Origin: Gemmatimonadota bacterium
Lineage (GTDB): Bacteria; Gemmatimonadota; Gemmatimonadetes; Gemmatimonadales; Gemmatimonadaceae
Direction of reading: 5' to 3'
Assembly: GCA_016874035.1 (NCBI GenBank)
Contig: VGVM01000001.1
Span: forward strand, 1 to 64,000
DNA length: 64,000 bases
In this document: in pieces, positions 1-64,000 of the stretch
Position numbering within the stretch: the first letter of the stretch is position 1
Layout of the letters: each line of letters opens with the position of its first letter
Made by a program: the position numbers and the translations under genes
The notes under the pieces: model-generated
Database searches by the model: none
The model's input: only the letters and a program-made list of their open reading frames with translations
What the model was told of the DNA's origin: nothing

Positions 1-433
1 CAGCCGGTGCTGGAGCGGCCGGCGCATCCTGCGCTGTCGGCACGGCCGCAGCTACCGGAGGTTCCGGACTCGCCGACGCCGATGGAGCCGCCGAGTCGAG
101 CACGGCGCGCACGCGCTCCTGGGCCAGCGTGACTCGCGCGTTCAGGTACGAGCGGTACGCGTCGAGGTCCGGATTCGGCGATTCGAGGACCGCGCGCAGG
201 TCGTCCTGCATCAGGTCGTCCACGAACAGCAGTTCGCGTTCGCCCGCCAGCAGCTGGGTCACGGCGTACGCGTAATCCTCGTTGGTCTCCGTGCCTACCT
301 CGGCGCGCACCGCCTTGTAGGGGATGAACGCGAGCAACTCGGACACCTCGAGCGCGCCACCGAGGTACTCCGGTTTCCGGTCCCGGATGGTGCGCACGAG
401 GCGAGCGAAAAGGAGGTCGAGCGAGTCAGCCAC
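1..433 (-). CDS. Conserved hypothetical protein, partial (C-terminus beyond window edge)
   Basis: GTG start at 433; reverse strand reads VADSLDLLFARLVRTIRDRKPEYLGGALEVSELLAFIPYKAVRAEVGTETNEDYAYAVTQLLAGERELLFVDDLMQ... without stop to the window edge. Confidence 0.65.
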   Translation of the reverse strand, partial: MADSLDLLFARLVRTIRDRKPEYLGGALEVSELLAFIPYKAVRAEVGTETNEDYAYAVTQLLAGERELLFVDDLMQDDLRAVLESPNPDLDAYRSYLNARVTLAQERVRAVLDSAAPSASASPEPPVAAAVPTAQDAPAAPAPA

Positions 434-483
434 GCGTGGGCGTCCGCAGTGTGGGTCCGTTCAAAACGTAATACGGCCGCAGG

Positions 484-1110
484 TCAGGTTCGTGCCGCCG
501 GGACCGCGGGCAACGACGCGTGCGCCCGGAAGGCGGCGCGTGACGGTGGCGCGAAGGGCGGCCCGTGTCGGGCGCCCGCGGTCGCGGCCCACGCGTCGAA
601 TGCCGACTCGATGAAGCCGTCCGACGCGTCTTGCTCGCTGGCCGCGCGCGTCGCGAGATGATTGGCGTACTCATTCTGCGCATGGCCCGCATGCCCGCGC
701 ACCCACTGCCACTGGACGGCGTGCGGACGGGCCGCGGTGATAGCGCGGTGCCACAACGCCAAGTTCTCGATCACCCCGCCTTTCCGGGTCCAGCCGCGGC
801 GCGCCCAGCCGTGAACCCATTGGGTCATCCCGTCCACGATGTAGCGCGAATCGGTCGTGAAGACGACGTCGAAACTTGCTCCTTTCGCGCCCAGGGCGGT
901 CAGCGAGGCGATGACCGACTGGAGAGCCATCCGGTTGTTCGTCGTCGCCGGTTCGCTCAGCCAGAGGTCGCGCCGCACGAGCGCGCCGTCGGGACGCACG
1001 TACTCGAGCAACGCGCCGGCGCCGCCGGGATTCGCGCCTTCCTGGCCGTTGCCGAGGCAGGATTCGTCCGCGTAGATCGCGACCACCTCCCGTCCGCGTG
1101 CGGTCATCAC
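484..1110 (-). CDS. rnhA: Ribonuclease H
   Basis: IYADESCLGN..GGAGALL, TTDSRYIVDGMTQWVHGWARRGW, WVRGHAGHAQNEYANHLA match RNase HI motifs. Confidence 0.9.
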   Translation of the reverse strand: MMTARGREVVAIYADESCLGNGQEGANPGGAGALLEYVRPDGALVRRDLWLSEPATTNNRMALQSVIASLTALGAKGASFDVVFTTDSRYIVDGMTQWVHGWARRGWTRKGGVIENLALWHRAITAARPHAVQWQWVRGHAGHAQNEYANHLATRAASEQDASDGFIESAFDAWAATAGARHGPPFAPPSRAAFRAHASLPAVPAART

Positions 1111-1325
1111 CGGACGACCTCGATCGAGTCCGCGTCGTCTATCCAGATCGTGATGTGCTCGCCGGTGGTGGGGTGCCGCGCCTCGATCGCCTCGCGGCGC
1201 TGCAACAGCGTCAGTCGCTCAGGCACGACCACCAGGTCCTGGTGCCGGCGGTGCACCACGATGCGGCGGCCGTCGCGGATGGCGGATTCGAGGGCGTCGT
1301 ACTGGGCCACGGTGAGCTGCGCCAT
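1107..1325 (-). CDS. Small hypothetical protein
   Basis: 72-aa ORF overlapping the rnhA start by 4 bp; no recognised domain. Confidence 0.55.
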   Translation of the reverse strand: MAQLTVAQYDALESAIRDGRRIVVHRRHQDLVVVPERLTLLQRREAIEARHPTTGEHITIWIDDADSIEVVR

Positions 1326-1346
1326 GATTGCGTACTGGGTTGCCGC

Positions 1347-2513
1347 TCAGCGCGCCGGCAGCCAGGCGCGAATCACCTGGGCGAGCACATCGGTTGCGCA
1401 CGCGATCTCCGCGATCGGCACGAACTCCTCGGCGGCGTGCGCGACTGCGATATCGCCCGGGCCAAAACACACGGCGGGCGTGCCGGCGGCGGTGAACAGC
1501 GCCGCGTCGGTCCAGCAGGACAGTCCCTCGATCGCGCCCGCCTGTCCTGCCTCGGAGAGCGCCGCGTGCAGCGCGCCGACGACCGGATGCGACACCGCGA
1601 CATCGTTCGGGTCCTGCGAGAACCCGAGGGTGACCTGCGCGCGGAGCTCGGGGCGGCGCGCGTGAACGCGCGCAACGGCCGCCTCGAGCTCGGTGGCGAA
1701 CACCGGCGCCCGTTCGCCGGGAATCGTACGTCGTTCGTAGCGGACGACGCATCGGTCCGGATACGTGGACAGCCCACTGCCGCCGGTGATCAACGACGCG
1801 TGGACCGATGCGCGCCCGAGCAGCGGGTGCGTCCGCGTCACCAGCACCTCGCGCTCGAAGGCGTCAACCTCGGCGATCACATGGCCGGCGAGCGAGATCG
1901 CGTCCACGCCGACGTCGTAGCGACTGCCGTGAGCTGCAACACCCTGGACGTCGAGGTCTGCCCAGACAAACCCCTTGTGGGCGGGCGAAATCGCGAGGCG
2001 CGTGGGTTCGGTGACGATGGCGGCGTCGGCGCGCAGCCCGGATTCCACCAGGGCGCGCGTGCCGATGCTCTGGTACTCCTCGTCCGCGACGGCGGCGATG
2101 ATCACTTCGCCACCAATACCGGACTGCGCGGCCCGCCACGCGGCCGCGCACATGGCCGCGATGCCCGCCTTCATGTCGGCCGATCCGCGGCCGTACAGGC
2201 GACCGTCCCGCACCTCCGGATCCCACGGCGCGTGCGTCATGCCGTCAACGCCGACGGTATCGAGATGCCCGTTGAGCAGGAGCGACTTCCGTCCGCCCCC
2301 TCCAGTTCCCATGCGCGCGACGACGTTCGGCCGGCCCGGCGCGGCGTCCGTCACTTCGACGCGAAACCCCCAATCACGCAGCACGTGCGCGAGCGCACGT
2401 GCACACGCTTCCTCCCCGGGACCGCCGGGCACGAGTGAAGGGTTCCTTGAATCGATGGCGACGAGGGCACCGGTGAGTGCCACTGCGTCGCCCGGCGCCA
2501 CGGCGAGTGTCAT
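1347..2513 (-). CDS. M20 family metallopeptidase (acetylornithine deacetylase / succinyl-diaminopimelate desuccinylase family)
   Basis: LLNGHLDTVGVDGMTHAPWDPEVRDGRLYGRGSADMKAGIAAMCAA and AAVADEEYQSIGTRALVE are M20 motifs. Confidence 0.88.
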   Translation of the reverse strand: MTLAVAPGDAVALTGALVAIDSRNPSLVPGGPGEEACARALAHVLRDWGFRVEVTDAAPGRPNVVARMGTGGGGRKSLLLNGHLDTVGVDGMTHAPWDPEVRDGRLYGRGSADMKAGIAAMCAAAWRAAQSGIGGEVIIAAVADEEYQSIGTRALVESGLRADAAIVTEPTRLAISPAHKGFVWADLDVQGVAAHGSRYDVGVDAISLAGHVIAEVDAFEREVLVTRTHPLLGRASVHASLITGGSGLSTYPDRCVVRYERRTIPGERAPVFATELEAAVARVHARRPELRAQVTLGFSQDPNDVAVSHPVVGALHAALSEAGQAGAIEGLSCWTDAALFTAAGTPAVCFGPGDIAVAHAAEEFVPIAEIACATDVLAQVIRAWLPAR

Positions 2514-2533
2514 TCGCGGCGCCGCCGGTCGCG

Positions 2534-3016
2534 CTACTTCTTCGCCGCGGGCTTCTTGGCCGGCTTCTTCGCCGCGGGCTTCTTGGCCGGCTTCTTCGCC
2601 GGGGCCTTGGCCGGCTTACCCGCCTTGGCGGGCTTCTTCGCCGAAGCGCTCTTCCCGCTCGGCTTGGCGGCGGCCGCACTCTTGCCCCGCTTGCCGCGCG
2701 TGGCTTCCTCAGCAGACGCGATCAGCTTGTCCGCCTCCACCTGGGTCATCTGGCTGCGGCGCACCATGAACTGCACGAGGTCGCGCGCACTCTCGATCGA
2801 GAACGCGCCGAGTCCGGCGCCCGCGTTGATGACATCTTTCATCGCCGCGGACATCTTGCTGCCGGCTTCAAGGCTGATCTCGTGCGCTTTCGCGGCCATT
2901 TCCGCCACGGTGTCACGGACGTCGGGACCGCGGTGTCCGGGGTGACGGCGAACGGGGAGCGTGGTTCCGCTCCCAGGTGCAGCGGGGCGGACGGAGGGCG
3001 TCAGTTTATCGGGCAT
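2534..3016 (-). CDS. Phasin-like protein with Lys/Ala/Pro-rich (histone H1-like) C-terminal tail
   Basis: Amphipathic helical N-terminus (DTVAEMAAKAHEISLEAGSKMSAAMKDVINAG...) followed by AKKPAKAGKPAKAPAKKPAKKPAAKKPAKKPAAKK. Confidence 0.65.
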   Translation of the reverse strand: MPDKLTPSVRPAAPGSGTTLPVRRHPGHRGPDVRDTVAEMAAKAHEISLEAGSKMSAAMKDVINAGAGLGAFSIESARDLVQFMVRRSQMTQVEADKLIASAEEATRGKRGKSAAAAKPSGKSASAKKPAKAGKPAKAPAKKPAKKPAAKKPAKKPAAKK

Positions 3017-3281
3017 GGAGAAGTGCTCCAGATCGGTCGTTGGATCGCGAGGTAACGGTTCCCGCGGACGGCGGTGCTAGACTGCGGGGCGTCCAAGCTA
3101 GGGCGGAGTACCCTTATAGTTGCCTCGGACCACTTTTGGACCGCGCAATTATACGAAAAAGTCGTTGCACTGCAAGAGGTTAGGTCGATCATCTGATAGT
3201 GTTTGTAGCGCGCGATTGTAGTGTCCGGACGAGCCGAAAACCGATCAATTGTGCAATGCGAAGGCCTATTATAACGCCATT

Positions 3282-4394
3282 ATGAGTACAGTATCAACAC
3301 AGCAACCTCTCATTGGCGTGCGCGTGCTCGACTTGAGTCGAGTGCTCGCAGGACCGATAGCGGCTATGCAGTTGGGCGACTTGGGCGCTGACGTGATCAA
3401 AGTCGAGCGGCCCGGTACCGGCGACGAAACGCGCGGCTACGGCCCGCCGTTTGACGCGCGCGGCGAGGCGGCCTACTACCTCGCGTGCAACCGAAACAAG
3501 CTGGCAGTAGCCGCGGATCTGGACGTCGCAGCGGACCGTGAGTTGATCCGGGCGCTCGTCGCAAGCGCGGACATCGTCATTGACAACTTCAAGCCGGGAA
3601 CGCTTGAACAGCGCGGACTTGCCCCGACGGACTTCGTTGATGGGCACCCCAGGCTGGTCTGGTGCACGGTCACGGGATTCGGCGCCGAGTCGGCGCGCCC
3701 GGGGTACGACTTTGTCGTGCAGGCCGAGTCGGGGTGGATGGCGGTGACGGGCGAGCGTGACGGCGCACCGATGAAGACCGGCGTCGCGTTCGCCGACCAG
3801 ATCACGGGCCGCGAAGTCGTCGCGCAGGTGCTTGCGGCGTTGGCCGCGATACGCGGCGGCGTGACGGCGCCGCGGCGCCTGCATGTATCGTTGTACCATT
3901 CCGCCGTGCAGTCGCTGATCAATGTGGCGCAGAACCACCTGGTCTCGGGCGCCGAGGCGTCGCGCTGGGGAAACGCGCATGCAAACCTGGTTCCGTATGA
4001 GATGTTCAACGCGAGCGACGGCCCGATCGTGATCTGCGTTGGGAACGACGCACAGTTCGCCGCCCTCGCTGGCGTGCTCGGGTCGGCGCAGCTGCGCGAG
4101 GATCGTTTCCGCACGAACGCGGGTCGGCTCGCGCATCGCGAAGACGTGTCGCGCGAAGTCGCCGCGCGCGTGCGGTCGAACACCGCGGCGTTCTGGGTCA
4201 CGGCGCTCGAACGTGCCGGCGTGCCGGCCGGCGTGGTGCGCTCCGTTCGCGACGCAGTCGGTACGGTGGGCGCGTCCGCGCTGACGGGAATCGCGCCGCC
4301 GGCACCCGGTAGCGTGCGGCTGCCGCCGCCGCGGCTCGATGAACACGGCTCACTGATTCGCGCGCATGGTTGGGGGGCATTTGCTCACGTCTAG
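3282..4394 (+). CDS. CaiB/BaiF family CoA-transferase
   Basis: GVRVLDLSRVLAGPIAAMQLGDLGADVIKVERPGTGDETRGYGPPF and DIVIDNFKPGTLEQRGL are family hallmarks; start set at MSTVSTQQ. Confidence 0.93.
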   Translation: MSTVSTQQPLIGVRVLDLSRVLAGPIAAMQLGDLGADVIKVERPGTGDETRGYGPPFDARGEAAYYLACNRNKLAVAADLDVAADRELIRALVASADIVIDNFKPGTLEQRGLAPTDFVDGHPRLVWCTVTGFGAESARPGYDFVVQAESGWMAVTGERDGAPMKTGVAFADQITGREVVAQVLAALAAIRGGVTAPRRLHVSLYHSAVQSLINVAQNHLVSGAEASRWGNAHANLVPYEMFNASDGPIVICVGNDAQFAALAGVLGSAQLREDRFRTNAGRLAHREDVSREVAARVRSNTAAFWVTALERAGVPAGVVRSVRDAVGTVGASALTGIAPPAPGSVRLPPPRLDEHGSLIRAHGWGAFAHV

Positions 4395-5667
4395 CGCGCG
4401 GTGTTTGGCGCTGGTCGTGTTGCTCACGGCCTGCGGGGGCGACGCGACAGGTCCCACGGCGAACCTGTTCCGGAACGTCGTGGCGATCGGCGGGGACCTC
4501 ACGGCGGGCGTTCGCGACGACGGCCTGACCCTCGAGTCGCAGCGCGAATCGTGGGCCGCGGTGCTAGCCCAGGCGGCGGGTGCGTCGTTCGGCAACCCGC
4601 TGTATCGGAGTCCCGGCTGCGCCGCCCCGGTGGTCGCGCCGCTCGGGCTGGGCCGCCGCGCCAGTGGCGCGCTCGCCACCGCGGCGGATAGCGCCTGCAC
4701 TGGTGCGGCCGCCTCGTTCACGCTCCCGACGAATAACCTCGCGATCCCCGGCGCCACGGCCTGGGCGGTTCGGAACGCGACGCCTCGGAGCGTGACCCAA
4801 GCCAACTCCGCGTACAGCGCGCTCGACCGCGCGCGATACCCACACGTGCTGCCCGCGACGCAGTCACAGGTCACGGCCGCGTTGATCGCGCAGCCGACGC
4901 TGGTCGCGCTCGAACTCGGGTCCGCCGAGGTGCTGGCCGCGATTCGTGAAGGCCGCGTTTCACTCGCGACCGCCCTGCCGTCGGCACCGAGCGCCACGGC
5001 CGTTCCGGCGGCGCTCTTCGCGGCGGAACTCGCCATGATCGCCGATAGCCTGGACCGCACGGGCGCTCGCGTCATGGCCACGACGGTCCCGCACTTCACG
5101 AAGGCGCCGGCGTTCCGGACCGGGAATGCGCTGTGGGCCGTGCGTGCTTCGCTCGCCCCCTTCGGCATCACCGTCGCGGCGGACTGCAACGGCAGCGCGA
5201 ATCTCGTGAATGTCGCGGCATTGGTTGCTCCACTGGTCGCGCCGCCCCCGGTGCCCGCCGCGGGGTCGGCGGGGCCGTCGGCTTCCGTGAGCTGCAGCGA
5301 CCGCCCCGGTACGGCCGATCGCGTCCTGACGCCCGGCGATGTCACGCAACTCGATGCGATCGTGGATGCGATGAACGCCGAGTTGCGCCGTGTGACCACC
5401 GCGCGCCACTGGGTGCTCGTGGACCTCGATGCGCTGTACTCCACGCTGTCGAGTGGCGCGGGAGCGGTTGTGTCCAGCGCCTTGCTCACCTGCGCCCGTC
5501 CGTTCGGGCACTGGATATCGCTCGACGGGATCCTGCCGTCCGGACCGGGGCACGTCCGGATTGCCGCCGCCGCCGCGGCCGCGCTGAACCAGGCGGCCGG
5601 CACGGCCGTGCCGGTCGCGGACCCGGCGCTCGCGCTCACGGCCGCCGCCTGCGCCAGCACCCCGTAG
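4366..5667 (+). CDS. Secreted SGNH/GDSL hydrolase-like lipoprotein
   Basis: Lipobox LLTAC; NVVAIGGDLTAGVRD resembles the GDSL block; LSLDGILPSGPGHVRIAAAA-type C-terminal block. Confidence 0.6.
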   Translation: MVGGHLLTSSARCLALVVLLTACGGDATGPTANLFRNVVAIGGDLTAGVRDDGLTLESQRESWAAVLAQAAGASFGNPLYRSPGCAAPVVAPLGLGRRASGALATAADSACTGAAASFTLPTNNLAIPGATAWAVRNATPRSVTQANSAYSALDRARYPHVLPATQSQVTAALIAQPTLVALELGSAEVLAAIREGRVSLATALPSAPSATAVPAALFAAELAMIADSLDRTGARVMATTVPHFTKAPAFRTGNALWAVRASLAPFGITVAADCNGSANLVNVAALVAPLVAPPPVPAAGSAGPSASVSCSDRPGTADRVLTPGDVTQLDAIVDAMNAELRRVTTARHWVLVDLDALYSTLSSGAGAVVSSALLTCARPFGHWISLDGILPSGPGHVRIAAAAAAALNQAAGTAVPVADPALALTAAACASTP

Positions 5668-5789
5668 AGGCCAGGCGGCGAGGCCTCGCGTGACCTTTGC
5701 CGTGGGCCGGTCGTCAAGCGTTCGTGCAACAAGGTCTTCGCCGCGTGGCGGGCCTCGCCACGACGCGTGTGCGTAGTTACACTCGTGTC

Positions 5790-6356
5790 GTGCAGTCTGT
5801 CCCGTCGCACCCGCAAGCTCCCGAAGCCGACGCCGATCAGGCGATCATCAACCGCGTACTCGCGGGCGACCGCGATGCCTTTTCGGTCCTGATCAACCGG
5901 TACAGCGACCCGCTCTACCGTCACGCCGTGGGCATGACGGGGAGTCCGGACGACGCCGCGGACATCCTGCAGAACTCGTTCATCAAGGCATTCCACCACC
6001 TTGGCGAGGTCCGGGGACGGTTCGATGCCTGGGTGTTCCGGATCGTCGCCAACGGGTGCAAGGACTGGCTCAAGAACATCCGGCGGACCCACCTCAGTTA
6101 CGAAGAAGACGATCAACCGTCTGGATATGAGACGCCCGACGAGGAACTCGACCGGGGCGAGCTGCGGGGCCATCTGGATCGGGCCCTGGCGGCTCTTCCG
6201 GCGTCCCTGCGGGAGGCGTTCGTCATGAAGCACGTCGAGGGCCGGTCATACGAAGACATGGCCGTGATGCTCGACACGACGGTTGGTGCCCTGAAGATGC
6301 GAGTTCACCGCGCCCGTGAGGCGCTCCAGAAACTGTTGGAGGATCGAGCAGCATGA
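5790..6356 (+). CDS. ECF-type RNA polymerase sigma factor
   Basis: Region 2 DRDAFSVLINRYSDPLYRHAVGMTGSPDDAADILQNSFIKAF; region 4 LPASLREAFVMKHVEGRSYEDMAVMLDTTVGALKMRVHRAREAL; GTG start at 5790 chosen inside the longer ORF. Confidence 0.92.
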   Translation: MQSVPSHPQAPEADADQAIINRVLAGDRDAFSVLINRYSDPLYRHAVGMTGSPDDAADILQNSFIKAFHHLGEVRGRFDAWVFRIVANGCKDWLKNIRRTHLSYEEDDQPSGYETPDEELDRGELRGHLDRALAALPASLREAFVMKHVEGRSYEDMAVMLDTTVGALKMRVHRAREALQKLLEDRAA

Positions 6357-6655
6357 TGCACGACAATCTTGACCCGAATGTCGCCGGCCACATCGAGCCC
6401 GCTGCTGAGCGCACCGCTCGGCGCGACGACCTGGAGATCGCCGGGGACCGAGAAGTACCGGTCGCGGCCGCGACGATGCCGGAAGTGGTGCACGCGTGGC
6501 TGGACGGCGAGCCGGTCAACGAAACCGCGCTGCAAGCAGCGAGCGGCTACCGACTCTGGAATCAGGTGCAGGCCGAGACCGCCCGCCGCCGCCGGATGAG
6601 CACGCCGACGCCCGTCGCCGGCGCCATCATGGAGGCGATCCGCAAGGACGCTTGA
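6353..6655 (+). CDS. Small putative anti-sigma-like protein
   Basis: ATGA overlap with the ECF sigma stop; contains VVHAWLDGEPVNETAL, like the DGE motif of anti-sigma N-termini; no TM segment. Confidence 0.5.
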   Translation: MMHDNLDPNVAGHIEPAAERTARRDDLEIAGDREVPVAAATMPEVVHAWLDGEPVNETALQAASGYRLWNQVQAETARRRRMSTPTPVAGAIMEAIRKDA

Positions 6656-6778
6656 GCGGCGCTGACGCGACAGCCAGCGCGTGATAGGTTACTGCGGGCG
6701 ACGGAGCCAGATCTCCGTCGCCCGTCGTGTTTCCGGCTTCGAAGTCCGAGGCGCATCCTCACCCTGGCGGGGTATTCC

Positions 6779-7297
6779 ATGCTTGCACGTCCGCAGGCCG
6801 ACGAGTTCGCACCGTACTACGGCCGATACATCGCCCTCGTGCCCGATGGCGACGTGCGCGATCACCTGCGCCGTCAGCTGCACGAGACCATCGCCCTGTT
6901 CTCCGGGGTGAGCGATGATCGGGCGAACCGCGGCTATGGCCCCGGCAAGTGGACGCTCAAGGAGATGATCCTGCACATGAGCGACACGGAGCGGGTGTTC
7001 AGCTACCGGCTGCTGCGCGTCGCGCGAAATGATGCAACGCCGCTCCCGGGTTTCGAGCAGGATGACTGGGTGCCGCACTCCAATGCGAATCGTCGCAGCG
7101 TGTCGAGCCTGATGCTGGAGTTCGCGGCAATCCGGTCTGCGACGCTGCAGCTTGCCGATTCGCTCGATCCGGCGGCGTGGCTGCATCGGGGCACGGCCAG
7201 CGGATTCGGCGTGTCGGCTCGTGCGCTCATCTACATCACGGCGGGCCACGAGTTGCATCACCTGGGCGTCGCGCGCGAGCGGTACCTGGCCGCGTAG
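6779..7297 (+). CDS. DinB family protein
   Basis: GYGPGKWTLKEMILHMSDTERVFSYRLLRVARND and ITAGHELHHLGVARERY are DinB-like metal-ligand blocks. Confidence 0.88.
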   Translation: MLARPQADEFAPYYGRYIALVPDGDVRDHLRRQLHETIALFSGVSDDRANRGYGPGKWTLKEMILHMSDTERVFSYRLLRVARNDATPLPGFEQDDWVPHSNANRRSVSSLMLEFAAIRSATLQLADSLDPAAWLHRGTASGFGVSARALIYITAGHELHHLGVARERYLAA

Positions 7298-7301
7298 GGC
7301 C

Positions 7302-8111
7302 TTACGCCCGGCCCGCCGTGGCCGGTGTCGCGACGAGCCAGCGGCCGGGCAGGTTGGCCCCAGCCCACGGCCGCAGCTCCTCGGTGAGCCGTTGCGCGTC
7401 CTCAACGGAAACGCCGACGCGGGCGGCCCAGGCAACCGGGTCTCTCGGTCGCTGCTCGAGCACCTGGATCCGATGCGTTGCACCAAAGCGCGTGCGCAGG
7501 AGATCGGTGACCCCCGGCGCGGCGAAATCATGCAGCTCGACGCAAAGCGCGGATCGCCCGAGCCACGACACGGCAGATGGGTCGAGGAGTTCGCGCTCCA
7601 TGCCCTCGCAGTCGCAAACAACCAACGCGCGCGTCACGCCGGTTGACTCCAGCGCGGACAGCGTCGGGATATCCGCCGGGCCGTGGATCTGCACGCGGTC
7701 GTGGACGCCGTTGATGGTCGCGGATCGTGCGGTCTCCGCCCGCATCGCCGCGTCGGCCTCGAATGCGTGCACGCGGACCTCGCCTCCGGTTCGCAGCGCG
7801 AGCCCGGTGGAGTAGAAGCCCGCGTTGCTCTTGATATTCACCATCGCGGGCCACCCGGTCCGGAGTTCGCGCTCGAGCCACTCGTGGACTTCGCACTCGT
7901 ACGAACCGATCAGGATGGGTCCGTAACAATCGTCGGGCGCATTGCCCGCGAGCCGAAGGCCGGCGAACGGGCCGGCGGCGACGCGACCGCCCGTCTTCGT
8001 CCACAGGTTCGCCCGCGCGCGGCGATCGGGAGAAAACCGCGACACCCGGAGGGCTCGTCGCAGGCCCAGCGGAACCAGCGCGTGGTACACGCGCCGGAGC
8101 GCGGCGAGCAT
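7302..8111 (-). CDS. FkbM-like SAM-dependent methyltransferase
   Basis: VNIKSNAGFYSTGLALRTGGEVRVHAFEADAAMRAETARSATING...VVCDCEGMERELLDP. Confidence 0.65.
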   Translation of the reverse strand: MLAALRRVYHALVPLGLRRALRVSRFSPDRRARANLWTKTGGRVAAGPFAGLRLAGNAPDDCYGPILIGSYECEVHEWLERELRTGWPAMVNIKSNAGFYSTGLALRTGGEVRVHAFEADAAMRAETARSATINGVHDRVQIHGPADIPTLSALESTGVTRALVVCDCEGMERELLDPSAVSWLGRSALCVELHDFAAPGVTDLLRTRFGATHRIQVLEQRPRDPVAWAARVGVSVEDAQRLTEELRPWAGANLPGRWLVATPATAGRA

Positions 8112-8119
8112 TGGTCGCC

Positions 8120-9529
8120 TCAGGTATGAATGACGCGCCCTAGCGCGGCGAGGGCCGCTTCCTTCACGGCCTCACTGAGCGTCGGGTGCGCGTGGACGGT
8201 CTCGCCGATGTCCTCGACCGAGGCGCGGAATTCCATGGCCACCACGATGGCGGCGATCAACTCGCTCGCGTTCGGCCCGATCATGTGGCAGCCGAGGATC
8301 TCGTGCGTGTGCGCATCCGCCACGAACTTCACGAAACCGCCGGTCTCGCCCATCGTGCGGGCGCGGCCGTTGGCGGAGTACGGAAACTTCCCGCTGATGA
8401 CCGCGCGACCGGACGCTTTCGCTTCCTGCTCGCCGAGTCCGCAGGTGGCGATCTCGGGCCAGGTGTACACGACGCCGGGCATGTTGTGGTAGTGCATCGC
8501 GGCCCGGTGGCCGGCGATCACCTCCGCGGCGATGACCCCTTCTTCCTCGGCTTTGTGCGCGAGCAGCTTTCCGCCCACGACATCGCCGATCGCGTAGACA
8601 TCCGGGACGCTGGTGCGCATCTGGGCGTCCACCAGGATCTCGCCGCGTGGCCCGAGCACGAGCCCAAGTCGCGCGGCATCCACGCCATGGAGCGCCGGTT
8701 TCCGGCCGATGGCGACCAGCACCACGTCGCCATCCAGCGTGAGTTTCGCCTCACCCTGTTCAACCTGCACAAACACGCGATCGCCCTGCCGGCCGCCGCC
8801 GGTCACCTTGGTGTTCGTGTGGATGGCCAGTCCCTGCTTGCGCAGGATCCGGTCCGCTTCCTTGACGACGTCGTCGTCGTTGCCCGGGAGGATTCCCGGC
8901 ATGAACTCGATCACGGTGACCTTCGCGCCCAGCCGACGCCAGACGGAGCCAAGCTCGAGGCCGATCACGCCCCCGCCGATCACGATCAGGTGTCGCGGCA
9001 CGGCGCGGAGCGAGAGCGCGCCGACGTTCGAGACGACCCGCTCCTCGTCGAACGGGAGGAACGGAAGCTGCGTCGCCGTGGACCCCGTGGCGATAATCAC
9101 GTTTCGGGCGGCACAGCGGCTCACGCTGCCGTCGGCCGCGGTGACTTCGACAACGTTCCCGGTGAGCAGGCGCCCCGCACCTCGCGCCCACGTGACCTTG
9201 TTCTTCTTGAACAGGAACTCAACGCCCTTGGTGTTCGCGGCGACCACGTCGGACTTGCGCTGCATCATCCGCGCGAGGTCGAGCGAGACGGTGCCAAGCG
9301 CGATGCCGTGATCGGCCGCATGCGTGCGCGCGAACTCGAAGTGCTCGGACGACTGGAGCAGCGCCTTGCTCGGGATGCAACCAACGTTCACGCAGGTGCC
9401 GCCCAAGGTCTGGTCCATCTCAACGCAGACGGTTGACAGGCCGAGCTGCGCCGCGCGGATCGCGGCGACATAGCCGCCGGGGCCGCCGCCGATGACGACG
9501 ACGTCCGCCTGTTGGGGCGTCACGCTCAC
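8120..9529 (-). CDS. lpdA: Dihydrolipoyl dehydrogenase (E3)
   Basis: VVIGGGPGGYVAAIRAAQLGL, GGTCVNVGCIPSKALL redox-active disulfide, C-terminal GCHMIGPNASELI..HAHPTLSEAVKEA; GTG start set at SVTPQQADVV. Confidence 0.95.
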   Translation of the reverse strand: MSVTPQQADVVVIGGGPGGYVAAIRAAQLGLSTVCVEMDQTLGGTCVNVGCIPSKALLQSSEHFEFARTHAADHGIALGTVSLDLARMMQRKSDVVAANTKGVEFLFKKNKVTWARGAGRLLTGNVVEVTAADGSVSRCAARNVIIATGSTATQLPFLPFDEERVVSNVGALSLRAVPRHLIVIGGGVIGLELGSVWRRLGAKVTVIEFMPGILPGNDDDVVKEADRILRKQGLAIHTNTKVTGGGRQGDRVFVQVEQGEAKLTLDGDVVLVAIGRKPALHGVDAARLGLVLGPRGEILVDAQMRTSVPDVYAIGDVVGGKLLAHKAEEEGVIAAEVIAGHRAAMHYHNMPGVVYTWPEIATCGLGEQEAKASGRAVISGKFPYSANGRARTMGETGGFVKFVADAHTHEILGCHMIGPNASELIAAIVVAMEFRASVEDIGETVHAHPTLSEAVKEAALAALGRVIHT

Positions 9530-9545
9530 TGGACGGGAGGGGTAA

Positions 9546-10730
9546 TTGGTGGTAGGTCTTGGGGTGTCGCGAGGCAGGGAATCTAACGGCGCCACGAAAG
9601 TGGCCGGGCGGACTATGGCAGCGGTCAACGCGATGGCTCTGGTGGCGATGGCGGCCGTCGCCTGGCCGGCGACTGCCCAGCTCCCGCAGACCCGGATCGC
9701 CGGGCAGGTCGTGTCGGCACTGACGGGCGAGCGAGTGGTCGGCGCGCAGATCCTGGTGATCGGCTCGGCCAACCGCGCCGCCAACACCGACGACGACGGC
9801 ACGTTCCTGCTCAACGTGCTGAACGACACGACGCCCAGGCTGGTGGTGCGGCGGATCGGCTTCCGTCCCGAGACGCTGCAGGTCCGGTTGCCGTTGCCGG
9901 AGTCGGCGCCGCTGCTGGTGCGCCTGACCCGCGCCATCCAGATGGTTCGACCGGTCGTCGTCAACGCCGTGCTGTCGCGCGCCGACACGCGGCTGGAGGA
10001 AATCCGCGAGCGGCAGCGCACCGGCGGCAACGGCCACTACGCCTACCGTGCGGATTTCATGAAGTACAACCCGCCGGCATTCACGGATGTCCTGCGGCGC
10101 ATTCCCGGCATCGCGCTGTTCCGGACGTCGCGCGGCGCATTTGACGTCCGGCTGCGCGGCAATCGGTGCCCGCCGCTTTACTGGCTGGACGGTACGCCGC
10201 TGATGGGAATCCCGTTCGACCCCGATGCGCTCCAGCCTTCCACCGTCGAGGCGATTGAAGTGTATTCGAGCGCGTCACTCGTGCCGCCACGGTTCCAGGG
10301 CCCGCCGCAGGCGCAGGGCTGCGGTGCCATCGTCATCTGGACGCGTCACGGCGAACGCCCCGTGCGGGCGCCGAAGATCGATGCGGACTCGATCGTCCGG
10401 CTGCTCGACGCGCAGCGACTGTTCGTCGCGACCGAAGTGGAAGTCCCGGCGCGCGTGAAGGCTATGCAGGAGCCGGATTTTCCCGATTCACTCAAGATGG
10501 CGGGGGTCAGCGGGTCGGCCGTGATCGAGTTCATCATCGAGGCGAACGGCACGCTCAACAAGGAATCCATCGGGATCGTCTCGGCGACGCACGTGCGGTT
10601 CGCCGACGCCGTGCGGCTCGCGATCCTCGACGCCACCTTCGAGCCGGCCCGGAAGGCCGACCGCCCCGTGGCCCAGGTGTTCCAGTTGCCGGTGACGTTT
10701 ACGGCGCCGAGGGGGCCGGAGAGACAGTAA
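9546..10730 (+). CDS. Carboxypeptidase-regulatory-like / TonB-plug / TonB C-terminal fusion protein
   Basis: RIAGQVVSALTGERVVGAQILVIG (CarboxypepD_reg); FTDVLRRIPGIALFRTSRGAFDVRLRGNRCPPLYWLDGTPL (plug); VSGSAVIEFIIEANGTLNKESIGIVSATHVRFADAVRLAILDATFEPARK (TonB_C); probable signal peptide ending ATAQ. Confidence 0.75.
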   Translation: MVVGLGVSRGRESNGATKVAGRTMAAVNAMALVAMAAVAWPATAQLPQTRIAGQVVSALTGERVVGAQILVIGSANRAANTDDDGTFLLNVLNDTTPRLVVRRIGFRPETLQVRLPLPESAPLLVRLTRAIQMVRPVVVNAVLSRADTRLEEIRERQRTGGNGHYAYRADFMKYNPPAFTDVLRRIPGIALFRTSRGAFDVRLRGNRCPPLYWLDGTPLMGIPFDPDALQPSTVEAIEVYSSASLVPPRFQGPPQAQGCGAIVIWTRHGERPVRAPKIDADSIVRLLDAQRLFVATEVEVPARVKAMQEPDFPDSLKMAGVSGSAVIEFIIEANGTLNKESIGIVSATHVRFADAVRLAILDATFEPARKADRPVAQVFQLPVTFTAPRGPERQ

Positions 10731-10734
10731 AAGG

Positions 10735-10803
10735 CAGATAGTAGATAGTAGGTATTAGGTGATAGGTGCTACCTACTACCTACTATCTACTACCTACTAT
10801 CTC
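10735..10803. repeat. Inverted array of degenerate heptamers (GATAGTA/GGTATTA... vs TACTACC/TACTATC)
   Basis: GATAGTA GATAGTA GGTATTA GGTGATA GGT-GC-TACC TACTACC TACTATC TACTACC TACTATC; fills the gap between two convergent stop codons. Confidence 0.9.
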
Positions 10804-12081
10804 TCAACTGATCAGCATGGATTCGGGGTCTTCCATCAGTTCCTTGATGCGCACCAGGAACTGCACGGCCTGCTGGCCGTCAATCAGCCGGTGGTCGTAC
10901 GAGAGCGCGGTGTACATCATCGGCCGGATCACGACCTGGCCGTTCACCGCGATCGGGCGTTCCTGCATCTTGTGCAGCCCGAGGATGCCCACCTGCGGGT
11001 AGTTGATGATCGGCGTCGAAACCAGCGAACCGAACACGCCGCCGTTCGTGATCGTGAAGGTACCGCCGGTCAGGTCTTCGATCGTCAGCTTGCCGTCCCG
11101 GGCGCGCGCGGCGATGGCCGCGATCTCCTTCGCGAGGTTCAGCACGCCGAGGCGCTGCGCGTCCTTCACGTTGGGGACGACGAGGCCGGCCTCGCTCGCG
11201 ACCGCGATGCCGAGGTTGACGTAGTTGTGATACACGATCGTGTCGCCGTCCACGCGCCCGTTCACCGTGCGGAACTGCTCGAGCGCGACCACGGCGGCTT
11301 TTGCAAAGAACGGCATGAAGCTGAGCTTCACGCCGTGGGTCTTCTCGACGCGCTCCTTCATCCGGTCGCGAAGCGCGTTCACGGCGCTCATATCCACTTC
11401 GTTGAACGTCGTGAGATGCGCCGTGTTGTGCTGCGCGGCGAGCAGGTTCTCGGCGATGCGCTTCCGCCGCGTGGTCATCTTCTCGCGCGTCTCCCGCTCT
11501 CGCTCGTGCGCCGGGCGATTGAGGGCGAACTGGGTCGGCTGGGCCGCGAGCGGGGCAAGCGACGGTGCTGACGGCGGCGGTGCGATCGGCGTGGCCGGAG
11601 CTGTTGGAACAGTCGCGGCCGACGGCACCGCCGCTGCGGCAGGTGCCGACGCCATCGCCGCTACGATATCTGGCCGGCTGACGACTCCGCCGCGACCCGT
11701 GCCGGAAACCGACGCGAGGTTGACGCCGGCCTCGTCCGCCAACTTTCGGGCCGAGGGTGCGGACCGGACTTCGCCGGCAGGCGTGCCCTGGGCGGGCGCA
11801 GCCGATTGGCTGGTCGCAGGGCTGGCGGCGACCGTCCCGTCGCTCCGCGAGTCGTCCAACTCGCCCAGCAGGTCGCTGACGCCGACGACATCGCCCTCCG
11901 CGCGAGAGCGGTTCGCGAGGACGCCCGCCTTGAGCGCGGGCACTTCGACCGTGATCTTGTCGGTCTCCAGCTCGACGAGCGTTTCACCGGCGGCGACGGC
12001 GTCGCCTTCGCGCTTGAGCCACCGCGACACGGTGGCTTCGGTGATGGACTCGCCGAGCGGAGGAACCTTGATCGAGACCAT
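10804..12081 (-). CDS. odhB: Dihydrolipoyllysine-residue succinyltransferase, E2 of 2-oxoglutarate dehydrogenase
   Basis: [47 protein letters not shown] lipoyl domain; [32 protein letters not shown] catalytic end. Confidence 0.95.
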
Positions 12082-12159
12082 GAACGAACATAATAGGCGA
12101 AGGTTGCCGGTTCCGTCCACAGTTGGTCCCGGGGTGACCGCTTTCGCGCGGAGGCACCG

Positions 12160-13203
12160 ATGCGTGCGCTGACGATCTCCGCGCACGGCGAGCTCGACCA
12201 GCTCGAGTTCCGCGACGACCTGCCGACACCGGAACTCGCGCACGACACCGACGTGCGCATCCGAGTCCACGCCTCCTCGTTGAATCACCTGGACTTGTTC
12301 GTCGTGGCGGGTATGCCAGGCCTTCGGATCACGCCGCCGTGGATCCTCGGCTCCGATGCCGTCGGCGTCGTGGACGGCATCGGGCCGGCCGTGCGCGACG
12401 TGCGCGTGGGCGACCGTGTGGTGGTGAACCCGGGCATCGGGTGCGGGACTTGCGAATACTGCCGGTCGGACGGACATCCGATGTGCCTCAAGTTCGCGGT
12501 GCTCGGCGAACACCGCCCGGGAAGCTTCGCCGAGTACGTGGTGGTACCGGCGACGCATGTCGCGCGGCTCGCGGATTCGATCGGCGACCAGGCCGCCGCG
12601 GCGTTTCCCCTCGCGGCGCTGACCGCGTGGCGGATGATCGTCACGCGCGCTGACGTGCGGCCCGGCGAGCTGGTGCTGGTGCAGGGGATCGGGAGTGCGG
12701 TCGCGATTGCCGCGATGTTGATCGCCAAGCAGCGCGGCGCGACGGTGTGGGTGACGTCGTCGAGCGATGCCAAGCTGGAGCGCGCTCGCTCGCTGGGCGC
12801 CGACGACGGGTTCAACTACCGCACGCAGGAGGTCGCGCGGGAGGTTCGCGCACGAAGCGGAAAGCGCGGCGTGGATGTGGTCGTGGACAACGGGGGCACC
12901 GTCAGCTGGCCGACATCGCTGGGGGCGCTCGGGCGCCGTGGCCGCCTGGTGACCTGCGGCGGCACCACCGGGCCCACCGTCGAGACCGATGTCCGGCGCA
13001 TGTTCTGGAACCAGTGGACGCTGATGGGCTCGACGATGGGCAGCGAATCGGAGTTCGCCGCGGTGATCGGGGAGTTGAACGCCGGGCGACTCGTGATTCC
13101 CGTGGACAGCGTGTTTCCGCTGGCCTGCGGCCGTGAGGCATTCGAGCGGGTGCGTCGCGGCGAGCAGTTCGGCAAGGTCGTGCTCCAGGTCGCCGCAGTG
13201 TGA
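12160..13203 (+). CDS. Zinc-dependent alcohol dehydrogenase / quinone oxidoreductase (MDR superfamily)
   Basis: [46 protein letters not shown] and a Rossmann-fold domain. Confidence 0.9.
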
Positions 13204-13484
13204 GCGCCCCCGACGAAGGGCCCGATCCCTCGGTTACGCCGCCCGCCGGGCAGAAGTCTACACGGCAGTCACCGGCGTATTCAGCGACTGAACTCCGCGC
13301 GATGCGCGAGGCGTTCGCTCGCGGCGAGCCGCCGGTGTGTCCTTCGTGCACAGATACCATGACCAAGCGGGCGATCGGCGGCGGCAGCTTCGGACTCGGC
13401 TACGCGCGGAAGCGCGAATGGCTGATCTGCCCCAGATGCCGACGCAGCGCGCTCTTTGACGTCCGTCGGGGTACAAGGAACTGA
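13200..13484 (+). CDS. Small zinc-ribbon-like hypothetical protein
   Basis: GTGA overlap with upstream gene; CPSCTDTM...LICPRCRRS two CxxC pairs. Confidence 0.6.
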
Positions 13485-14611
13485 TGACACCGGTGAACTC
13501 GCTCTCCATTCCCGCGCTGCGTCGCGGTGCGGTTCTTGTGATCGCGCTCGTGGCAGCGCAGCTGCCTGGGGGTGCCGCCGCGCAGTCGGCACCGGCCGCC
13601 CAACCGACCGCGGCTCCGGCTCTCCGAAGCGACTTTGTGCGCAACCAGACGCTGATTGGCGCGGCGATCTATGCGCCGGCGTTCGCCAGCACCTTTGCCA
13701 AGGACGGCGTGGCGTGGACCGCGGGCTACATGCTCGTGGCCGGCGGTTCGTTCGTGGCTTCGGCCGAGATTTCGCGCCGCATTGCGATCACGAATCCGAT
13801 GCAGCGGCTTGCGACCGGGCTTCCGGTGCGCGGCGCGGTTGCTGGCCTGATCGCCGGGTCCGTGACCGATGCCGGGGATCGCGCGACGGCGGTGTCGGTC
13901 CTGCTCGGATCGGTCGGTGGCACCGCTGCGGCGCTCACGCTGGGCAAGCCGATGAATGACGGCGAAGCCGCCGCGACGCTGCTGGGATCGGACCTGCTTG
14001 GGCTGACGGCGCTCGGGATTGCCACAGCTGCGGGCGTCGAGGAGGCGACTGGCCGGCACCGCGTTCGCGGGGGACTCGCGCTTGCGGGCATGATCGTCGG
14101 CGCCCCCCTCGGGCACGCCTACGCCGCGCTCGCGCCGTACCATGTGTCGCCGGGCGACCTCACGGCCATGACGGCGGCCGCGGGAATCGGGATGCTCGCG
14201 GGACTTTCGTTCGTGACGCCGTACCCGACCGACCGGGAGGCTGCGACCGCGTTGACCGTGGGCGGGCTTGCGGGCGTGTTCGCCGGTGACCGGTTCTTCG
14301 TGCGGCGGTACGATCATTCGCCGGGCGAAGGGCGGTTGGTGGCCGTTGGAGCGATCGCTGGCGGCCTGATGGGTGCCGGCGCGACGCTCCTGGTGCGTGG
14401 CGAGGACGCGGACTTCGACATCGGCACCGGGCTTACGATGACGGCCGGCGCGGCGGGGGGGATGGCCCTCGCGCACCGCTACATGCGCCCCAAGGGCGAT
14501 GGCGGCCTCCGAACCGCGGGCCTCTCGCTGAACCCGATCGGGGTCGTGGCGGCCCTTTCCGGCCTGGGTGGCGGGCGCAACTCCTACACGATCGGGAGCT
14601 TTCGCTTCTAG
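13484..14611 (+). CDS. Hypothetical exported Gly/Ala-rich membrane protein
   Basis: Signal peptide ALVAAQLPGGAAAQS; many short hydrophobic Gly/Ala-rich helices; no recognised domain. Confidence 0.6.
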   Translation: MTPVNSLSIPALRRGAVLVIALVAAQLPGGAAAQSAPAAQPTAAPALRSDFVRNQTLIGAAIYAPAFASTFAKDGVAWTAGYMLVAGGSFVASAEISRRIAITNPMQRLATGLPVRGAVAGLIAGSVTDAGDRATAVSVLLGSVGGTAAALTLGKPMNDGEAAATLLGSDLLGLTALGIATAAGVEEATGRHRVRGGLALAGMIVGAPLGHAYAALAPYHVSPGDLTAMTAAAGIGMLAGLSFVTPYPTDREAATALTVGGLAGVFAGDRFFVRRYDHSPGEGRLVAVGAIAGGLMGAGATLLVRGEDADFDIGTGLTMTAGAAGGMALAHRYMRPKGDGGLRTAGLSLNPIGVVAALSGLGGGRNSYTIGSFRF

Positions 14612-14643
14612 ATTCCGGCTATCCTCGTGCGGCGAAAAATCCT

Positions 14644-15369
14644 GTGAACTTTCTCGACCGGCTTCAGCAGAGTCTGACGCTGCTCTGGGAATATCTGCCC
14701 GGCCTCTTTGGCGCGGGCATGGTGCTGCTGGTCGGCTACGTTCTCGCGAAGCTCGGCCAGAAGGGCACGGCCCGTGGGTTGCGCCGGATCGGGCTCAACT
14801 CGCTGATGCGACAGGCCGGTGTGACGGGCGTGGTGGACAGTGCGGCCGCGCACTTCAATCCGGCTCGCATCGTGGCGCACCTGGTCTTCTGGGTGGTGAT
14901 GTTCACGTCAATGCTGGTGGCGGCGAACGCACTCGGCATTGATTCGCTCGCGCCCGTGTTCTCCGAACTCGTCGGGTATGTGCCGAGCGTGATCGCGGCG
15001 ATCGTGATCGTGATCCTGGGCATCGTGCTCGGCGATTTCGTGGGCGGCCTGATCATGGCGAGCGCGCACACGCTGCACGGTGGTCCGACGCTTGCGCGAG
15101 CCGGCAAGGTGGGCGTTGTCCTGCTCGCGGTCTTCATGTCGCTGCAGGAACTCGGGGTGGCGACGAGCATCGTGACGACGGCATTCGCCATCCTGTTCGG
15201 CGCCGTCGCGCTGGCCGCTGCGCTCGCGTTCGGGCTCGGCAGTCGCGAACTCGCGGGCGAGATCACTCGCGATTGGTACAAACGGTACCGCGCCGAGCGC
15301 GACGCGATCGAGAAGGAAGTCGCGACCGAAGAAGCAGCCGAAGGCCTCGCGGACGAGCCGCCGAAGTAG
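14644..15369 (+). CDS. Membrane protein with mechanosensitive-channel-type conserved TM helices
   Basis: AGMVLLVGYVLAKLGQKGTARGLRRIGLNSLMRQAG and VIAAIVIVILGIVLGDFVGGLI resemble MscS-associated TM-helix repeats. Confidence 0.7.
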   Translation: MNFLDRLQQSLTLLWEYLPGLFGAGMVLLVGYVLAKLGQKGTARGLRRIGLNSLMRQAGVTGVVDSAAAHFNPARIVAHLVFWVVMFTSMLVAANALGIDSLAPVFSELVGYVPSVIAAIVIVILGIVLGDFVGGLIMASAHTLHGGPTLARAGKVGVVLLAVFMSLQELGVATSIVTTAFAILFGAVALAAALAFGLGSRELAGEITRDWYKRYRAERDAIEKEVATEEAAEGLADEPPK

Positions 15370-15539
15370 CGCGGCGCGGGCGCTTTTCAACACGGCGAGC
15401 GACAGCGGCTCGACCGGTATCTAAGTGAAGGCGGCCCAACGTCTTAGCTGGCCGCTTCCGGGTTGATTTGACATGGTGCGGCGGGTAGTTTTCCACGTTC
15501 CCGTTTAGCGGCCTGGCACCCCCTTATTCCGGCCCAGAA

Positions 15540-18065
15540 ATGACGGCTCCAAACAACCGCGAGCGGATCCTTCCGCGGCTCATTGACGACGAGATCAAGG
15601 AATCGTTCATCAACTATTCGATGAGCGTGATCGTCAGTCGCGCGCTGCCCGATGTGCGCGACGGACTGAAGCCGGTGCATCGCCGGATTCTCTACGCGAT
15701 GAACGAACTCGGCCTCGTGCCGGGCCGTGGATACAAGAAGTCGGCGACCGTGGTGGGTGACGTGCTCGGCAAGTACCACCCGCACGGCGACAGCGCGGTG
15801 TACGACGCGATGGTGCGCATGGTGCAGGATTTCTCGCTGCGCTACCCGCTGGTGGACGGGCAGGGGAACTTCGGTTCCATGGACGGCGACGCGGCCGCGG
15901 CCTACCGGTACACGGAGGCGCGGCTCACGCGCATCGCGACCGAGATGCTGGCGGACATCGAGAAGAACACGGTGGACTACGCGCCGAACTTCGATGACCG
16001 GTTGCAGGAGCCGACGGTGCTGCCGGCGGCGTTCCCGAACCTGATGGTGAACGGCTCGAGCGGCATCGCCGTTGGCATGGCGACGAATATCCCGCCGCAC
16101 AACCTGCGCGAGATCGCGGCGGCCGTCGAAGCGCTGATTGACGATCCGTCGCTCAACGCCGAGGCGCTGCGGCAGCACATCAAGGGTCCTGACTTCCCGA
16201 CCGGCGCGTACGTGTACGGTACGGCGGGGATCAAGGAATACATCGAGACGGGGCGCGGCAAGATCGTCATGCGCGCGCGCGCCGTGATCGAGGAGAACGA
16301 GAAGGGGAACAAGTCGCAGATCGTGGTCACGGAGCTTCCGTACCAGACGAACCGCGCGTCGCTGGTGGAGAACATCGCCGAGCTGGTGCGGGACAAGAAG
16401 CTTGAGGGGATCAGCGACCTCCGCGACGAGTCCACGACGGAGTCGCGCATCGTGATCGAGCTCAAGCGCGATGCGATCCCGCGCGTGGTGCTCAACCAGT
16501 TGTACAAGCACACGGCGATGCAGAGCACGTTCGGCGTGATCATGCTGGCGCTGGTGCCGGACCCGCAGACGAAGCGGCTCGTGCCGCGCGTGATGGGGAT
16601 GCGCGAGGCCCTGTTGCACTTCATCCATCACCGGCACGAAGTCATCGTCCGGCGGACGCAGTTCGACCTCGACAAGGCGAAGGAACGCGAGCACATCCTC
16701 GAAGGCCTCAAGATCGCGGTGGACAACATCGACGCGGTCATCAAGGTCATCCGGGCCGCCGACGATACCGAGTCCGCGTCGAAGGAACTGCAGAAGCGCT
16801 TCAAGCTGACCGAGAAGCAGGCCGAGGCGATCCTCAACATGCGTCTGGCCAAGCTCACCGGCCTCGAGCGCGAGAAGCTTGAGGAAGAACTCAAGGAAGT
16901 GCAGGCGCTGATCAAGGAACTTGCGGCACTGCTCGACTCGAAGCCGGCGCGCATGAAGGTGATGAAGGCCGAGCTCGCGAAGGTTGTCGAGACCTTCGGT
17001 GATGCCCGCCGCACCGAGATCACGAGCGACCAGGGCGAGATCTCGATCGAGGACCTGATCGCGAACGAGGAGATGGTCGTCACGATCACGCACACGGGGT
17101 ACATCAAGCGGACGAGCATCTCGACCTACCGCAAGCAGCGGCGCGGCGGGAAGGGGATCGTCGGTGCGGATTTCAAGGCGGAGGACTTCGTCGAGCACCT
17201 CTTCGTCGCCTCAACGCACGACTACATCCTCTGCTTCACGCAGGATGGGCGCTGCTTCTGGCTGAAGGTGCACGAGATCCCGCAGGCGGGGCGCGCGGCG
17301 AAGGGCAAGCCGATCGTCAACCTGATCAACGTCACGCCGGACACGCAGATCAAGGCGATGGTCCCGGTGAAGAAGTTCACGGACGACGAGTACCTGCTCT
17401 TCTGCACGCGGAACGGCACGATCAAGAAGACAGCGCTCTCCGAGTACTCCAACGTCCGGGTCACGGGCGTGAAGGGTATCAAGATCGAGGACGGCGACGA
17501 GCTCATCAACGTGCAGGTGACCAGCGGCACGAACGACATCGTGCTCGCGACGCGCCACGGGTTGAGCGTGCGGTTCCATGAACAGGATGCGCGCGCGATG
17601 GGCCGCGACACGACCGGCGTGAAGGGCGTCGAGCTGACCGACGGCGATGTGGTGATCGGCATGGTCGTGATCAAGCGCGAGGCCACGCTGATGGTGGTGA
17701 CCGAAAAAGCGCTCGGCAAGTGCTCGCAGATTGACGAGTACCGTGTGCAGAAGCGCGGCGGCAAGGGCATCAAGACCGTGAACCGCACGGAGAAGACAGG
17801 GGATGTGGTGGCCTTGCTCGAGGTGCTCCCCGAGGACGAGATCATGTTGATCACGCGCACGGGGCAGATCATCCGCTCGCCCGTGAAGGACGTGCGTGTT
17901 GCCGGCCGGAATACCCAGGGCGTGAAGCTGATGAACCTCGATGGCGGGGACCTGATCACGGCGGTCGCCCGCGTGGTGCCGGACGATACCGCTGAGGGAG
18001 AGGCAGGGGAGGACGATGGTTCGTCGGATGACGGGCCGGAGGTGCTTGAGTTGACGTCCGAGTAG
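15540..18065 (+). CDS. gyrA: DNA gyrase subunit A
   Basis: [60 protein letters not shown], and a GyrA-box-type QRRGGKG motif; 841 aa. Confidence 0.97.
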
Positions 18066-18083
18066 GCGATTTCTTACTGCTTT

Positions 18084-18219
18084 AGCAGGGAAAAGACGGA
18101 AACGGCGGATCGGGGCGGATACGGCAACGGCTTTTTTGGGGGGAACTGCAACGGCACTTATCGTGGCGTTGTAGTTCCCCCAAGTTCTTGTGGTATCCGC
18201 AGTTTCCCGGCCCAAGCAG
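18084..18219. repeat. Palindromic intergenic repeat, copy A (AGCAGGGAAA family)
   Basis: AGCAGGGAAAAGACGGAAAC...GGGGGAACTGCAACGGC...GTTGTAGTTCCCCC...TATCCGCAGTTTCCC; lies just after the gyrA stop; shares blocks with copies B and C. Confidence 0.8.
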
Positions 18220-18286
18220 TGGCAGTAACCCCTGATCGGACCCGCAGGGTACTAATCCTCGTCTCCCCATCACGGAATCGAACCCC

Positions 18287-19600
18287 ATGCGCCGTCGTCT
18301 CCTTGCCCTCGGGATGATCCTCCCCACAATCGTCCTTGCACAGAAGCCTCTCGTCCTCACGAAGCCCGAAGTCGAGTACTCGGAACCTTTCACACAGATC
18401 AGCGGTGTGCGTGAGCTGCGCGATGGTCGAGTGATCGTCGCCGATGTGCGCGACAAGACGTTGCAATTGCTCGACCTGAAATCCGGATCCTCATCGAAGA
18501 TCGGCCGCGAAGGACAAGGCCCGGGCGAATACGGTCTCCCGTTCCGCCTCGTCGCGCTGCCTGGTGACAGCTCGGCGCTCTACGATGTCGCGAACTCCCG
18601 GTACCTGATGATTCACCCCGACGGAAAGACGGGAAAGGACTTCCGTCTTGAGGCAGCTGGCTCGGCGGCGGCGCCTGCCCCGGGCGGTGGCGCTGCGGGC
18701 GGACGTGTCGGCGGCGGGCCGCCGGGCGAGGCCGGCCGCGGGGGGCGCGGCGGGCCGATGGTAACGCTGGGCGGCGGTCGCGGTGGAATGATGACTATTA
18801 CGCCGCCGCGGGCGACCGACGCGCGGGGCAACGTCTACTACGAAGGTCCACCGATCTCGATGGGCCCGAACGGAGAACCCGTCTCGGCCGATTCGGCGGC
18901 GGTGCTGCGTTTCGACCGATCGTCCAATCGCGTGGACACGGTGGCCTGGGTGCGTCTCGCGAAGGCGAACGTCGAGGCGAGCGGCGGGCAGAACAACATG
19001 CGCATCATGATTGGTGGTGCGAACCCGCTTGTGCCGCGCGATGATTGGGCCGCGTTGCCGGACGGACGTGTCGCGGTCCTGCGGTCGCCCGAGTATCGCC
19101 TGGACCTCTACAGCAACGCGCGCAATCGCGTGCAGGGATCGCCGATCGCGTACGACAGGATCCGCGTGGACGATGCGGTGAAGAAGGATGTCGAAGAGGC
19201 GCGCAAGCGAGCGCAGGCAAATGGCATCCGCATGATGGTGACCGATGGCCGCGGCGGCCAGCCGCAGCGTTCTGTGAGCGTCGGCGGTGGTGGTGGCGAT
19301 GTCCAGCTCCCGCCGCTCACGGGATGGCCGGAGTTCGTGCCGCCGTTTCTTTCGAACACGGTGCAGTCGCGCGGGAACGGTGAAGTCTGGGTGCTGCGCA
19401 CGAGCAAGCCCGGCGACTCGGTTCCGGTCTACGACGTGTTCGACGCAAGCGGCAAGATCATCGGCAAGGTCGCGCTGCCGGCCAAGTCGCGGCTTGCCGG
19501 CTTTGGCGCCAACACGGTCTATGTGATTCGCCTCGACGAGGACGATCTCCAGTACCTGCAGCGCTATCGCCTGCCCGCGGATGGGAAGCTGATCGGGTAG
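18287..19600 (+). CDS. Exported 6-bladed beta-propeller-type protein with Gly/Arg-rich insert
   Basis: SGVRELRDGRVIVADVRDKTLQLLDLKSGSSSKIGREGQGPGEYGLPFRLVALPGDS is a typical propeller blade; GGRVGGGPPGEAGRGGRGGP insert. Confidence 0.7.
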   Translation: MRRRLLALGMILPTIVLAQKPLVLTKPEVEYSEPFTQISGVRELRDGRVIVADVRDKTLQLLDLKSGSSSKIGREGQGPGEYGLPFRLVALPGDSSALYDVANSRYLMIHPDGKTGKDFRLEAAGSAAAPAPGGGAAGGRVGGGPPGEAGRGGRGGPMVTLGGGRGGMMTITPPRATDARGNVYYEGPPISMGPNGEPVSADSAAVLRFDRSSNRVDTVAWVRLAKANVEASGGQNNMRIMIGGANPLVPRDDWAALPDGRVAVLRSPEYRLDLYSNARNRVQGSPIAYDRIRVDDAVKKDVEEARKRAQANGIRMMVTDGRGGQPQRSVSVGGGGGDVQLPPLTGWPEFVPPFLSNTVQSRGNGEVWVLRTSKPGDSVPVYDVFDASGKIIGKVALPAKSRLAGFGANTVYVIRLDEDDLQYLQRYRLPADGKLIG

Positions 19601-19762
19601 TTCGTGATGTGCAGGCCGCTTGCCGCACACATCACCGGCAGCGCATCTGCACGGTGACACACACGGATACCTACCTGAGCCGCTCCGGTCGCGTCACATT
19701 TCACGGGGTCGGGGCGATGTCGCCTTGATGTACGGAAACCCACCTCAATCCTCCCCACTCAG

Positions 19763-20467
19763 ATGAATCGTTTCGCCACCCGCATGACGTCCGCTGCGCT
19801 GACGGTCGCCTTTCTCTTCCTGCCTACCGCGCACGCGCAGGCGCAGGGCCTGAGCTTCTTCATTACCAGCGTCGGCTCCGGCGACGGGGCGAACCTTGGC
19901 GGGGTCGAGGGCGCGGACAAGCGTTGCCAGGACCTCGCCGCCGCGGCTGGCGCGGGTGCGCTCACATGGCACGCATACCTCAGCGTCGGGGCGGAGAACG
20001 GCAAGCCGGTGCAGAATGCGAAGGACCGGATCGGCAGCGGCCCGTGGTACAACGCGAAGGGCGTGAAGGTCGCCGAGAACGTGGCGGACCTGCACAGCGA
20101 CAACAACAAGCTGTCGAAGGAGAACTCGCTCACCGAGCAGGGCGCCGTGGTGAACGGCCGCGGCGACACGCCGAACACGCACGACGTGATGACCGGTTCG
20201 ACGCTCGACGGCATGCTCTTCACGGGCGCGAACTACGACAACTGCAACAACTGGCGGTCCAACAGTGCCGGGTCGGGTTCGGTGCGAGTGGGCCACCATG
20301 ATCGGCAGGGCGGTGGCGAGAACCCCACGTCGTGGGGTTCGGCGCACAACTCGCGCGGCTGCAGCCAGGACAACCTGCGCGCGAGCGGCGGTGCGGGCTT
20401 GTACTACTGCTTCGGGATGCCGCGCTCAGGCGGCGCCGACGGGATGGACGACAAGATCCGGGACTGA
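19763..20467 (+). CDS. Secreted lectin/endostatin-fold-like protein
   Basis: Signal peptide ending AHAQAQ; LSFFITSVGSGDGANLGGVEGADKRCQDLAAAAG...WHAYLS...GSTLDGMLFTGANYDNCNNWRS...LYYCFG; C-type-lectin/endostatin-like pattern by eye. Confidence 0.55.
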   Translation: MNRFATRMTSAALTVAFLFLPTAHAQAQGLSFFITSVGSGDGANLGGVEGADKRCQDLAAAAGAGALTWHAYLSVGAENGKPVQNAKDRIGSGPWYNAKGVKVAENVADLHSDNNKLSKENSLTEQGAVVNGRGDTPNTHDVMTGSTLDGMLFTGANYDNCNNWRSNSAGSGSVRVGHHDRQGGGENPTSWGSAHNSRGCSQDNLRASGGAGLYYCFGMPRSGGADGMDDKIRD

Positions 20468-20514
20468 ATGCGTAGTTGAAGGCGTGTTGGTGGCGCGCGC
20501 CCGGCGTGCGCGCG

Positions 20515-23016
20515 TCACCGACTCGTTCCGACGCACGACCCGCCGACGGAAGCGCCAACCGCAAAGCGGAGCACGAGGACCGCATCGATGATTTCGATGC
20601 GTCCGTCGCAATTGGCGTCGCCCCGTGGAAACAGCTGCACCGTTGGCTGCACTTGCACCCCAGCCAGCGCCTGTTGGATGAGCAATGCGTCCACTGCGGT
20701 CACGGCGCCGTCGGCGTTGACATCACCGCGGAGTACTGCGGCGGACGTGCCGAAGTCGTAGGCCCAGATTCCCCGTCCGTACGTCGCGGCGACGATCCGG
20801 CCGGTCCGCGCATTGTACACGAGGTCCGTGACCCGAATCGTCGGGAACTCGCTTGCGCGCGCCCACGTTGCACCACCGTTTGGCGACTCCCAGACGCCCA
20901 GCATGTTGCCAACGAACAGGCGACCATTCGGTCCGAACGCTGAGGCTTGGGTCGTGACATCGGGGAGCAAGACGCCGATGTTGGTCCAGTTCGCCCCGCC
21001 GTCGGTCGTCAGCATCACATGCGCGGTTCCACTTGACGTAAAGGTGACCATCGCGCGCCGTGGATTTTCGGGATCCACGGAAATGTCGCCGACCGAGCGT
21101 GAGGGAAGCGCAGTGAGCGGGGTCTGCCAGGTTGCCCCGAAATCGGTCGAATAGCGGACGTTCGCGTCCGAGGTGCCGACGTAGATGATCGAGCTGTCAG
21201 AAGGCGCAACCGCGATCGCCGTGATGACACCGGAACCGCGAGTCAAGTCGACTGAAATTGCCGTCCAGAGCGTGCCGCTGCTTGACGTCCGATAGAGCCG
21301 TGCGCCACCGAAATACAACCTCGTGTTCCTCGAGGGGTCGATAACGAACGGCGCAATAAACGCTCGCCGCTCGTTCGCATCGATTCCTGCAGTGATACCG
21401 CGGTACGTCGCGGTGCGGGTGTCGACGCGAATCAGGTTTCCGTTCTGGCTCGATACGTACACGACGTCGGGGTTCGTGTGGTCCGTTGCCGTGAACGCGC
21501 CGTCTCCGCCGAAAATTCCGACCCACTGACCAAGCCCGTTTCGCGCGATGATCGTCCCGTTGTCCTGCATTCCCGTCAGTACGCCGCTGGGGTCTGTCGG
21601 GTGGAGCGACAGGCCGGGGTAATGCAGCGTTGTGGCGAGGCCGCTGTTGATCGCCAGGAACGAGTCGCCCGCGTCACGCGAGAGGAAGACGCCCCCGTCA
21701 CTTCCCGCGATGACGCGACGCGGATCGGCGGGGTCGACGACAACCACGTGCCAGTCGCAATGGATATTCGGTGCCACCTCGGTGAACGTCGCCCCGCCAT
21801 CGGTCGACCTGTACGCCCGGACGCCGCCGAGGTACATCCGTGACGGATGCGTGGGGTCGACGGCAATCATCAGGTCGTAGTTGCCTTGCGCGCCGAAGTT
21901 GTTGCGATTCGCGACCGCCGGCGGTGCCGTGACGCCAGCGGCCGAGAGCGTCGTCAGGGCATTCGAACCGTCATCCCACCGAAACAGCCCGCCAAACGTC
22001 GAGTTTACCGCAGACGCGACCATCCAGACCGATCCGGGTTGCGCGGGCGACACGGCCATCTCGATGCGGCCCACTGCATTCGCGCCGAACACATGCACGG
22101 GAATCCAGGTGCTCCCATAGTCCGTTGAACGAAACAACGCACCGGTCGTTGCGCTTGACCCTCGGCGGGCGGCGTACAGGACTGCGGGGTTCGCCGGATG
22201 TTGCACCACTTCCGAGAACGCACCCGACATGAGTTGTAACCACGTCGCTCCCGAGTTCGTGGATCGATACACCCCGCCATTTGTCGCGGCGAACAGCGTT
22301 GTGTTTGTCGCCGAACCCGCCGAACCTCGGTCAACGATGAGCGAGTAGAAACGATGGTTCCCTGCGCCCACCGAGGTCGCAAACGGAGCGACCGCAACAT
22401 TGATCCAGGATGCGCCGTCGTCGGTGGATCGCAGGATACCGCAGCCTTCGGTTGTCTCCGACGGTTCTCCCGTTGCGGCATACACGATCTGTGGATTGAC
22501 GGGATCGATCGCGACAACGCCGATCACGAGCGAGCACTGTGTGTCCGTCAACGGTGTCCACGACGCGCCCTCGTTGCTCGACTTCCAGACGCCGCCAGCC
22601 GACGTCCCGACGTAGAGGGTGTTGCGATCGGTGGGATGAAACGCGACCGTCGGTACGCGTCCCGCGTCCAGTTGCGGCAGCGAACCGAAGAATCCGTTGT
22701 CGCCATAGAACCCGAGCGGGCCGATGGATGTCCAGCGACCGGGAAGGCCAACGGGCATTGCTGCTGTCGGCCGGCTCAACGAGACTGCGCGCCACTTGTC
22801 GAAGGAAAGTCCGGTGGAGGCCGTGCTTGACCCGGGCGGCGCATCCCAGAGCGTGATGAGCGCCTCGCGCCGCCGTTCGGCGTTTTCCTCGGCCACAACC
22901 GGTCGTCCCTGTGCAGGGGTGGCGCGCGCGAGGGCACTCGCGACGACAAGCGCGAAGACGAGCGAGATAAGAGGCGCGGTCGCGCGGCCGATGATCCCGC
23001 CGCCGTTCGTGTTCAC
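20515..23016 (-). CDS. BNR/sortilin-type beta-propeller exoprotein with C-terminal dockerin
   Basis: Many blades such as VYRSTNSGATWLQL, LFRSTDYGSTWIPV, YRSTDGGATFTEV, MLTTDGGANWTNI; C-terminal GDVNADGAVTAVDALLIQQALAG...GDANCDGRIEIIDAVLVLRFAVG dockerin duplicate. Confidence 0.88.
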   Translation of the reverse strand: MNTNGGGIIGRATAPLISLVFALVVASALARATPAQGRPVVAEENAERRREALITLWDAPPGSSTASTGLSFDKWRAVSLSRPTAAMPVGLPGRWTSIGPLGFYGDNGFFGSLPQLDAGRVPTVAFHPTDRNTLYVGTSAGGVWKSSNEGASWTPLTDTQCSLVIGVVAIDPVNPQIVYAATGEPSETTEGCGILRSTDDGASWINVAVAPFATSVGAGNHRFYSLIVDRGSAGSATNTTLFAATNGGVYRSTNSGATWLQLMSGAFSEVVQHPANPAVLYAARRGSSATTGALFRSTDYGSTWIPVHVFGANAVGRIEMAVSPAQPGSVWMVASAVNSTFGGLFRWDDGSNALTTLSAAGVTAPPAVANRNNFGAQGNYDLMIAVDPTHPSRMYLGGVRAYRSTDGGATFTEVAPNIHCDWHVVVVDPADPRRVIAGSDGGVFLSRDAGDSFLAINSGLATTLHYPGLSLHPTDPSGVLTGMQDNGTIIARNGLGQWVGIFGGDGAFTATDHTNPDVVYVSSQNGNLIRVDTRTATYRGITAGIDANERRAFIAPFVIDPSRNTRLYFGGARLYRTSSSGTLWTAISVDLTRGSGVITAIAVAPSDSSIIYVGTSDANVRYSTDFGATWQTPLTALPSRSVGDISVDPENPRRAMVTFTSSGTAHVMLTTDGGANWTNIGVLLPDVTTQASAFGPNGRLFVGNMLGVWESPNGGATWARASEFPTIRVTDLVYNARTGRIVAATYGRGIWAYDFGTSAAVLRGDVNADGAVTAVDALLIQQALAGVQVQPTVQLFPRGDANCDGRIEIIDAVLVLRFAVGASVGGSCVGTSR

Positions 23017-23429
23017 GGCGCCCCCGTCAGCATGAACCGCAGCGCATTGGAGCGCCCGCGCGATGTCGTAATGCTCACATCGTACGGGCCCGTCGTGAGA
23101 GGCTGTGGCGGTGCTTCGCCGCGCAGTGGCCTCATCGAATCGTCGATCGGAACCACGAACCGGATTTCAGTTGCCGTGCGGCGCGGGACGTTGCGCAACT
23201 CGATCGGGCCAAAGTGCACCGTGTTCAACGAGTCGAAGCCGCGTCCGGTAATGACGACCTCAACAACTTCACCGCGTGACACGGTGCCGACAGCGGGAGA
23301 AAGGCGGCCCAAGGAGAGCCCCTGGGGCCGACAGGCCGCCATTCCTCCCAGGACCGATATGCCGACGCCGAGCGCAATCGTCGAGCGCACGAACCGGCAC
23401 GCATCCCTGGTCACGAGCGTCAGCGTCAA
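23013..23429 (-). CDS. Small exported IPT/TIG-domain protein
   Basis: LSPAVGTVSRGEVVEVVITGRGFDSLNTVHFGPIELRNVPRRTATEIRFVVP is TIG-like; start (TTG 23429 or GTG 23414) uncertain; stop overlaps the next gene's GTG. Confidence 0.7.
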   Translation of the reverse strand: MTLTLVTRDACRFVRSTIALGVGISVLGGMAACRPQGLSLGRLSPAVGTVSRGEVVEVVITGRGFDSLNTVHFGPIELRNVPRRTATEIRFVVPIDDSMRPLRGEAPPQPLTTGPYDVSITTSRGRSNALRFMLTGAP

Positions 23430-23890
23430 GGGATGGTCCCCGGGCGCACGACCAGAGAGTCGTGGACGGCGCGGGCACTCGCATCGTGCGCGTCGCGCAG
23501 CGTCAGGGTCCAGCGGGGTTGCGCCGTGGAAGCGCGACGCACGAAAGTCAGCGTGATCAGTGGTCCGTCCATGGCGCCACCAGGCCACGCCGCCGCGAGG
23601 TTGACCGCCGTGCCCGCGTCATGACACATGAAGAGTGGTTGGCCTTGCGCAGCCGCACACGCAACGAAGGTCCACTCGGCGGCATCGTTGCGCAGTGAGG
23701 CCGTGATGCTGCCGAGCACGCGGTTGGATCCGCCGTTGAGTGTCAAGGAGACGGCCTGGGTGTCGCCCCGCACGGCACCGAGCGTCACGGCGATCGTCGC
23801 CGGTTGTGCCGGCGCGGGGACGGCAAGGTCGCTGGCGTGCCTGCAGCCGACCGCCACTGCCGCGAGCACGAGCGCGAAGGTGCGCCTCAT
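23426..23890 (-). CDS. Small lipoprotein with cohesin-like domain
   Basis: Lipobox AAVAVGC; TIAVTLGAVRGDTQAVSLTLNGGSNRVLGSITASLRND...VNLAAAWPGGAMDGPLITLTFVRR. Confidence 0.6.
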   Translation of the reverse strand: MRRTFALVLAAVAVGCRHASDLAVPAPAQPATIAVTLGAVRGDTQAVSLTLNGGSNRVLGSITASLRNDAAEWTFVACAAAQGQPLFMCHDAGTAVNLAAAWPGGAMDGPLITLTFVRRASTAQPRWTLTLRDAHDASARAVHDSLVVRPGTIP

Positions 23891-25671
23891 GGGATGATCA
23901 CCACTGGGTTCATGACACTGACTGCTGCCGTCAGGTCTGCCAGCGTGGCGGAAACCAGCTGGTTGACGGTCAGTACTATTTGGTTGCCGACGCCACGCTG
24001 GTTCACGCGGCACCGGAGAATCACGAGGGGAATGACTCCGGAGGCCGGTGTGCTCCCTGCCCATGTGACGCGCAACTGGTCGCCAAGCACATCGCCGCGA
24101 TTCAAGATCATATTTGGCTGGAGGGCATTGAATCCGGTGACCGTGAACGGCGAATACGGGAAGGAACTCGCGCCTGGCCATGAGACCTCGAAGTCCCCCG
24201 CCATCACCGATTGCCCGTCGCGCAGTTCCAACTGCACGACGATGGAGAACGTGTCCACGACCGCGAGCCGGTAGGTATCCAGCCCTGTGCGGAGGACCGG
24301 GCCCGTCGTTCCGCTCGGCACATGGATCAGGACGGAGTCGGCCACCGCAGTCGCGAACGGTGATTGCGCAACCACAAAGGTCCGCCCGGGGCGAACGCCC
24401 GTGACCACCCCGGAGGTCGAAACGCGTGCGCGGGTGGAATCGCGCACGACCCAACGCACTCCCGTCGAGGCAATTGTGCCGCCCGAGGCATTGGTTGCGA
24501 GCGTCGTCATCTGCGCTGAGGCCGATTGGTTGCCGAGCGCAAGCGCGCGGCGCAACGAATCGCTGGCGGAGGTAGACGCAGTAATGCGTGCGGGGCGCAG
24601 GGACGCATCCGGCAGTGTGGTCGCGACGCTGCGCGACGTCACCGGCTGGAGGCCCTGAGCGGAGAATGTCACGGTTCGCGACGATGCCGCGCCGTAGAAG
24701 GTGAGTCCGCTGAACGATGCCCTCCCATCTGCATCGGTGGTCGCCGTGTTCCCGCCGAGTGCGTCTAGTTCACCGGCAATCGTCGCCGTCACCAGGGTTC
24801 CGCTTCCTGCAGCGGCGTTGCCGACGCTGTCGGCCATCGCCACGACGGGGGTCGGAGCGATCACGGTGCCCAGCGTAGCCGCACCGGGCAGGTCCGTGGC
24901 CATTGTCAGTGCCACGGGCAGTCCGCCGAGCAGCGTCAACGGCACTGTGACTGGTTGGGCAATTGAGTCAGCGGCGAAGCTCAACGTTCGGCTTCCGGCG
25001 CGGCCCGCGATACGAAGCCCGGTAAACGTCGCAACGCCGAACTGGTCTGTTGCCAGCGCAGGCGGATCGGCGTTCGGGATGCTCAACCGCGTAATGCCGG
25101 TTCCACCGCTGACCTGCGCTGTCACGCGGCGTCCCGCGATCGGCGAAGCGTTTCCGAAGCGATCCCGCAGCTGCACCGTGACATTGGACGTCAACGCGAC
25201 ACCGCTGCGAAACGTCGGCGGTGGCGCGGCGGACAGCTGGAGTGCCGCCGGGGCGTCGGCCGTCGCGGTGACGGCATACTGCGTGCTGACACCCGCGCTG
25301 GAGATCGTAAGCGTGTTGGGTCCGGTCGCGGTGCCGAGCGTCCAGCCCGTGCATCGGGCGCGACCGCTGCCATCAGTGGTGGTCGAGGGCGTGCCGATGG
25401 AGCCCCCATTATCCGCAGTGCACGTGACCGCGAGGCCGGGAACGGCCCGATTTCCACTGGCAAGGAAGGTGGCTTCGAATGGCCCTGCCAGGGTCGACGC
25501 CACGGTGGCGGTGCGCGGGGCCGTCGATGGCTCCGCTCGGGCCGTGGTCGCCACCAATGGCTCACTCGGCACGCCGCCACCACCGCCGCAACCCAAGGCG
25601 GCCAGCAGCGTCAGGAGCCCAAGGCGTACGACTGGAGGTTGTGAACTCATCCGATGCGAAAATTCGCTCAT
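23887..25671 (-). CDS. Ig-like-repeat lipoprotein with C-terminal cohesin-like domain
   Basis: Lipobox LAALGC; multiple Big-type repeats (LPVALTMATDLPGAATLGTVIAPTPVVAMADSVGNAAAGSGTLVTATI); C-term VVDTFSIVVQLELRDGQSVMAGDFEVSW...GDQLRVTWAGSTPASGVIPLVILRCRV. Confidence 0.7.
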   Translation of the reverse strand: MSEFSHRMSSQPPVVRLGLLTLLAALGCGGGGGVPSEPLVATTARAEPSTAPRTATVASTLAGPFEATFLASGNRAVPGLAVTCTADNGGSIGTPSTTTDGSGRARCTGWTLGTATGPNTLTISSAGVSTQYAVTATADAPAALQLSAAPPPTFRSGVALTSNVTVQLRDRFGNASPIAGRRVTAQVSGGTGITRLSIPNADPPALATDQFGVATFTGLRIAGRAGSRTLSFAADSIAQPVTVPLTLLGGLPVALTMATDLPGAATLGTVIAPTPVVAMADSVGNAAAGSGTLVTATIAGELDALGGNTATTDADGRASFSGLTFYGAASSRTVTFSAQGLQPVTSRSVATTLPDASLRPARITASTSASDSLRRALALGNQSASAQMTTLATNASGGTIASTGVRWVVRDSTRARVSTSGVVTGVRPGRTFVVAQSPFATAVADSVLIHVPSGTTGPVLRTGLDTYRLAVVDTFSIVVQLELRDGQSVMAGDFEVSWPGASSFPYSPFTVTGFNALQPNMILNRGDVLGDQLRVTWAGSTPASGVIPLVILRCRVNQRGVGNQIVLTVNQLVSATLADLTAAVSVMNPVVIIP

Positions 25672-25733
25672 GCCAGCGCGATCCGCCAGCGGCGATGGGG
25701 TGACGGTGACGCCCAGTCGGAAGGCGATCGCCG

Positions 25734-25858
25734 TCAGAACGCCTCGCCCAGCGCCACGTACAGCCCGCCGCCATTCTTGCCCCGGGCGTAGTCAATCCGA
25801 ATCGAGAGTCGGTCGGCCGGCTGCAGTGCGTAGCGGATTCCGCCGCCCGCGCTGGGCG
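25734..25858 (-). pseudogene. C-terminal remnant of an Omp85/BamA-type outer membrane protein
   Basis: SAGGGIRYALQPADRLSIRIDYARGKNGGGLYVALGEAF* matches an Omp85 final strand ending in aromatic F; the upstream frame lacks similarity. Confidence 0.6.
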
Positions 25859-26337
25859 GCGTGATGGGTGCGTTCTGGGCGACCGGCGCGGCGTTCACGC
25901 GCGAGGCGGCGGTGGGCGTGATCCTCGTGATCGGGCTGGCCGTGAGCCACAGCGTGCTGCTGGTGGATGCCGCGCTCGAGCGGCGCCGACGCCGGGGGTA
26001 TGCGGCCGGAAGAATGGCCGGGCTCCGAGGGCTGACGGGTGCGGAAGTGCTCCGGGCCGCGCTGGACCGTTCGGGCATGATCGTCCTGGTGACGTTGACC
26101 ACCCTGGCCTCCCTGCTGCCACTGGCCTGGGGGACGTCGGCGACGACCCTTTTCGGGGCGATCGCGTTGGCGACGGCCGGGGGGACCATTGCCGGGATCC
26201 TTGGGGCGATGTTCGTGCTCCCGGCCCTGATCATGGCCTGGGGGCGGGGGAGGCGGACCGCGGGGCCCCTCCCGCCGGGCCCGGCCGGTGCTCGACTGGC
26301 GCCCGTCCCGGTAACTGACGTAAGTTCAACCACTTAA
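25859..26337 (+). pseudogene. C-terminal remnant of an RND (AcrB-like) efflux transporter
   Basis: FTREAAVGVILVIGLAVSHSVLLVDAALERRRR...RSGMIVLVTLTTLASLLPLAWGTSATTLFGAIALATAGGTIAGILGAMFVLPAL is the last TM section of an RND pump; N-terminal ~85% missing. Confidence 0.65.
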
Positions 26338-26406
26338 AGGTTGTGCCCCGTCCGCCGGCGCCTGCCGGTTCGCGGGACAGAGGTTGCAGGACGTCCGCCG
26401 GCCCAG

Positions 26407-27450
26407 ATGACCGCGATTCCCACCACCGCACCCACCGCCTCCAAGGGACAGCCGCAGGCCAGCGCGCAACCGCTGGTCGGGCTAGACGCAATTCGGAAAG
26501 CGGCGGGCGTCCTGCGCGGTGTCGCGTTTCGCACTCCGCTGCTTCGGTCGTTTGAGCTCGAGGAGCTCACCGGCTTCCCGGTGTACCTCAAGCCGGAGAT
26601 GCTGCAGCGCGGCGGCGCGTTCAAGTTCCGAGGCGCGTACAACTTTGTCGCCGGGCTGACGGACGACGAGCGCATTCGCGGGCTGGTGGCGCCATCGTCC
26701 GGCAATCACGGCCAGGCGGTCGCGCTCGCGGCGAAGATCTTCCGCGTGAAGGCGACCATCGTCATGCCGACCACGGCGCCCCGCGCGAAAGTCGCCGGCG
26801 CTGAGCGGTTGGGCGCGCGCGTACTGTTCGAAGGCACGACGACCGCCGAGCGAATGGCGAAGGCGATGGAGATCGTCGAGGCGGAGGGTGCGACTCTCGT
26901 TCCGCCGTACGACAACGCAGCGATCATTGCGGGGCAGGGCACTGCCGGCCTCGAAATCGCCGAGGACATGGCGGCCGCCGGGATCAACCGCTATGCGGTC
27001 GCGGTGCAGGTTGGAGGCGGCGGACTCTCCGCGGGTGTGTCAGCGGCGGTCAAGCTGGCCACGCCGGGCGCACGGGTGATCGGCGTAGAGCCCGCAGGCT
27101 CGCCCAAGCTCTCGCGCGCGCGCGAGGCGGGTGAACCCGTGACAATCCCCGCGAACCCGCACGGGCTCGCCGATGGCTTGCTTGCCGTGCGCGTGGGGAA
27201 CGTCACGTTCGCGCACCATCGTGCGTTCGTGGACGCGGTCGTGACCGTGCCGGACGCCGACCTGCCGCCAGCGGTGCGCTTTCTGCTCGACCGTCACAAG
27301 CTGGTCGCCGAGCCAAGTGGCGCGATCACGGTGGCCGCGCTGCAAACGGGCGCGATCAAGGCGGACCTGCCGATCGTGTGCCTGCTTTCCGGCGGCAACA
27401 TCGAGTTCGACGGACTGACGCAGTTGTTCGAAGCAGGAGCGCGCAGCTGA
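26407..27450 (+). CDS. ilvA: Threonine ammonia-lyase (threonine dehydratase)
   Basis: RTPLLRSFELEELTGFPVYLKPEMLQRGGAFKFRGAYNF PLP-Lys motif; SSGNHGQAVALAA; VGGGGLSAG. Confidence 0.92.
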   Translation: MTAIPTTAPTASKGQPQASAQPLVGLDAIRKAAGVLRGVAFRTPLLRSFELEELTGFPVYLKPEMLQRGGAFKFRGAYNFVAGLTDDERIRGLVAPSSGNHGQAVALAAKIFRVKATIVMPTTAPRAKVAGAERLGARVLFEGTTTAERMAKAMEIVEAEGATLVPPYDNAAIIAGQGTAGLEIAEDMAAAGINRYAVAVQVGGGGLSAGVSAAVKLATPGARVIGVEPAGSPKLSRAREAGEPVTIPANPHGLADGLLAVRVGNVTFAHHRAFVDAVVTVPDADLPPAVRFLLDRHKLVAEPSGAITVAALQTGAIKADLPIVCLLSGGNIEFDGLTQLFEAGARS

Positions 27451-28928
27451 TGGGCGCGTCGAACGCACGCATCCTGATCGCCGACGACGACCCGAGTATC
27501 CTCGAGTCGTTGTCCGGCGTGCTCCGCGACTCGGGGTTCGACGTCGCGGCCGGCGACGGCCGTGATTCGCTGCTGCGGGAACTTGGAAGGACGACCCCGG
27601 ACCTGCTGCTGCTCGATGTGATCATGCCGGGCGCGGACGGCGTTCAGGTGTTGCAGGAACTCAAGGAAGACGCGCGCTGGCGCGACATCCCAGTACTGAT
27701 GGTCTCATCGCTGTCGCCGGACGAGATGACGGAGAAGACCTTCGGGCTCGGCGCGGCGGATTTCATCCGGAAGCCGTTCCGTCCGCGCGAGCTGCTCGCC
27801 CGCGTGCATGCGCAGCTGCGCATGCACCGCGCGCTGATGCAGACGCGGAATGCGTTGCGATTCGCGGAAGACGAGCTCAAGCGGGCGCGCGAGGACGCGG
27901 AGAGCCGCAAGAAGGTGGTGGACATCCTCCATGAGGTCACCGGCGACCTCGCGAGCGACGAGATCTACCACCTCCTGGCTCGCCGCGTGGCGCGTGCGCT
28001 GAACCTGTCGCGCTGCTCGGTGATCCTGGCGAAGGCGGGGGACAAGACGGGAATCGTGGCTACGGCGTTCGATGACCCGGCGCTCCGGCATATCGAGATT
28101 CACCTCGATCGCTATCCGGAAATCACGGCGGCGCTCGAGTCGGGGAACCCCGTGCTGGTCGAAGACCTGCAGAGCAGTCCGCTGCACGCGAACATCCGGA
28201 CGGAGTGGAAGACGAAGGGCGTGCAGGTGCCCATCCGCTCGGTCATCGTGCTTCCGTTCTCGCTCAACGATGGCGAGCAGGCGGGCGTGTTCTTCCTCCG
28301 GCGCATGGCCACCGAACCGGCGCTGACGCCCGAGGACGTGGATTTCGCGGACACGGTGGTCAAGGCGGCGGTCGCGGCGATCGTGCGCGCGCAGCTGCTC
28401 GAGAACACCCGCGCCGAGAACACGCGGCTGGAAGTCCTCGCGCACACCGACCCGCTGACGCAGACGCTGAACCGGCGCGCGCTGACGGTGCGATTGGTGT
28501 CCGAAATGGACCGTGCGCGGCGTTACAACGCGATCATCTCGATGCTGATGGTGGACCTCGATCACTTCAAGAAGGTGAACGACTCGAAGGGCCACCTGGT
28601 CGGCGACGACCTGCTGCGCGAGATCGCGCACTTGCTGACGGATTCCGTCCGTAGCGTGGACTTTGTCGCGCGCTATGGCGGCGAGGAGTTCGTGGTCGTC
28701 CTGCCTGAAACGAACCAAGTGGGTGCCGTGAAGTTTGCCGAACGTCTGCGCGAGCGGATCGAGGCGATGCAGTTCGTGCAGGCGCACGGCGGGGCGCGCG
28801 TCACGGCGAGTATCGGGGTGGCCAGCTATCCGACGTCCGAAGTGCACACTGTGGATGATCTCTTTGCCCGCGCCGACGAGGCGCTCTACCGCGCCAAGGC
28901 CGAAGGGCGCAACCGGGTTTGCCAATGA
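27450..28928 (+). CDS. Response regulator with GAF and GGDEF (diguanylate cyclase) domains
   Basis: ILIADDDPSILESLSGVL...LLLDVIMPGADGVQVLQ; DHFKKVNDSKGHLVGDDLLRE...FVARYGGEEFVVVLPET. Confidence 0.93.
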   Translation: MGASNARILIADDDPSILESLSGVLRDSGFDVAAGDGRDSLLRELGRTTPDLLLLDVIMPGADGVQVLQELKEDARWRDIPVLMVSSLSPDEMTEKTFGLGAADFIRKPFRPRELLARVHAQLRMHRALMQTRNALRFAEDELKRAREDAESRKKVVDILHEVTGDLASDEIYHLLARRVARALNLSRCSVILAKAGDKTGIVATAFDDPALRHIEIHLDRYPEITAALESGNPVLVEDLQSSPLHANIRTEWKTKGVQVPIRSVIVLPFSLNDGEQAGVFFLRRMATEPALTPEDVDFADTVVKAAVAAIVRAQLLENTRAENTRLEVLAHTDPLTQTLNRRALTVRLVSEMDRARRYNAIISMLMVDLDHFKKVNDSKGHLVGDDLLREIAHLLTDSVRSVDFVARYGGEEFVVVLPETNQVGAVKFAERLRERIEAMQFVQAHGGARVTASIGVASYPTSEVHTVDDLFARADEALYRAKAEGRNRVCQ

Positions 28929-30022
28929 GTACGCGTTGCCCGACCTGCGGGTCGCTCTACGCTGATGACGCGAAGTTCTGCACGAAGGACGGCGGTCGGC
29001 TCCTGCCGCACGGCGCCGCGACTCCGGTCACGCCGTCGCCGGTCGGCGGTGGCGAACCGCGGGCCACCACGCCGCGCATGGGTGGTCCGACGCCGGGCCC
29101 GGGCAAGGCCGTCATCAACCACGCGAACATGGCCGGCCAGGTGCTCGATGGCCGCTACGCGATCGTGAAGAAGGTGGGCGAAGGCGGCATGAGCTACGTG
29201 TACCTCGCGCATGACGTGAGCTCGAACCAGCGCTACGCCATCAAGATCCTCTCGCCCGCGCTCTCGAGGGACGAGAACTCGATGGCCCGGTTGCGCCGCG
29301 AGGCGTCGCTGGGCATCCGGCTGGCGCACCCCAACGTGTGCAACATCGTCCGGCTCGGGGAAACCGAGGATGGGCTCGTGTACGTGGTGATGCCGTTCGT
29401 CGAGGGCGAGATCCTGGCCGATCGCAATCACCGGATGGGCGTGATTCCGCTCGCGGCCACCGTCGAGTTCATCGTGCAGATCTGCGAGGGGCTGAACGTC
29501 GCGCACGAGCTCAAGATCGTGCACCGCGACCTGAAGCCCGAGAACATCATGGTGTGCAAGCGGGGGGATGGCACGGAGTACGCCGTGGTGATGGACTTCG
29601 GGCTGGCGAAGGAGCGCAAGGCGGGCGGTGAGCTCGAGAAGCTCACCGCGACGGGCATCATCCTCGGCACGCCCGAGTTCATGAGTCCCGAGCAGCTGCG
29701 CGGCAAGCCGCTCGATCCGCGCACGGACATCTACTCGGTGGCGCTGATGATGTACGAGATGCTCACCGGGAAGCTGCCGTTCGAGGGTCGCACGCAGCAG
29801 GAGATGATGATCGCGCGCTTGCGGAACGACCCCATCCCGCTGCGCCAGCGACGGCCGGGCATGGAGTTCCCCGAGGCGATCGAGAAGGTCCTGCTCAAGG
29901 GAATGGCGCGGAACGCGGATGATCGTCACACGACGACGCTGGAGTTCGCCGCGGACCTCAAGGGCGCGATGGCGGGCGGCGGGGGCGGCGGTGGCGTGCT
30001 CGGGCGGATGCTCGGGCGGTAG
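28925..30022 (+). CDS. Serine/threonine protein kinase with N-terminal zinc ribbon
   Basis: CPTCGSLYADDAKFC; KKVGEGGMSYVYLAHD, IVHRDLKPENIMV, VVMDFGLAKE. Confidence 0.95.
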   Translation: MSTRCPTCGSLYADDAKFCTKDGGRLLPHGAATPVTPSPVGGGEPRATTPRMGGPTPGPGKAVINHANMAGQVLDGRYAIVKKVGEGGMSYVYLAHDVSSNQRYAIKILSPALSRDENSMARLRREASLGIRLAHPNVCNIVRLGETEDGLVYVVMPFVEGEILADRNHRMGVIPLAATVEFIVQICEGLNVAHELKIVHRDLKPENIMVCKRGDGTEYAVVMDFGLAKERKAGGELEKLTATGIILGTPEFMSPEQLRGKPLDPRTDIYSVALMMYEMLTGKLPFEGRTQQEMMIARLRNDPIPLRQRRPGMEFPEAIEKVLLKGMARNADDRHTTTLEFAADLKGAMAGGGGGGGVLGRMLGR

Positions 30023-30025
30023 GAA

Positions 30026-31747
30026 GTGCTACGGCGAGTGATGGGTGATGGGTGGTCGGTGGTCGGTCGTGGTGACACCTTCACCGAACACCGAAGACTG
30101 ACCACTTACGTCTCGCGATTGTTGCTCCTCGCCCTCGGCTGGACCTCGCCCGCCACCAGCCAGTCGGCGCGGCCGATCGACATCCTCGAGTACCACTTCC
30201 AGCTCACGCTCCCCGAGGCGGGGAGCACGATTGACGGTCAGGCGCAGATCAGCCTCCGCCGCCTCGCGCGCGGCGGCGCCGCGGACACGCTTCGGCTCGA
30301 CCTGCTGGACCTGACCGTCAAGTCGGTGCGCGTGGGGACGCGCGACGCGGACTTCTCGCACGCGAACGGCGTGATCCGGATTCCGCTTGGCCCGGGCGGG
30401 CCCGATTCGATCGGCGTGACGGTCAGCTACACAGGCGCGGTGAAGGACGGGTTGATCGTCTCGACCGACAGCGCCAAGCGGTGGATGGCGTTCGGCGACA
30501 ACTGGCCGAACCGCGCGCGGCACTGGCTTCCGACGGTCGACCATCCGTCCGACAAGGCGATCGTGACGTGGCGCGTGCTGGCGCCGGCGGACCGCAAGGT
30601 TGTCGCCAACGGCCGGCTGGTGGAAGAAGCGCCTGTGGCGGAGCGGGAGGACCCTGACGGCCACGCGGGCGCGGCTGTCCCGATGCGCTTGACGACGTGG
30701 CGCGAGTCGAATCCGATCCCGACGTACCTGATGGTGATCGCGGCAGCGCCGCTCGTTGAGTTCCCGCTCGGCAACACCGCCTGTGGCTACGGCCCCAACC
30801 GCGGCTGCGTGCCACAGATGGTGTACACACTGCCGGAGCAGCGGCGCATCCTGCCCGGCGCATTCGCCGAAGCGGATTCCGTCGTGACGTTCCTTGGGCG
30901 CACGTTTGGGCCGTTCGGCTATGAGAAGCTTGCGCACCTGCAGAGTTCGACACGCTACGGCGGCATGGAGAACGCGGGCGCGATCTTCTATGCGGACCGG
31001 CTGTTCCGGACCAGCGGCGTGAGCTACGGCCTGCTCGCGCACGAGACGGTGCACCAGTGGTTCGGCGACATGGTGACCGCTCGCGAGTGGTCGCACGTGT
31101 GGCTTTCGGAGGGTTGGGCGACCTACGGCGCGGCGATGTACACGCAGCATTCCCGGGGTGACTCGGCGTTTCGCGCGCAGATGGCGGGCATCCGGAGCCA
31201 GATCCTGAATGCGCCCGTGGTGGCGAGCCGGCCCGTGATCGACACGGTCGAGACGACGCTGACGGCACTGCTCAACACGAACAGCTACCAGAAAGGCGGG
31301 TTCGTCCTGCACATGCTGCGCGAGGAAATCGGCAACGCCGCGTTCCTGCAGGGCGCACGGATCTACCAGGATCGCCATCGCCACGGGACCGCGCTCACGA
31401 ATGACCTGCGGTCAGCGATGGAGCTCGCCGCGGCGAAATCGCTCGCACCGTTCTTCACGCAGTGGCTCACGCGCCCGGGGTTCCCGGAGATCGAGACGCA
31501 GTGGAGGCATGACGCGGCGACCGGCCGCTTCACGCTGACCGTGACGCAGTCCGGCCGGTTCGGGCTGTTCACGTTTCCGCTGACCGTCGAGTTTGCCGAC
31601 GCCACCGGTGCGCCGCATCGTTCCCGCCTGGTCGTGCCGGCCCAACGCGAGAGCGTCTTTACGTTGAGCGCGGGCCTGCGCGCCGCGCCAACGCGCATGC
31701 GTGTGGATCCCGACGTGCAGCTGCTCGCGCGAATCACGGAGAAGTGA
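30026..31747 (+). CDS. M1 family metallo-aminopeptidase, secreted
   Basis: YGGMENAGAIFY exopeptidase motif and HETVHQWFGDMVT...LSEGWATY zinc motif; exact start uncertain because the 5' end is repeat DNA. Confidence 0.9.
   Translation: MLRRVMGDGWSVVGRGDTFTEHRRLTTYVSRLLLLALGWTSPATSQSARPIDILEYHFQLTLPEAGSTIDGQAQISLRRLARGGAADTLRLDLLDLTVKSVRVGTRDADFSHANGVIRIPLGPGGPDSIGVTVSYTGAVKDGLIVSTDSAKRWMAFGDNWPNRARHWLPTVDHPSDKAIVTWRVLAPADRKVVANGRLVEEAPVAEREDPDGHAGAAVPMRLTTWRESNPIPTYLMVIAAAPLVEFPLGNTACGYGPNRGCVPQMVYTLPEQRRILPGAFAEADSVVTFLGRTFGPFGYEKLAHLQSSTRYGGMENAGAIFYADRLFRTSGVSYGLLAHETVHQWFGDMVTAREWSHVWLSEGWATYGAAMYTQHSRGDSAFRAQMAGIRSQILNAPVVASRPVIDTVETTLTALLNTNSYQKGGFVLHMLREEIGNAAFLQGARIYQDRHRHGTALTNDLRSAMELAAAKSLAPFFTQWLTRPGFPEIETQWRHDAATGRFTLTVTQSGRFGLFTFPLTVEFADATGAPHRSRLVVPAQRESVFTLSAGLRAAPTRMRVDPDVQLLARITEK
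30033..30070. repeat. Degenerate heptamer tandem array (GTGATGG/GTGGTCG)
   Basis: GA GTGATGG GTGATGG GTGGTCG GTGGTCG GTCGTGG, followed by a diverged reverse-complement arm GACTGACCACTTAC near 30100. Confidence 0.75.
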
Positions 31748-32688
31748 TCGCGCGGACTGGCATGGCGGTACTGGTCGGCGTCGCGGTACTGGTTGCGTCC
31801 GTGCCGGCCGCCGCGCAGCAGCGAGGTCGCCCCGAGCCGTCGCCGGCGGAGTTCGCGATCGCGACAGGCCGGTTCGCCGAAGCCGAGGCGGCGCTCTTCG
31901 CTGCGGTGAGCGCTGCGCCGCGCGAGCCATCGGCCCGCGGTGCACTTGGCGCCTTCCTGGCCGCGCGCGGGCGGTTTCTCGTTGGCACCGTGCTGCTCGA
32001 TGAGGCCGTTCGATTCGGCGCGGATACGGCGACCGTCCAGTCGCGCCAACTGGAGATCTTCCGGTGGGCCGGCGAGTTCGGGCGGGCGGCCGCACTCCCG
32101 GCGGCGCGCATGAGCGGTGCGGAGCGGGAAGCGTTCCAGCGGTCGGGGTTGGCAGCGGTTTCCGGTGCGCGGCTGGTCACGGTCCCGCTTCGCCCGAACG
32201 AGCTCGCGGGGCTCGGGCGCATCCGGATCGGCATCGGCGACGTGGAACTGGACGCGGACATTGACCCTTCGCTGCCGGGGCTCTTCCTCCCCTCGACGCT
32301 GGAAATCGCGACGGCGGTCGAGCCGACGGGAGCGAGCGGTGATACCACGTTCGCCGTCGCGCAGTGGCTCAAGTTCGGTGGGCTGCGCCTCGGCCCGGTT
32401 CCGGTCGCGCTCATCCCCGGGAGGGCCGTGGCCCGGATCGGGTTGAACCTCCTCGGCCGGCTGACCCCGACGTTCGGATCCGGCGAGCTGACGCTGCGCG
32501 CTGATCCGCCGAGCGTGGCCGCGGGCGAGTCGTGGCCCGTCATGCTGATGTTTCCGGGGATAACCCTGGTGCCCGGTACCGGCGCAGCCCCCGTGATGCT
32601 GCATCAGGCGGCCGGGCGGGCGGTGCTGCGCGGGCGCGAGTGGACACTCGACCTTTCTAAAGGCGAAATCGCCGTGACGCCCCGTTAG
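31744..32688 (+). CDS. Secreted protein with TPR-like N-terminus and degenerate retropepsin-like C-terminus
   Basis: ATGA overlap with the M1 gene; FAEAEAALFAAVSAAPREPSARGALGAFLAARG (TPR-like); VELDADIDPSLPGLFLPSTL...GGLRLGPVPVALIP...IGLNLLGRLTPTFGSGELTLR (aspartyl-protease-like layout). Confidence 0.5.
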   Translation: MIARTGMAVLVGVAVLVASVPAAAQQRGRPEPSPAEFAIATGRFAEAEAALFAAVSAAPREPSARGALGAFLAARGRFLVGTVLLDEAVRFGADTATVQSRQLEIFRWAGEFGRAAALPAARMSGAEREAFQRSGLAAVSGARLVTVPLRPNELAGLGRIRIGIGDVELDADIDPSLPGLFLPSTLEIATAVEPTGASGDTTFAVAQWLKFGGLRLGPVPVALIPGRAVARIGLNLLGRLTPTFGSGELTLRADPPSVAAGESWPVMLMFPGITLVPGTGAAPVMLHQAAGRAVLRGREWTLDLSKGEIAVTPR

Positions 32689-32703
32689 TTTTCGGGCACC
32701 ACA

Positions 32704-33873
32704 ATGCACCTGCTAGTACTTGGCGCGGGCCTTCAGGGCGCCGCCTGCGCATACGATCTCCTCCAGCAGTCCTCGCTGACGCGTGTGACGCGCGTGACGC
32801 TCGCGGACCATGACCTTGCCAAGGCGCCTGCCTTCCTCGACCGCTGCAAGTCGGACCCGCGGCTGACGCTGTTGCCGCTGGATGCGCGCGACCACGCGGC
32901 TGTTCGCGCCGCCATGGACGGTGTGCAGGCGGTCATGTGTGCGCTGCCGTACTACTTCAACCTCCCGATGACGCAGCTCGCGATCGAGGCGGGCGCGCAT
33001 TTCTCGGACCTTGGCGGCAACACGCAAATCGTCATGGACCAGAAGGCGCTCGATGCCGCGGCCCGCGCGAAGGGTGTGAGCGTCGTGCCCGACTGCGGAC
33101 TGGCGCCCGGCATGGTCAATGTGCTGGCGCAGATGGGGATTGCCCGCTGCGACTCCGTTGAGAGCGTTCGCATCTATGTGGGCGGGCTTCCGCAGCAGCC
33201 CACTGGCGTGCTCAAGTACCAAGTGGTGTACTCACTTGAAGGTGTGCTCGACTACTACACGACGCAGTCGTGGGTTGTGCGCGACGGCAAGCAGACGCAA
33301 GTCACGGCGCTGTCGGAGGTCGAGCCGGTCACGTTCGACGCGCCGGTCGGCACGCTGGAGGCGTTCCATACGGCCGGCGGCCTTTCGACGATGGCCTTCC
33401 GGTACGAAGGGAAGATCCCGTCCATGGAGTACAAGACGTTGCGCTACCCAGGGCACGCACAGCTGATGTCCGCGATCCGTGAACTCGGATTCCTGGATTC
33501 GGAGCCGGTGGAGGTGAAGGGCCAGTCCGTGGTGCCGCGCGATGTGACGATCGCCGTGATGAAGCCCCGACTCACGAAACCGCAGGGGAAGGACCTGGTC
33601 GCGCTTCGAGTTGTCGTGAAGGGAGTCTCAGGCGGGAAGCCGGTCCGCCATGAGTGGGAGCTCGTGGACCGTTACGATGAAGCGCGTGGGATCAGCGCGA
33701 TGGAGCGCACGACGGGATACTCGCTGGCGATCACCGGGCTTATGCAGGTTGGGGGAGAGATCGGCGCGGGGGTGAGTACGCCGGATGAAGCCGTGCCGGG
33801 GGACTCGTATGTGGGGGAACTGGCGAAGCGTGGGGTCGCGATACGTTATTCCGCGAGTCCCGCAACTGGCTGA
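32704..33873 (+). CDS. Saccharopine dehydrogenase / lysine dehydrogenase-like oxidoreductase
   Basis: VLGAGLQGAACAYDLL Rossmann motif; CALPYYFNLPMTQLAIEAGAHFSDLGGN; PDCGLAPGMVNVLA. Confidence 0.88.
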   Translation: MHLLVLGAGLQGAACAYDLLQQSSLTRVTRVTLADHDLAKAPAFLDRCKSDPRLTLLPLDARDHAAVRAAMDGVQAVMCALPYYFNLPMTQLAIEAGAHFSDLGGNTQIVMDQKALDAAARAKGVSVVPDCGLAPGMVNVLAQMGIARCDSVESVRIYVGGLPQQPTGVLKYQVVYSLEGVLDYYTTQSWVVRDGKQTQVTALSEVEPVTFDAPVGTLEAFHTAGGLSTMAFRYEGKIPSMEYKTLRYPGHAQLMSAIRELGFLDSEPVEVKGQSVVPRDVTIAVMKPRLTKPQGKDLVALRVVVKGVSGGKPVRHEWELVDRYDEARGISAMERTTGYSLAITGLMQVGGEIGAGVSTPDEAVPGDSYVGELAKRGVAIRYSASPATG

Positions 33874-34050
33874 GCAGGGAAAGGGCGGAAACGACGGATA
33901 ACTGCGGATACTGCAACTACAAATTCTTGGGAACTGCAACGGCAACGACAGGCGCCGGTCGAAGCGTCACCGCTCCTTTCGGCTCGCGGTTAGTTCCCCC
34001 AGTATTTCGTCGTTTCCGCAGTGATCAGTAGTCTCCGCAGTTTCCCTGCT
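33873..34050. repeat. Palindromic intergenic repeat, copy B (AGCAGGGAAA family)
   Basis: Perfect 10-bp terminal inverted repeats AGCAGGGAAA...TTTCCCTGCT; internal TTCTTGGGAACTGCAACGGCAACGAC...GGTTAGTTCCCCCAGTATTTCGTCGTTTCCGCAGTGATCAG. Confidence 0.92.
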
Positions 34051-34210
34051 AGTGCAGGGGAAGGGCGGATACTCCAACTGCAAATTCTTGGGAACTGCGA
34101 CGGCAACGACCGCGCCTGTCGAAGCGTCCCCGGCCCTTTCCGCCCAGGGTTAGTTCCCCCTGTATTTCGTCGTATCCGCAGTGATCAGCAGTTTCCGCCG
34201 TTTCCCTGCT
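34051..34210. repeat. Palindromic intergenic repeat, copy C, adjacent to copy B
   Basis: AGTGCAGGGGAAGGGCGGATAC...AAATTCTTGGGAACTGCGACGGCAACGACCGCGCCTGTCGAAGCGTCCC...GGTTAGTTCCCCCTGTATTTCGTCGTATCCGCAGTGATCAGCAGTTTCCGCCGTTTCCCTGCT; clearly homologous to copy B. Confidence 0.92.
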
Positions 34211-34231
34211 ACGGCAGTTGCAGTATCGCGG

Positions 34232-35728
34232 TTAGCGGCTGAACCCGGCCAAAGTGACGCCGATCTTATCGATCGCGTCGCGGGCGATCCATCGGCTCCG
34301 CCCATTGTAGATCAAGGCGAACGCGAGCTCTTCACCGTTCGCCGCGGTCACGTACCCGCCGAGCGACGTCACGTCGTTCGTCGTCCCGGTCTTCGCGCGG
34401 AGGTTGCCCGCCGCAATCGTCCTGCGCATCCGTCGCGCGAGCGTCTCGGTCTTCCCGGCCACGGGCAACGAGTTCTCGAGCACCGTGCCCCAGCTTGCCT
34501 GCTTCGCGTAATCGAGCAGGTGCACCATCGAGCGCGGGGTCACGCGATCGAGCGTCGAGAGCCCGCTGCCATCGGCCGCGAACACGGCCTCTCGTTCCAC
34601 CTGGGCCTTGGCTTGCAGGAAATCGCGCAACAACGAGTTCGACGCCTCCGCGGTCCCGCCATCCCCATACATCCGCCCCACATTCCGGAACAGCAGCTCG
34701 GCGAAGTGATTGTTGCTCTCGCCATTCATCTCCGCGACGAGTTCGGTCATTGGCGGCGAGGCCAGCGTGGTCACCAGCGTTGCCGCCTCGTTCGACGCGC
34801 CGACGCGCATGGGACCGTTCACCTTGATGCCTTCCGCGATCAGCGCTGAGCGGAGCGCGCCGAGCGCAAAGAGCTCTGGATTCTCAACGACGAGCTTGTA
34901 GTCCCGCTCGCGGCTCATCGCGCCGATCCACCCCGTAATCCGAATGCGGCCGATCGCCGAGTCCTGGAGTACCTGGATACGGGCGCCGCGGCTGCCGGCG
35001 ACCACACGCACGGTATTGACCACGTCAATGCCGCTGACCGCAGGGCGGAAGTGGACCGCCGCCTTGCCGGCCTCAGGATGGACGAGCACCATGATCTGGT
35101 TCTCGTTGAACGAGAGCGCCGAGACCCGCGCCGCGTATGAGGCGTGCAGGTAGCGGCGGCGCCAGCCGTCGGGAACCTTGCCGTCGGCGAAGCCCGTGGC
35201 GTCACCGACCAGTGCACCGTTGACCTGCGTGATGCCGGCGTCCGCGACCGAACGCGCGAGCCGCGCTATCGGTGACGGGCCGTCGTTGCGCGGGGCGGGT
35301 CCGCCGAGTGTCGGGTCGCCGGCGCCGCGAAGCACGAGGTCGCCGTCCAGCGTGCCGTCGGTGCGCAGCGTGCCGGTGCGCGAAAGCTGCGTCTCGAATC
35401 GTCCGTTCGGACCGAAGTGCTCGAGCGCCAGTGCCGCGGTATAGAGCTTCATCGTGGATGCCGGGAGGAGCAGGCGATCCGCGTTCGTCCCGAACAGCGT
35501 GTCCTTCCCCGTCAGCGAGACCACCATCACGCCCCAGGTGCCCGCGTTCTTCGTGCGGGCGATGGCGGTGCGAATCTGCACGCCGAGCTCGGCGCGGGCG
35601 GCCTCGCGGCGGGCCATTGCGGCCGGGGCGGCAAAGACGTCGAAGTTCCTGACCGGGAACTGCGCGAGGACGGCGCTTGGCGCGGCGACCATGGCCGCGA
35701 TCACGGCGGTCGCACACGAGCGAATCAT
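34232..35728 (-). CDS. dacB: D-alanyl-D-alanine carboxypeptidase/endopeptidase (PBP4, S13 family)
   Basis: LLLPASTMKLYTAALALEHFGP (SxxK), MNGESNNHFAELL (SxN), LRAKTGTTNDVTSLGGYV (KTG); start set at MIRSCATAVIAAM. Confidence 0.93.
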   Translation of the reverse strand: MIRSCATAVIAAMVAAPSAVLAQFPVRNFDVFAAPAAMARREAARAELGVQIRTAIARTKNAGTWGVMVVSLTGKDTLFGTNADRLLLPASTMKLYTAALALEHFGPNGRFETQLSRTGTLRTDGTLDGDLVLRGAGDPTLGGPAPRNDGPSPIARLARSVADAGITQVNGALVGDATGFADGKVPDGWRRRYLHASYAARVSALSFNENQIMVLVHPEAGKAAVHFRPAVSGIDVVNTVRVVAGSRGARIQVLQDSAIGRIRITGWIGAMSRERDYKLVVENPELFALGALRSALIAEGIKVNGPMRVGASNEAATLVTTLASPPMTELVAEMNGESNNHFAELLFRNVGRMYGDGGTAEASNSLLRDFLQAKAQVEREAVFAADGSGLSTLDRVTPRSMVHLLDYAKQASWGTVLENSLPVAGKTETLARRMRRTIAAGNLRAKTGTTNDVTSLGGYVTAANGEELAFALIYNGRSRWIARDAIDKIGVTLAGFSR

Positions 35729-35780
35729 CGCAGTTCTGGTCCGGCGGGATCGCACCAAGGGCTGCCTCGGGGTGCCTCGT

Positions 35781-35807
35781 TGTGGGAGCAGGGCTGGCGC
35801 CAGCCCC
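35781..35807. repeat. REP-like palindrome
   Basis: TGTGGGAGCAGGGCTGGCGCCAGCCCC containing the perfect 16-bp palindrome GGGCTGGCGCCAGCCC between minus-strand genes. Confidence 0.5.
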
Positions 35808-35884
35808 AATACTTAATAGAAGGACGACCGCCGACCGCTATTGGGCACACGCGAGGCCTTCCGGGTTGCCGGTCGGCCGCGGTC

Positions 35885-37120
35885 CTACACCTTCAGCACG
35901 ACGCCCCGTTTCCAGAGTGCCCAGAGGATGCCGTACCAGAGCAGCACGAAGCTCAGCGCGAAGGCCAGCGACGCATCCCGCGGCGAGAGCCACGACGCGT
36001 AGTACGTCTGGTAGATCGCGGACTGGATCGCGACCTGCTTGCCGTCCACATCCACCTTCCAGAGCGAATAGATCAACCGCGCCATCATCCCGGAACCCAC
36101 GAATGCGATCATCGGATTGGTGCCATAGATCACCAGGGGCCTCGCCCAGCGCGTCGCGCCCACGGAATCCGTGAGCCAGGTGATCGTGCCGAGCGTGACG
36201 CACGCCATACCGGCGGTGAAAAGCACGTACGAACTGGTCCAGAGCGACTTGTTGATCGGGAAGGACCAGTGCCACATGAGACCCGCGACCATCGCAAGTG
36301 CGCCGGCCGCAAAGAGTCCGCTGAGCCGTTCCGCGAGTGGGCGTGCGGTGCCGAGCCAGCGTCCGGCCATGACGCCGAGCATGGCGGTCGCGATCGCGGG
36401 GAGCGTCGATAGCACGCCCTCGGGGTCCCAGGTCTTCGACTGCGACCAGAGGTGGCCTTCGAGGAAGAGGCGGTCGGTCCAGGCCGCGAGCGTTCGCGAC
36501 GGCGCGGTAAGCAGGTTTGCGCCGATCCCGCCGTCCGCGCCCGGCACGGGGACCAGCGTCATCGCGAACCAATAGCCGTAGAGCAGCGTGACGACGATGA
36601 GCACCTGCTGCTTCAGCGTCGTGCGGAGCGTGAGGAGCGCGGCGAAGGCATAGGCGACGCCGATGCGTTGCAGGACCCCGGGAATCCGGATGTTGGTGAA
36701 CCGCGTGATCGGCGTCCACGGGAACGACGCGAGCAAGAGGCCGAAGATCACGATCAGCGCCGCGCGCTTGATGATCTGCGCGCGGATCGCGGCGTCATCG
36801 TCGCCGCGCGCTCGACGCGCGGACAGCGAGAGGTGCGTCGTGATGCCGACGATGAACAGGAAGTACGGGAAGATCAGGTCCGTGGGCGTCCACCCGTGCC
36901 ACGGCGCGTGCGCGAGCGGTGGGTAGATGGCGCTCCAGGTGCCCGGGTTGTTGACGAGGAGCATCCCTGCGACCGTGAGCCCGCGGAACGCGTCCACGGA
37001 GATGAGGCGGGTCGGGGCGGCGGGCGCGGCACCGCCGGCCTGCAACACCGGATCGAGCAGCGGAGCCGTGCGGGTCGCGGTTGCGGTCTGCATCGCGGGC
37101 GCGCGATCCGGATTGGCCAT
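35885..37120 (-). CDS. DUF5009 / heparan-alpha-glucosaminide N-acetyltransferase-like membrane protein
   Basis: RLISVDAFRGLTVAGMLLVNNPGTWSAIYPPLAHAPWHGWTPTDLIFPYFLFIVGI is diagnostic of the family. Confidence 0.92.
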   Translation of the reverse strand: MANPDRAPAMQTATATRTAPLLDPVLQAGGAAPAAPTRLISVDAFRGLTVAGMLLVNNPGTWSAIYPPLAHAPWHGWTPTDLIFPYFLFIVGITTHLSLSARRARGDDDAAIRAQIIKRAALIVIFGLLLASFPWTPITRFTNIRIPGVLQRIGVAYAFAALLTLRTTLKQQVLIVVTLLYGYWFAMTLVPVPGADGGIGANLLTAPSRTLAAWTDRLFLEGHLWSQSKTWDPEGVLSTLPAIATAMLGVMAGRWLGTARPLAERLSGLFAAGALAMVAGLMWHWSFPINKSLWTSSYVLFTAGMACVTLGTITWLTDSVGATRWARPLVIYGTNPMIAFVGSGMMARLIYSLWKVDVDGKQVAIQSAIYQTYYASWLSPRDASLAFALSFVLLWYGILWALWKRGVVLKV

Positions 37121-37208
37121 GCTCGGGAATCTATCGGGTACAGCTGTCCAAGGCCGTCCAGCAGGAGCGAATCGGGCAGGCGTTCGAAGCGTCGCATATG
37201 CTTCCCCC

Positions 37209-38558
37209 ATGCCCAAGCGCCCCCTCGTCATCGTCCACGGCTACAGCGACAAGGGCGAGAGCTTCCGGAAATGGAAGGACATCCTCGTCGCCCGCTGCGG
37301 CTACTCCGCCGACCAGGTCCACATCTGCAGCTACCGGTCGCTCACGAACGAAATCACGATCAAGGACATCGCCGAGGGTTTCGATCGCGCGCTGAAGCTC
37401 GTGCCCGCGCTCCGGGACGGCGCGCCGTTCGACGCCATGGTGCACTCGACCGGCATGTTGGTCGTGCGATCATGGCTCACCCAGTACGGCGCGGCGAAGG
37501 CGCCGCTTCGCAACCTCATTGCCCTCGCGCCTGCGACCTTCGGATCGCCGCTCGCCCACAAGGGCCGCAGCTTCCTTGGATCGATCTTCAAGGGCAGCAA
37601 GAGCATCGGCTCGCCGGATTTCATGGAAGCCGGGAACGAAGTCCTCTACGGACTCGAGCTCGGCGGCTCGTTCACCTGGGACCTCGCGCACCGCGACCTG
37701 TTCAGCGACGAGGTGTTCTACGGGCCCACTCGCAAGACGCCATGCGTCTTCACGTTCTGCGGAGACCGCGGCTACGGCGGCCTGCAGTCCTTGGTCAACG
37801 AGCCGGGCACCGACGGCACGGTGCGCTGGGCGGGCTGCGCGCTCAACTCGCGCAAGTTCGTCATTGACCTCACCGCCCGTCGCGACGGGAGCCGGCGCGC
37901 GCGCACGGTGGTGGTCCCCATGCAGGGCGAGGATTCGCGCCTTATTCCCATCGCTGGGCTGCACCACGGCACGATCGTCTCCAATCCGTCCGACGAACTG
38001 ATCGGTTTCGTGCGCGACGCGCTCGCCGTGGGCACGGCGGCCGAGTATCAGGCCTTCAATGACCGCGCCTCCGCAGCCACCAAGGCCGCCCGCGCGAAGA
38101 TGAAGCCGTTCCAGCAGTTCGTGATCCGAGCCGTGGACGAGCGTGGCGACCCGATCCCGGATTGGAACGCCACGCTGTTCCGCACGTCGGACGGTGGAAA
38201 GCAAGTGCGCGAGTTCGCCACCGACGTGCACGTGTACTCCCGCGACAAATCGCTGCGCTGCTTCCACGTGGACTTGGGCGCGCTGGGCAATGCGACAGAC
38301 GGCGGGCTCCTGCTCCGCGTGATCGCCTCCACCGGCACGGCGTATGTGAGCTACTCGGGCGTGAAATCCGAGATTGCCGAACTCACGGGCGAACAGACGC
38401 GCGCCGGCCACTGGGATGCGCAGCTCGAGGTTCCCGCCACCGTGAAAGGCACGACGCTGTTCTACCCGTTCACGACCACACTGATCGAGCTGGTGCTCAA
38501 CCGCGAGCCGACGCCACTCGGCGATGACAAACCCAACGAGGTGACGCGCTGGGTGTAG
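37209..38558 (+). CDS. Alpha/beta-hydrolase (lipase-like) with C-terminal beta-sandwich-like region
   Basis: LVIVHGYSDKGESFRKW; HSTGMLVVRSWL nucleophile elbow variant (HSTGM); GLHHGTIVSNPSDELIGFV candidate His region. Confidence 0.75.
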   Translation: MPKRPLVIVHGYSDKGESFRKWKDILVARCGYSADQVHICSYRSLTNEITIKDIAEGFDRALKLVPALRDGAPFDAMVHSTGMLVVRSWLTQYGAAKAPLRNLIALAPATFGSPLAHKGRSFLGSIFKGSKSIGSPDFMEAGNEVLYGLELGGSFTWDLAHRDLFSDEVFYGPTRKTPCVFTFCGDRGYGGLQSLVNEPGTDGTVRWAGCALNSRKFVIDLTARRDGSRRARTVVVPMQGEDSRLIPIAGLHHGTIVSNPSDELIGFVRDALAVGTAAEYQAFNDRASAATKAARAKMKPFQQFVIRAVDERGDPIPDWNATLFRTSDGGKQVREFATDVHVYSRDKSLRCFHVDLGALGNATDGGLLLRVIASTGTAYVSYSGVKSEIAELTGEQTRAGHWDAQLEVPATVKGTTLFYPFTTTLIELVLNREPTPLGDDKPNEVTRWV

Positions 38559-38655
38559 GGGGGGGGCGGCCCGTTCCGCGCTCGGCGACGTCGTCGGCGT
38601 AGTCCGGCGCTGTCCTGCGGTCGCCGCGGGCCGGGGCGAGCAGTAGCTTCTGGCC

Positions 38656-39336
38656 ATGCATCGCCGAACCCATGGTCTCATCGCCGCCGCGAGCATCCTT
38701 TCGCTGGCATGCAGCAGTGGCGCGCCCCCTCGCACCGGCGTCACACTTGCTCCAGGCGCCGGCGTGGCCACGACAATCAGTGAGGCCACGCGCGTAGCCC
38801 TCGTCACGGCCGACAGCGCCGCGCGTGCGTTTGCTCCGGCGGACGTCGAGTTCATGCAGGGCATGGTTCCGCACCATGCGCAGGCCATCCGGATGGCCGG
38901 TTGGGCGGAAACTCACGGCGCCCGGGCAGACGTGAAGCTGCTCAGCGCGCGCATCCTGGTCGCACAGACCGATGAGATCCGCATGATGCGCCGCTGGCTC
39001 GCCGATCGGCGCCAGGAAGTCCCGGATTCCATGGCCATGCGCCACGTCATGACGATGAACGGCATGAGGCACGAGATGATGATGCCGGGCATGCTCACCG
39101 ACGAGGAGATGGCCGCGCTCGATGCGGCGCGCGGCTCAGCGTTTGACCGGCTCTTCCTCACCGGGATGATCCGCCACCACCAGGGCGCGATCGAGATGGT
39201 GTACACGCTGCTCAGTCACGGCAACGCTGGGCACGACGACACCGTATTCCGGTTTGCCAACGATGTCGTGTCCGATCAGTCGGCGGAGATCACCCTGATG
39301 TACCGCATGCTCGAGACCGTCCCCCCGCTTCAGTAG
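38656..39336 (+). CDS. DUF305 family protein, lipoprotein
   Basis: Lipobox SLAC; FMQGMVPHHAQAIRMAGWAE and FLTGMIRHHQGAIEMVYTLL DUF305 motifs. Confidence 0.93.
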   Translation: MHRRTHGLIAAASILSLACSSGAPPRTGVTLAPGAGVATTISEATRVALVTADSAARAFAPADVEFMQGMVPHHAQAIRMAGWAETHGARADVKLLSARILVAQTDEIRMMRRWLADRRQEVPDSMAMRHVMTMNGMRHEMMMPGMLTDEEMAALDAARGSAFDRLFLTGMIRHHQGAIEMVYTLLSHGNAGHDDTVFRFANDVVSDQSAEITLMYRMLETVPPLQ

Positions 39337-39369
39337 CACACCAGCTTGTCCACCCTCACGCAGACCTCC

Positions 39370-41253
39370 ATGAAACAGCGTGCCGCAGTTGTCGTCACCC
39401 TCCTCGCTATCGCTGTGGCGTGCTCGCGTACGCCGTCGCCCGCCGGACCGCCGCAGCCTGCGGACGGTCGTACGATCTCCGGCGACATCTTCCTCGGCGA
39501 TGCCCCGCCGCAGCGCTACCCCGAGAGCGCGAAAGTGCCGAGTCCTGACCCGCGCGTCGGGCTGAAGCCGGGCGAGAAGGTCGGCGAGGCCGGCGAAGCA
39601 GCGTTCCACATGCGCCTGCTCTCCAACTCGCCCGCGCCGCAGGTATTCACCGGCCGCGGTGCGACGGGCTCGGACCTCGCGTTCAGCGGCAACTACGCGA
39701 TCCAGGGCAACTACCGCGGCTTCGCGATCTGGGAGATGTCGAACCCGCGCGCGCCGAAGCTCGTGAGCGCGTACCTCTGCCCGACCAGCCAGGGCGACCC
39801 GACGGTGTACGGGAACCTGCTGTTTATCTCCGGCGAATCGCAGGGCGCGCGCAATGACTGCGGCACCACGCCGATCACCGACTCGGTGAGTCTGGACCGG
39901 TTCCGCGGCGTCCGCATCTTCGATATCGCGGATAAGGCCAACCCTCGGCTGGTCATGAACGTCCAGACCTGCCGCGGCTCGCATACGAACACGCTCGTGC
40001 AGGACCCGAACGACAAGGACAACATCTACGTGTACGTCTCGGGCTATTCGGCGATTCGTTCGTCGAAAGAGCTTGCGGGTTGCCAGGACGGCGCGCCCGG
40101 CGACCCGATGAGCGCCCGGTTCCGCATCGAGGTGATCAAGGTGCCGCTCAAGAATCCCGAGCGGTCCGCAGTCGTGAACTCGCCGCACTTGCTGGCCGAC
40201 CTCACGGGCCGCACGGTTCACGCGCCCCCGCCGAGCGACACCGGTGGGCGTGGTGGGCGGGCAGGCGGCGGTGGCCGGGGTGGTGCCGGTCGCGGCGCGC
40301 CGCCCCCGGGACCACCGGGCGTGGGCCAGAGCGGGTGCCATGACATCACGGCCTACCCGCGCATTGGATACGCGGGCGGGGCTTGCGGCGGCTACGGGTT
40401 GCTATTTGACGTTCGCGACCCGAAGAACCCGAAGCGCCTCAAGTCCGTCGCGGACTCCAACATGTCCTTCTGGCATTCGGCGACGTTCAGCAATGACGGC
40501 TCGAAGCTGCTGTTCTCGGACGAATGGGGTGGCGGCAGTGCGCCGCGCTGCCGCGCGACCGACAAGCTCGAGTGGGGCGGCAACGCGATCTTCACCGTCG
40601 AGAAGGGCGAGCTCAAGTTCAAGAGCTATTACAAGATGCCGGCAGCCCAGACCAACGAGGAGATCTGCACGGCCCACAACGGCTCGCTGATCCCCGTGCC
40701 GGGCCGCGACATCATGGTTCAGGCCTTCTATATGGGCGGGCAGACGGTGTTCGACTGGACCGACCCCGCGAACCCATTCGAGATCGCGTTCTTCGATCGG
40801 GGCCCGGGTGGCGGCTACTGGTCCACGTACTGGTTCAATGGCGTGATCGTATCGTCGGACGAGGCGCGCGGGCTCGACATCCACGAACTCACGCCGAGCC
40901 CGTACCTCACGCAGAACGAGATTGATGCGGCGAAGACGGTGAAGTACGTCGAGTTCAACTCGCAGGAGCAGCCGCACACGGTGTGGCCGCCGAGCTTCCC
41001 GCTCGCGCGCGCGTACCTGGATCAGCTCGAGCGCAACGGCGGCCTCTCGGCGAACCGTATCAGCGCGATCCGCAACGGGCTGCTCGCCGCGGAGCGGGGC
41101 GGCTGCGGAGGGCGGAACGCCGCGCTTGCGGCGCTCGGCGAGGGAGTGAAGGGCGACATCGGCGGCGCGACCGACAAGGGCAGGGTGGAACTCGTGTCGC
41201 GCGCAATAGTGGACCTGTCGAAGACCAACTGCGTGAACCCGGTGATTCCGTAG
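39370..41253 (+). CDS. LVIVD-type beta-propeller lipoprotein
   Basis: Lipobox AIAVAC; repeats RGFAIWEMSNPRAPKLVSAY, RGVRIFDIADKANPRLVMNVQTCRGSHTNT, LLFDVRDPKNPKRLKSV; Gly/Arg-rich insert GGRGGRAGGGGRGGAGRG. Confidence 0.85.
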   Translation: MKQRAAVVVTLLAIAVACSRTPSPAGPPQPADGRTISGDIFLGDAPPQRYPESAKVPSPDPRVGLKPGEKVGEAGEAAFHMRLLSNSPAPQVFTGRGATGSDLAFSGNYAIQGNYRGFAIWEMSNPRAPKLVSAYLCPTSQGDPTVYGNLLFISGESQGARNDCGTTPITDSVSLDRFRGVRIFDIADKANPRLVMNVQTCRGSHTNTLVQDPNDKDNIYVYVSGYSAIRSSKELAGCQDGAPGDPMSARFRIEVIKVPLKNPERSAVVNSPHLLADLTGRTVHAPPPSDTGGRGGRAGGGGRGGAGRGAPPPGPPGVGQSGCHDITAYPRIGYAGGACGGYGLLFDVRDPKNPKRLKSVADSNMSFWHSATFSNDGSKLLFSDEWGGGSAPRCRATDKLEWGGNAIFTVEKGELKFKSYYKMPAAQTNEEICTAHNGSLIPVPGRDIMVQAFYMGGQTVFDWTDPANPFEIAFFDRGPGGGYWSTYWFNGVIVSSDEARGLDIHELTPSPYLTQNEIDAAKTVKYVEFNSQEQPHTVWPPSFPLARAYLDQLERNGGLSANRISAIRNGLLAAERGGCGGRNAALAALGEGVKGDIGGATDKGRVELVSRAIVDLSKTNCVNPVIP

Positions 41254-41280
41254 GGATCCCGGAGTGCACGCGGAACGAAA

Positions 41281-41317
41281 GAGGCCGCCGGGATTCTCCG
41301 GCGGCCTCTCGTGTTTT
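41281..41317 (+). terminator. Rho-independent terminator between convergent genes
   Basis: GAGGCCGCCGG-gattct-CCGGCGGCCTC (11-bp perfect stem) followed by TCGTGTTTT. Confidence 0.9.
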
Positions 41318-41337
41318 CCTGCCCGCGAGTCAGCGAG

Positions 41338-41670
41338 CTAGAACTTCACCTTCCCAAACAGGAACAGCAGCGCCAGCAGCGTCCCCATCGCGATCGCGAG
41401 CAATCCGCTGAAGATGCGCTTGAACAACGGGCTGTCGTATTTGAGGTGCATGTAGAACATGACGACGATGACGAACTTCACGGCCGACATGATCAGCAGC
41501 GCCGGCACGAAGAACTTGGTCGCCACGAACGCAGGGATGTAATACACCCACACTTCGACGACGGTGATCAGGAATAGCCAGAGCGCGACCCACTTGTATT
41601 CCTTCCAGGTCGGGTGCGCGTGTCCACCGGCTTCGTGGTCCGCGTGTGCGGCGACTGAATGATCGCTCAT
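41338..41670 (-). CDS. Cytochrome c oxidase subunit IV family protein
   Basis: Small 3-TM protein (YKWVALWLFLITVVEVWVYY..LLIMSAVKFVIVVMFYMHLKYD) at the end of the cta operon. Confidence 0.9.
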   Translation of the reverse strand: MSDHSVAAHADHEAGGHAHPTWKEYKWVALWLFLITVVEVWVYYIPAFVATKFFVPALLIMSAVKFVIVVMFYMHLKYDSPLFKRIFSGLLAIAMGTLLALLFLFGKVKF

Positions 41671-41683
41671 TGGGGGAGTCCGA

Positions 41684-42460
41684 TTACTGGATGAGGTAGA
41701 TAAGCGTGAAGATCGCGATCCAGACGACGTCCACGAAGTGCCAGTACAGCGCGCAGATGTCCACCAGCAGCACGTCGTTCTTGCCCTTCAGGTCGCGTCG
41801 CACGTCAATCGCGAACATCGTGAGGAGCCAGAGGACGCCAATCGTCACGTGGCCGCCGTGGAAGCCGGTCAGCGTGAAGAAGGAGGACCCGAAGAGGTTC
41901 GTCTGGATCGTGAGCCCTTCGTGCACGAAGGACGTGAACTCGTAGCTCTGGTAGCCGAGGAACGTGGCACCCATGATCGCGGTCGCCATGAGCCAGAACC
42001 TGGATGACGCGAGGCAGCGGTCCCACCAACCGGCGCCGGCCGGAAGCGGCTTGCCCTTGTTCTCCACGGCGGCCAACGCAAGCACCATTGCCAGCGAGGA
42101 CATCAGGAGGACAAAGGTGGACTGCGACGTGACCGGGATGTCGAGGATCGGCTTGGTCACATCGGCGACGGCGCAGCCCTTGGCCTGCACCGCCGCGGCG
42201 CTTTCGCCGATGACGTTGGAAACCTTGCACCCCCACTCGTGCGGCCACGGGCCGACTTTCGAGCGCCCCTTGTACACGAGATACGTGGAGATGAGCGAAG
42301 CGAAGAGCATGCACTCGGAGCCGATGAACGTCCACACCGCGATCTTGCGGTGGTCGAGTCCGGTGGTGGTGTAGTGCACGTGATGGCCGTCATGTCCGTG
42401 GGCGTCTCCGCCCCCGTGCGAACCACCGTGCGAATCGTGTGCGACAGCTGCAGTAGCCAC
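41684..42460 (-). CDS. ctaE: Cytochrome c oxidase subunit III
   Basis: GSECMLFASLISTYLVYKGRS; FFTLTGFHGGHVTIGVLWLL; ALYWHFVDVVWIAIFTLIYL. Confidence 0.95.
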   Translation of the reverse strand: MATAAVAHDSHGGSHGGGDAHGHDGHHVHYTTTGLDHRKIAVWTFIGSECMLFASLISTYLVYKGRSKVGPWPHEWGCKVSNVIGESAAAVQAKGCAVADVTKPILDIPVTSQSTFVLLMSSLAMVLALAAVENKGKPLPAGAGWWDRCLASSRFWLMATAIMGATFLGYQSYEFTSFVHEGLTIQTNLFGSSFFTLTGFHGGHVTIGVLWLLTMFAIDVRRDLKGKNDVLLVDICALYWHFVDVVWIAIFTLIYLIQ

Positions 42461-42476
42461 GGGTATCGTCTCCGGT

Positions 42477-44408
42477 TTATTCGAGTGGGCTGGTCAGCCA
42501 GGCGTACAGCGACGCGATCATCGCGCCGCCGCCGCCGATTATCACGGCGAGCGCCAGGGGCATCATGTCCAGGTGGATGAAGATCAGGCCGCCGAACATC
42601 ACCACCATGAACAGCGCGGTGACCAGCGGCTTGATCGTGGCGATCGGCATCGGGATACCGAGCGCCTGCGCCGACCGCGTGTCCGTCTGCTCGTGAATCG
42701 GCACAGCCTGCGCGGCGGCGATGAGCGCCGGGTCCGCATTCGAGTGCCCGATGTCCGCCGTGAGGGCCGGATTCTTCAGGTCCCACATCGGGTAACGCGA
42801 CGTCACGATCGGGTACTTCGCGAAGTTGTAGTCCGGCGGCGGCGACGGGATGGACCACTCGAGCGTTCCCGCACCCCACGGGTCGTTCGGCGCCTGCTCA
42901 CCGCCCTTCCGGCTCTTCAGGAAGTTGTACGCGAAGATCAGGAGGCCTGCGCCTTGGAAGAACACGCCGATCGTCGAGAGCCAGTTGAAGAAGTCCCAGC
43001 CTTGGCCGGCGTCGTACGTGTAGATACGGCGCGGCATGCCCAGCATGCCGGCGTAGTGCATCGGGAAGAACGTGAGGTTCATGCCGATGAAGAACAGCCA
43101 GAAATGCAGGTTGCCGAGCGTCTCGCTCATGAACCGGCCGGTCATCTTCGGATAGTAGAAGTAGATGCCGCCCATGATGCCCATGATCGAGCCACCGAAG
43201 AGCACATAGTGGAAGTGCGCCACGATGAAGTACGTATCCGTCTGCTGGAGGTCCGTCGGCGGTGACGAGTGCATCACGCCGGAGATGCCGCCGATCGTGA
43301 ACAAGCCGACCAGCGCGATCGCGAACTTCATCGCGACGGTGAACTTGATCTGGCCGCCCCACATCGTCGCGATCCAGTTGAAGATCTTCACGCCGGTCGG
43401 GATGCCGATCAGCATCGTCGCCATCGAGAAGATCGCGTCCGCCGTGGCACCCATCCCGACCGCGAACATGTGGTGGGCCCACACGCCGAAGCCGAGGAAG
43501 CCGATCATGATGCCCGAGTACACCATCACGTTGTAGCCGAACAGCGGCTTCTTCGAGAAGGTGGGCAGGATCTCCGAGGCAAGGCCGAACGCCGGGAGGA
43601 TCAGGATGTACACCTCGGGGTGTCCGAACACCCAGAAGAGGTGCTGCCAGAGCAGCGGATCGGCGCCGGCGGCGATCTCATAGAACTGCGTGCCGAAGAA
43701 GCGGTCGAACTGGAGGAAGAACAGCGCGATCGTGATCGCCGGGAAGGCGAGCACGAGCAGGAACTGCACGACAAACGACATCCAGGTGAAGATCGGCATG
43801 CGCATCAGGGTCATCCCCGGCGTACGCATGTTGATGATCGTCGTGATGAAGTTGAACGCCGCGGCCAGCGAACTGATGCCGAGGATCTGGAGGCCGAGCA
43901 GCCAGAAGTCGATGTTCAGCCCGGCGGAGAATTGCCGCGTGGTGAGCGGCGCGTAGCCGAACCACCCGCCATCCGGGGCGACCTTGAAGAAGATCGGCAG
44001 CGTCATGAACAGGCCGCCGAAGAGGTACACCCAGTAGCTGAACGCGTTGAGTCGCGGGAAGGCGACGTCGCGCGCGCCGATCTGCAACGGGATCAGGTGG
44101 TTGAAGAACGCGGCGGAGAGCGGCATGATGACGAGGAAGACCATCGTCGTGCCGTGCATGGTGAACAGCTGGTTGTACATCTCCGCCGAGACGAGCTTGC
44201 CGTTCGGGCCCATGAGCTGGAGGCGCATGATGAACGCCTCGATGCCGCCGACGAACAGGAACCCGAGCGCGGTCCAAAGGTAGAGCGTGCCGATGCGCTT
44301 GTGGTCCGTCGTCGCCAACCAACTCCAGAGGCCGGATTGCGCGCCGGCTCCGGCGTACGCGCCGGCGGCCTGTGACCCGACCGGGGCGGGAGCTGCTGTG
44401 GTAGCCAT
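42477..44408 (-). CDS. ctaD: Cytochrome c oxidase subunit I
   Basis: WLATTDHKRIGTLYLWTALGF; WVFGHPEVYILILPAFGLASEI; DTYFIVAHFHYVLFGGS. Confidence 0.97.
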   Translation of the reverse strand: MATTAAPAPVGSQAAGAYAGAGAQSGLWSWLATTDHKRIGTLYLWTALGFLFVGGIEAFIMRLQLMGPNGKLVSAEMYNQLFTMHGTTMVFLVIMPLSAAFFNHLIPLQIGARDVAFPRLNAFSYWVYLFGGLFMTLPIFFKVAPDGGWFGYAPLTTRQFSAGLNIDFWLLGLQILGISSLAAAFNFITTIINMRTPGMTLMRMPIFTWMSFVVQFLLVLAFPAITIALFFLQFDRFFGTQFYEIAAGADPLLWQHLFWVFGHPEVYILILPAFGLASEILPTFSKKPLFGYNVMVYSGIMIGFLGFGVWAHHMFAVGMGATADAIFSMATMLIGIPTGVKIFNWIATMWGGQIKFTVAMKFAIALVGLFTIGGISGVMHSSPPTDLQQTDTYFIVAHFHYVLFGGSIMGIMGGIYFYYPKMTGRFMSETLGNLHFWLFFIGMNLTFFPMHYAGMLGMPRRIYTYDAGQGWDFFNWLSTIGVFFQGAGLLIFAYNFLKSRKGGEQAPNDPWGAGTLEWSIPSPPPDYNFAKYPIVTSRYPMWDLKNPALTADIGHSNADPALIAAAQAVPIHEQTDTRSAQALGIPMPIATIKPLVTALFMVVMFGGLIFIHLDMMPLALAVIIGGGGAMIASLYAWLTSPLE

Positions 44409-44429
44409 ATGAGTAGGAGTCTCCGCCGG

Positions 44430-45731
44430 TTACTTGAGAGTCATCAGGTAGGCCACGATATCAGCGATTTCCTTGTCGCTGAGTCCGGCCGTGACATTCG
44501 CCTTCATTGCCGGGCTGTACTGGCCCTGGCCGAAGGTGTTCATCGTCGCGCCGGGCTTCATGACGGGCGCGTTCTTGATCCATTTCGCCAGGTTCATCGC
44601 GTTCGTCGGGAACAAGCCGCCGCCAAACGTGTGGCGTGACGCCATGTGCGTGAGGTTTGGTCCCTTCGCCTGGTCGTCCGTGATCATGGCGAGTTCGCCG
44701 CGGATCACGTGGCAGGTCATGCACGGCGCCTTGCCGAGGTTTTGCGGGTTCGTCACCAGTGCGTGGCCCGCTGCGGCGTCGCCGCTGCCCAGCGTGGCCT
44801 CGTCAAACGTGATGCCAGCCGGAATCGGGGTCTGCGGAATCGTGTGCGACGGCATCTTGTCAGCCGGGTACACGTAGCCGGCGGTCGGTGCCGCTGCCGG
44901 AACGGGCAGCGGGAGCACGGCGGCCCTCGCCGGCGCGCGGCGGGCGGCGCTGTCCGCCGCGGCCTGTGCCGCGAGTACCGGCGGCGACATCGCGGCCGGA
45001 CCCTTCTGGTGAGCGGCCCAGCTCTCGAAGTTCTCTTGCGACGTCGTGTACACCCGGAAGCGCATGTTCGCATGCGACGCACCGCAGTATTCGGTGCAGA
45101 ACCCGTTGAACACGCCGTCGGTCAGCTTGGCGTCCGGCGTGTACCAGAGGTGGTTCGTCTTATTCGTGATCAGGTCGCGCTTGCCCGCGAGTCCGGGCGT
45201 CCAGAACGAGTGGAGCACGTCCACGGTGCGCAGCGAGAAGTTCACCGTCTTGCCTGCCGGCAGGTACAGCTCGTTCGCGGTGGTCACCCCGTACTGCGGG
45301 TAACGGAACTCCCACCACCATTGGTGACCAAACACCTCGACCTGGAGCGCATCGGCCGGCGCCGGCGCCTGCGTCTTGAAGATTGCCTTGACGGTGGGGA
45401 TCGCGATCGGCAGCAGGATCAGCACCGGAATCGCGGTCCAGACCATCTCGAGCGTGTGGCTGCCATGGACCGCCTTCGGAGCCGGCGCACCCGGCTTCGT
45501 CCGATAGCGGACCATGGTGTAGATCAGCAGGGCCTCGACGGCCACGAACACGATCATCCCGATGAACAGGATGCGATCCCAGAGCCCGTTGACGATGACG
45601 TTGTGCTCTGAGTTGGCGGTGAAGGTCGTGTTGGGATACTGATCCGTTGAGACGCAGGCGGCGAGCGCCAGCACGAGGCCTGCCGCCAGCAAATAGCGCG
45701 CAGGCCGGCTGTGGGGCGTACGGGTCATCAA
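44430..45731 (-). CDS. ctaC: Cytochrome c oxidase subunit II with C-terminal cytochrome c domain
   Basis: CuA motif FCTEYCGASHANMRFRV; APCMTCHVIRG heme-c motif; lipobox LALAAC. Confidence 0.95.
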   Translation of the reverse strand: MMTRTPHSRPARYLLAAGLVLALAACVSTDQYPNTTFTANSEHNVIVNGLWDRILFIGMIVFVAVEALLIYTMVRYRTKPGAPAPKAVHGSHTLEMVWTAIPVLILLPIAIPTVKAIFKTQAPAPADALQVEVFGHQWWWEFRYPQYGVTTANELYLPAGKTVNFSLRTVDVLHSFWTPGLAGKRDLITNKTNHLWYTPDAKLTDGVFNGFCTEYCGASHANMRFRVYTTSQENFESWAAHQKGPAAMSPPVLAAQAAADSAARRAPARAAVLPLPVPAAAPTAGYVYPADKMPSHTIPQTPIPAGITFDEATLGSGDAAAGHALVTNPQNLGKAPCMTCHVIRGELAMITDDQAKGPNLTHMASRHTFGGGLFPTNAMNLAKWIKNAPVMKPGATMNTFGQGQYSPAMKANVTAGLSDKEIADIVAYLMTLK

Positions 45732-45858
45732 GGGGTCCTATCGGGGGGAAAGCCGCCGATGGCTCGGCGGCGCGGAAAACGACCCGACAAAGGTATCGGC
45801 CGGGGGGCGCTCTATGGAAGAGGAACGGCGAATTCGGCCCGATTTTGGGCCCCGGCGC

Positions 45859-46236
45859 TCAGTCTCCGCTGATTTCGATCGGCACCGCGTGCTCGGCCTT
45901 CACCTTGTTCACCGAGAGTTCCATGGCCGTGCGCAGCTGTGCAATCCCCTCGCGCATGCCCCGGATCTTGGCCTGGTCGCCGCCGCCGCCCCGGGTCGAG
46001 GAGAGGATGAACGCCGCGACCTGGTCCGCGATCATGCCGAACTGCCCTTTCAGCTGTCCTTGCAGGGGGACTGCGATCCGCTTCACCTGCTGCGGCATGG
46101 TACCGATCGGCCGCTGGTTCTTCATGTCCACCGCGGCGCGCTCGACCAACCCGTGGATGCGCTGGAGCGTCAAGAGGCCCTCTTCAAGGGTCTTCATCTT
46201 CTGCGTGCCGGCACCGTCAAGCTTGATCCCACCCAT
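45859..46236 (-). CDS. Conserved hypothetical protein
   Basis: 125-aa ORF immediately downstream of aspA-like gene; no recognised domain. Confidence 0.6.
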   Translation of the reverse strand: MGGIKLDGAGTQKMKTLEEGLLTLQRIHGLVERAAVDMKNQRPIGTMPQQVKRIAVPLQGQLKGQFGMIADQVAAFILSSTRGGGGDQAKIRGMREGIAQLRTAMELSVNKVKAEHAVPIEISGD

Positions 46237-46237
46237 G

Positions 46238-48109
46238 TCAGTGTTCCTCGCCTGTCATTGTTGACGGATTGAGCGCACGGTCCAGGTCGGCCCGCTTCAT
46301 CCAGCCGCGCTCGAGGACCAGCTCGTACACTCCGCGCCCTGAGGTCAACGCGGCCATCGCGACATCCGCGCATTTCTCGTAGCCGAGGATCGGGACCAGG
46401 GCCGTGACGATGCCGATCGAGCGCTCCACCGACCGCCGCATCACCTCCGGATTCGCGGTGATCCCCTCTATGCAGCGCTCGCGGAGCACGGTGCAGGCGT
46501 TCCGCAGCGACGAGATGTTGCGAAGCAGCCGGAAGGCGATGATCGGCTCGAAGACGTTCAGCTGCAGCTGCCCGGCCTCGGCGGCCATGGTCACGGTGAC
46601 GTCGCCACCGATCACGTCGAAACAGACCTGATTCACGACCTCGGGAATCACCGGGTTGACCTTGCCCGGCATGATGCTGGACCCCGGCTGCATCGCGGGC
46701 AGGTTGATTTCGCCCAGGCCCGTGCGCGGACCGCTCGAGAGCAGGCGGAGGTCGTTGCAGATCTTCGACAGCTTGACGGCACAGCGCTTGAGCACGCCCG
46801 AGAGTTGCACGAACGCGCCGGTGTCCGAGGTCGCCTCGACCAGGTCCGGCGCCGTGATCAGCGTGAGCCCCGTAACCTCGGAAAGGGCTGCGCGCACCCG
46901 CTCGGCGTAGCCCGGGGCGGCCGTTATGCCCGTGCCGATCGCCGTGGCGCCCATGTTGATCTCGCGAATGAGCGCCTGCGCCTCGGTAAGACGGTCCACG
47001 TCCTCCTGCATCGTGTTCCCAAAGGCGGCGAACTCCTGCCCGAGCGTCATCGGGACGGCATCCTGCAGCTGGGTGCGTCCCATCTTGAGGTGCGGCTGGA
47101 ACGCCTCGCCCTTGGCGAGCAGCGCGGCGACCAGCGCGCGCATCGCCTCCTGGAGGCCTATGATCGTCCGGTGGAGTGCGAGCTTCACCGCGGTGGGGTA
47201 CACGTCGTTCGTGCTCTGCGACATGTTCACGTGCTCATTGGGGTGCACGTGGGCGTAGTCGCCGCGGGCGTGCCCGAGAAGCTCGAGCGCGCGATTCGCG
47301 ATCACCTCGTTCGCGTTCATGTTGGACGACGTGCCGGCGCCGCCCTGGATCATGTCCACCCGGAAGTGCTCATGGTGCTTGCCGCGCTGGATCTCGCGTG
47401 ATGCCCGGACAATGGCATCGGCGATCGTCGGGTCGAGGAGCTTCAGCGAGGCGTTTGTGCGCGCCGCCGCCTCCTTCACTTGCGCAAGCGCGATGATCAG
47501 CTCGGGGAAGTCGGCCAGCGGGACGCCGGTGATCGGGAAGTTCTCGATCGCCCGGAGCGTCTGGACGCCGTAGAGCGCGGCGTCCGGCACGTCGCGGTCG
47601 CCGAGAAAGTCATGCTCGCGCCGTGTCGGGCCGCTGAATCCCGCCCCACTCCGGCCGCCGACGAGCATGGAGTCCGCGCTGCGCAGCCGCTCGGCGATTG
47701 CGCGTGCCGCCCGGGACACCAAGGCGGCATGAAGCGCCGGTTGGTTCTTGAGCACGGGCTCCAGGTCCGCTTTCGCGAAGGAGATCGTGCGAGTGGCGCG
47801 GAGCGCGCGGCCGGACGACCCGTGGGGACGCGCTTCGAGCAGTGCGCCCTCCGACAACACGTGTCCGGGGCCGAAGGTGGCCAGGCGGATATCCACTCCG
47901 CCGTGTGTGGAATCGGCCCGCTCGATGGCGACATTCCCTTCGATGATCACCGCAAAGGCCTCGCGCGGCTCGCCCTGCCGGAACAGCAGGTCATCTGTCG
48001 CGTAGGAACGCTCGGTCGCCGCCTTCGCCAGGTGCCACACGAGGGTGTCCGGCAGGCCGGCGAAGAACTCGATGCCCTTGAGGAGCTCGGCAGTTGGTGG
48101 TGCAGCCAT
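46238..48109 (-). CDS. aspA: Cyclic nucleotide-binding domain / aspartate ammonia-lyase fusion
   Basis: N-term GIEFFAGLPDTLVWHLAKAATERSYATDDLLFRQGEPREAFAVIIEGNVAIE (cNMP-binding); then REHDFLGDRDVPDAALYGVQTLRAIENFPITG...GSSIMPGKVNPVIPEVVNQV (fumarase/aspartase signature). Confidence 0.93.
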   Translation of the reverse strand: MAAPPTAELLKGIEFFAGLPDTLVWHLAKAATERSYATDDLLFRQGEPREAFAVIIEGNVAIERADSTHGGVDIRLATFGPGHVLSEGALLEARPHGSSGRALRATRTISFAKADLEPVLKNQPALHAALVSRAARAIAERLRSADSMLVGGRSGAGFSGPTRREHDFLGDRDVPDAALYGVQTLRAIENFPITGVPLADFPELIIALAQVKEAAARTNASLKLLDPTIADAIVRASREIQRGKHHEHFRVDMIQGGAGTSSNMNANEVIANRALELLGHARGDYAHVHPNEHVNMSQSTNDVYPTAVKLALHRTIIGLQEAMRALVAALLAKGEAFQPHLKMGRTQLQDAVPMTLGQEFAAFGNTMQEDVDRLTEAQALIREINMGATAIGTGITAAPGYAERVRAALSEVTGLTLITAPDLVEATSDTGAFVQLSGVLKRCAVKLSKICNDLRLLSSGPRTGLGEINLPAMQPGSSIMPGKVNPVIPEVVNQVCFDVIGGDVTVTMAAEAGQLQLNVFEPIIAFRLLRNISSLRNACTVLRERCIEGITANPEVMRRSVERSIGIVTALVPILGYEKCADVAMAALTSGRGVYELVLERGWMKRADLDRALNPSTMTGEEH

Positions 48110-49475
48110 GGGAAAAAGCTACCCCGCGGGGATTGTCCCGTCAGCGGCCGCTGCCCAGCTTCGAATCGCCGTGACTCCCGCATCCTCGTTGGCTGACCGG
48201 CTCTTCCTGCCCGAAAGGGACCAGCGGTCGCAGCTGACCGACCTCGCGCGCGTGCCCCTGCCGCCGCCACTGCGGCCAACCGCGCACCTGCACGTACTCG
48301 ACGTCACGGAGTTCTTCGGTGACACCACCGGCGGCGTGCGCACCTACCTGCGCGCGAAGGCGTCCTATGTGGAACGGCGCGCCGAGCTTGCGCAGACCGT
48401 GGTGGTCCCGGGACGGTGCGACGCGCGGACCGAAAGCGCCGGGGTCCGGGTCTACCGCACAGGCGGACCGCGCGTACCCGGCCAGCCGCAGTACCGGTTA
48501 CTGCTTGCCCCGGAGCGAGTGCGACGGGTGGTTGAGGCCGAGCGACCCGACATCATCGAGACCGGGAGCCCGTACACGGTGCCGTGGATCATTCGCCATG
48601 CCACTCGCCGGCACGAAGCACCGATACTTGCCTTCTGGCACAGTGATTTTCCACGGCTGGCGGCACCGTGGCCGGAGACCGCACCGTGGTGGCGTCGCCG
48701 CGTGTTCGACGCCGCGTGGCGTTATGCGCGCGCGGTTGATGCGGGTGCGGCGTGGAATGTGTGCTGCTCGCGCTACGTCGCCGATGACCTGCGCGCGCAT
48801 GGGATGGACCGCGTCACGACGATCCCGCTCGGCGTGGACCTTGAGCTGTTCAACCCGTCGCGGCGGGCTGCGCGTTCCGCGGTGCGCGAGCGGCTGGGAC
48901 TGCGATCCGGGCCGGCGGTGGGGTTCGTCGGTCGGTTCGGCCCGGAAAAGGAGATCGACCTCGCAGTGCGGGCGTGGCCAACCGTGTACGCGCGGACTGG
49001 CGCGACGCTCGTGTTGATCGGCGACGGGCCTGCGCGCGTGCACCTCGAGCGCGAGGCGTGCCGGGTGTCCGGCGCAGCGAGTCGCCCTGCGTGGTTGGAC
49101 GTGATCCCATTCCAGCGAACGCGCGCGGAAGTCGCCGATGTGGTCGCATCGCTCGATGCCGTCGTGGTTCCCGGTTCGAACGAGTCCTTCGGCCTTGCCG
49201 GGCTCGAAGCGATGGCATGCGGCGTGCCCGTGATCGCCGCGGACCGCGGCGGGATCGCCGAAGTCGTCGCGGACAGTGGCGGCGGCGTGCTGTTTCGCGC
49301 GCGGGATAAAGGGGCACTTGCCGCCGCCGCGTGTGGCTTGCTCGACGGCGACGCCGCCGGGGCGGGCATGCGGGGTCGCGCGTATGCGGAACAGCATCAC
49401 TCGTGGGAGCACACGTTCGACCGGTTGTTCGCGCTGTACGGTTCGATCGTGCGCGAGCGTGGAGGCCGGCGGTGA
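48108..49475 (+). CDS. Glycosyltransferase family 4
   Basis: GPAVGFVGRFGPEKEIDLAVRAW; PGSNESFGLAGLEAMACGVPVIAADRGGIAEVV; true start may lie downstream of 48108. Confidence 0.9.
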   Translation: MGKSYPAGIVPSAAAAQLRIAVTPASSLADRLFLPERDQRSQLTDLARVPLPPPLRPTAHLHVLDVTEFFGDTTGGVRTYLRAKASYVERRAELAQTVVVPGRCDARTESAGVRVYRTGGPRVPGQPQYRLLLAPERVRRVVEAERPDIIETGSPYTVPWIIRHATRRHEAPILAFWHSDFPRLAAPWPETAPWWRRRVFDAAWRYARAVDAGAAWNVCCSRYVADDLRAHGMDRVTTIPLGVDLELFNPSRRAARSAVRERLGLRSGPAVGFVGRFGPEKEIDLAVRAWPTVYARTGATLVLIGDGPARVHLEREACRVSGAASRPAWLDVIPFQRTRAEVADVVASLDAVVVPGSNESFGLAGLEAMACGVPVIAADRGGIAEVVADSGGGVLFRARDKGALAAAACGLLDGDAAGAGMRGRAYAEQHHSWEHTFDRLFALYGSIVRERGGRR

Positions 49476-50194
49476 CGCGACTCCTCGTCACGATCCACGA
49501 TGTCGCGCCTCCGTTGATGGGGGCGGTCGAGCGCCTCTGGCGGATATGCGCCGCGCGTCGGGTGACACCGGGCCTGCTGGTCGTACCCGACTGGCACGGC
49601 GGATCGCCGCTGGAGCAACACGCCGACTGTGTCGGGTGGGTGCGCTCGCGCGCCGCCGAAGGCGCCGAGGTGTTCCTGCACGGCGAGCGCCACGATGAGG
49701 CCGGTTCGCCGCGCGGGTTCGCCGACCACGTTCGTGCGTTCGGGCGCACGAATCGCGAGGGCGAGTTCCTCACGCTCTCGTATGCGGCGGCACGCGAGCG
49801 CATTGACCGTGGCCTGCAACGGCTCCGCGCGCTGGGGCTCAACCCGATCGGCTTCGTGCCGCCCGCGTGGCTTGCCAGGCCCGACGCGCACCAAGCCGCA
49901 CGCGACGCCGGGCTCGCGTTCAGCGAGGACGACCGGACGATCTACGCCTTTGGCGCGCGGCGCACCGTCGCCTCCCCGGTGCTGCGCTGGAGCGGTCGCG
50001 GCGCCCTGCGGGCCTACGGCTCGCTGGCCCAGGCGTCGCTGCGCTGGACGCTCCAACGGGAGGCGCCGTGGATGCGCGTCGCGTTGCACCCCGGGGATCT
50101 CGACCATCCCGCCACGGCCGCTTCGGTGGAGCGCGAGCTCGACCGGTGGAGCGCCGTGGCCGAACCGGTCGGCTACGCGCGGATCGCGCCGTAG
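49472..50194 (+). CDS. DUF2334 / polysaccharide deacetylase-like protein
   Basis: LLVTIHDVAPPLMGAVERLWRIC...VFLHGERHDEAG...GFVPPAWLARPDAHQAARDAGLAFSEDD; GTGA overlap with GT4. Confidence 0.85.
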   Translation: MTRLLVTIHDVAPPLMGAVERLWRICAARRVTPGLLVVPDWHGGSPLEQHADCVGWVRSRAAEGAEVFLHGERHDEAGSPRGFADHVRAFGRTNREGEFLTLSYAAARERIDRGLQRLRALGLNPIGFVPPAWLARPDAHQAARDAGLAFSEDDRTIYAFGARRTVASPVLRWSGRGALRAYGSLAQASLRWTLQREAPWMRVALHPGDLDHPATAASVERELDRWSAVAEPVGYARIAP

Positions 50195-50200
50195 ATTCGA

Positions 50201-51358
50201 GTGACCATCACGGAGCTGGAAATGACGACGAGCCGACGGGAGTTCATCGAACGCAGCGCCACGCTTGCGGCACTTGGCTTCACGCCGCGGGCCATCAGCT
50301 TTGACGAATGGGAGGCTGAGCGGCGTCGCACGGAACCGCTGCCGTCCGGTTTTCGCGCGCGGCCGTGCGTGGTCGGGTCCGGAAACGGCTTCCACACGGA
50401 TCGGCCGTCGGGCGTGAAGATCGCGTACGACAAGATCGTGCGGGGCGAGGACACGCTCGATGCGATCATTGCCGGCGTGAACACGCAGGAACTCGACCCC
50501 GAGGACAGTTCGGTCGGGTACGGCGGATTGCCGAACGAGGAAGGGGTCGTGCAACTCGACGCGAGCTGCATGCATGGTCCGTCCAAGCGCGCCGGCGCTG
50601 TCGGTTGCCTCGAGGGGTTCGCCACGCCGTCGAACGTCGCGAAGGCCGTGATGGAATACACCGACCACATTTTCCTCGTGGGCGCCGACGCGCAGCGGTT
50701 CGCGCGCGCGATGGGCTTCGAGGAGCGCGACCTGCTGACGCCGAACTCGAGGGCCGCCTGGGAGAAGTGGAAGTCGGACCCGCGGCGCGTGAGGTCCTGG
50801 GTGAAGGATGCGCCCCGCCCGATGCCGCCGCGCCGCGACTTCGAGGAACAAGCCGAACTCGAAGCACTCGGCATTCCCTGGACGCACGGGACGATCAACA
50901 TGAATGCCGTGAACGCCAACGGGGACTTGAGCTCGGTCACGACCACGAGCGGGCGCGCCTGGAAGGTCGCGGGCCGTGTGGGTGACTCGCCGGTGATCGG
51001 GGCAGGGCAGTACACCGACAACACGGTGGGTTCCGCCGGGAGCACCGGGCGCGGCGAATCGAACATCATGGTGTGCGGCGCGTTTCTCGCCGTCGAGTTC
51101 ATGCGCCAGGGCGTGCAGCCGGAGGAAGCGCTGCTCCGCACCATGCGGCGCGTGATCGCGATGTCGGAACCCCGATTGCTGGACGACCGCGGTCGGCCGT
51201 GGTTCGACCTCGAGTTTTACGCGCTCACGAAGGACGGGCGTTTCGCCGGTGCCTCGGCGTACGAGGGGGCTCGCTACGCGGTCTGCGACGAGCGCGGCCC
51301 GCGTCTCGAGACGGGCGCATTCCTCTTCCGGGCGTCGGAGAGGCCTCGCCGCGCGTGA
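50201..51358 (+). CDS. N4-(beta-N-acetylglucosaminyl)-L-asparaginase (Ntn-hydrolase)
   Basis: HGTINMNAVNANGDLSSVTTTSGRAWKVAGRVGDSPVIGAGQYTDNTVGSAGSTGRGE; TAT-like SRREFIERSATLAALG leader. Confidence 0.93.
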   Translation: MTITELEMTTSRREFIERSATLAALGFTPRAISFDEWEAERRRTEPLPSGFRARPCVVGSGNGFHTDRPSGVKIAYDKIVRGEDTLDAIIAGVNTQELDPEDSSVGYGGLPNEEGVVQLDASCMHGPSKRAGAVGCLEGFATPSNVAKAVMEYTDHIFLVGADAQRFARAMGFEERDLLTPNSRAAWEKWKSDPRRVRSWVKDAPRPMPPRRDFEEQAELEALGIPWTHGTINMNAVNANGDLSSVTTTSGRAWKVAGRVGDSPVIGAGQYTDNTVGSAGSTGRGESNIMVCGAFLAVEFMRQGVQPEEALLRTMRRVIAMSEPRLLDDRGRPWFDLEFYALTKDGRFAGASAYEGARYAVCDERGPRLETGAFLFRASERPRRA

Positions 51359-51404
51359 GGTCAGTCCTCCGAGACGATCGTGGCCGCGGGCACCCGGTTG
51401 ATCG

Positions 51405-52109
51405 TCATGGGCGACCCGGCGTCGGTGGCGCACCTGGACTCCGAGGCGCGCGGTCCATCTCGTTGAGCAAACGGGCGGCGACGCCGAGCGCCTCACCGAG
51501 GCGCGGCGTCGGCTCGGAGATCGGGGCGGCGTAGAAGTTCACCAGTCGCGAACGGTACGCCGTGTGCGCCGAGAGGTCGCGCAGGGTGAGCTGCCATTGC
51601 ACGCTGTCGCGCCCGACCCGGAACGCCGTGAACGACGCGAACACGTCGGCGTTGAGGATCTTCGCGAGGTCGTCGATCGTGCGGGTCTTGGCGAGCGCGA
51701 ACTCCACCGTGTCGGCGGCGACGGGGATGAACCGCTTCGTGGCCCCGAACGCGTTCCGTGCGGAGTCCACCAGTGCGGCCGCCGTCGTGGCGGAAGCCTG
51801 GAGCGAGGTGGACAGGCGCGGCTGCGTCACGAAGATGCGTCGCGGCGCCCCGAGCGTCGCGGCACGCTTGTCGAACGCCGTGGCATCCAGCGAGTTCGTG
51901 CGGCGCGCGGATTCCTCGCGAAGGTTCGCGGCGGAACGCAGGATCGAATCGAGTTCCGGCCCAAGGGGTACTTGGGGCACGGGACCCCGTCGGCCATCGG
52001 TCGGTGGCGCGCCCCGGCGGCCGAACGGCTCGCCACCGCGGGCAAATGCCTGGCCCGCGCGCCCTTCCTGGATGCGCGCAAGCGTGTCGAACACCGCCCG
52101 CTGGATCTC
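51405..52109 (-). pseudogene. Separated C-terminal region of the adjacent Ser/Thr kinase (same frame, downstream of TAG)
   Basis: Frame continues ...MADSIR-TAG-EIQRAVFDTLARIQEGRAGQAFARGG... with no other disruption to a stop at 51405. Confidence 0.65.
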
Positions 52110-53306
52110 CTAGCGGATCGAGTCCGCCATGCGGCGCAGGAGCGCCGTGTCAGTGACCAGCGCCGCTCGCGCGTTCGCCGCGGCGGCCGGGTTGCGTCCG
52201 CCGATCGTGTCGGTCTGTGAGACCGCCGGTCGCCGTTCCGCGAGTCGCGCCTCGACTGCCCGCGCGATCGCGAGCGATTCGGCACGCGTCAGGAGCGGAC
52301 CGCCGGGCGAGACCGTCACCGTGTCACGAACGACGATCGGTGGCTGCGTCAGCCCGCCGCGCTGCCATACGGCCACCGCCGCGAGCACGACGCCGGCGGT
52401 CGCGAGCGCGATCCACGCCTGACGATTGCCAGCGCGCGTGGGAACTTCGGTCGGAGCCGCGTCGGCCGCATCAATCAATGCGAGCAGCTCGCGCGCGGTT
52501 TGCGGGCGATCTTCCGGCCGCTTGGCCATGCACCTCGTGACCAGTGCCGAGAGTGCCGCCGGCACATCGCGCCGGACCTTCGCGAGCGGTGGCGGCTCCA
52601 GCGTAAGCTGCGCGGCCAACGTCTGGGCCGGCGACGAAGCGGCGAAGGGCATTGCGCCCGTCAGGAGTTCGTAGGCCGTCAAGCCGACCGCGTAGATGTC
52701 CACGCGGTGATCCGCCTTCGGGTCGCCGGCGAGCTGCTCTGGCGCCATGTAGGCGGGCGTGCCGATCGCCATGCCGGTGGTCGTCATTCCCGCCGCGGGG
52801 AGCGACGCCGAGATCGCCTTGGCCACGCCAAAATCGGTCACGACGGCGTGCGACCCGCTGCGCAGGATGTTGCCGGGCTTGATGTCGCGGTGGATCACGC
52901 CACGCTCGTGCGCGTAGCCGAGCGCGTCCACGACACCGCGCATGATGCGCAGCACCTCGCGCGGGGCGAACGACGCCTTGGCCTCGAGCGCGTGCCGCAA
53001 CGACTCGCCCTCGATGAAGGGCATCGTATAGTACAGCAGGTCGCCGTGCTCGCCCGCCGCATACAGCGGGACGATGTGCGGGTGCTGGAGCTGGGCGGCC
53101 AGCTGGACCTGGCGGCGGAACCGTTCGCGATTGACGCCGGCCGCGAGTTCAGGCGGCAGCACCTTGATCACGACCTTGCGGCCGAGCGCCCGCTCCGTGG
53201 CCAGGAACACGCGACTCATCCCGCCACCGAGCAGCTCGCGCTCGATGTCGTACGCACCGGCAAACGCGGTGCGAATCTCGTCGGTCCGGACCCGGTCCTG
53301 TGGCAT
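52110..53306 (-). CDS. Serine/threonine protein kinase (terminated by TAG at 52110-52112)
   Basis: LLGGGMSRVFLATERALGRKVVIKVL; GVIHRDIKPGNILR; VVTDFGVAKAI; single TM AWIALATAGVVLAAVAVW. Confidence 0.92.
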   Translation of the reverse strand: MPQDRVRTDEIRTAFAGAYDIERELLGGGMSRVFLATERALGRKVVIKVLPPELAAGVNRERFRRQVQLAAQLQHPHIVPLYAAGEHGDLLYYTMPFIEGESLRHALEAKASFAPREVLRIMRGVVDALGYAHERGVIHRDIKPGNILRSGSHAVVTDFGVAKAISASLPAAGMTTTGMAIGTPAYMAPEQLAGDPKADHRVDIYAVGLTAYELLTGAMPFAASSPAQTLAAQLTLEPPPLAKVRRDVPAALSALVTRCMAKRPEDRPQTARELLALIDAADAAPTEVPTRAGNRQAWIALATAGVVLAAVAVWQRGGLTQPPIVVRDTVTVSPGGPLLTRAESLAIARAVEARLAERRPAVSQTDTIGGRNPAAAANARAALVTDTALLRRMADSIR

Positions 53307-53366
53307 GGCTACGAGTTAGACACCCTCATACCCGAAAACGTGAACTCGGGCGCCGCCTCCCGCCGG

Positions 53367-54716
53367 CTAGGCGTCGAATCGACTCGAGGCCGACCGGACC
53401 TTCGCCGAGGCCTCGCCCAGGTGCGAGGCAGCCGCGGCGATCTCGCGGTTCGAGCTGTCCTGTCGGACGGTCGCGGCCCCGAGTTCCTTCATGGCCGCGG
53501 CGAACTCGGCCGTGGCCGACTCGAGGTTTCCGACGCGCGCCCGGAGGTCGGCCGCCAGCTCGCTCGCGCCGGTTGCCGACTCCGCCGCGGCCCCGGCGTG
53601 GCGTTCGCCATCCACGACGGCCGTCGCCACGTCCGCAAGCGACGAGCGGCCGTCGGACGTGGCGTCGCGAACGAGCTTGAGCGCGGCCTCCGCCTGCGAG
53701 GTGGACGACCGGGCATCGTCAATCTCGCCCTGGACGTTCGCCACGAGCGCGGCGGTCCGCTCGGCGGCGTCGGCCGCCATGGCGGCAAGTCGCCGCACCT
53801 CATTGGCGACAACCGCGAAGCCTTCGCCGTGCTCGCCCGCGCGAGCCGCCTCCATGGCGGCGTTGAGGGCGAGCAACTTCGACTGCCGCGCGATCTGCTG
53901 GACGAGGCGAACGAAATCGCGCATCTCGCCCGTGGCGGCGGCCAGCGTTTCGGTGGCCGCGACCGAGGCCGCTACGTCGCGCCGGAGCGCATCGAGGTGA
54001 TGCGCGCCGTCCTCCAGGCGCGCGCGGCTGGCGTGGGCCAGCGCGCGGAGGTGCGTGTTCCGCGCCACATCGGCCCGGGCGCGCTCCGCGGCGTCCCGCG
54101 CGATGTCGTCCAGTTGTGTGGCGTCGCCGCCGAATTCTTCGATGTGCGCCGCCATCGTGCTCGCCTGGGCGGTCAGCGCATGCGCGACGCCGACGGCGGC
54201 ACTCCCGGCGGCGGACGCGGCGGCGTTTGTCCTGGCGATCGCGCCGGCGATGTCCGAGGTCTCCGTCGCCGCCCGATGCAGCTGGGTGGCGACGGCGCGC
54301 AGCTCGCGCGTCACGGCAACGAGGGCGCGGGCGAGGCGCCCAACCTCTCCGCCCTCGGTCGCCGCGGAGGGCCGCCGCGAGAGGTCGCCGGCCGCCACCC
54401 CTTCGGCGACGTCCGCCAGGTCGCTCAGCTGCCGGCCCACTTGGGGCGATACGACGAGCCGCACGACGACACCGGCCGATGCGACAGCGACGGCGGCCAG
54501 GAGCGCAGCCAGCCAGAGGGAATGCCCACCCGCCGCGATATCTCCGAGCGCGCCGCGGCCCATCCACAGGAGGAGGGCCGTCGCCGCGAGCGCGGCGATG
54601 CTCAACCCCGTGGTGATCCGGTCAATGCGGTGCGCCCGCGGCTCGAGTGCGGCATCGAGGGCTGCGCTCCGGCGTATGTCCGCTTGGGCTAGATTTGGCT
54701 GCACCGGCTGGCTCAT
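53367..54716 (-). CDS. Methyl-accepting chemotaxis protein
   Basis: HAMP-like [26 protein letters not shown]; signalling tip [35 protein letters not shown]. Confidence 0.93.
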
Positions 54717-54789
54717 CAACGACCCTGAACTGGACCTGTTAGTCGCACCGGGATCGTGCGGCCCACGCCGACGTCCCACCCCGCCCGTC

Positions 54790-57303
54790 ATGACTGCCCA
54801 GACCACACCAGCCTCCGGCCCGCCCGAACCGCCAGCATATATCCCCGCCACTGTCGAATCGAAGTGGCGCGAGCGATGGGCCGCCCGCGGCACGAACGTC
54901 GCAAGCATCGAGGGCAGCGACCGGCCGTTCTACGCCCTCATGATGTTCCCGTATCCGTCGGCCGAAGGGCTGCACGTCGGGAACCTCTTCGCCTTCACTG
55001 GCAATGATATCTTCGCCCGCTTCCAGCGGCTACAAGGGCGTCAGGTCTTCGAGCCGATCGGGTTCGACGCGTTCGGCATTCACTCGGAAAACTACGCGCT
55101 CAAGGTCGGTACCCACCCGATGGAGCTGATCCCGCGGAACGTCGCGAACTTCACGCGGCAACTCACGGCGGCGGGATTCATGGTGGACTGGACGCGCACC
55201 GTGGATACGACGCACCCGTCGTATTACCGCTGGACGCAGTGGGTCTTCCTGCAGTTGTTCAAGCGCGGGCTCGCGTACCGCAAGAAGGCCGCGGTGAACT
55301 GGTGCCCGAGCTGCATGACCGTGCTCGCCAACGAGCAGGTGGAAGGCGGCGCCTGCGAGCGGTGCGGCACGCAGGTCGAGCAGCGCGCGCTCGAGCAGTG
55401 GTTCTTCCACATCACCGATTACGCCGCGCGGCTGCTCGGCAACCTCGACTCGCTCGACTGGTCCAACACCACCAAGACGGCGCAGCGGACCTGGATCGGC
55501 CGCTCTGAGGGGGCCGAGATCCGGTTCCGGATCCTCAACCCGCTCGAGGACGCCGGGAGCGCGGCCGTACACGTCAGCACCCAGATCACGCCGGGGACGC
55601 GCGAACTCCCGGTGTTCACGACCCGGCCCGACACGATCTTCGGCGCGACGTACCTCGTGCTCGCGCCGGAACATCCGCTGCTCGACGACATCGTGAGCGA
55701 GGAACAGCGCAGTGCGGTCGTGGCGTACCGGGTGCAGGCATCGAAGCAGGACCTCATCACGCGGAAGTCGGTGCGAGAGAAGACGGGCGTGTTCACCGGC
55801 GCGTACGCGGTGAATCCGGCCACGGGCGAAATGATCCCGGTCTGGACCGCGGACTACGTACTGATGGACTACGGCACCGGCGCGATCATGGCGGTGCCCG
55901 GGCATGACGAGCGGGACTTCGAGTTTGCGCAGGCCTTCGGGCTGCCGGTCGAACGCGTCGTGGCCGGGCCCGGGCAGAAGGCGAAGACGCCACTCACCGA
56001 GGCTTACACCGAGACCGAAGGCGCGACGCTGGTGAACAGCGAGAAGTTCAACGGCTATTCGATAGATGAAGGCAAGAAGGCGATCACCGCGTGGCTCGAG
56101 GAACAGCATGCGGCGAAGGCCGTCACCAACTATCGGCTGCACGACTGGTGCATTTCCCGCCAGCGGTACTGGGGTCCGCCGATCCCGATCATCCACTGCG
56201 ATGCGTGTGGGGCCGTGCCCGTCCCGGATGCGGACCTGCCGGTGATCCTGCCGAACATCCCCGATTTCAAGCCGGACGATTCCGGCGTCTCGCCGCTCGC
56301 GCGGCACGAGGAGTGGTACCGCGTGCCGTGCCCGGCGTGCGGCAAGCCGGCGCGCCGCGAAACCGACGTCAGCGACACCTTCCTCGACAGCGGCTGGTAT
56401 TTCCTTCGCTATCCGAGCGTACGCGCCGCGGACGCCGACGCGGCGCCGTTCAATGCGGAGATCACGAAACGCTGGCTGCCGGTGGATTCGTACATCGGCG
56501 GGAACGAGCACGCCGTGCTCCACCTGCTGTACTCGCGCTTCCTGACCATGGTGCTGCACGACGCGGGGCACCTCGCGTTCGAGGAGCCGTTCACCAAGTT
56601 CCGCGCGCATGGCCTGATCATCCGTGACGGCGCGAAGATGTCGAAGTCGAAGGGCAACGTCGTCATTCCCGACGTGTACATCAACGAGTGGGGGGCCGAC
56701 ACCTTCCGCACGTACCTGATGTTCCTCGGCCCGTTCGAGGAAGGCGGCGACTTCCGCGACGCCGGGATCAGCGGCGTGCGCCGGTTCCTCGATCGGATCT
56801 GGGCATCCGTGCAGGCGGCCTCGGCGACCGGGGCTCCCCACGAGGAGGTCATGCGAAAGCTGCATGCGACGATCCGCAAGGTCGGCGAGGACATTCCGCG
56901 ATTGCAGTACAACACGGCGATCGCCGCGATGATGGAGTACGTGAACGTGCTCCGGCGTGGCGAGCGCACGCCGCACCGCGCCGAGGTCGAGCCCCTGGTG
57001 CAGTTGGTCTCGCCGTTCGCCCCGCACGTGGCGGAAGAGCTCTGGGAGATGCTCGGGCACACGACCGGCATCTTCGATTCGGGCTGGCCGGCGTTTGATG
57101 CCGCGCTCGCCGCGGGCGATACGATGACAATCGCCGTGCAGGTGAACGGCAAGACGCGCGGGTCGGTCGTCGTCCCGCAGTCCGCCGACGAGCCGGCCGT
57201 GGTGGCCGCGGCAAAGGCGGACGCGGCGGTGGCGAAATTCTTCCCCGCGAGCCCGCGGAAGGTGATCTATGTGCCGGGGCGAATCCTGAACGTGGTGGGT
57301 TGA
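54790..57303 (+). CDS. leuS: Leucyl-tRNA synthetase
   Basis: [17 protein letters not shown] (HIGH-type), [12 protein letters not shown] (KMSKS), editing and anticodon-binding domains; 838 codons. Confidence 0.97.
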
Positions 57304-57329
57304 GCCCGACCGTTTCCCGAGGGAATGCC

Positions 57330-58325
57330 ATGCGCCTGACAATCGTTGCTGTCGTGCTCGTCCCGAGCTTCCTCAACGCGCAGGCGCAGCCGGTGCCCGC
57401 GACGACGGCGATCCCCGGATGGCAGTGGACGATGGACAGCGTCCGCAAGACAGTGAACGCCGTCCGCGCCGGCAAGTCGTTGCAGCCGAAGACCTGGCCG
57501 GATGGGAAGAAGGTGGCCGTGCTGCTTTCGTTCGATGCCGACAACGAGACCGTCACGCTGCGCTTCGGCGAGACGTCGGTGGGCGCGCTGTCCATGGGCG
57601 AGTTCGGCGCACGCGTCGGCCTCGGCCGCGTGCTCGATGTGCTCGACGAGCGGCGCATACCCGCCTCGTTCTTCGTGCCGTCGGTCAGTCTCGAGCTCCA
57701 CCCGGAAATGGCGACGGCGATCAAGAAGAGTGGGCGTCATGAGTTCGGCGTGCACGGCTGGATCCATGAGATGAACACGACGCTTCCGGATTCGATCGAG
57801 CGTCGGCTGCTCACCCGGGCGCTCGCCGACCTCACGCGGCTCACGGGCACGAAGCCGACCGGCTACCGGGCGCCGTCGTGGAACTTCAGCCCCAACACGT
57901 TGGCCATCATTCGCGATCTCGGTTTCCGGTACGAGAGTTCACTGATGGCGGACGATCGCCCGTACGAGCTGCTCCAGAACGGGCAGGCGACGGGGATCGT
58001 GGAGCTGCCGGTGCAGTGGATCCTCGACGACGCGCCGCTCGTCAACCCGCAGGGCGAGCGCTACAGCGCTCCGCGCGACGTCGCGCAGGTGTGGATGGAC
58101 GAGTTCGACAAGGCCTACGCCGAGGGCACGATGTTCGTGCTGACGATGCATCCGCACATCATCGGGCACCGTTCGCGGATCGTGGCGCTCGAGTTGCTGC
58201 TGGATCACATCCGCGTGAAAGCCGGCAATGACGTGTGGTACGCCACCCACGGCGCGGCGGCCGAGTACGTGCGGCGTGAGGCGCGCCTGGGCGAGCCGGT
58301 GCCGCGGGGTCGGCGGCAGCCGTAG
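57330..58325 (+). CDS. Polysaccharide deacetylase family protein, secreted
   Basis: VAVLLSFDADNETVTLRFGETS...HEFGVHGWIHEMNTTLP...GYRAPSWNFSPNTLAIIRDLGFRYESSLMADDRPY; signal peptide. Confidence 0.9.
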   Translation: MRLTIVAVVLVPSFLNAQAQPVPATTAIPGWQWTMDSVRKTVNAVRAGKSLQPKTWPDGKKVAVLLSFDADNETVTLRFGETSVGALSMGEFGARVGLGRVLDVLDERRIPASFFVPSVSLELHPEMATAIKKSGRHEFGVHGWIHEMNTTLPDSIERRLLTRALADLTRLTGTKPTGYRAPSWNFSPNTLAIIRDLGFRYESSLMADDRPYELLQNGQATGIVELPVQWILDDAPLVNPQGERYSAPRDVAQVWMDEFDKAYAEGTMFVLTMHPHIIGHRSRIVALELLLDHIRVKAGNDVWYATHGAAAEYVRREARLGEPVPRGRRQP

Positions 58326-58370
58326 CGGTTCGGATTGCGCGGGGTCAGCGGCTGCCGCGCCGCCGCGTGA

Positions 58371-59486
58371 TCAGCCGACGGTCTTGGCCACCCATTCGCC
58401 GACGTAGTACCCGACGATGGCCACGCCGAGCCCCACGGCGAACATGTCAATGCCGGAACGGAGCACGCCGCGGCCGGTGAACACGCTGCGCGCGGCGCCG
58501 ACCAGGAAGTGGCTCGCCATCGAAAGGCCGAACGACCACACGACCGCGGCCGTGCCCTCCGTCATCAGGAACGGCGCGACGGGAATCAGGGCGCCGATCG
58601 CCGTCGCCAGGCCGGTCACCCAGCCCTCGCGGAACGGCGACTGCTCGTGGCCACCGATCTTCAGTTCCTTCTGCACCTTCTCGGCCAGCATGCGCTCCGG
58701 GTCGCGCGCGACGTCGTCCGCGCGCGCACGGGCCATCGCGGGGTCCATCCCCTGCGCCTCGTAGATCAGCGCGAGTTCGTCGCGTTCGATCTCCGGCATG
58801 AGCGCGATCTCCTCGCGCTCCATCGCGATCTCGTTGGCATACACCTCCTGCTCGCTCTTCGCGGCGAGGTAGCCCGATGACCCCATGGACAGCGCGTCGG
58901 CGATCAGGCCCGCCACGCCGGCGACGATGATCAGGTGATGCTGCTCGGTGGCCGTTGCGCCGAGCACGCCGGCCACGAGCCCGAAGTTCGCCGTGAGGCC
59001 GTCGTTGAATCCATAGACGACGTTGCGCAGGAAGCCGCCGGATTCCGCCTGGTGCCAGGGTTCGCCCTCGCGCCCGGTCAGTCCGGCGATCTCGTGCGCG
59101 TGTTCCTTCGATTCACGCGCGAGCAGGAGCGATTCCTGCGAACCGGCGGCGCCCTTCGGCGTCTCGCGGTGCATGTCGAGGTAGCCCTTCACTTCGCGCC
59201 CCTCCTCCGCGAGGAGCATCGGGAGCAGGAAGTTCGGCCCGAACCGCCGTCCCAGGAACGCGAGCAGCCGCGTGCGGCCTGTTGGCGAGTGCCGCGGAAC
59301 GGTGCCGCCGTTGGCGCGGATCAGTTCCGCCCAGATCACCGTATGGCGGTCTTCGACATCGGCGAGCCGCACGAACACGTCACGGCGCTTCGCGTCCGGT
59401 TCCAGCGTCGCGAGAATGCGGTAGAGGTACGAGGCGTCGGCTTCGTCCTGCCAGTGGTGCCGGAAAGTGTCGAGGGGCGATTTCAC
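58371..59486 (-). CDS. Ferritin-like / VIT1-CCC1 fusion membrane protein (MbfA-type iron/manganese exporter)
   Basis: N-term ferritin-like helices (DEADASYLYRILATLE..DVEDRHTVIWAELI); C-term FLRNVVYGFNDGLTANFGLVAGVLGA..GLIADALSMGSSGYLAAKSEQEVY. Confidence 0.9.
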   Translation of the reverse strand: MKSPLDTFRHHWQDEADASYLYRILATLEPDAKRRDVFVRLADVEDRHTVIWAELIRANGGTVPRHSPTGRTRLLAFLGRRFGPNFLLPMLLAEEGREVKGYLDMHRETPKGAAGSQESLLLARESKEHAHEIAGLTGREGEPWHQAESGGFLRNVVYGFNDGLTANFGLVAGVLGATATEQHHLIIVAGVAGLIADALSMGSSGYLAAKSEQEVYANEIAMEREEIALMPEIERDELALIYEAQGMDPAMARARADDVARDPERMLAEKVQKELKIGGHEQSPFREGWVTGLATAIGALIPVAPFLMTEGTAAVVWSFGLSMASHFLVGAARSVFTGRGVLRSGIDMFAVGLGVAIVGYYVGEWVAKTVG

Positions 59487-59621
59487 GCCGGAAATCTAGC
59501 GGTTTCGGCTGTCCGAACCGTTTCCGCTCGACACAGGCACCGGGGTGGCTGGGGTCGCGGGAAACCCTCGCGGGGCGTGCCGTGACTCACCTAGCGAACC
59601 CGCCAGATGAGGCGAAACCCC

Positions 59622-60728
59622 ATGCGAACTCGAATTGCCCTTTCCGCCGCCGCCGCGGTGCTCGCGGCCGCAACGCTTGATGCCCAGACCATCACGATTC
59701 CGCGTTCAGGCGGCACGTATTCCGTTGTCACCGGCGGAGACCCCGACCGCGCCATGCTCGGCATCTCGACGTCATCGAGCGGTCGGCGCGACACGCTCGG
59801 CTTGCTGGTCAGCTCGGTGACCGCGGGTGGTCCGGCGGAGAAGGCGGGCATCGAAGAGGGCAACCGCCTGGTGTCGATCAACGGCGTCAACCTCAAGCTT
59901 GCGCGCGACGACGCGGACGACGAGGCCATGCAGGGCGTCAACCAGAACCGGCTGACGCGAGAGATGCGGAAGGTGAAGGCCGGCGACGAAGTCACGCTCG
60001 AGGTGTGGTACAACGGGCGTTCGCGGCAAGTGAAGGTGAAGACCGTCGCCGCGTCGGACCTCGAACCGGCTCGGCGGGCGACGGTCACGGCCCGCGCCGA
60101 TGACCGTCCGGCGCTCGGGCTCTCGCTTTCGGCGACCGGAAGCCGTCGCGACACCGTTGGCGTGTTCGTTCAGTCGGTGAGCGAGGGTGGCCCGGCCGAC
60201 AAGGCCGGGATCATGGAAGGCGACCGCATCGCGAGCGTGAACGGCGTGGACCTGCGCGTGCCGCGCGAAGACGCCGGCGACATGGGCGTGTCGTCGTCGC
60301 GGATCGATCGCCTCCAGCGCGAGGTGCGCAAGATGAAGGTCGGCGATGCGGCCGAGCTGGTCGTGGTATCGAGCGGCCGTTCACGTACCGTGCGAGTCAC
60401 GACCGTGAAGGCCGCTGAGCTGCCGGCGGGGGACGGGTACGCGTTCGGATTCGGGAACGGGATGCTCCGGTTCAACGGTCCGGCGGGCGCGACCGTGATT
60501 CGCCCGGACATGCGCGCCATGCCGCGCATCAGCGAGGAGCTTGAGCGCGAATTGCCCCGCATCCGAGAGGAAATCGAGCGCGAAATGCCCCGCATCCGCG
60601 AGGAACTCGAACGGGAGCTTCCGCGCATCCGCCGGGAACTCAAGATCGAGCTGCCGCCTGCGCTGGAGGAACTGCGGATGAAGCGGGCGCCCGGCGTCAC
60701 GGTCCGGACAGTGAGAACGATCCTCTGA
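59622..60728 (+). CDS. Tandem PDZ-domain exported protein with C-terminal 11-residue helical repeats
   Basis: Two PDZ blocks (VSSVTAGGPAEKAGIEEGNRLVSINGVNL; VQSVSEGGPADKAGIMEGDRIASVNGVDL); C-term PRISEELERELPRIREEIEREMPRIREELERELPRIRRELKIEL. Confidence 0.85.
   Translation: MRTRIALSAAAAVLAAATLDAQTITIPRSGGTYSVVTGGDPDRAMLGISTSSSGRRDTLGLLVSSVTAGGPAEKAGIEEGNRLVSINGVNLKLARDDADDEAMQGVNQNRLTREMRKVKAGDEVTLEVWYNGRSRQVKVKTVAASDLEPARRATVTARADDRPALGLSLSATGSRRDTVGVFVQSVSEGGPADKAGIMEGDRIASVNGVDLRVPREDAGDMGVSSSRIDRLQREVRKMKVGDAAELVVVSSGRSRTVRVTTVKAAELPAGDGYAFGFGNGMLRFNGPAGATVIRPDMRAMPRISEELERELPRIREEIEREMPRIREELERELPRIRRELKIELPPALEELRMKRAPGVTVRTVRTIL
60522..60686 (+). repeat. 33-bp coding tandem repeat (four units plus one degenerate)
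   Basis: CCGCGCATCAGCGAGGAGCTTGAGCGCGAATTG / CCCCGCATCCGAGAGGAAATCGAGCGCGAAATG / CCCCGCATCCGCGAGGAACTCGAACGGGAGCTT / CCGCGCATCCGCCGGGAACTCAAGATCGAGCTG / degenerate. Confidence 0.9.
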
Positions 60729-60744
60729 CCGGCCGGAGTCGGCG

Positions 60745-62823
60745 CTAGAACTCGATCTGGGTGCCCAGCTCAACCACGCGGTTCGGCGGCAGCTGGAAGA
60801 ATGCGGCCGCGCTGCGGGCGTTTCGCGCCATGAGTGCGAAGAGCCGCTTGCGCCAGATGTTCATCGTGACGCTTCCCGACTTCCACTTCTTGGCCGTGGG
60901 GATGAGTTCCTCGCGGCCGAGGTAGTAGCTGGTGTCGAGTGGCTTGGTCTTGATCCCGCGGGATCGCAACACGCCGAGAATCTCCTTGACGTCCGGCGAT
61001 TCCATGAATCCGTAGCGGGCCACCACGCGAACGAAGCCCTGGTCATGGCGCTCCAGCGACGCGATCCGCTCGCCGTCGGCCATGTAGGGGACCTCGCCGG
61101 TCTGGATCGAAAGCAGGATCACCTGCTCGTGCAGCACCTTGTTGTGCTTGAGGTGGTGCAGGAGGACGACGGGAGTACCGGCCGCTTCGGACGTCATGAA
61201 CACCGCGGTCCCGCGCACCCGAGGCGTGCTCTTGTCGCGGTTGAAGCTCTCGAGGAATGCGGTCAGCGGCATGCCGATCTCACGCAGGCGCGCGCGCAGG
61301 ATGTCGCGCCCGCGCTTCCACGTGGTCATCATCCCGTAGATCGCGATCGCGATCACCAGCGGCACCCAGCCGCCGTGGGCGACCTTGAGCAGGTTTGCCC
61401 CAAAGAAGGCGACGTCCACGGTGAGGAAGAGGACGGCCAACGCGAACACCCGCCACCGAGGCCAGTCCCAGCGGGCCGCCGCGATCACGACAAACAGGAT
61501 CGTCGTGCAAGTGAACGTCCCGGTGACCGCAATGCCGTATGCCGCGCCCAACGAACTCGAGCTCCGGAATCCGAGGACGACGAGGATGCACCCCACGGCG
61601 AGCGCCCAGTTCACCTCGGGGATGTAGACCTGGCCGAACTCGCGGGCGGACGTGTGTACGATCGTCACCCGCGGACTGTAACCCAGTTGGACGCACTGCT
61701 GCGTGACCGAGAATGCACCTGAGATCATGGCCTGCGATGCGATGACGGCCGCGGCCGTGGCCAACACCAGCAGCGCCGGGCGAAACGCCTCGGGCGCGAG
61801 CAGGTAGAACGGGTTGGTCACGGTGGACGGATCCCGCAGCACGAGCGCGCCCTGGCCGAAGTAGTTCAGCAGCAGGCACGGAAACACGAGGTAGAACCAG
61901 GCCAGTCGGATCGGGCGCTTGCCGAAATGCCCCATGTCGGCCACGAGCGCCTCGGCGCCGGTGACCGCCAGGACGACGCTGCCCATGAGTCCAAACGCGC
62001 GGAGGCCCTGTTCCTCGATCAGGCGAACGCCGTGCAGCGGGTTCAGCGCGGCCAGCACCTGGGGCGAGACCAGCATCTCACGCACGCCCAGCGCGGCAAG
62101 CGTGCCGAACCACAACAGCATCACGGGCCCGAACAACGCACCCACCCGAGCGGTGCCGTGCCGTTGAAAGAAGAAGAGCCCGGCAATGATCACCACGGTC
62201 AGCGGCACGATCGCCGCATGCAGCGCCGGCGTCACGACCGCCAGGCCCTCGACCGCGCTCAGCACCGACATCGCCGGCGTGATCGTCCCGTCTCCGTACA
62301 GCAGCGCCGCGCCGATCAACGCCACGCTGATCAACACCGCTCGACGATACGGGTGCGTCGTATCGCGACTCGTGATGAGCGCGAGGAGCGCGAGGATGCC
62401 GCCTTCGCCGCGGTTGTCGGCGCGCATGACGAACATGATGTACTTGATCGTGACGACGATCATCAACGACCAGACGATGAGCGAGAGCACGCCGAACACG
62501 TGGTCCGGGGAGGCCGTCAGCGCATGCTCGGGACGGAAGCTCTCGCGGAACGCATACAGCGGACTGGTTCCGATATCGCCGTATACGATGCCAAGTGCCG
62601 TGAGCATGAGCAGGCCCAGGCGACGGCCCGTCGGATTCGGGTCCACGTGCGGGCGCGGGGCCGGCACCGGAAACGCCGCGGTCGTGCCGCCCACGGGTGT
62701 GGGCGTGCCGCCGCCAGGCACGGCGGGGGCCGCGCTGCTCGCTCGGGCGTGGTTCGCGCCGGCTGGGTCTGTCTGATCCGGCGTCGGGGACGCCGGTGCG
62801 GGGTTGCCTTCGTCGGTGGCCAT
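60745..62823 (-). CDS. kup: Kup family low-affinity potassium transporter
   Basis: LTALGIVYGDIGTSPLYAFRESF; GEGGILALLALITSRD; ALLYGDGTITPAMSVLSAVEGL. Confidence 0.96.
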   Translation of the reverse strand: MATDEGNPAPASPTPDQTDPAGANHARASSAAPAVPGGGTPTPVGGTTAAFPVPAPRPHVDPNPTGRRLGLLMLTALGIVYGDIGTSPLYAFRESFRPEHALTASPDHVFGVLSLIVWSLMIVVTIKYIMFVMRADNRGEGGILALLALITSRDTTHPYRRAVLISVALIGAALLYGDGTITPAMSVLSAVEGLAVVTPALHAAIVPLTVVIIAGLFFFQRHGTARVGALFGPVMLLWFGTLAALGVREMLVSPQVLAALNPLHGVRLIEEQGLRAFGLMGSVVLAVTGAEALVADMGHFGKRPIRLAWFYLVFPCLLLNYFGQGALVLRDPSTVTNPFYLLAPEAFRPALLVLATAAAVIASQAMISGAFSVTQQCVQLGYSPRVTIVHTSAREFGQVYIPEVNWALAVGCILVVLGFRSSSSLGAAYGIAVTGTFTCTTILFVVIAAARWDWPRWRVFALAVLFLTVDVAFFGANLLKVAHGGWVPLVIAIAIYGMMTTWKRGRDILRARLREIGMPLTAFLESFNRDKSTPRVRGTAVFMTSEAAGTPVVLLHHLKHNKVLHEQVILLSIQTGEVPYMADGERIASLERHDQGFVRVVARYGFMESPDVKEILGVLRSRGIKTKPLDTSYYLGREELIPTAKKWKSGSVTMNIWRKRLFALMARNARSAAAFFQLPPNRVVELGTQIEF

Positions 62824-62829
62824 CGGGCC

Positions 62830-62867
62830 GAAAACACAAAACGGGTCGCGGACAGTCCGCGACCCGT
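62830..62867 (-). terminator. Rho-independent terminator downstream of padR-like gene
   Basis: Minus strand ACGGGTCGCGGA-ctg-TCCGCGACCCGT (12-bp stem) followed by TTTGTGTTTT. Confidence 0.88.
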
Positions 62868-62921
62868 CAGGGAATCTATGGGAGCACCGCCGCCGGTAAA
62901 GCGACTGGCCGCAGGCGCGCG

Positions 62922-63512
62922 CTAGGCCGGTCGCCTCAACGCCTCAATCTCGCCGGCCGCCCTCCGCAGGATTTCGACAACCTTCGCAATTGTTTCGGGC
63001 GCCGCCGGCTGCCGCATCGTGGCCTTCCAGTAAGCGCGGCCCAGGTCGCCCATCGCTTCGTGGGCCGGGCGCACGCCATCGCCGAAGATCGATGCGCCCA
63101 GGTCCGCCAGCCGGCCCAGGATGTCGTCAACAGTCACTTGATGCTCACTCAGGTAGGCGCGTCCGGCGTCGGTGATCGCGTACACCTTCCGACCGCCTTC
63201 GTCGGCCGACGTCGCGTAGCCCATTTCCTCGAGCATGGTGAGCGTCGGATACACCGTCCCGGGGCTTGGCGCGTACTGGCCGCCGGAGCGCTCCTCCAGG
63301 TCCTTGATGATCTCGTACCCGTGCCGCGGTTTCTCCGCGAGCAGGCGTAGGATTACGAGGCGCAGGTCTCCCTGGTCGAATGTCCGACCGCCGCGCCGGT
63401 GGCCGCGACCTCGCGCGGCGCCAAAGAACGGACCGAACTCGCTCTCCCACTTCCAGCCCCACGACCTGCCAGCACCCGCCTGCCAGCCGTCGCCGCATCC
63501 GCGACCCCACAT
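62922..63512 (-). CDS. PadR family transcriptional regulator
   Basis: DLRLVILRLLAEKPRHGYEIIKDLEERSGGQYAPSPGTVYPTLTMLEEMGYATSADEGGRKVYAITDAGRAYL. Confidence 0.95.
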   Translation of the reverse strand: MWGRGCGDGWQAGAGRSWGWKWESEFGPFFGAARGRGHRRGGRTFDQGDLRLVILRLLAEKPRHGYEIIKDLEERSGGQYAPSPGTVYPTLTMLEEMGYATSADEGGRKVYAITDAGRAYLSEHQVTVDDILGRLADLGASIFGDGVRPAHEAMGDLGRAYWKATMRQPAAPETIAKVVEILRRAAGEIEALRRPA

Positions 63513-63530
63513 CGTACACCCCCATAAAAA

Positions 63531-63563
63531 GACATATCTAAGATATATCGGTAAGATATATCG
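63531..63563 (-). promoter_or_regulatory. Candidate PadR autoregulatory operator array
   Basis: GACATATCTAAGATATATCGGTAAGATATATCG just upstream of the padR-like start; repeated dyads GATATATC and ATATCTAAGATAT in an otherwise GC-rich region. Confidence 0.6.
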
Positions 63564-63834
63564 TCAAGCGGCAAGGTGTCCGTCTTGCCAGGACCGGCGA
63601 GATCCAAACGACAATATTTTTCTTGTCGAGCTTCGGCGCCCTTGGCGATGCCGAATGGTCGTTTTTCGAACGGGGTCTCACCGGCGAAGCGCAAACCGAT
63701 GGACGCCCACCGAGTGTCCGAGTACGCACGACTCGCCCCCGACTTCGTTCGTGTCAGCACTGTGCGCTGGCGCGGACGCCCTGAGTAATTAATAATTGGC
63801 ATATCGGGGTCGAACCCCGGCTGCGATCAAGAGC

Positions 63835-64000
63835 ATGTTCGACGTCCTCCTCGAATCCAAGCACGTGCGACCGCCTCGCTCAATCGGGGCGACGATGGCG
63901 AGCGCCATCTTGCACGGCGGGCTCGTGCTCGGCTTGATCGGCAGCGGTACAGCCATCATCGCGCCGGATGTGGTCACCCCGATGTGGGAGCAGATCGCAC
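63835..64000 (+). CDS. N-terminal fragment, probable TonB-like energy transducer (partial at window edge)
   Basis: MFDVLLESKHVRPPRSIGATMASAILHGGLVLGLIGSGTAIIAPDVV...: short cytosolic segment then one TM helix, TonB-like layout. Confidence 0.45.
   Translation, partial: MFDVLLESKHVRPPRSIGATMASAILHGGLVLGLIGSGTAIIAPDVVTPMWEQIA

Follow-up and report, generated by a model that had tools for sequence, protein, structure and literature searches.

A minimal cohesin-dockerin operon in Gemmatimonadota, with cohesin folds supported by structure prediction

Cohesin and dockerin form one of the strongest natural protein fasteners, but their use outside cellulosomes has remained a set of scattered hypotheses. 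A single operon that carries both modules, in a bacterium that makes no cellulosome, was observed in a window of 64,000 nucleotides from a Gemmatimonadota bacterium (contig VGVM01000001.1 of assembly GCA_016874035.1). A sequence-only reading of this window had proposed that lipidated cohesin-like proteins capture a secreted propeller bearing a dockerin, as a minimal surface-display system. We found that the observation is real and that the interpretation is supported, although the docking itself and the location on the outer face of the envelope are inferred.

Four minus-strand genes (20515-25671) were joined by exact 4-bp overlaps, which were ATGA at 23887-23890, TTGA at 23426-23429 and GTGA at 23013-23016. 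The first gene (23887..25671) encodes an Ig-repeat (Big_1/Big_2-like) lipoprotein of 594 aa with the lipobox ALGC28 and a C-terminal cohesin-like domain (23890..24324), and the second gene (23426..23890) encodes a lipoprotein of 154 aa with the lipobox AVGC16, which is almost wholly one cohesin-like domain (23432..23824). The third gene (23013..23429), with a TTG start in the overlap, encodes a protein of 138 aa with a TIG domain (23043..23306, residues 42-129) that was found by Pfam at 21.8 bits, over the cut-off of 20.9. The sequence-only reading had described this product only as a small TIG protein, but it also has a lipobox (MAAC33), as do most of its orthologues, so that three lipoproteins precede one secreted propeller. 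The lipoboxes were called by pattern only, but the Cys was also present in most orthologues.

The fourth gene (20515..23016), with a GTG start in the overlap, encodes a protein of 833 aa with a signal-peptide-like N-terminus, a sortilin/BNR propeller region (20749..22785, residues 78-756; Sortilin-Vps10 at 101 bits) and a C-terminal type I dockerin (20569..20727). The dockerin was found by Pfam (Dockerin_1, PF00404, residues 764-815) at 36.2 bits against a cut-off of 22.9, and it is the only one in the genome. Its two Ca-binding loops, DVNADGAVTAVD and DANCDGRIEIID, were both aligned in orthologues, and a Cys pair (C803 and C828, the second of which lies just past the dockerin interval) was conserved in the gemmatimonad propeller-dockerins, which suggested that the dockerin is probably clasped by a disulphide.

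The cohesin-like domains could not be confirmed by Pfam, as no PF00963 hit was found in either lipoprotein or in the genome, and only two of seven orthologues of the second gene hit the model, with a best E of 0.011. Profile searches of the cohesin-like alignments against PDB sequences also gave only chance ankyrin hits or nothing. To determine whether the domains nevertheless belong with cohesins, we predicted their structures with AlphaFold2 and compared the models with the PDB using Foldseek. Both domains were predicted to fold into nine-strand jelly-roll sandwiches whose top-ranked PDB matches were cohesins: 6kgd was among the top hits for the first domain (pLDDT 73, E 1.3e-5), and the non-cellulosomal cohesin 2xdh of Archaeoglobus fulgidus was the top hit for the second (pLDDT 77.6, E 1.3e-6). 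These models rest on only 7 sequences. In addition, profile-profile comparison (hhalign) matched both domains to PF00963-positive gemmatimonad cohesins with a probability of 98 and E 1e-13, while the TIG, Ig, propeller and reversed controls were below 1%, and a separate reversed-protein control gave no cohesin hits. A profile search of the genome found exactly two cohesin-like domains, both of them in this operon; the first was recovered at E 3e-41, with an alignment that includes it.

To better understand whether the four genes belong together, we performed comparative analyses across Gemmatimonadota. We found 33 propeller-dockerin loci, all of which had at least one cohesin gene directly upstream, while 28 had two and 27 had TIG. 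The starts overlapped by 4 bp at most junctions, and the gene order and the overlaps recurred in dozens of loci, which argues against chance, although some loci are near-duplicates and the number 33 overstates the independent cases. The two cohesins formed two separate clades (support 100/99), and the domain distances were correlated, with r 0.75-0.97. Across 149 genomes, cohesins and two-repeat dockerins co-occurred (23/4/9/113, Fisher 6e-16, phylogeny not corrected), and within the genus the counts were 9/0/0/9; nine genomes had cohesin-like domains without a detected two-repeat dockerin, and four showed the reverse. In contrast, seven dockerin-less sister propellers had no cohesin adjacent, although several of them kept TIG. 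Half-dockerin hits, which were partial profile matches mostly in long proteins, were separated from the two-repeat dockerins and also had no cohesin neighbours. The two conditions under which the sequence-only reading would have failed, namely that neither lipoprotein domain adopts a cohesin fold or that the homologues of the four genes are not found together, were thus both examined, and neither was fulfilled.

Comparison with homologues outside the phylum further showed that the dockerin occupies the place of another C-terminal module. In homologues of mostly Bacteroidota origin, which belong to the same propeller family at about 30% identity, 48 of 56 carried a T9SS type A sorting domain (TIGR04183) where the gemmatimonad propellers end in a dockerin. 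No TIGR04183 or PF18962 hit was found in the genome carrying the operon. A C-terminal anchoring module is exchanged on one conserved cargo, which could reveal how Gemmatimonadota build their poorly known cell surface.

Taken together, these results support, with fairly good confidence, that the operon encodes a self-contained tethering system of one dockerin and two cohesins. In this reading, the first three genes make lipoproteins anchored in the envelope, two of which end in, or consist of, a cohesin, and the fourth makes a secreted beta-propeller whose dockerin, inferred to be Ca-loaded, plugs into these cohesins. The propeller would thereby be held at the cell envelope, most likely on the outer face, as a binding rather than catalytic head, and the anchor that homologous Bacteroidota propellers obtain from the type IX sorting domain would here be supplied by cohesin lipoproteins. 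Such a naturally minimal and possibly disulphide-clasped pair could also be useful as a display tool.

Among the alternatives, the one that survives best, although we consider it unlikely, is that the same docking takes place on the periplasmic side, where the lipoproteins would hold the propeller as an envelope-internal complex, for example with a quality-control or assembly role, and nothing would be displayed. Lipoproteins of diderms may face the periplasm, no export route across the outer membrane was shown for the propeller, the genome has no T9SS sorting tails, and BNR propellers such as Ycf48, to which there was a weak hit, act inside cells. However, the T9SS tails of most homologues outside the phylum mark secreted or surface proteins, and a SprA translocon homologue was present in this genome. 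A more speculative and likewise improbable possibility is that Gemmatimonadota have swapped the sorting domain of a type IX-secreted propeller for a dockerin, with cohesin lipoproteins serving as detachable receptors in place of sortase-and-lipopolysaccharide attachment, and with export by the SprA/PorV-like translocon that this genome encodes (SprA at 573 bits, PorV family at 104 bits) although it has no recognisable sorting tails.

It is doubtful that the modules join units end to end into a polymer or fibre, as in adaptor scaffoldins, of which the four-gene form would be a capped version. Five related loci fuse cohesin and dockerin in one protein, and a third cohesin was found fused to TIG in three cases, but in this window no protein carries both modules, so no chain can grow from these four proteins alone. 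It is equally doubtful that the cohesin-like domains bind something else, such as a glycan or a wall component, with the dockerin being only a Ca-stabilised tail and the linkage merely operonic. CBM2 and BslA-like folds also appeared lower in the Foldseek lists, and some genomes have cohesins without a detected dockerin, but cohesins topped both lists, and neither the dockerin-less sister propellers nor the half-dockerin hits had a cohesin neighbour.

A simple cellulosome or a GH74 xyloglucanase complex is very unlikely, because there is one dockerin in the genome and no multi-cohesin scaffoldin, and because, although the closest solved structures to the propeller are GH74 enzymes (E 1e-21, with distant similarity along both halves) and dockerin-bearing GH74 enzymes appear to occur in Clostridium thermocellum, the position that is Asp in 2cn2 and Ala in 2cn3, probably the first catalytic Asp (D70) of CtXgh74A and the only one compared, is Ser/Ala/Pro in all 7 orthologues. 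The proposal in the sequence-only reading that no glycoside hydrolase is encoded nearby therefore needs a nuance, as the propeller is itself GH74-like but probably non-catalytic, and the rest of the window was not scanned for CAZymes.

A literature search for gemmatimonad cohesins and dockerins gave only incidental mentions, and a 2024 survey for cellulosomes, which kept only genomes with multi-cohesin scaffoldins and dockerin-bearing glycoside hydrolases, never names Gemmatimonadota in its text. Compared with the cellulosomes of Clostridium, Acetivibrio and Ruminococcus, the cohesin fold and the two-repeat type I dockerin are shared, but the two cohesins lie on two separate proteins and no catalytic cargo was recognised. 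The non-cellulosomal pair of Archaeoglobus fulgidus probably also represents a very small set of cohesins and dockerins in a non-cellulolytic organism, but it is archaeal, whereas here the cohesins are on bacterial lipoproteins and the dockerin is on a propeller within a conserved four-gene operon. The hypothetical 'planctosome' proposed for freshwater Planctomycetes (PMC6461901) also uses cohesin-dockerin for a non-cellulosic complex in a diderm phylum, but with an anchor via a lamin-tail domain, an adaptor protein and peptidase cargo instead of lipoprotein anchors and a propeller. M6 peptidase-dockerin proteins do, however, occur in related gemmatimonads.

The four minus-strand genes were found as in the sequence-only reading, which had described them as joined by 4-bp start/stop overlaps, and the overlaps are exactly 4 bp (ATGA, TTGA and GTGA). 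Pfam assigned Dockerin_1 (36.2 bits, cut-off 22.9) and Sortilin-Vps10 (101 bits) to gene 4, TIG, just over its cut-off, to gene 3, and only weak Ig-like hits to gene 1, while no cohesin was assigned to genes 1 or 2. The genome (3.08 Mb, 99.5% complete) was observed to hold one PF00404 dockerin, which is the one in this operon, and no PF00963 hit. A 158-aa plus-strand ORF at 25861-26337, just upstream, resembles only the C-terminal end of an RND/SecDF-type transporter and is possibly a gene remnant, and a secreted protein with a sub-threshold DUF1554 match, at 19763-20467, is convergent to the 3′ end of the operon.

To determine whether the lipoprotein domains are cohesins, we aligned the C-terminal ~142 residues of gene 1 and all of gene 2 with their six orthologues and performed structure prediction and profile comparisons. 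AlphaFold2 gave nine-strand sandwiches with pLDDT of 73 and 78 for gene 1 and gene 2, respectively, and the top-ranked matches of both models in Foldseek searches against the PDB were cohesins. The best match of gene 2 was 2xdh, the non-cellulosomal cohesin of Archaeoglobus fulgidus (E 1.3e-6), and the best match of gene 1 was 6kgd, a clostridial cohesin-dockerin complex (E 1.3e-5), although some other folds, such as the 9ifr adhesin domain, a CBM and BslA, also appeared in the lists. In addition, profile-profile comparison with PF00963-positive cohesins from related genomes gave a probability of 98 and an E value of 1e-13 for both domains, whereas the TIG family, the Ig part of gene 1, the propeller and reversed alignments stayed below 1%. 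So, on predicted fold and profile comparison, both are cohesins, too diverged for Pfam.

Homologues of all four genes were found in the same order in relatives and in named Gemmatimonadota MAGs. After removal of three records seen twice, 33 loci encode the propeller with a dockerin, and all 33 have at least one cohesin gene directly upstream, 28 have two, and 27 have TIG; some of these loci are near-copies (e.g. L100/L102, L108/L141 and L009/L196), so that independent cases are fewer. One of the operon-bearing records, L116 (CALQGY020000011.1), is titled Candidatus Kuenenia stuttgartiensis but carries the typical gemmatimonad four-gene operon at 65% identity, and is probably a mislabelled or mixed bin. 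The junctions are 4-bp overlaps in nearly all loci. Genes 1-3 carry a lipobox in the window and in most orthologues whose start is in the contig, and gene 4 has a signal-peptide-like start, as judged by sequence pattern only. In a tree of 56 domains, cohesin 1 and cohesin 2 form two clades with support of 100/99. Domain distances were correlated, with r of 0.97 between cohesin 1 and the propeller and r of 0.75-0.80 between the cohesins and the dockerin, which shows joint inheritance but not binding.

We next examined the co-occurrence of the two modules. With the cohesin-like profile, exactly two hits were found in the own genome, both in this operon. Across 149 genomes, 23 had both a two-repeat dockerin and a cohesin-like domain, 4 had the dockerin only, 9 had the cohesin only, and 113 had neither (Fisher 6e-16, not corrected for phylogeny), and among the 18 genomes of the genus the corresponding counts were 9/0/0/9. 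Of 46 PF00404 hits, 31 have a same-strand cohesin-like domain within 8 kb, and the misses were mainly half-dockerin hits, together with the M6-peptidase loci G066/G086 and a contig end. Other dockerin proteins in the phylum were related to M6-family metalloproteases, clearly for the protein at locus L066 (2564-4456) and more weakly for that at locus L077 (8991-12323); the lipoproteins beside L066, and those beside the dockerin protein of locus L067 (1391-3202), did not match the cohesin profile and may be more diverged cohesins. Giant proteins with a dockerin near the N-terminus were also observed (loci L062, L065 and L074), in L065 and L074 directly behind a cohesin-like domain, and some occur as several in a row in one locus. 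Sister propellers of other families of the phylum (loci L186-L191 and L193) have no dockerin and no cohesin beside them, although L188-L191 keep TIG. Dockerin-less propellers of this group (L188:6865-11865, L189:6606-9929, L190:6626-10267 and L193:6810-10283) end in a recurrent single Ca-loop-like motif, LDxxGNxDGxYNxGDFL, which looks like half a dockerin.

Non-cellulosomal cohesins and dockerins are known from many organisms, and a non-canonical 'planctosome' was proposed for Planctomycetes (PMC6461901). A survey of 305,693 genomes kept only those with multi-cohesin scaffoldins and dockerin-bearing glycoside hydrolases and never mentions Gemmatimonadota (PMC11557425), and in the literature we searched, no paper treating gemmatimonad cohesins or dockerins was found.

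The nearest solved relatives of the propeller are GH74 xyloglucanases (E 1e-21). The residue that differs between 2cn2 and 2cn3, the latter apparently the D70A mutant of CtXgh74A, is Asp versus Ala in the motif YARADIGG and probably marks the catalytic site, and the gemmatimonad orthologues have Ser, Ala or Pro at this position. The NCBIfam glycosylhydrolase NF045728 also matched, but below its cut-off. We therefore read the propeller as probably a binding head rather than an enzyme. Homologues outside the phylum, mostly from Bacteroidota (about 30% identity), end in a T9SS type A sorting domain in 48 of 56 cases, with a type B match in two members, and the dockerin is located at that same C-terminal place. 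This exchange is the best pointer to an anchoring role.

Taken as a mechanism, lipoproteins 1 and 2 offer cohesins, to which the secreted propeller is inferred to dock by its dockerin. Two kinds of cohesin for one dockerin could, speculatively, give two attachment sites or a relay from inner to outer position. The own genome encodes a 2046-aa SprA/Sov T9SS translocon homologue (G000:C7, locus L201:6020-12160; TIGR04189, 573 bits against a cut-off of 200) and PorV-family proteins (104 bits, cut-off 90), but no detectable sorting tails. A 2016 survey called T9SS restricted to Bacteroidetes (PMC4793230). It is possible that this translocon has a role in exporting the propeller.

The propeller-dockerins whose C-terminus is in the contig share a Cys in the second Ca loop (DANC/DADC/DTNC) and a Cys near the C-terminus, which are C803 and C828 in the window, and a disulphide clasp is inferred. 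In the propeller-dockerins of the near-copy loci L100 (3179-5668) and L102 (5560-8049), the first Ca loop has lost its acidic ligands (GNVTATGTLSALD) while the second is intact.
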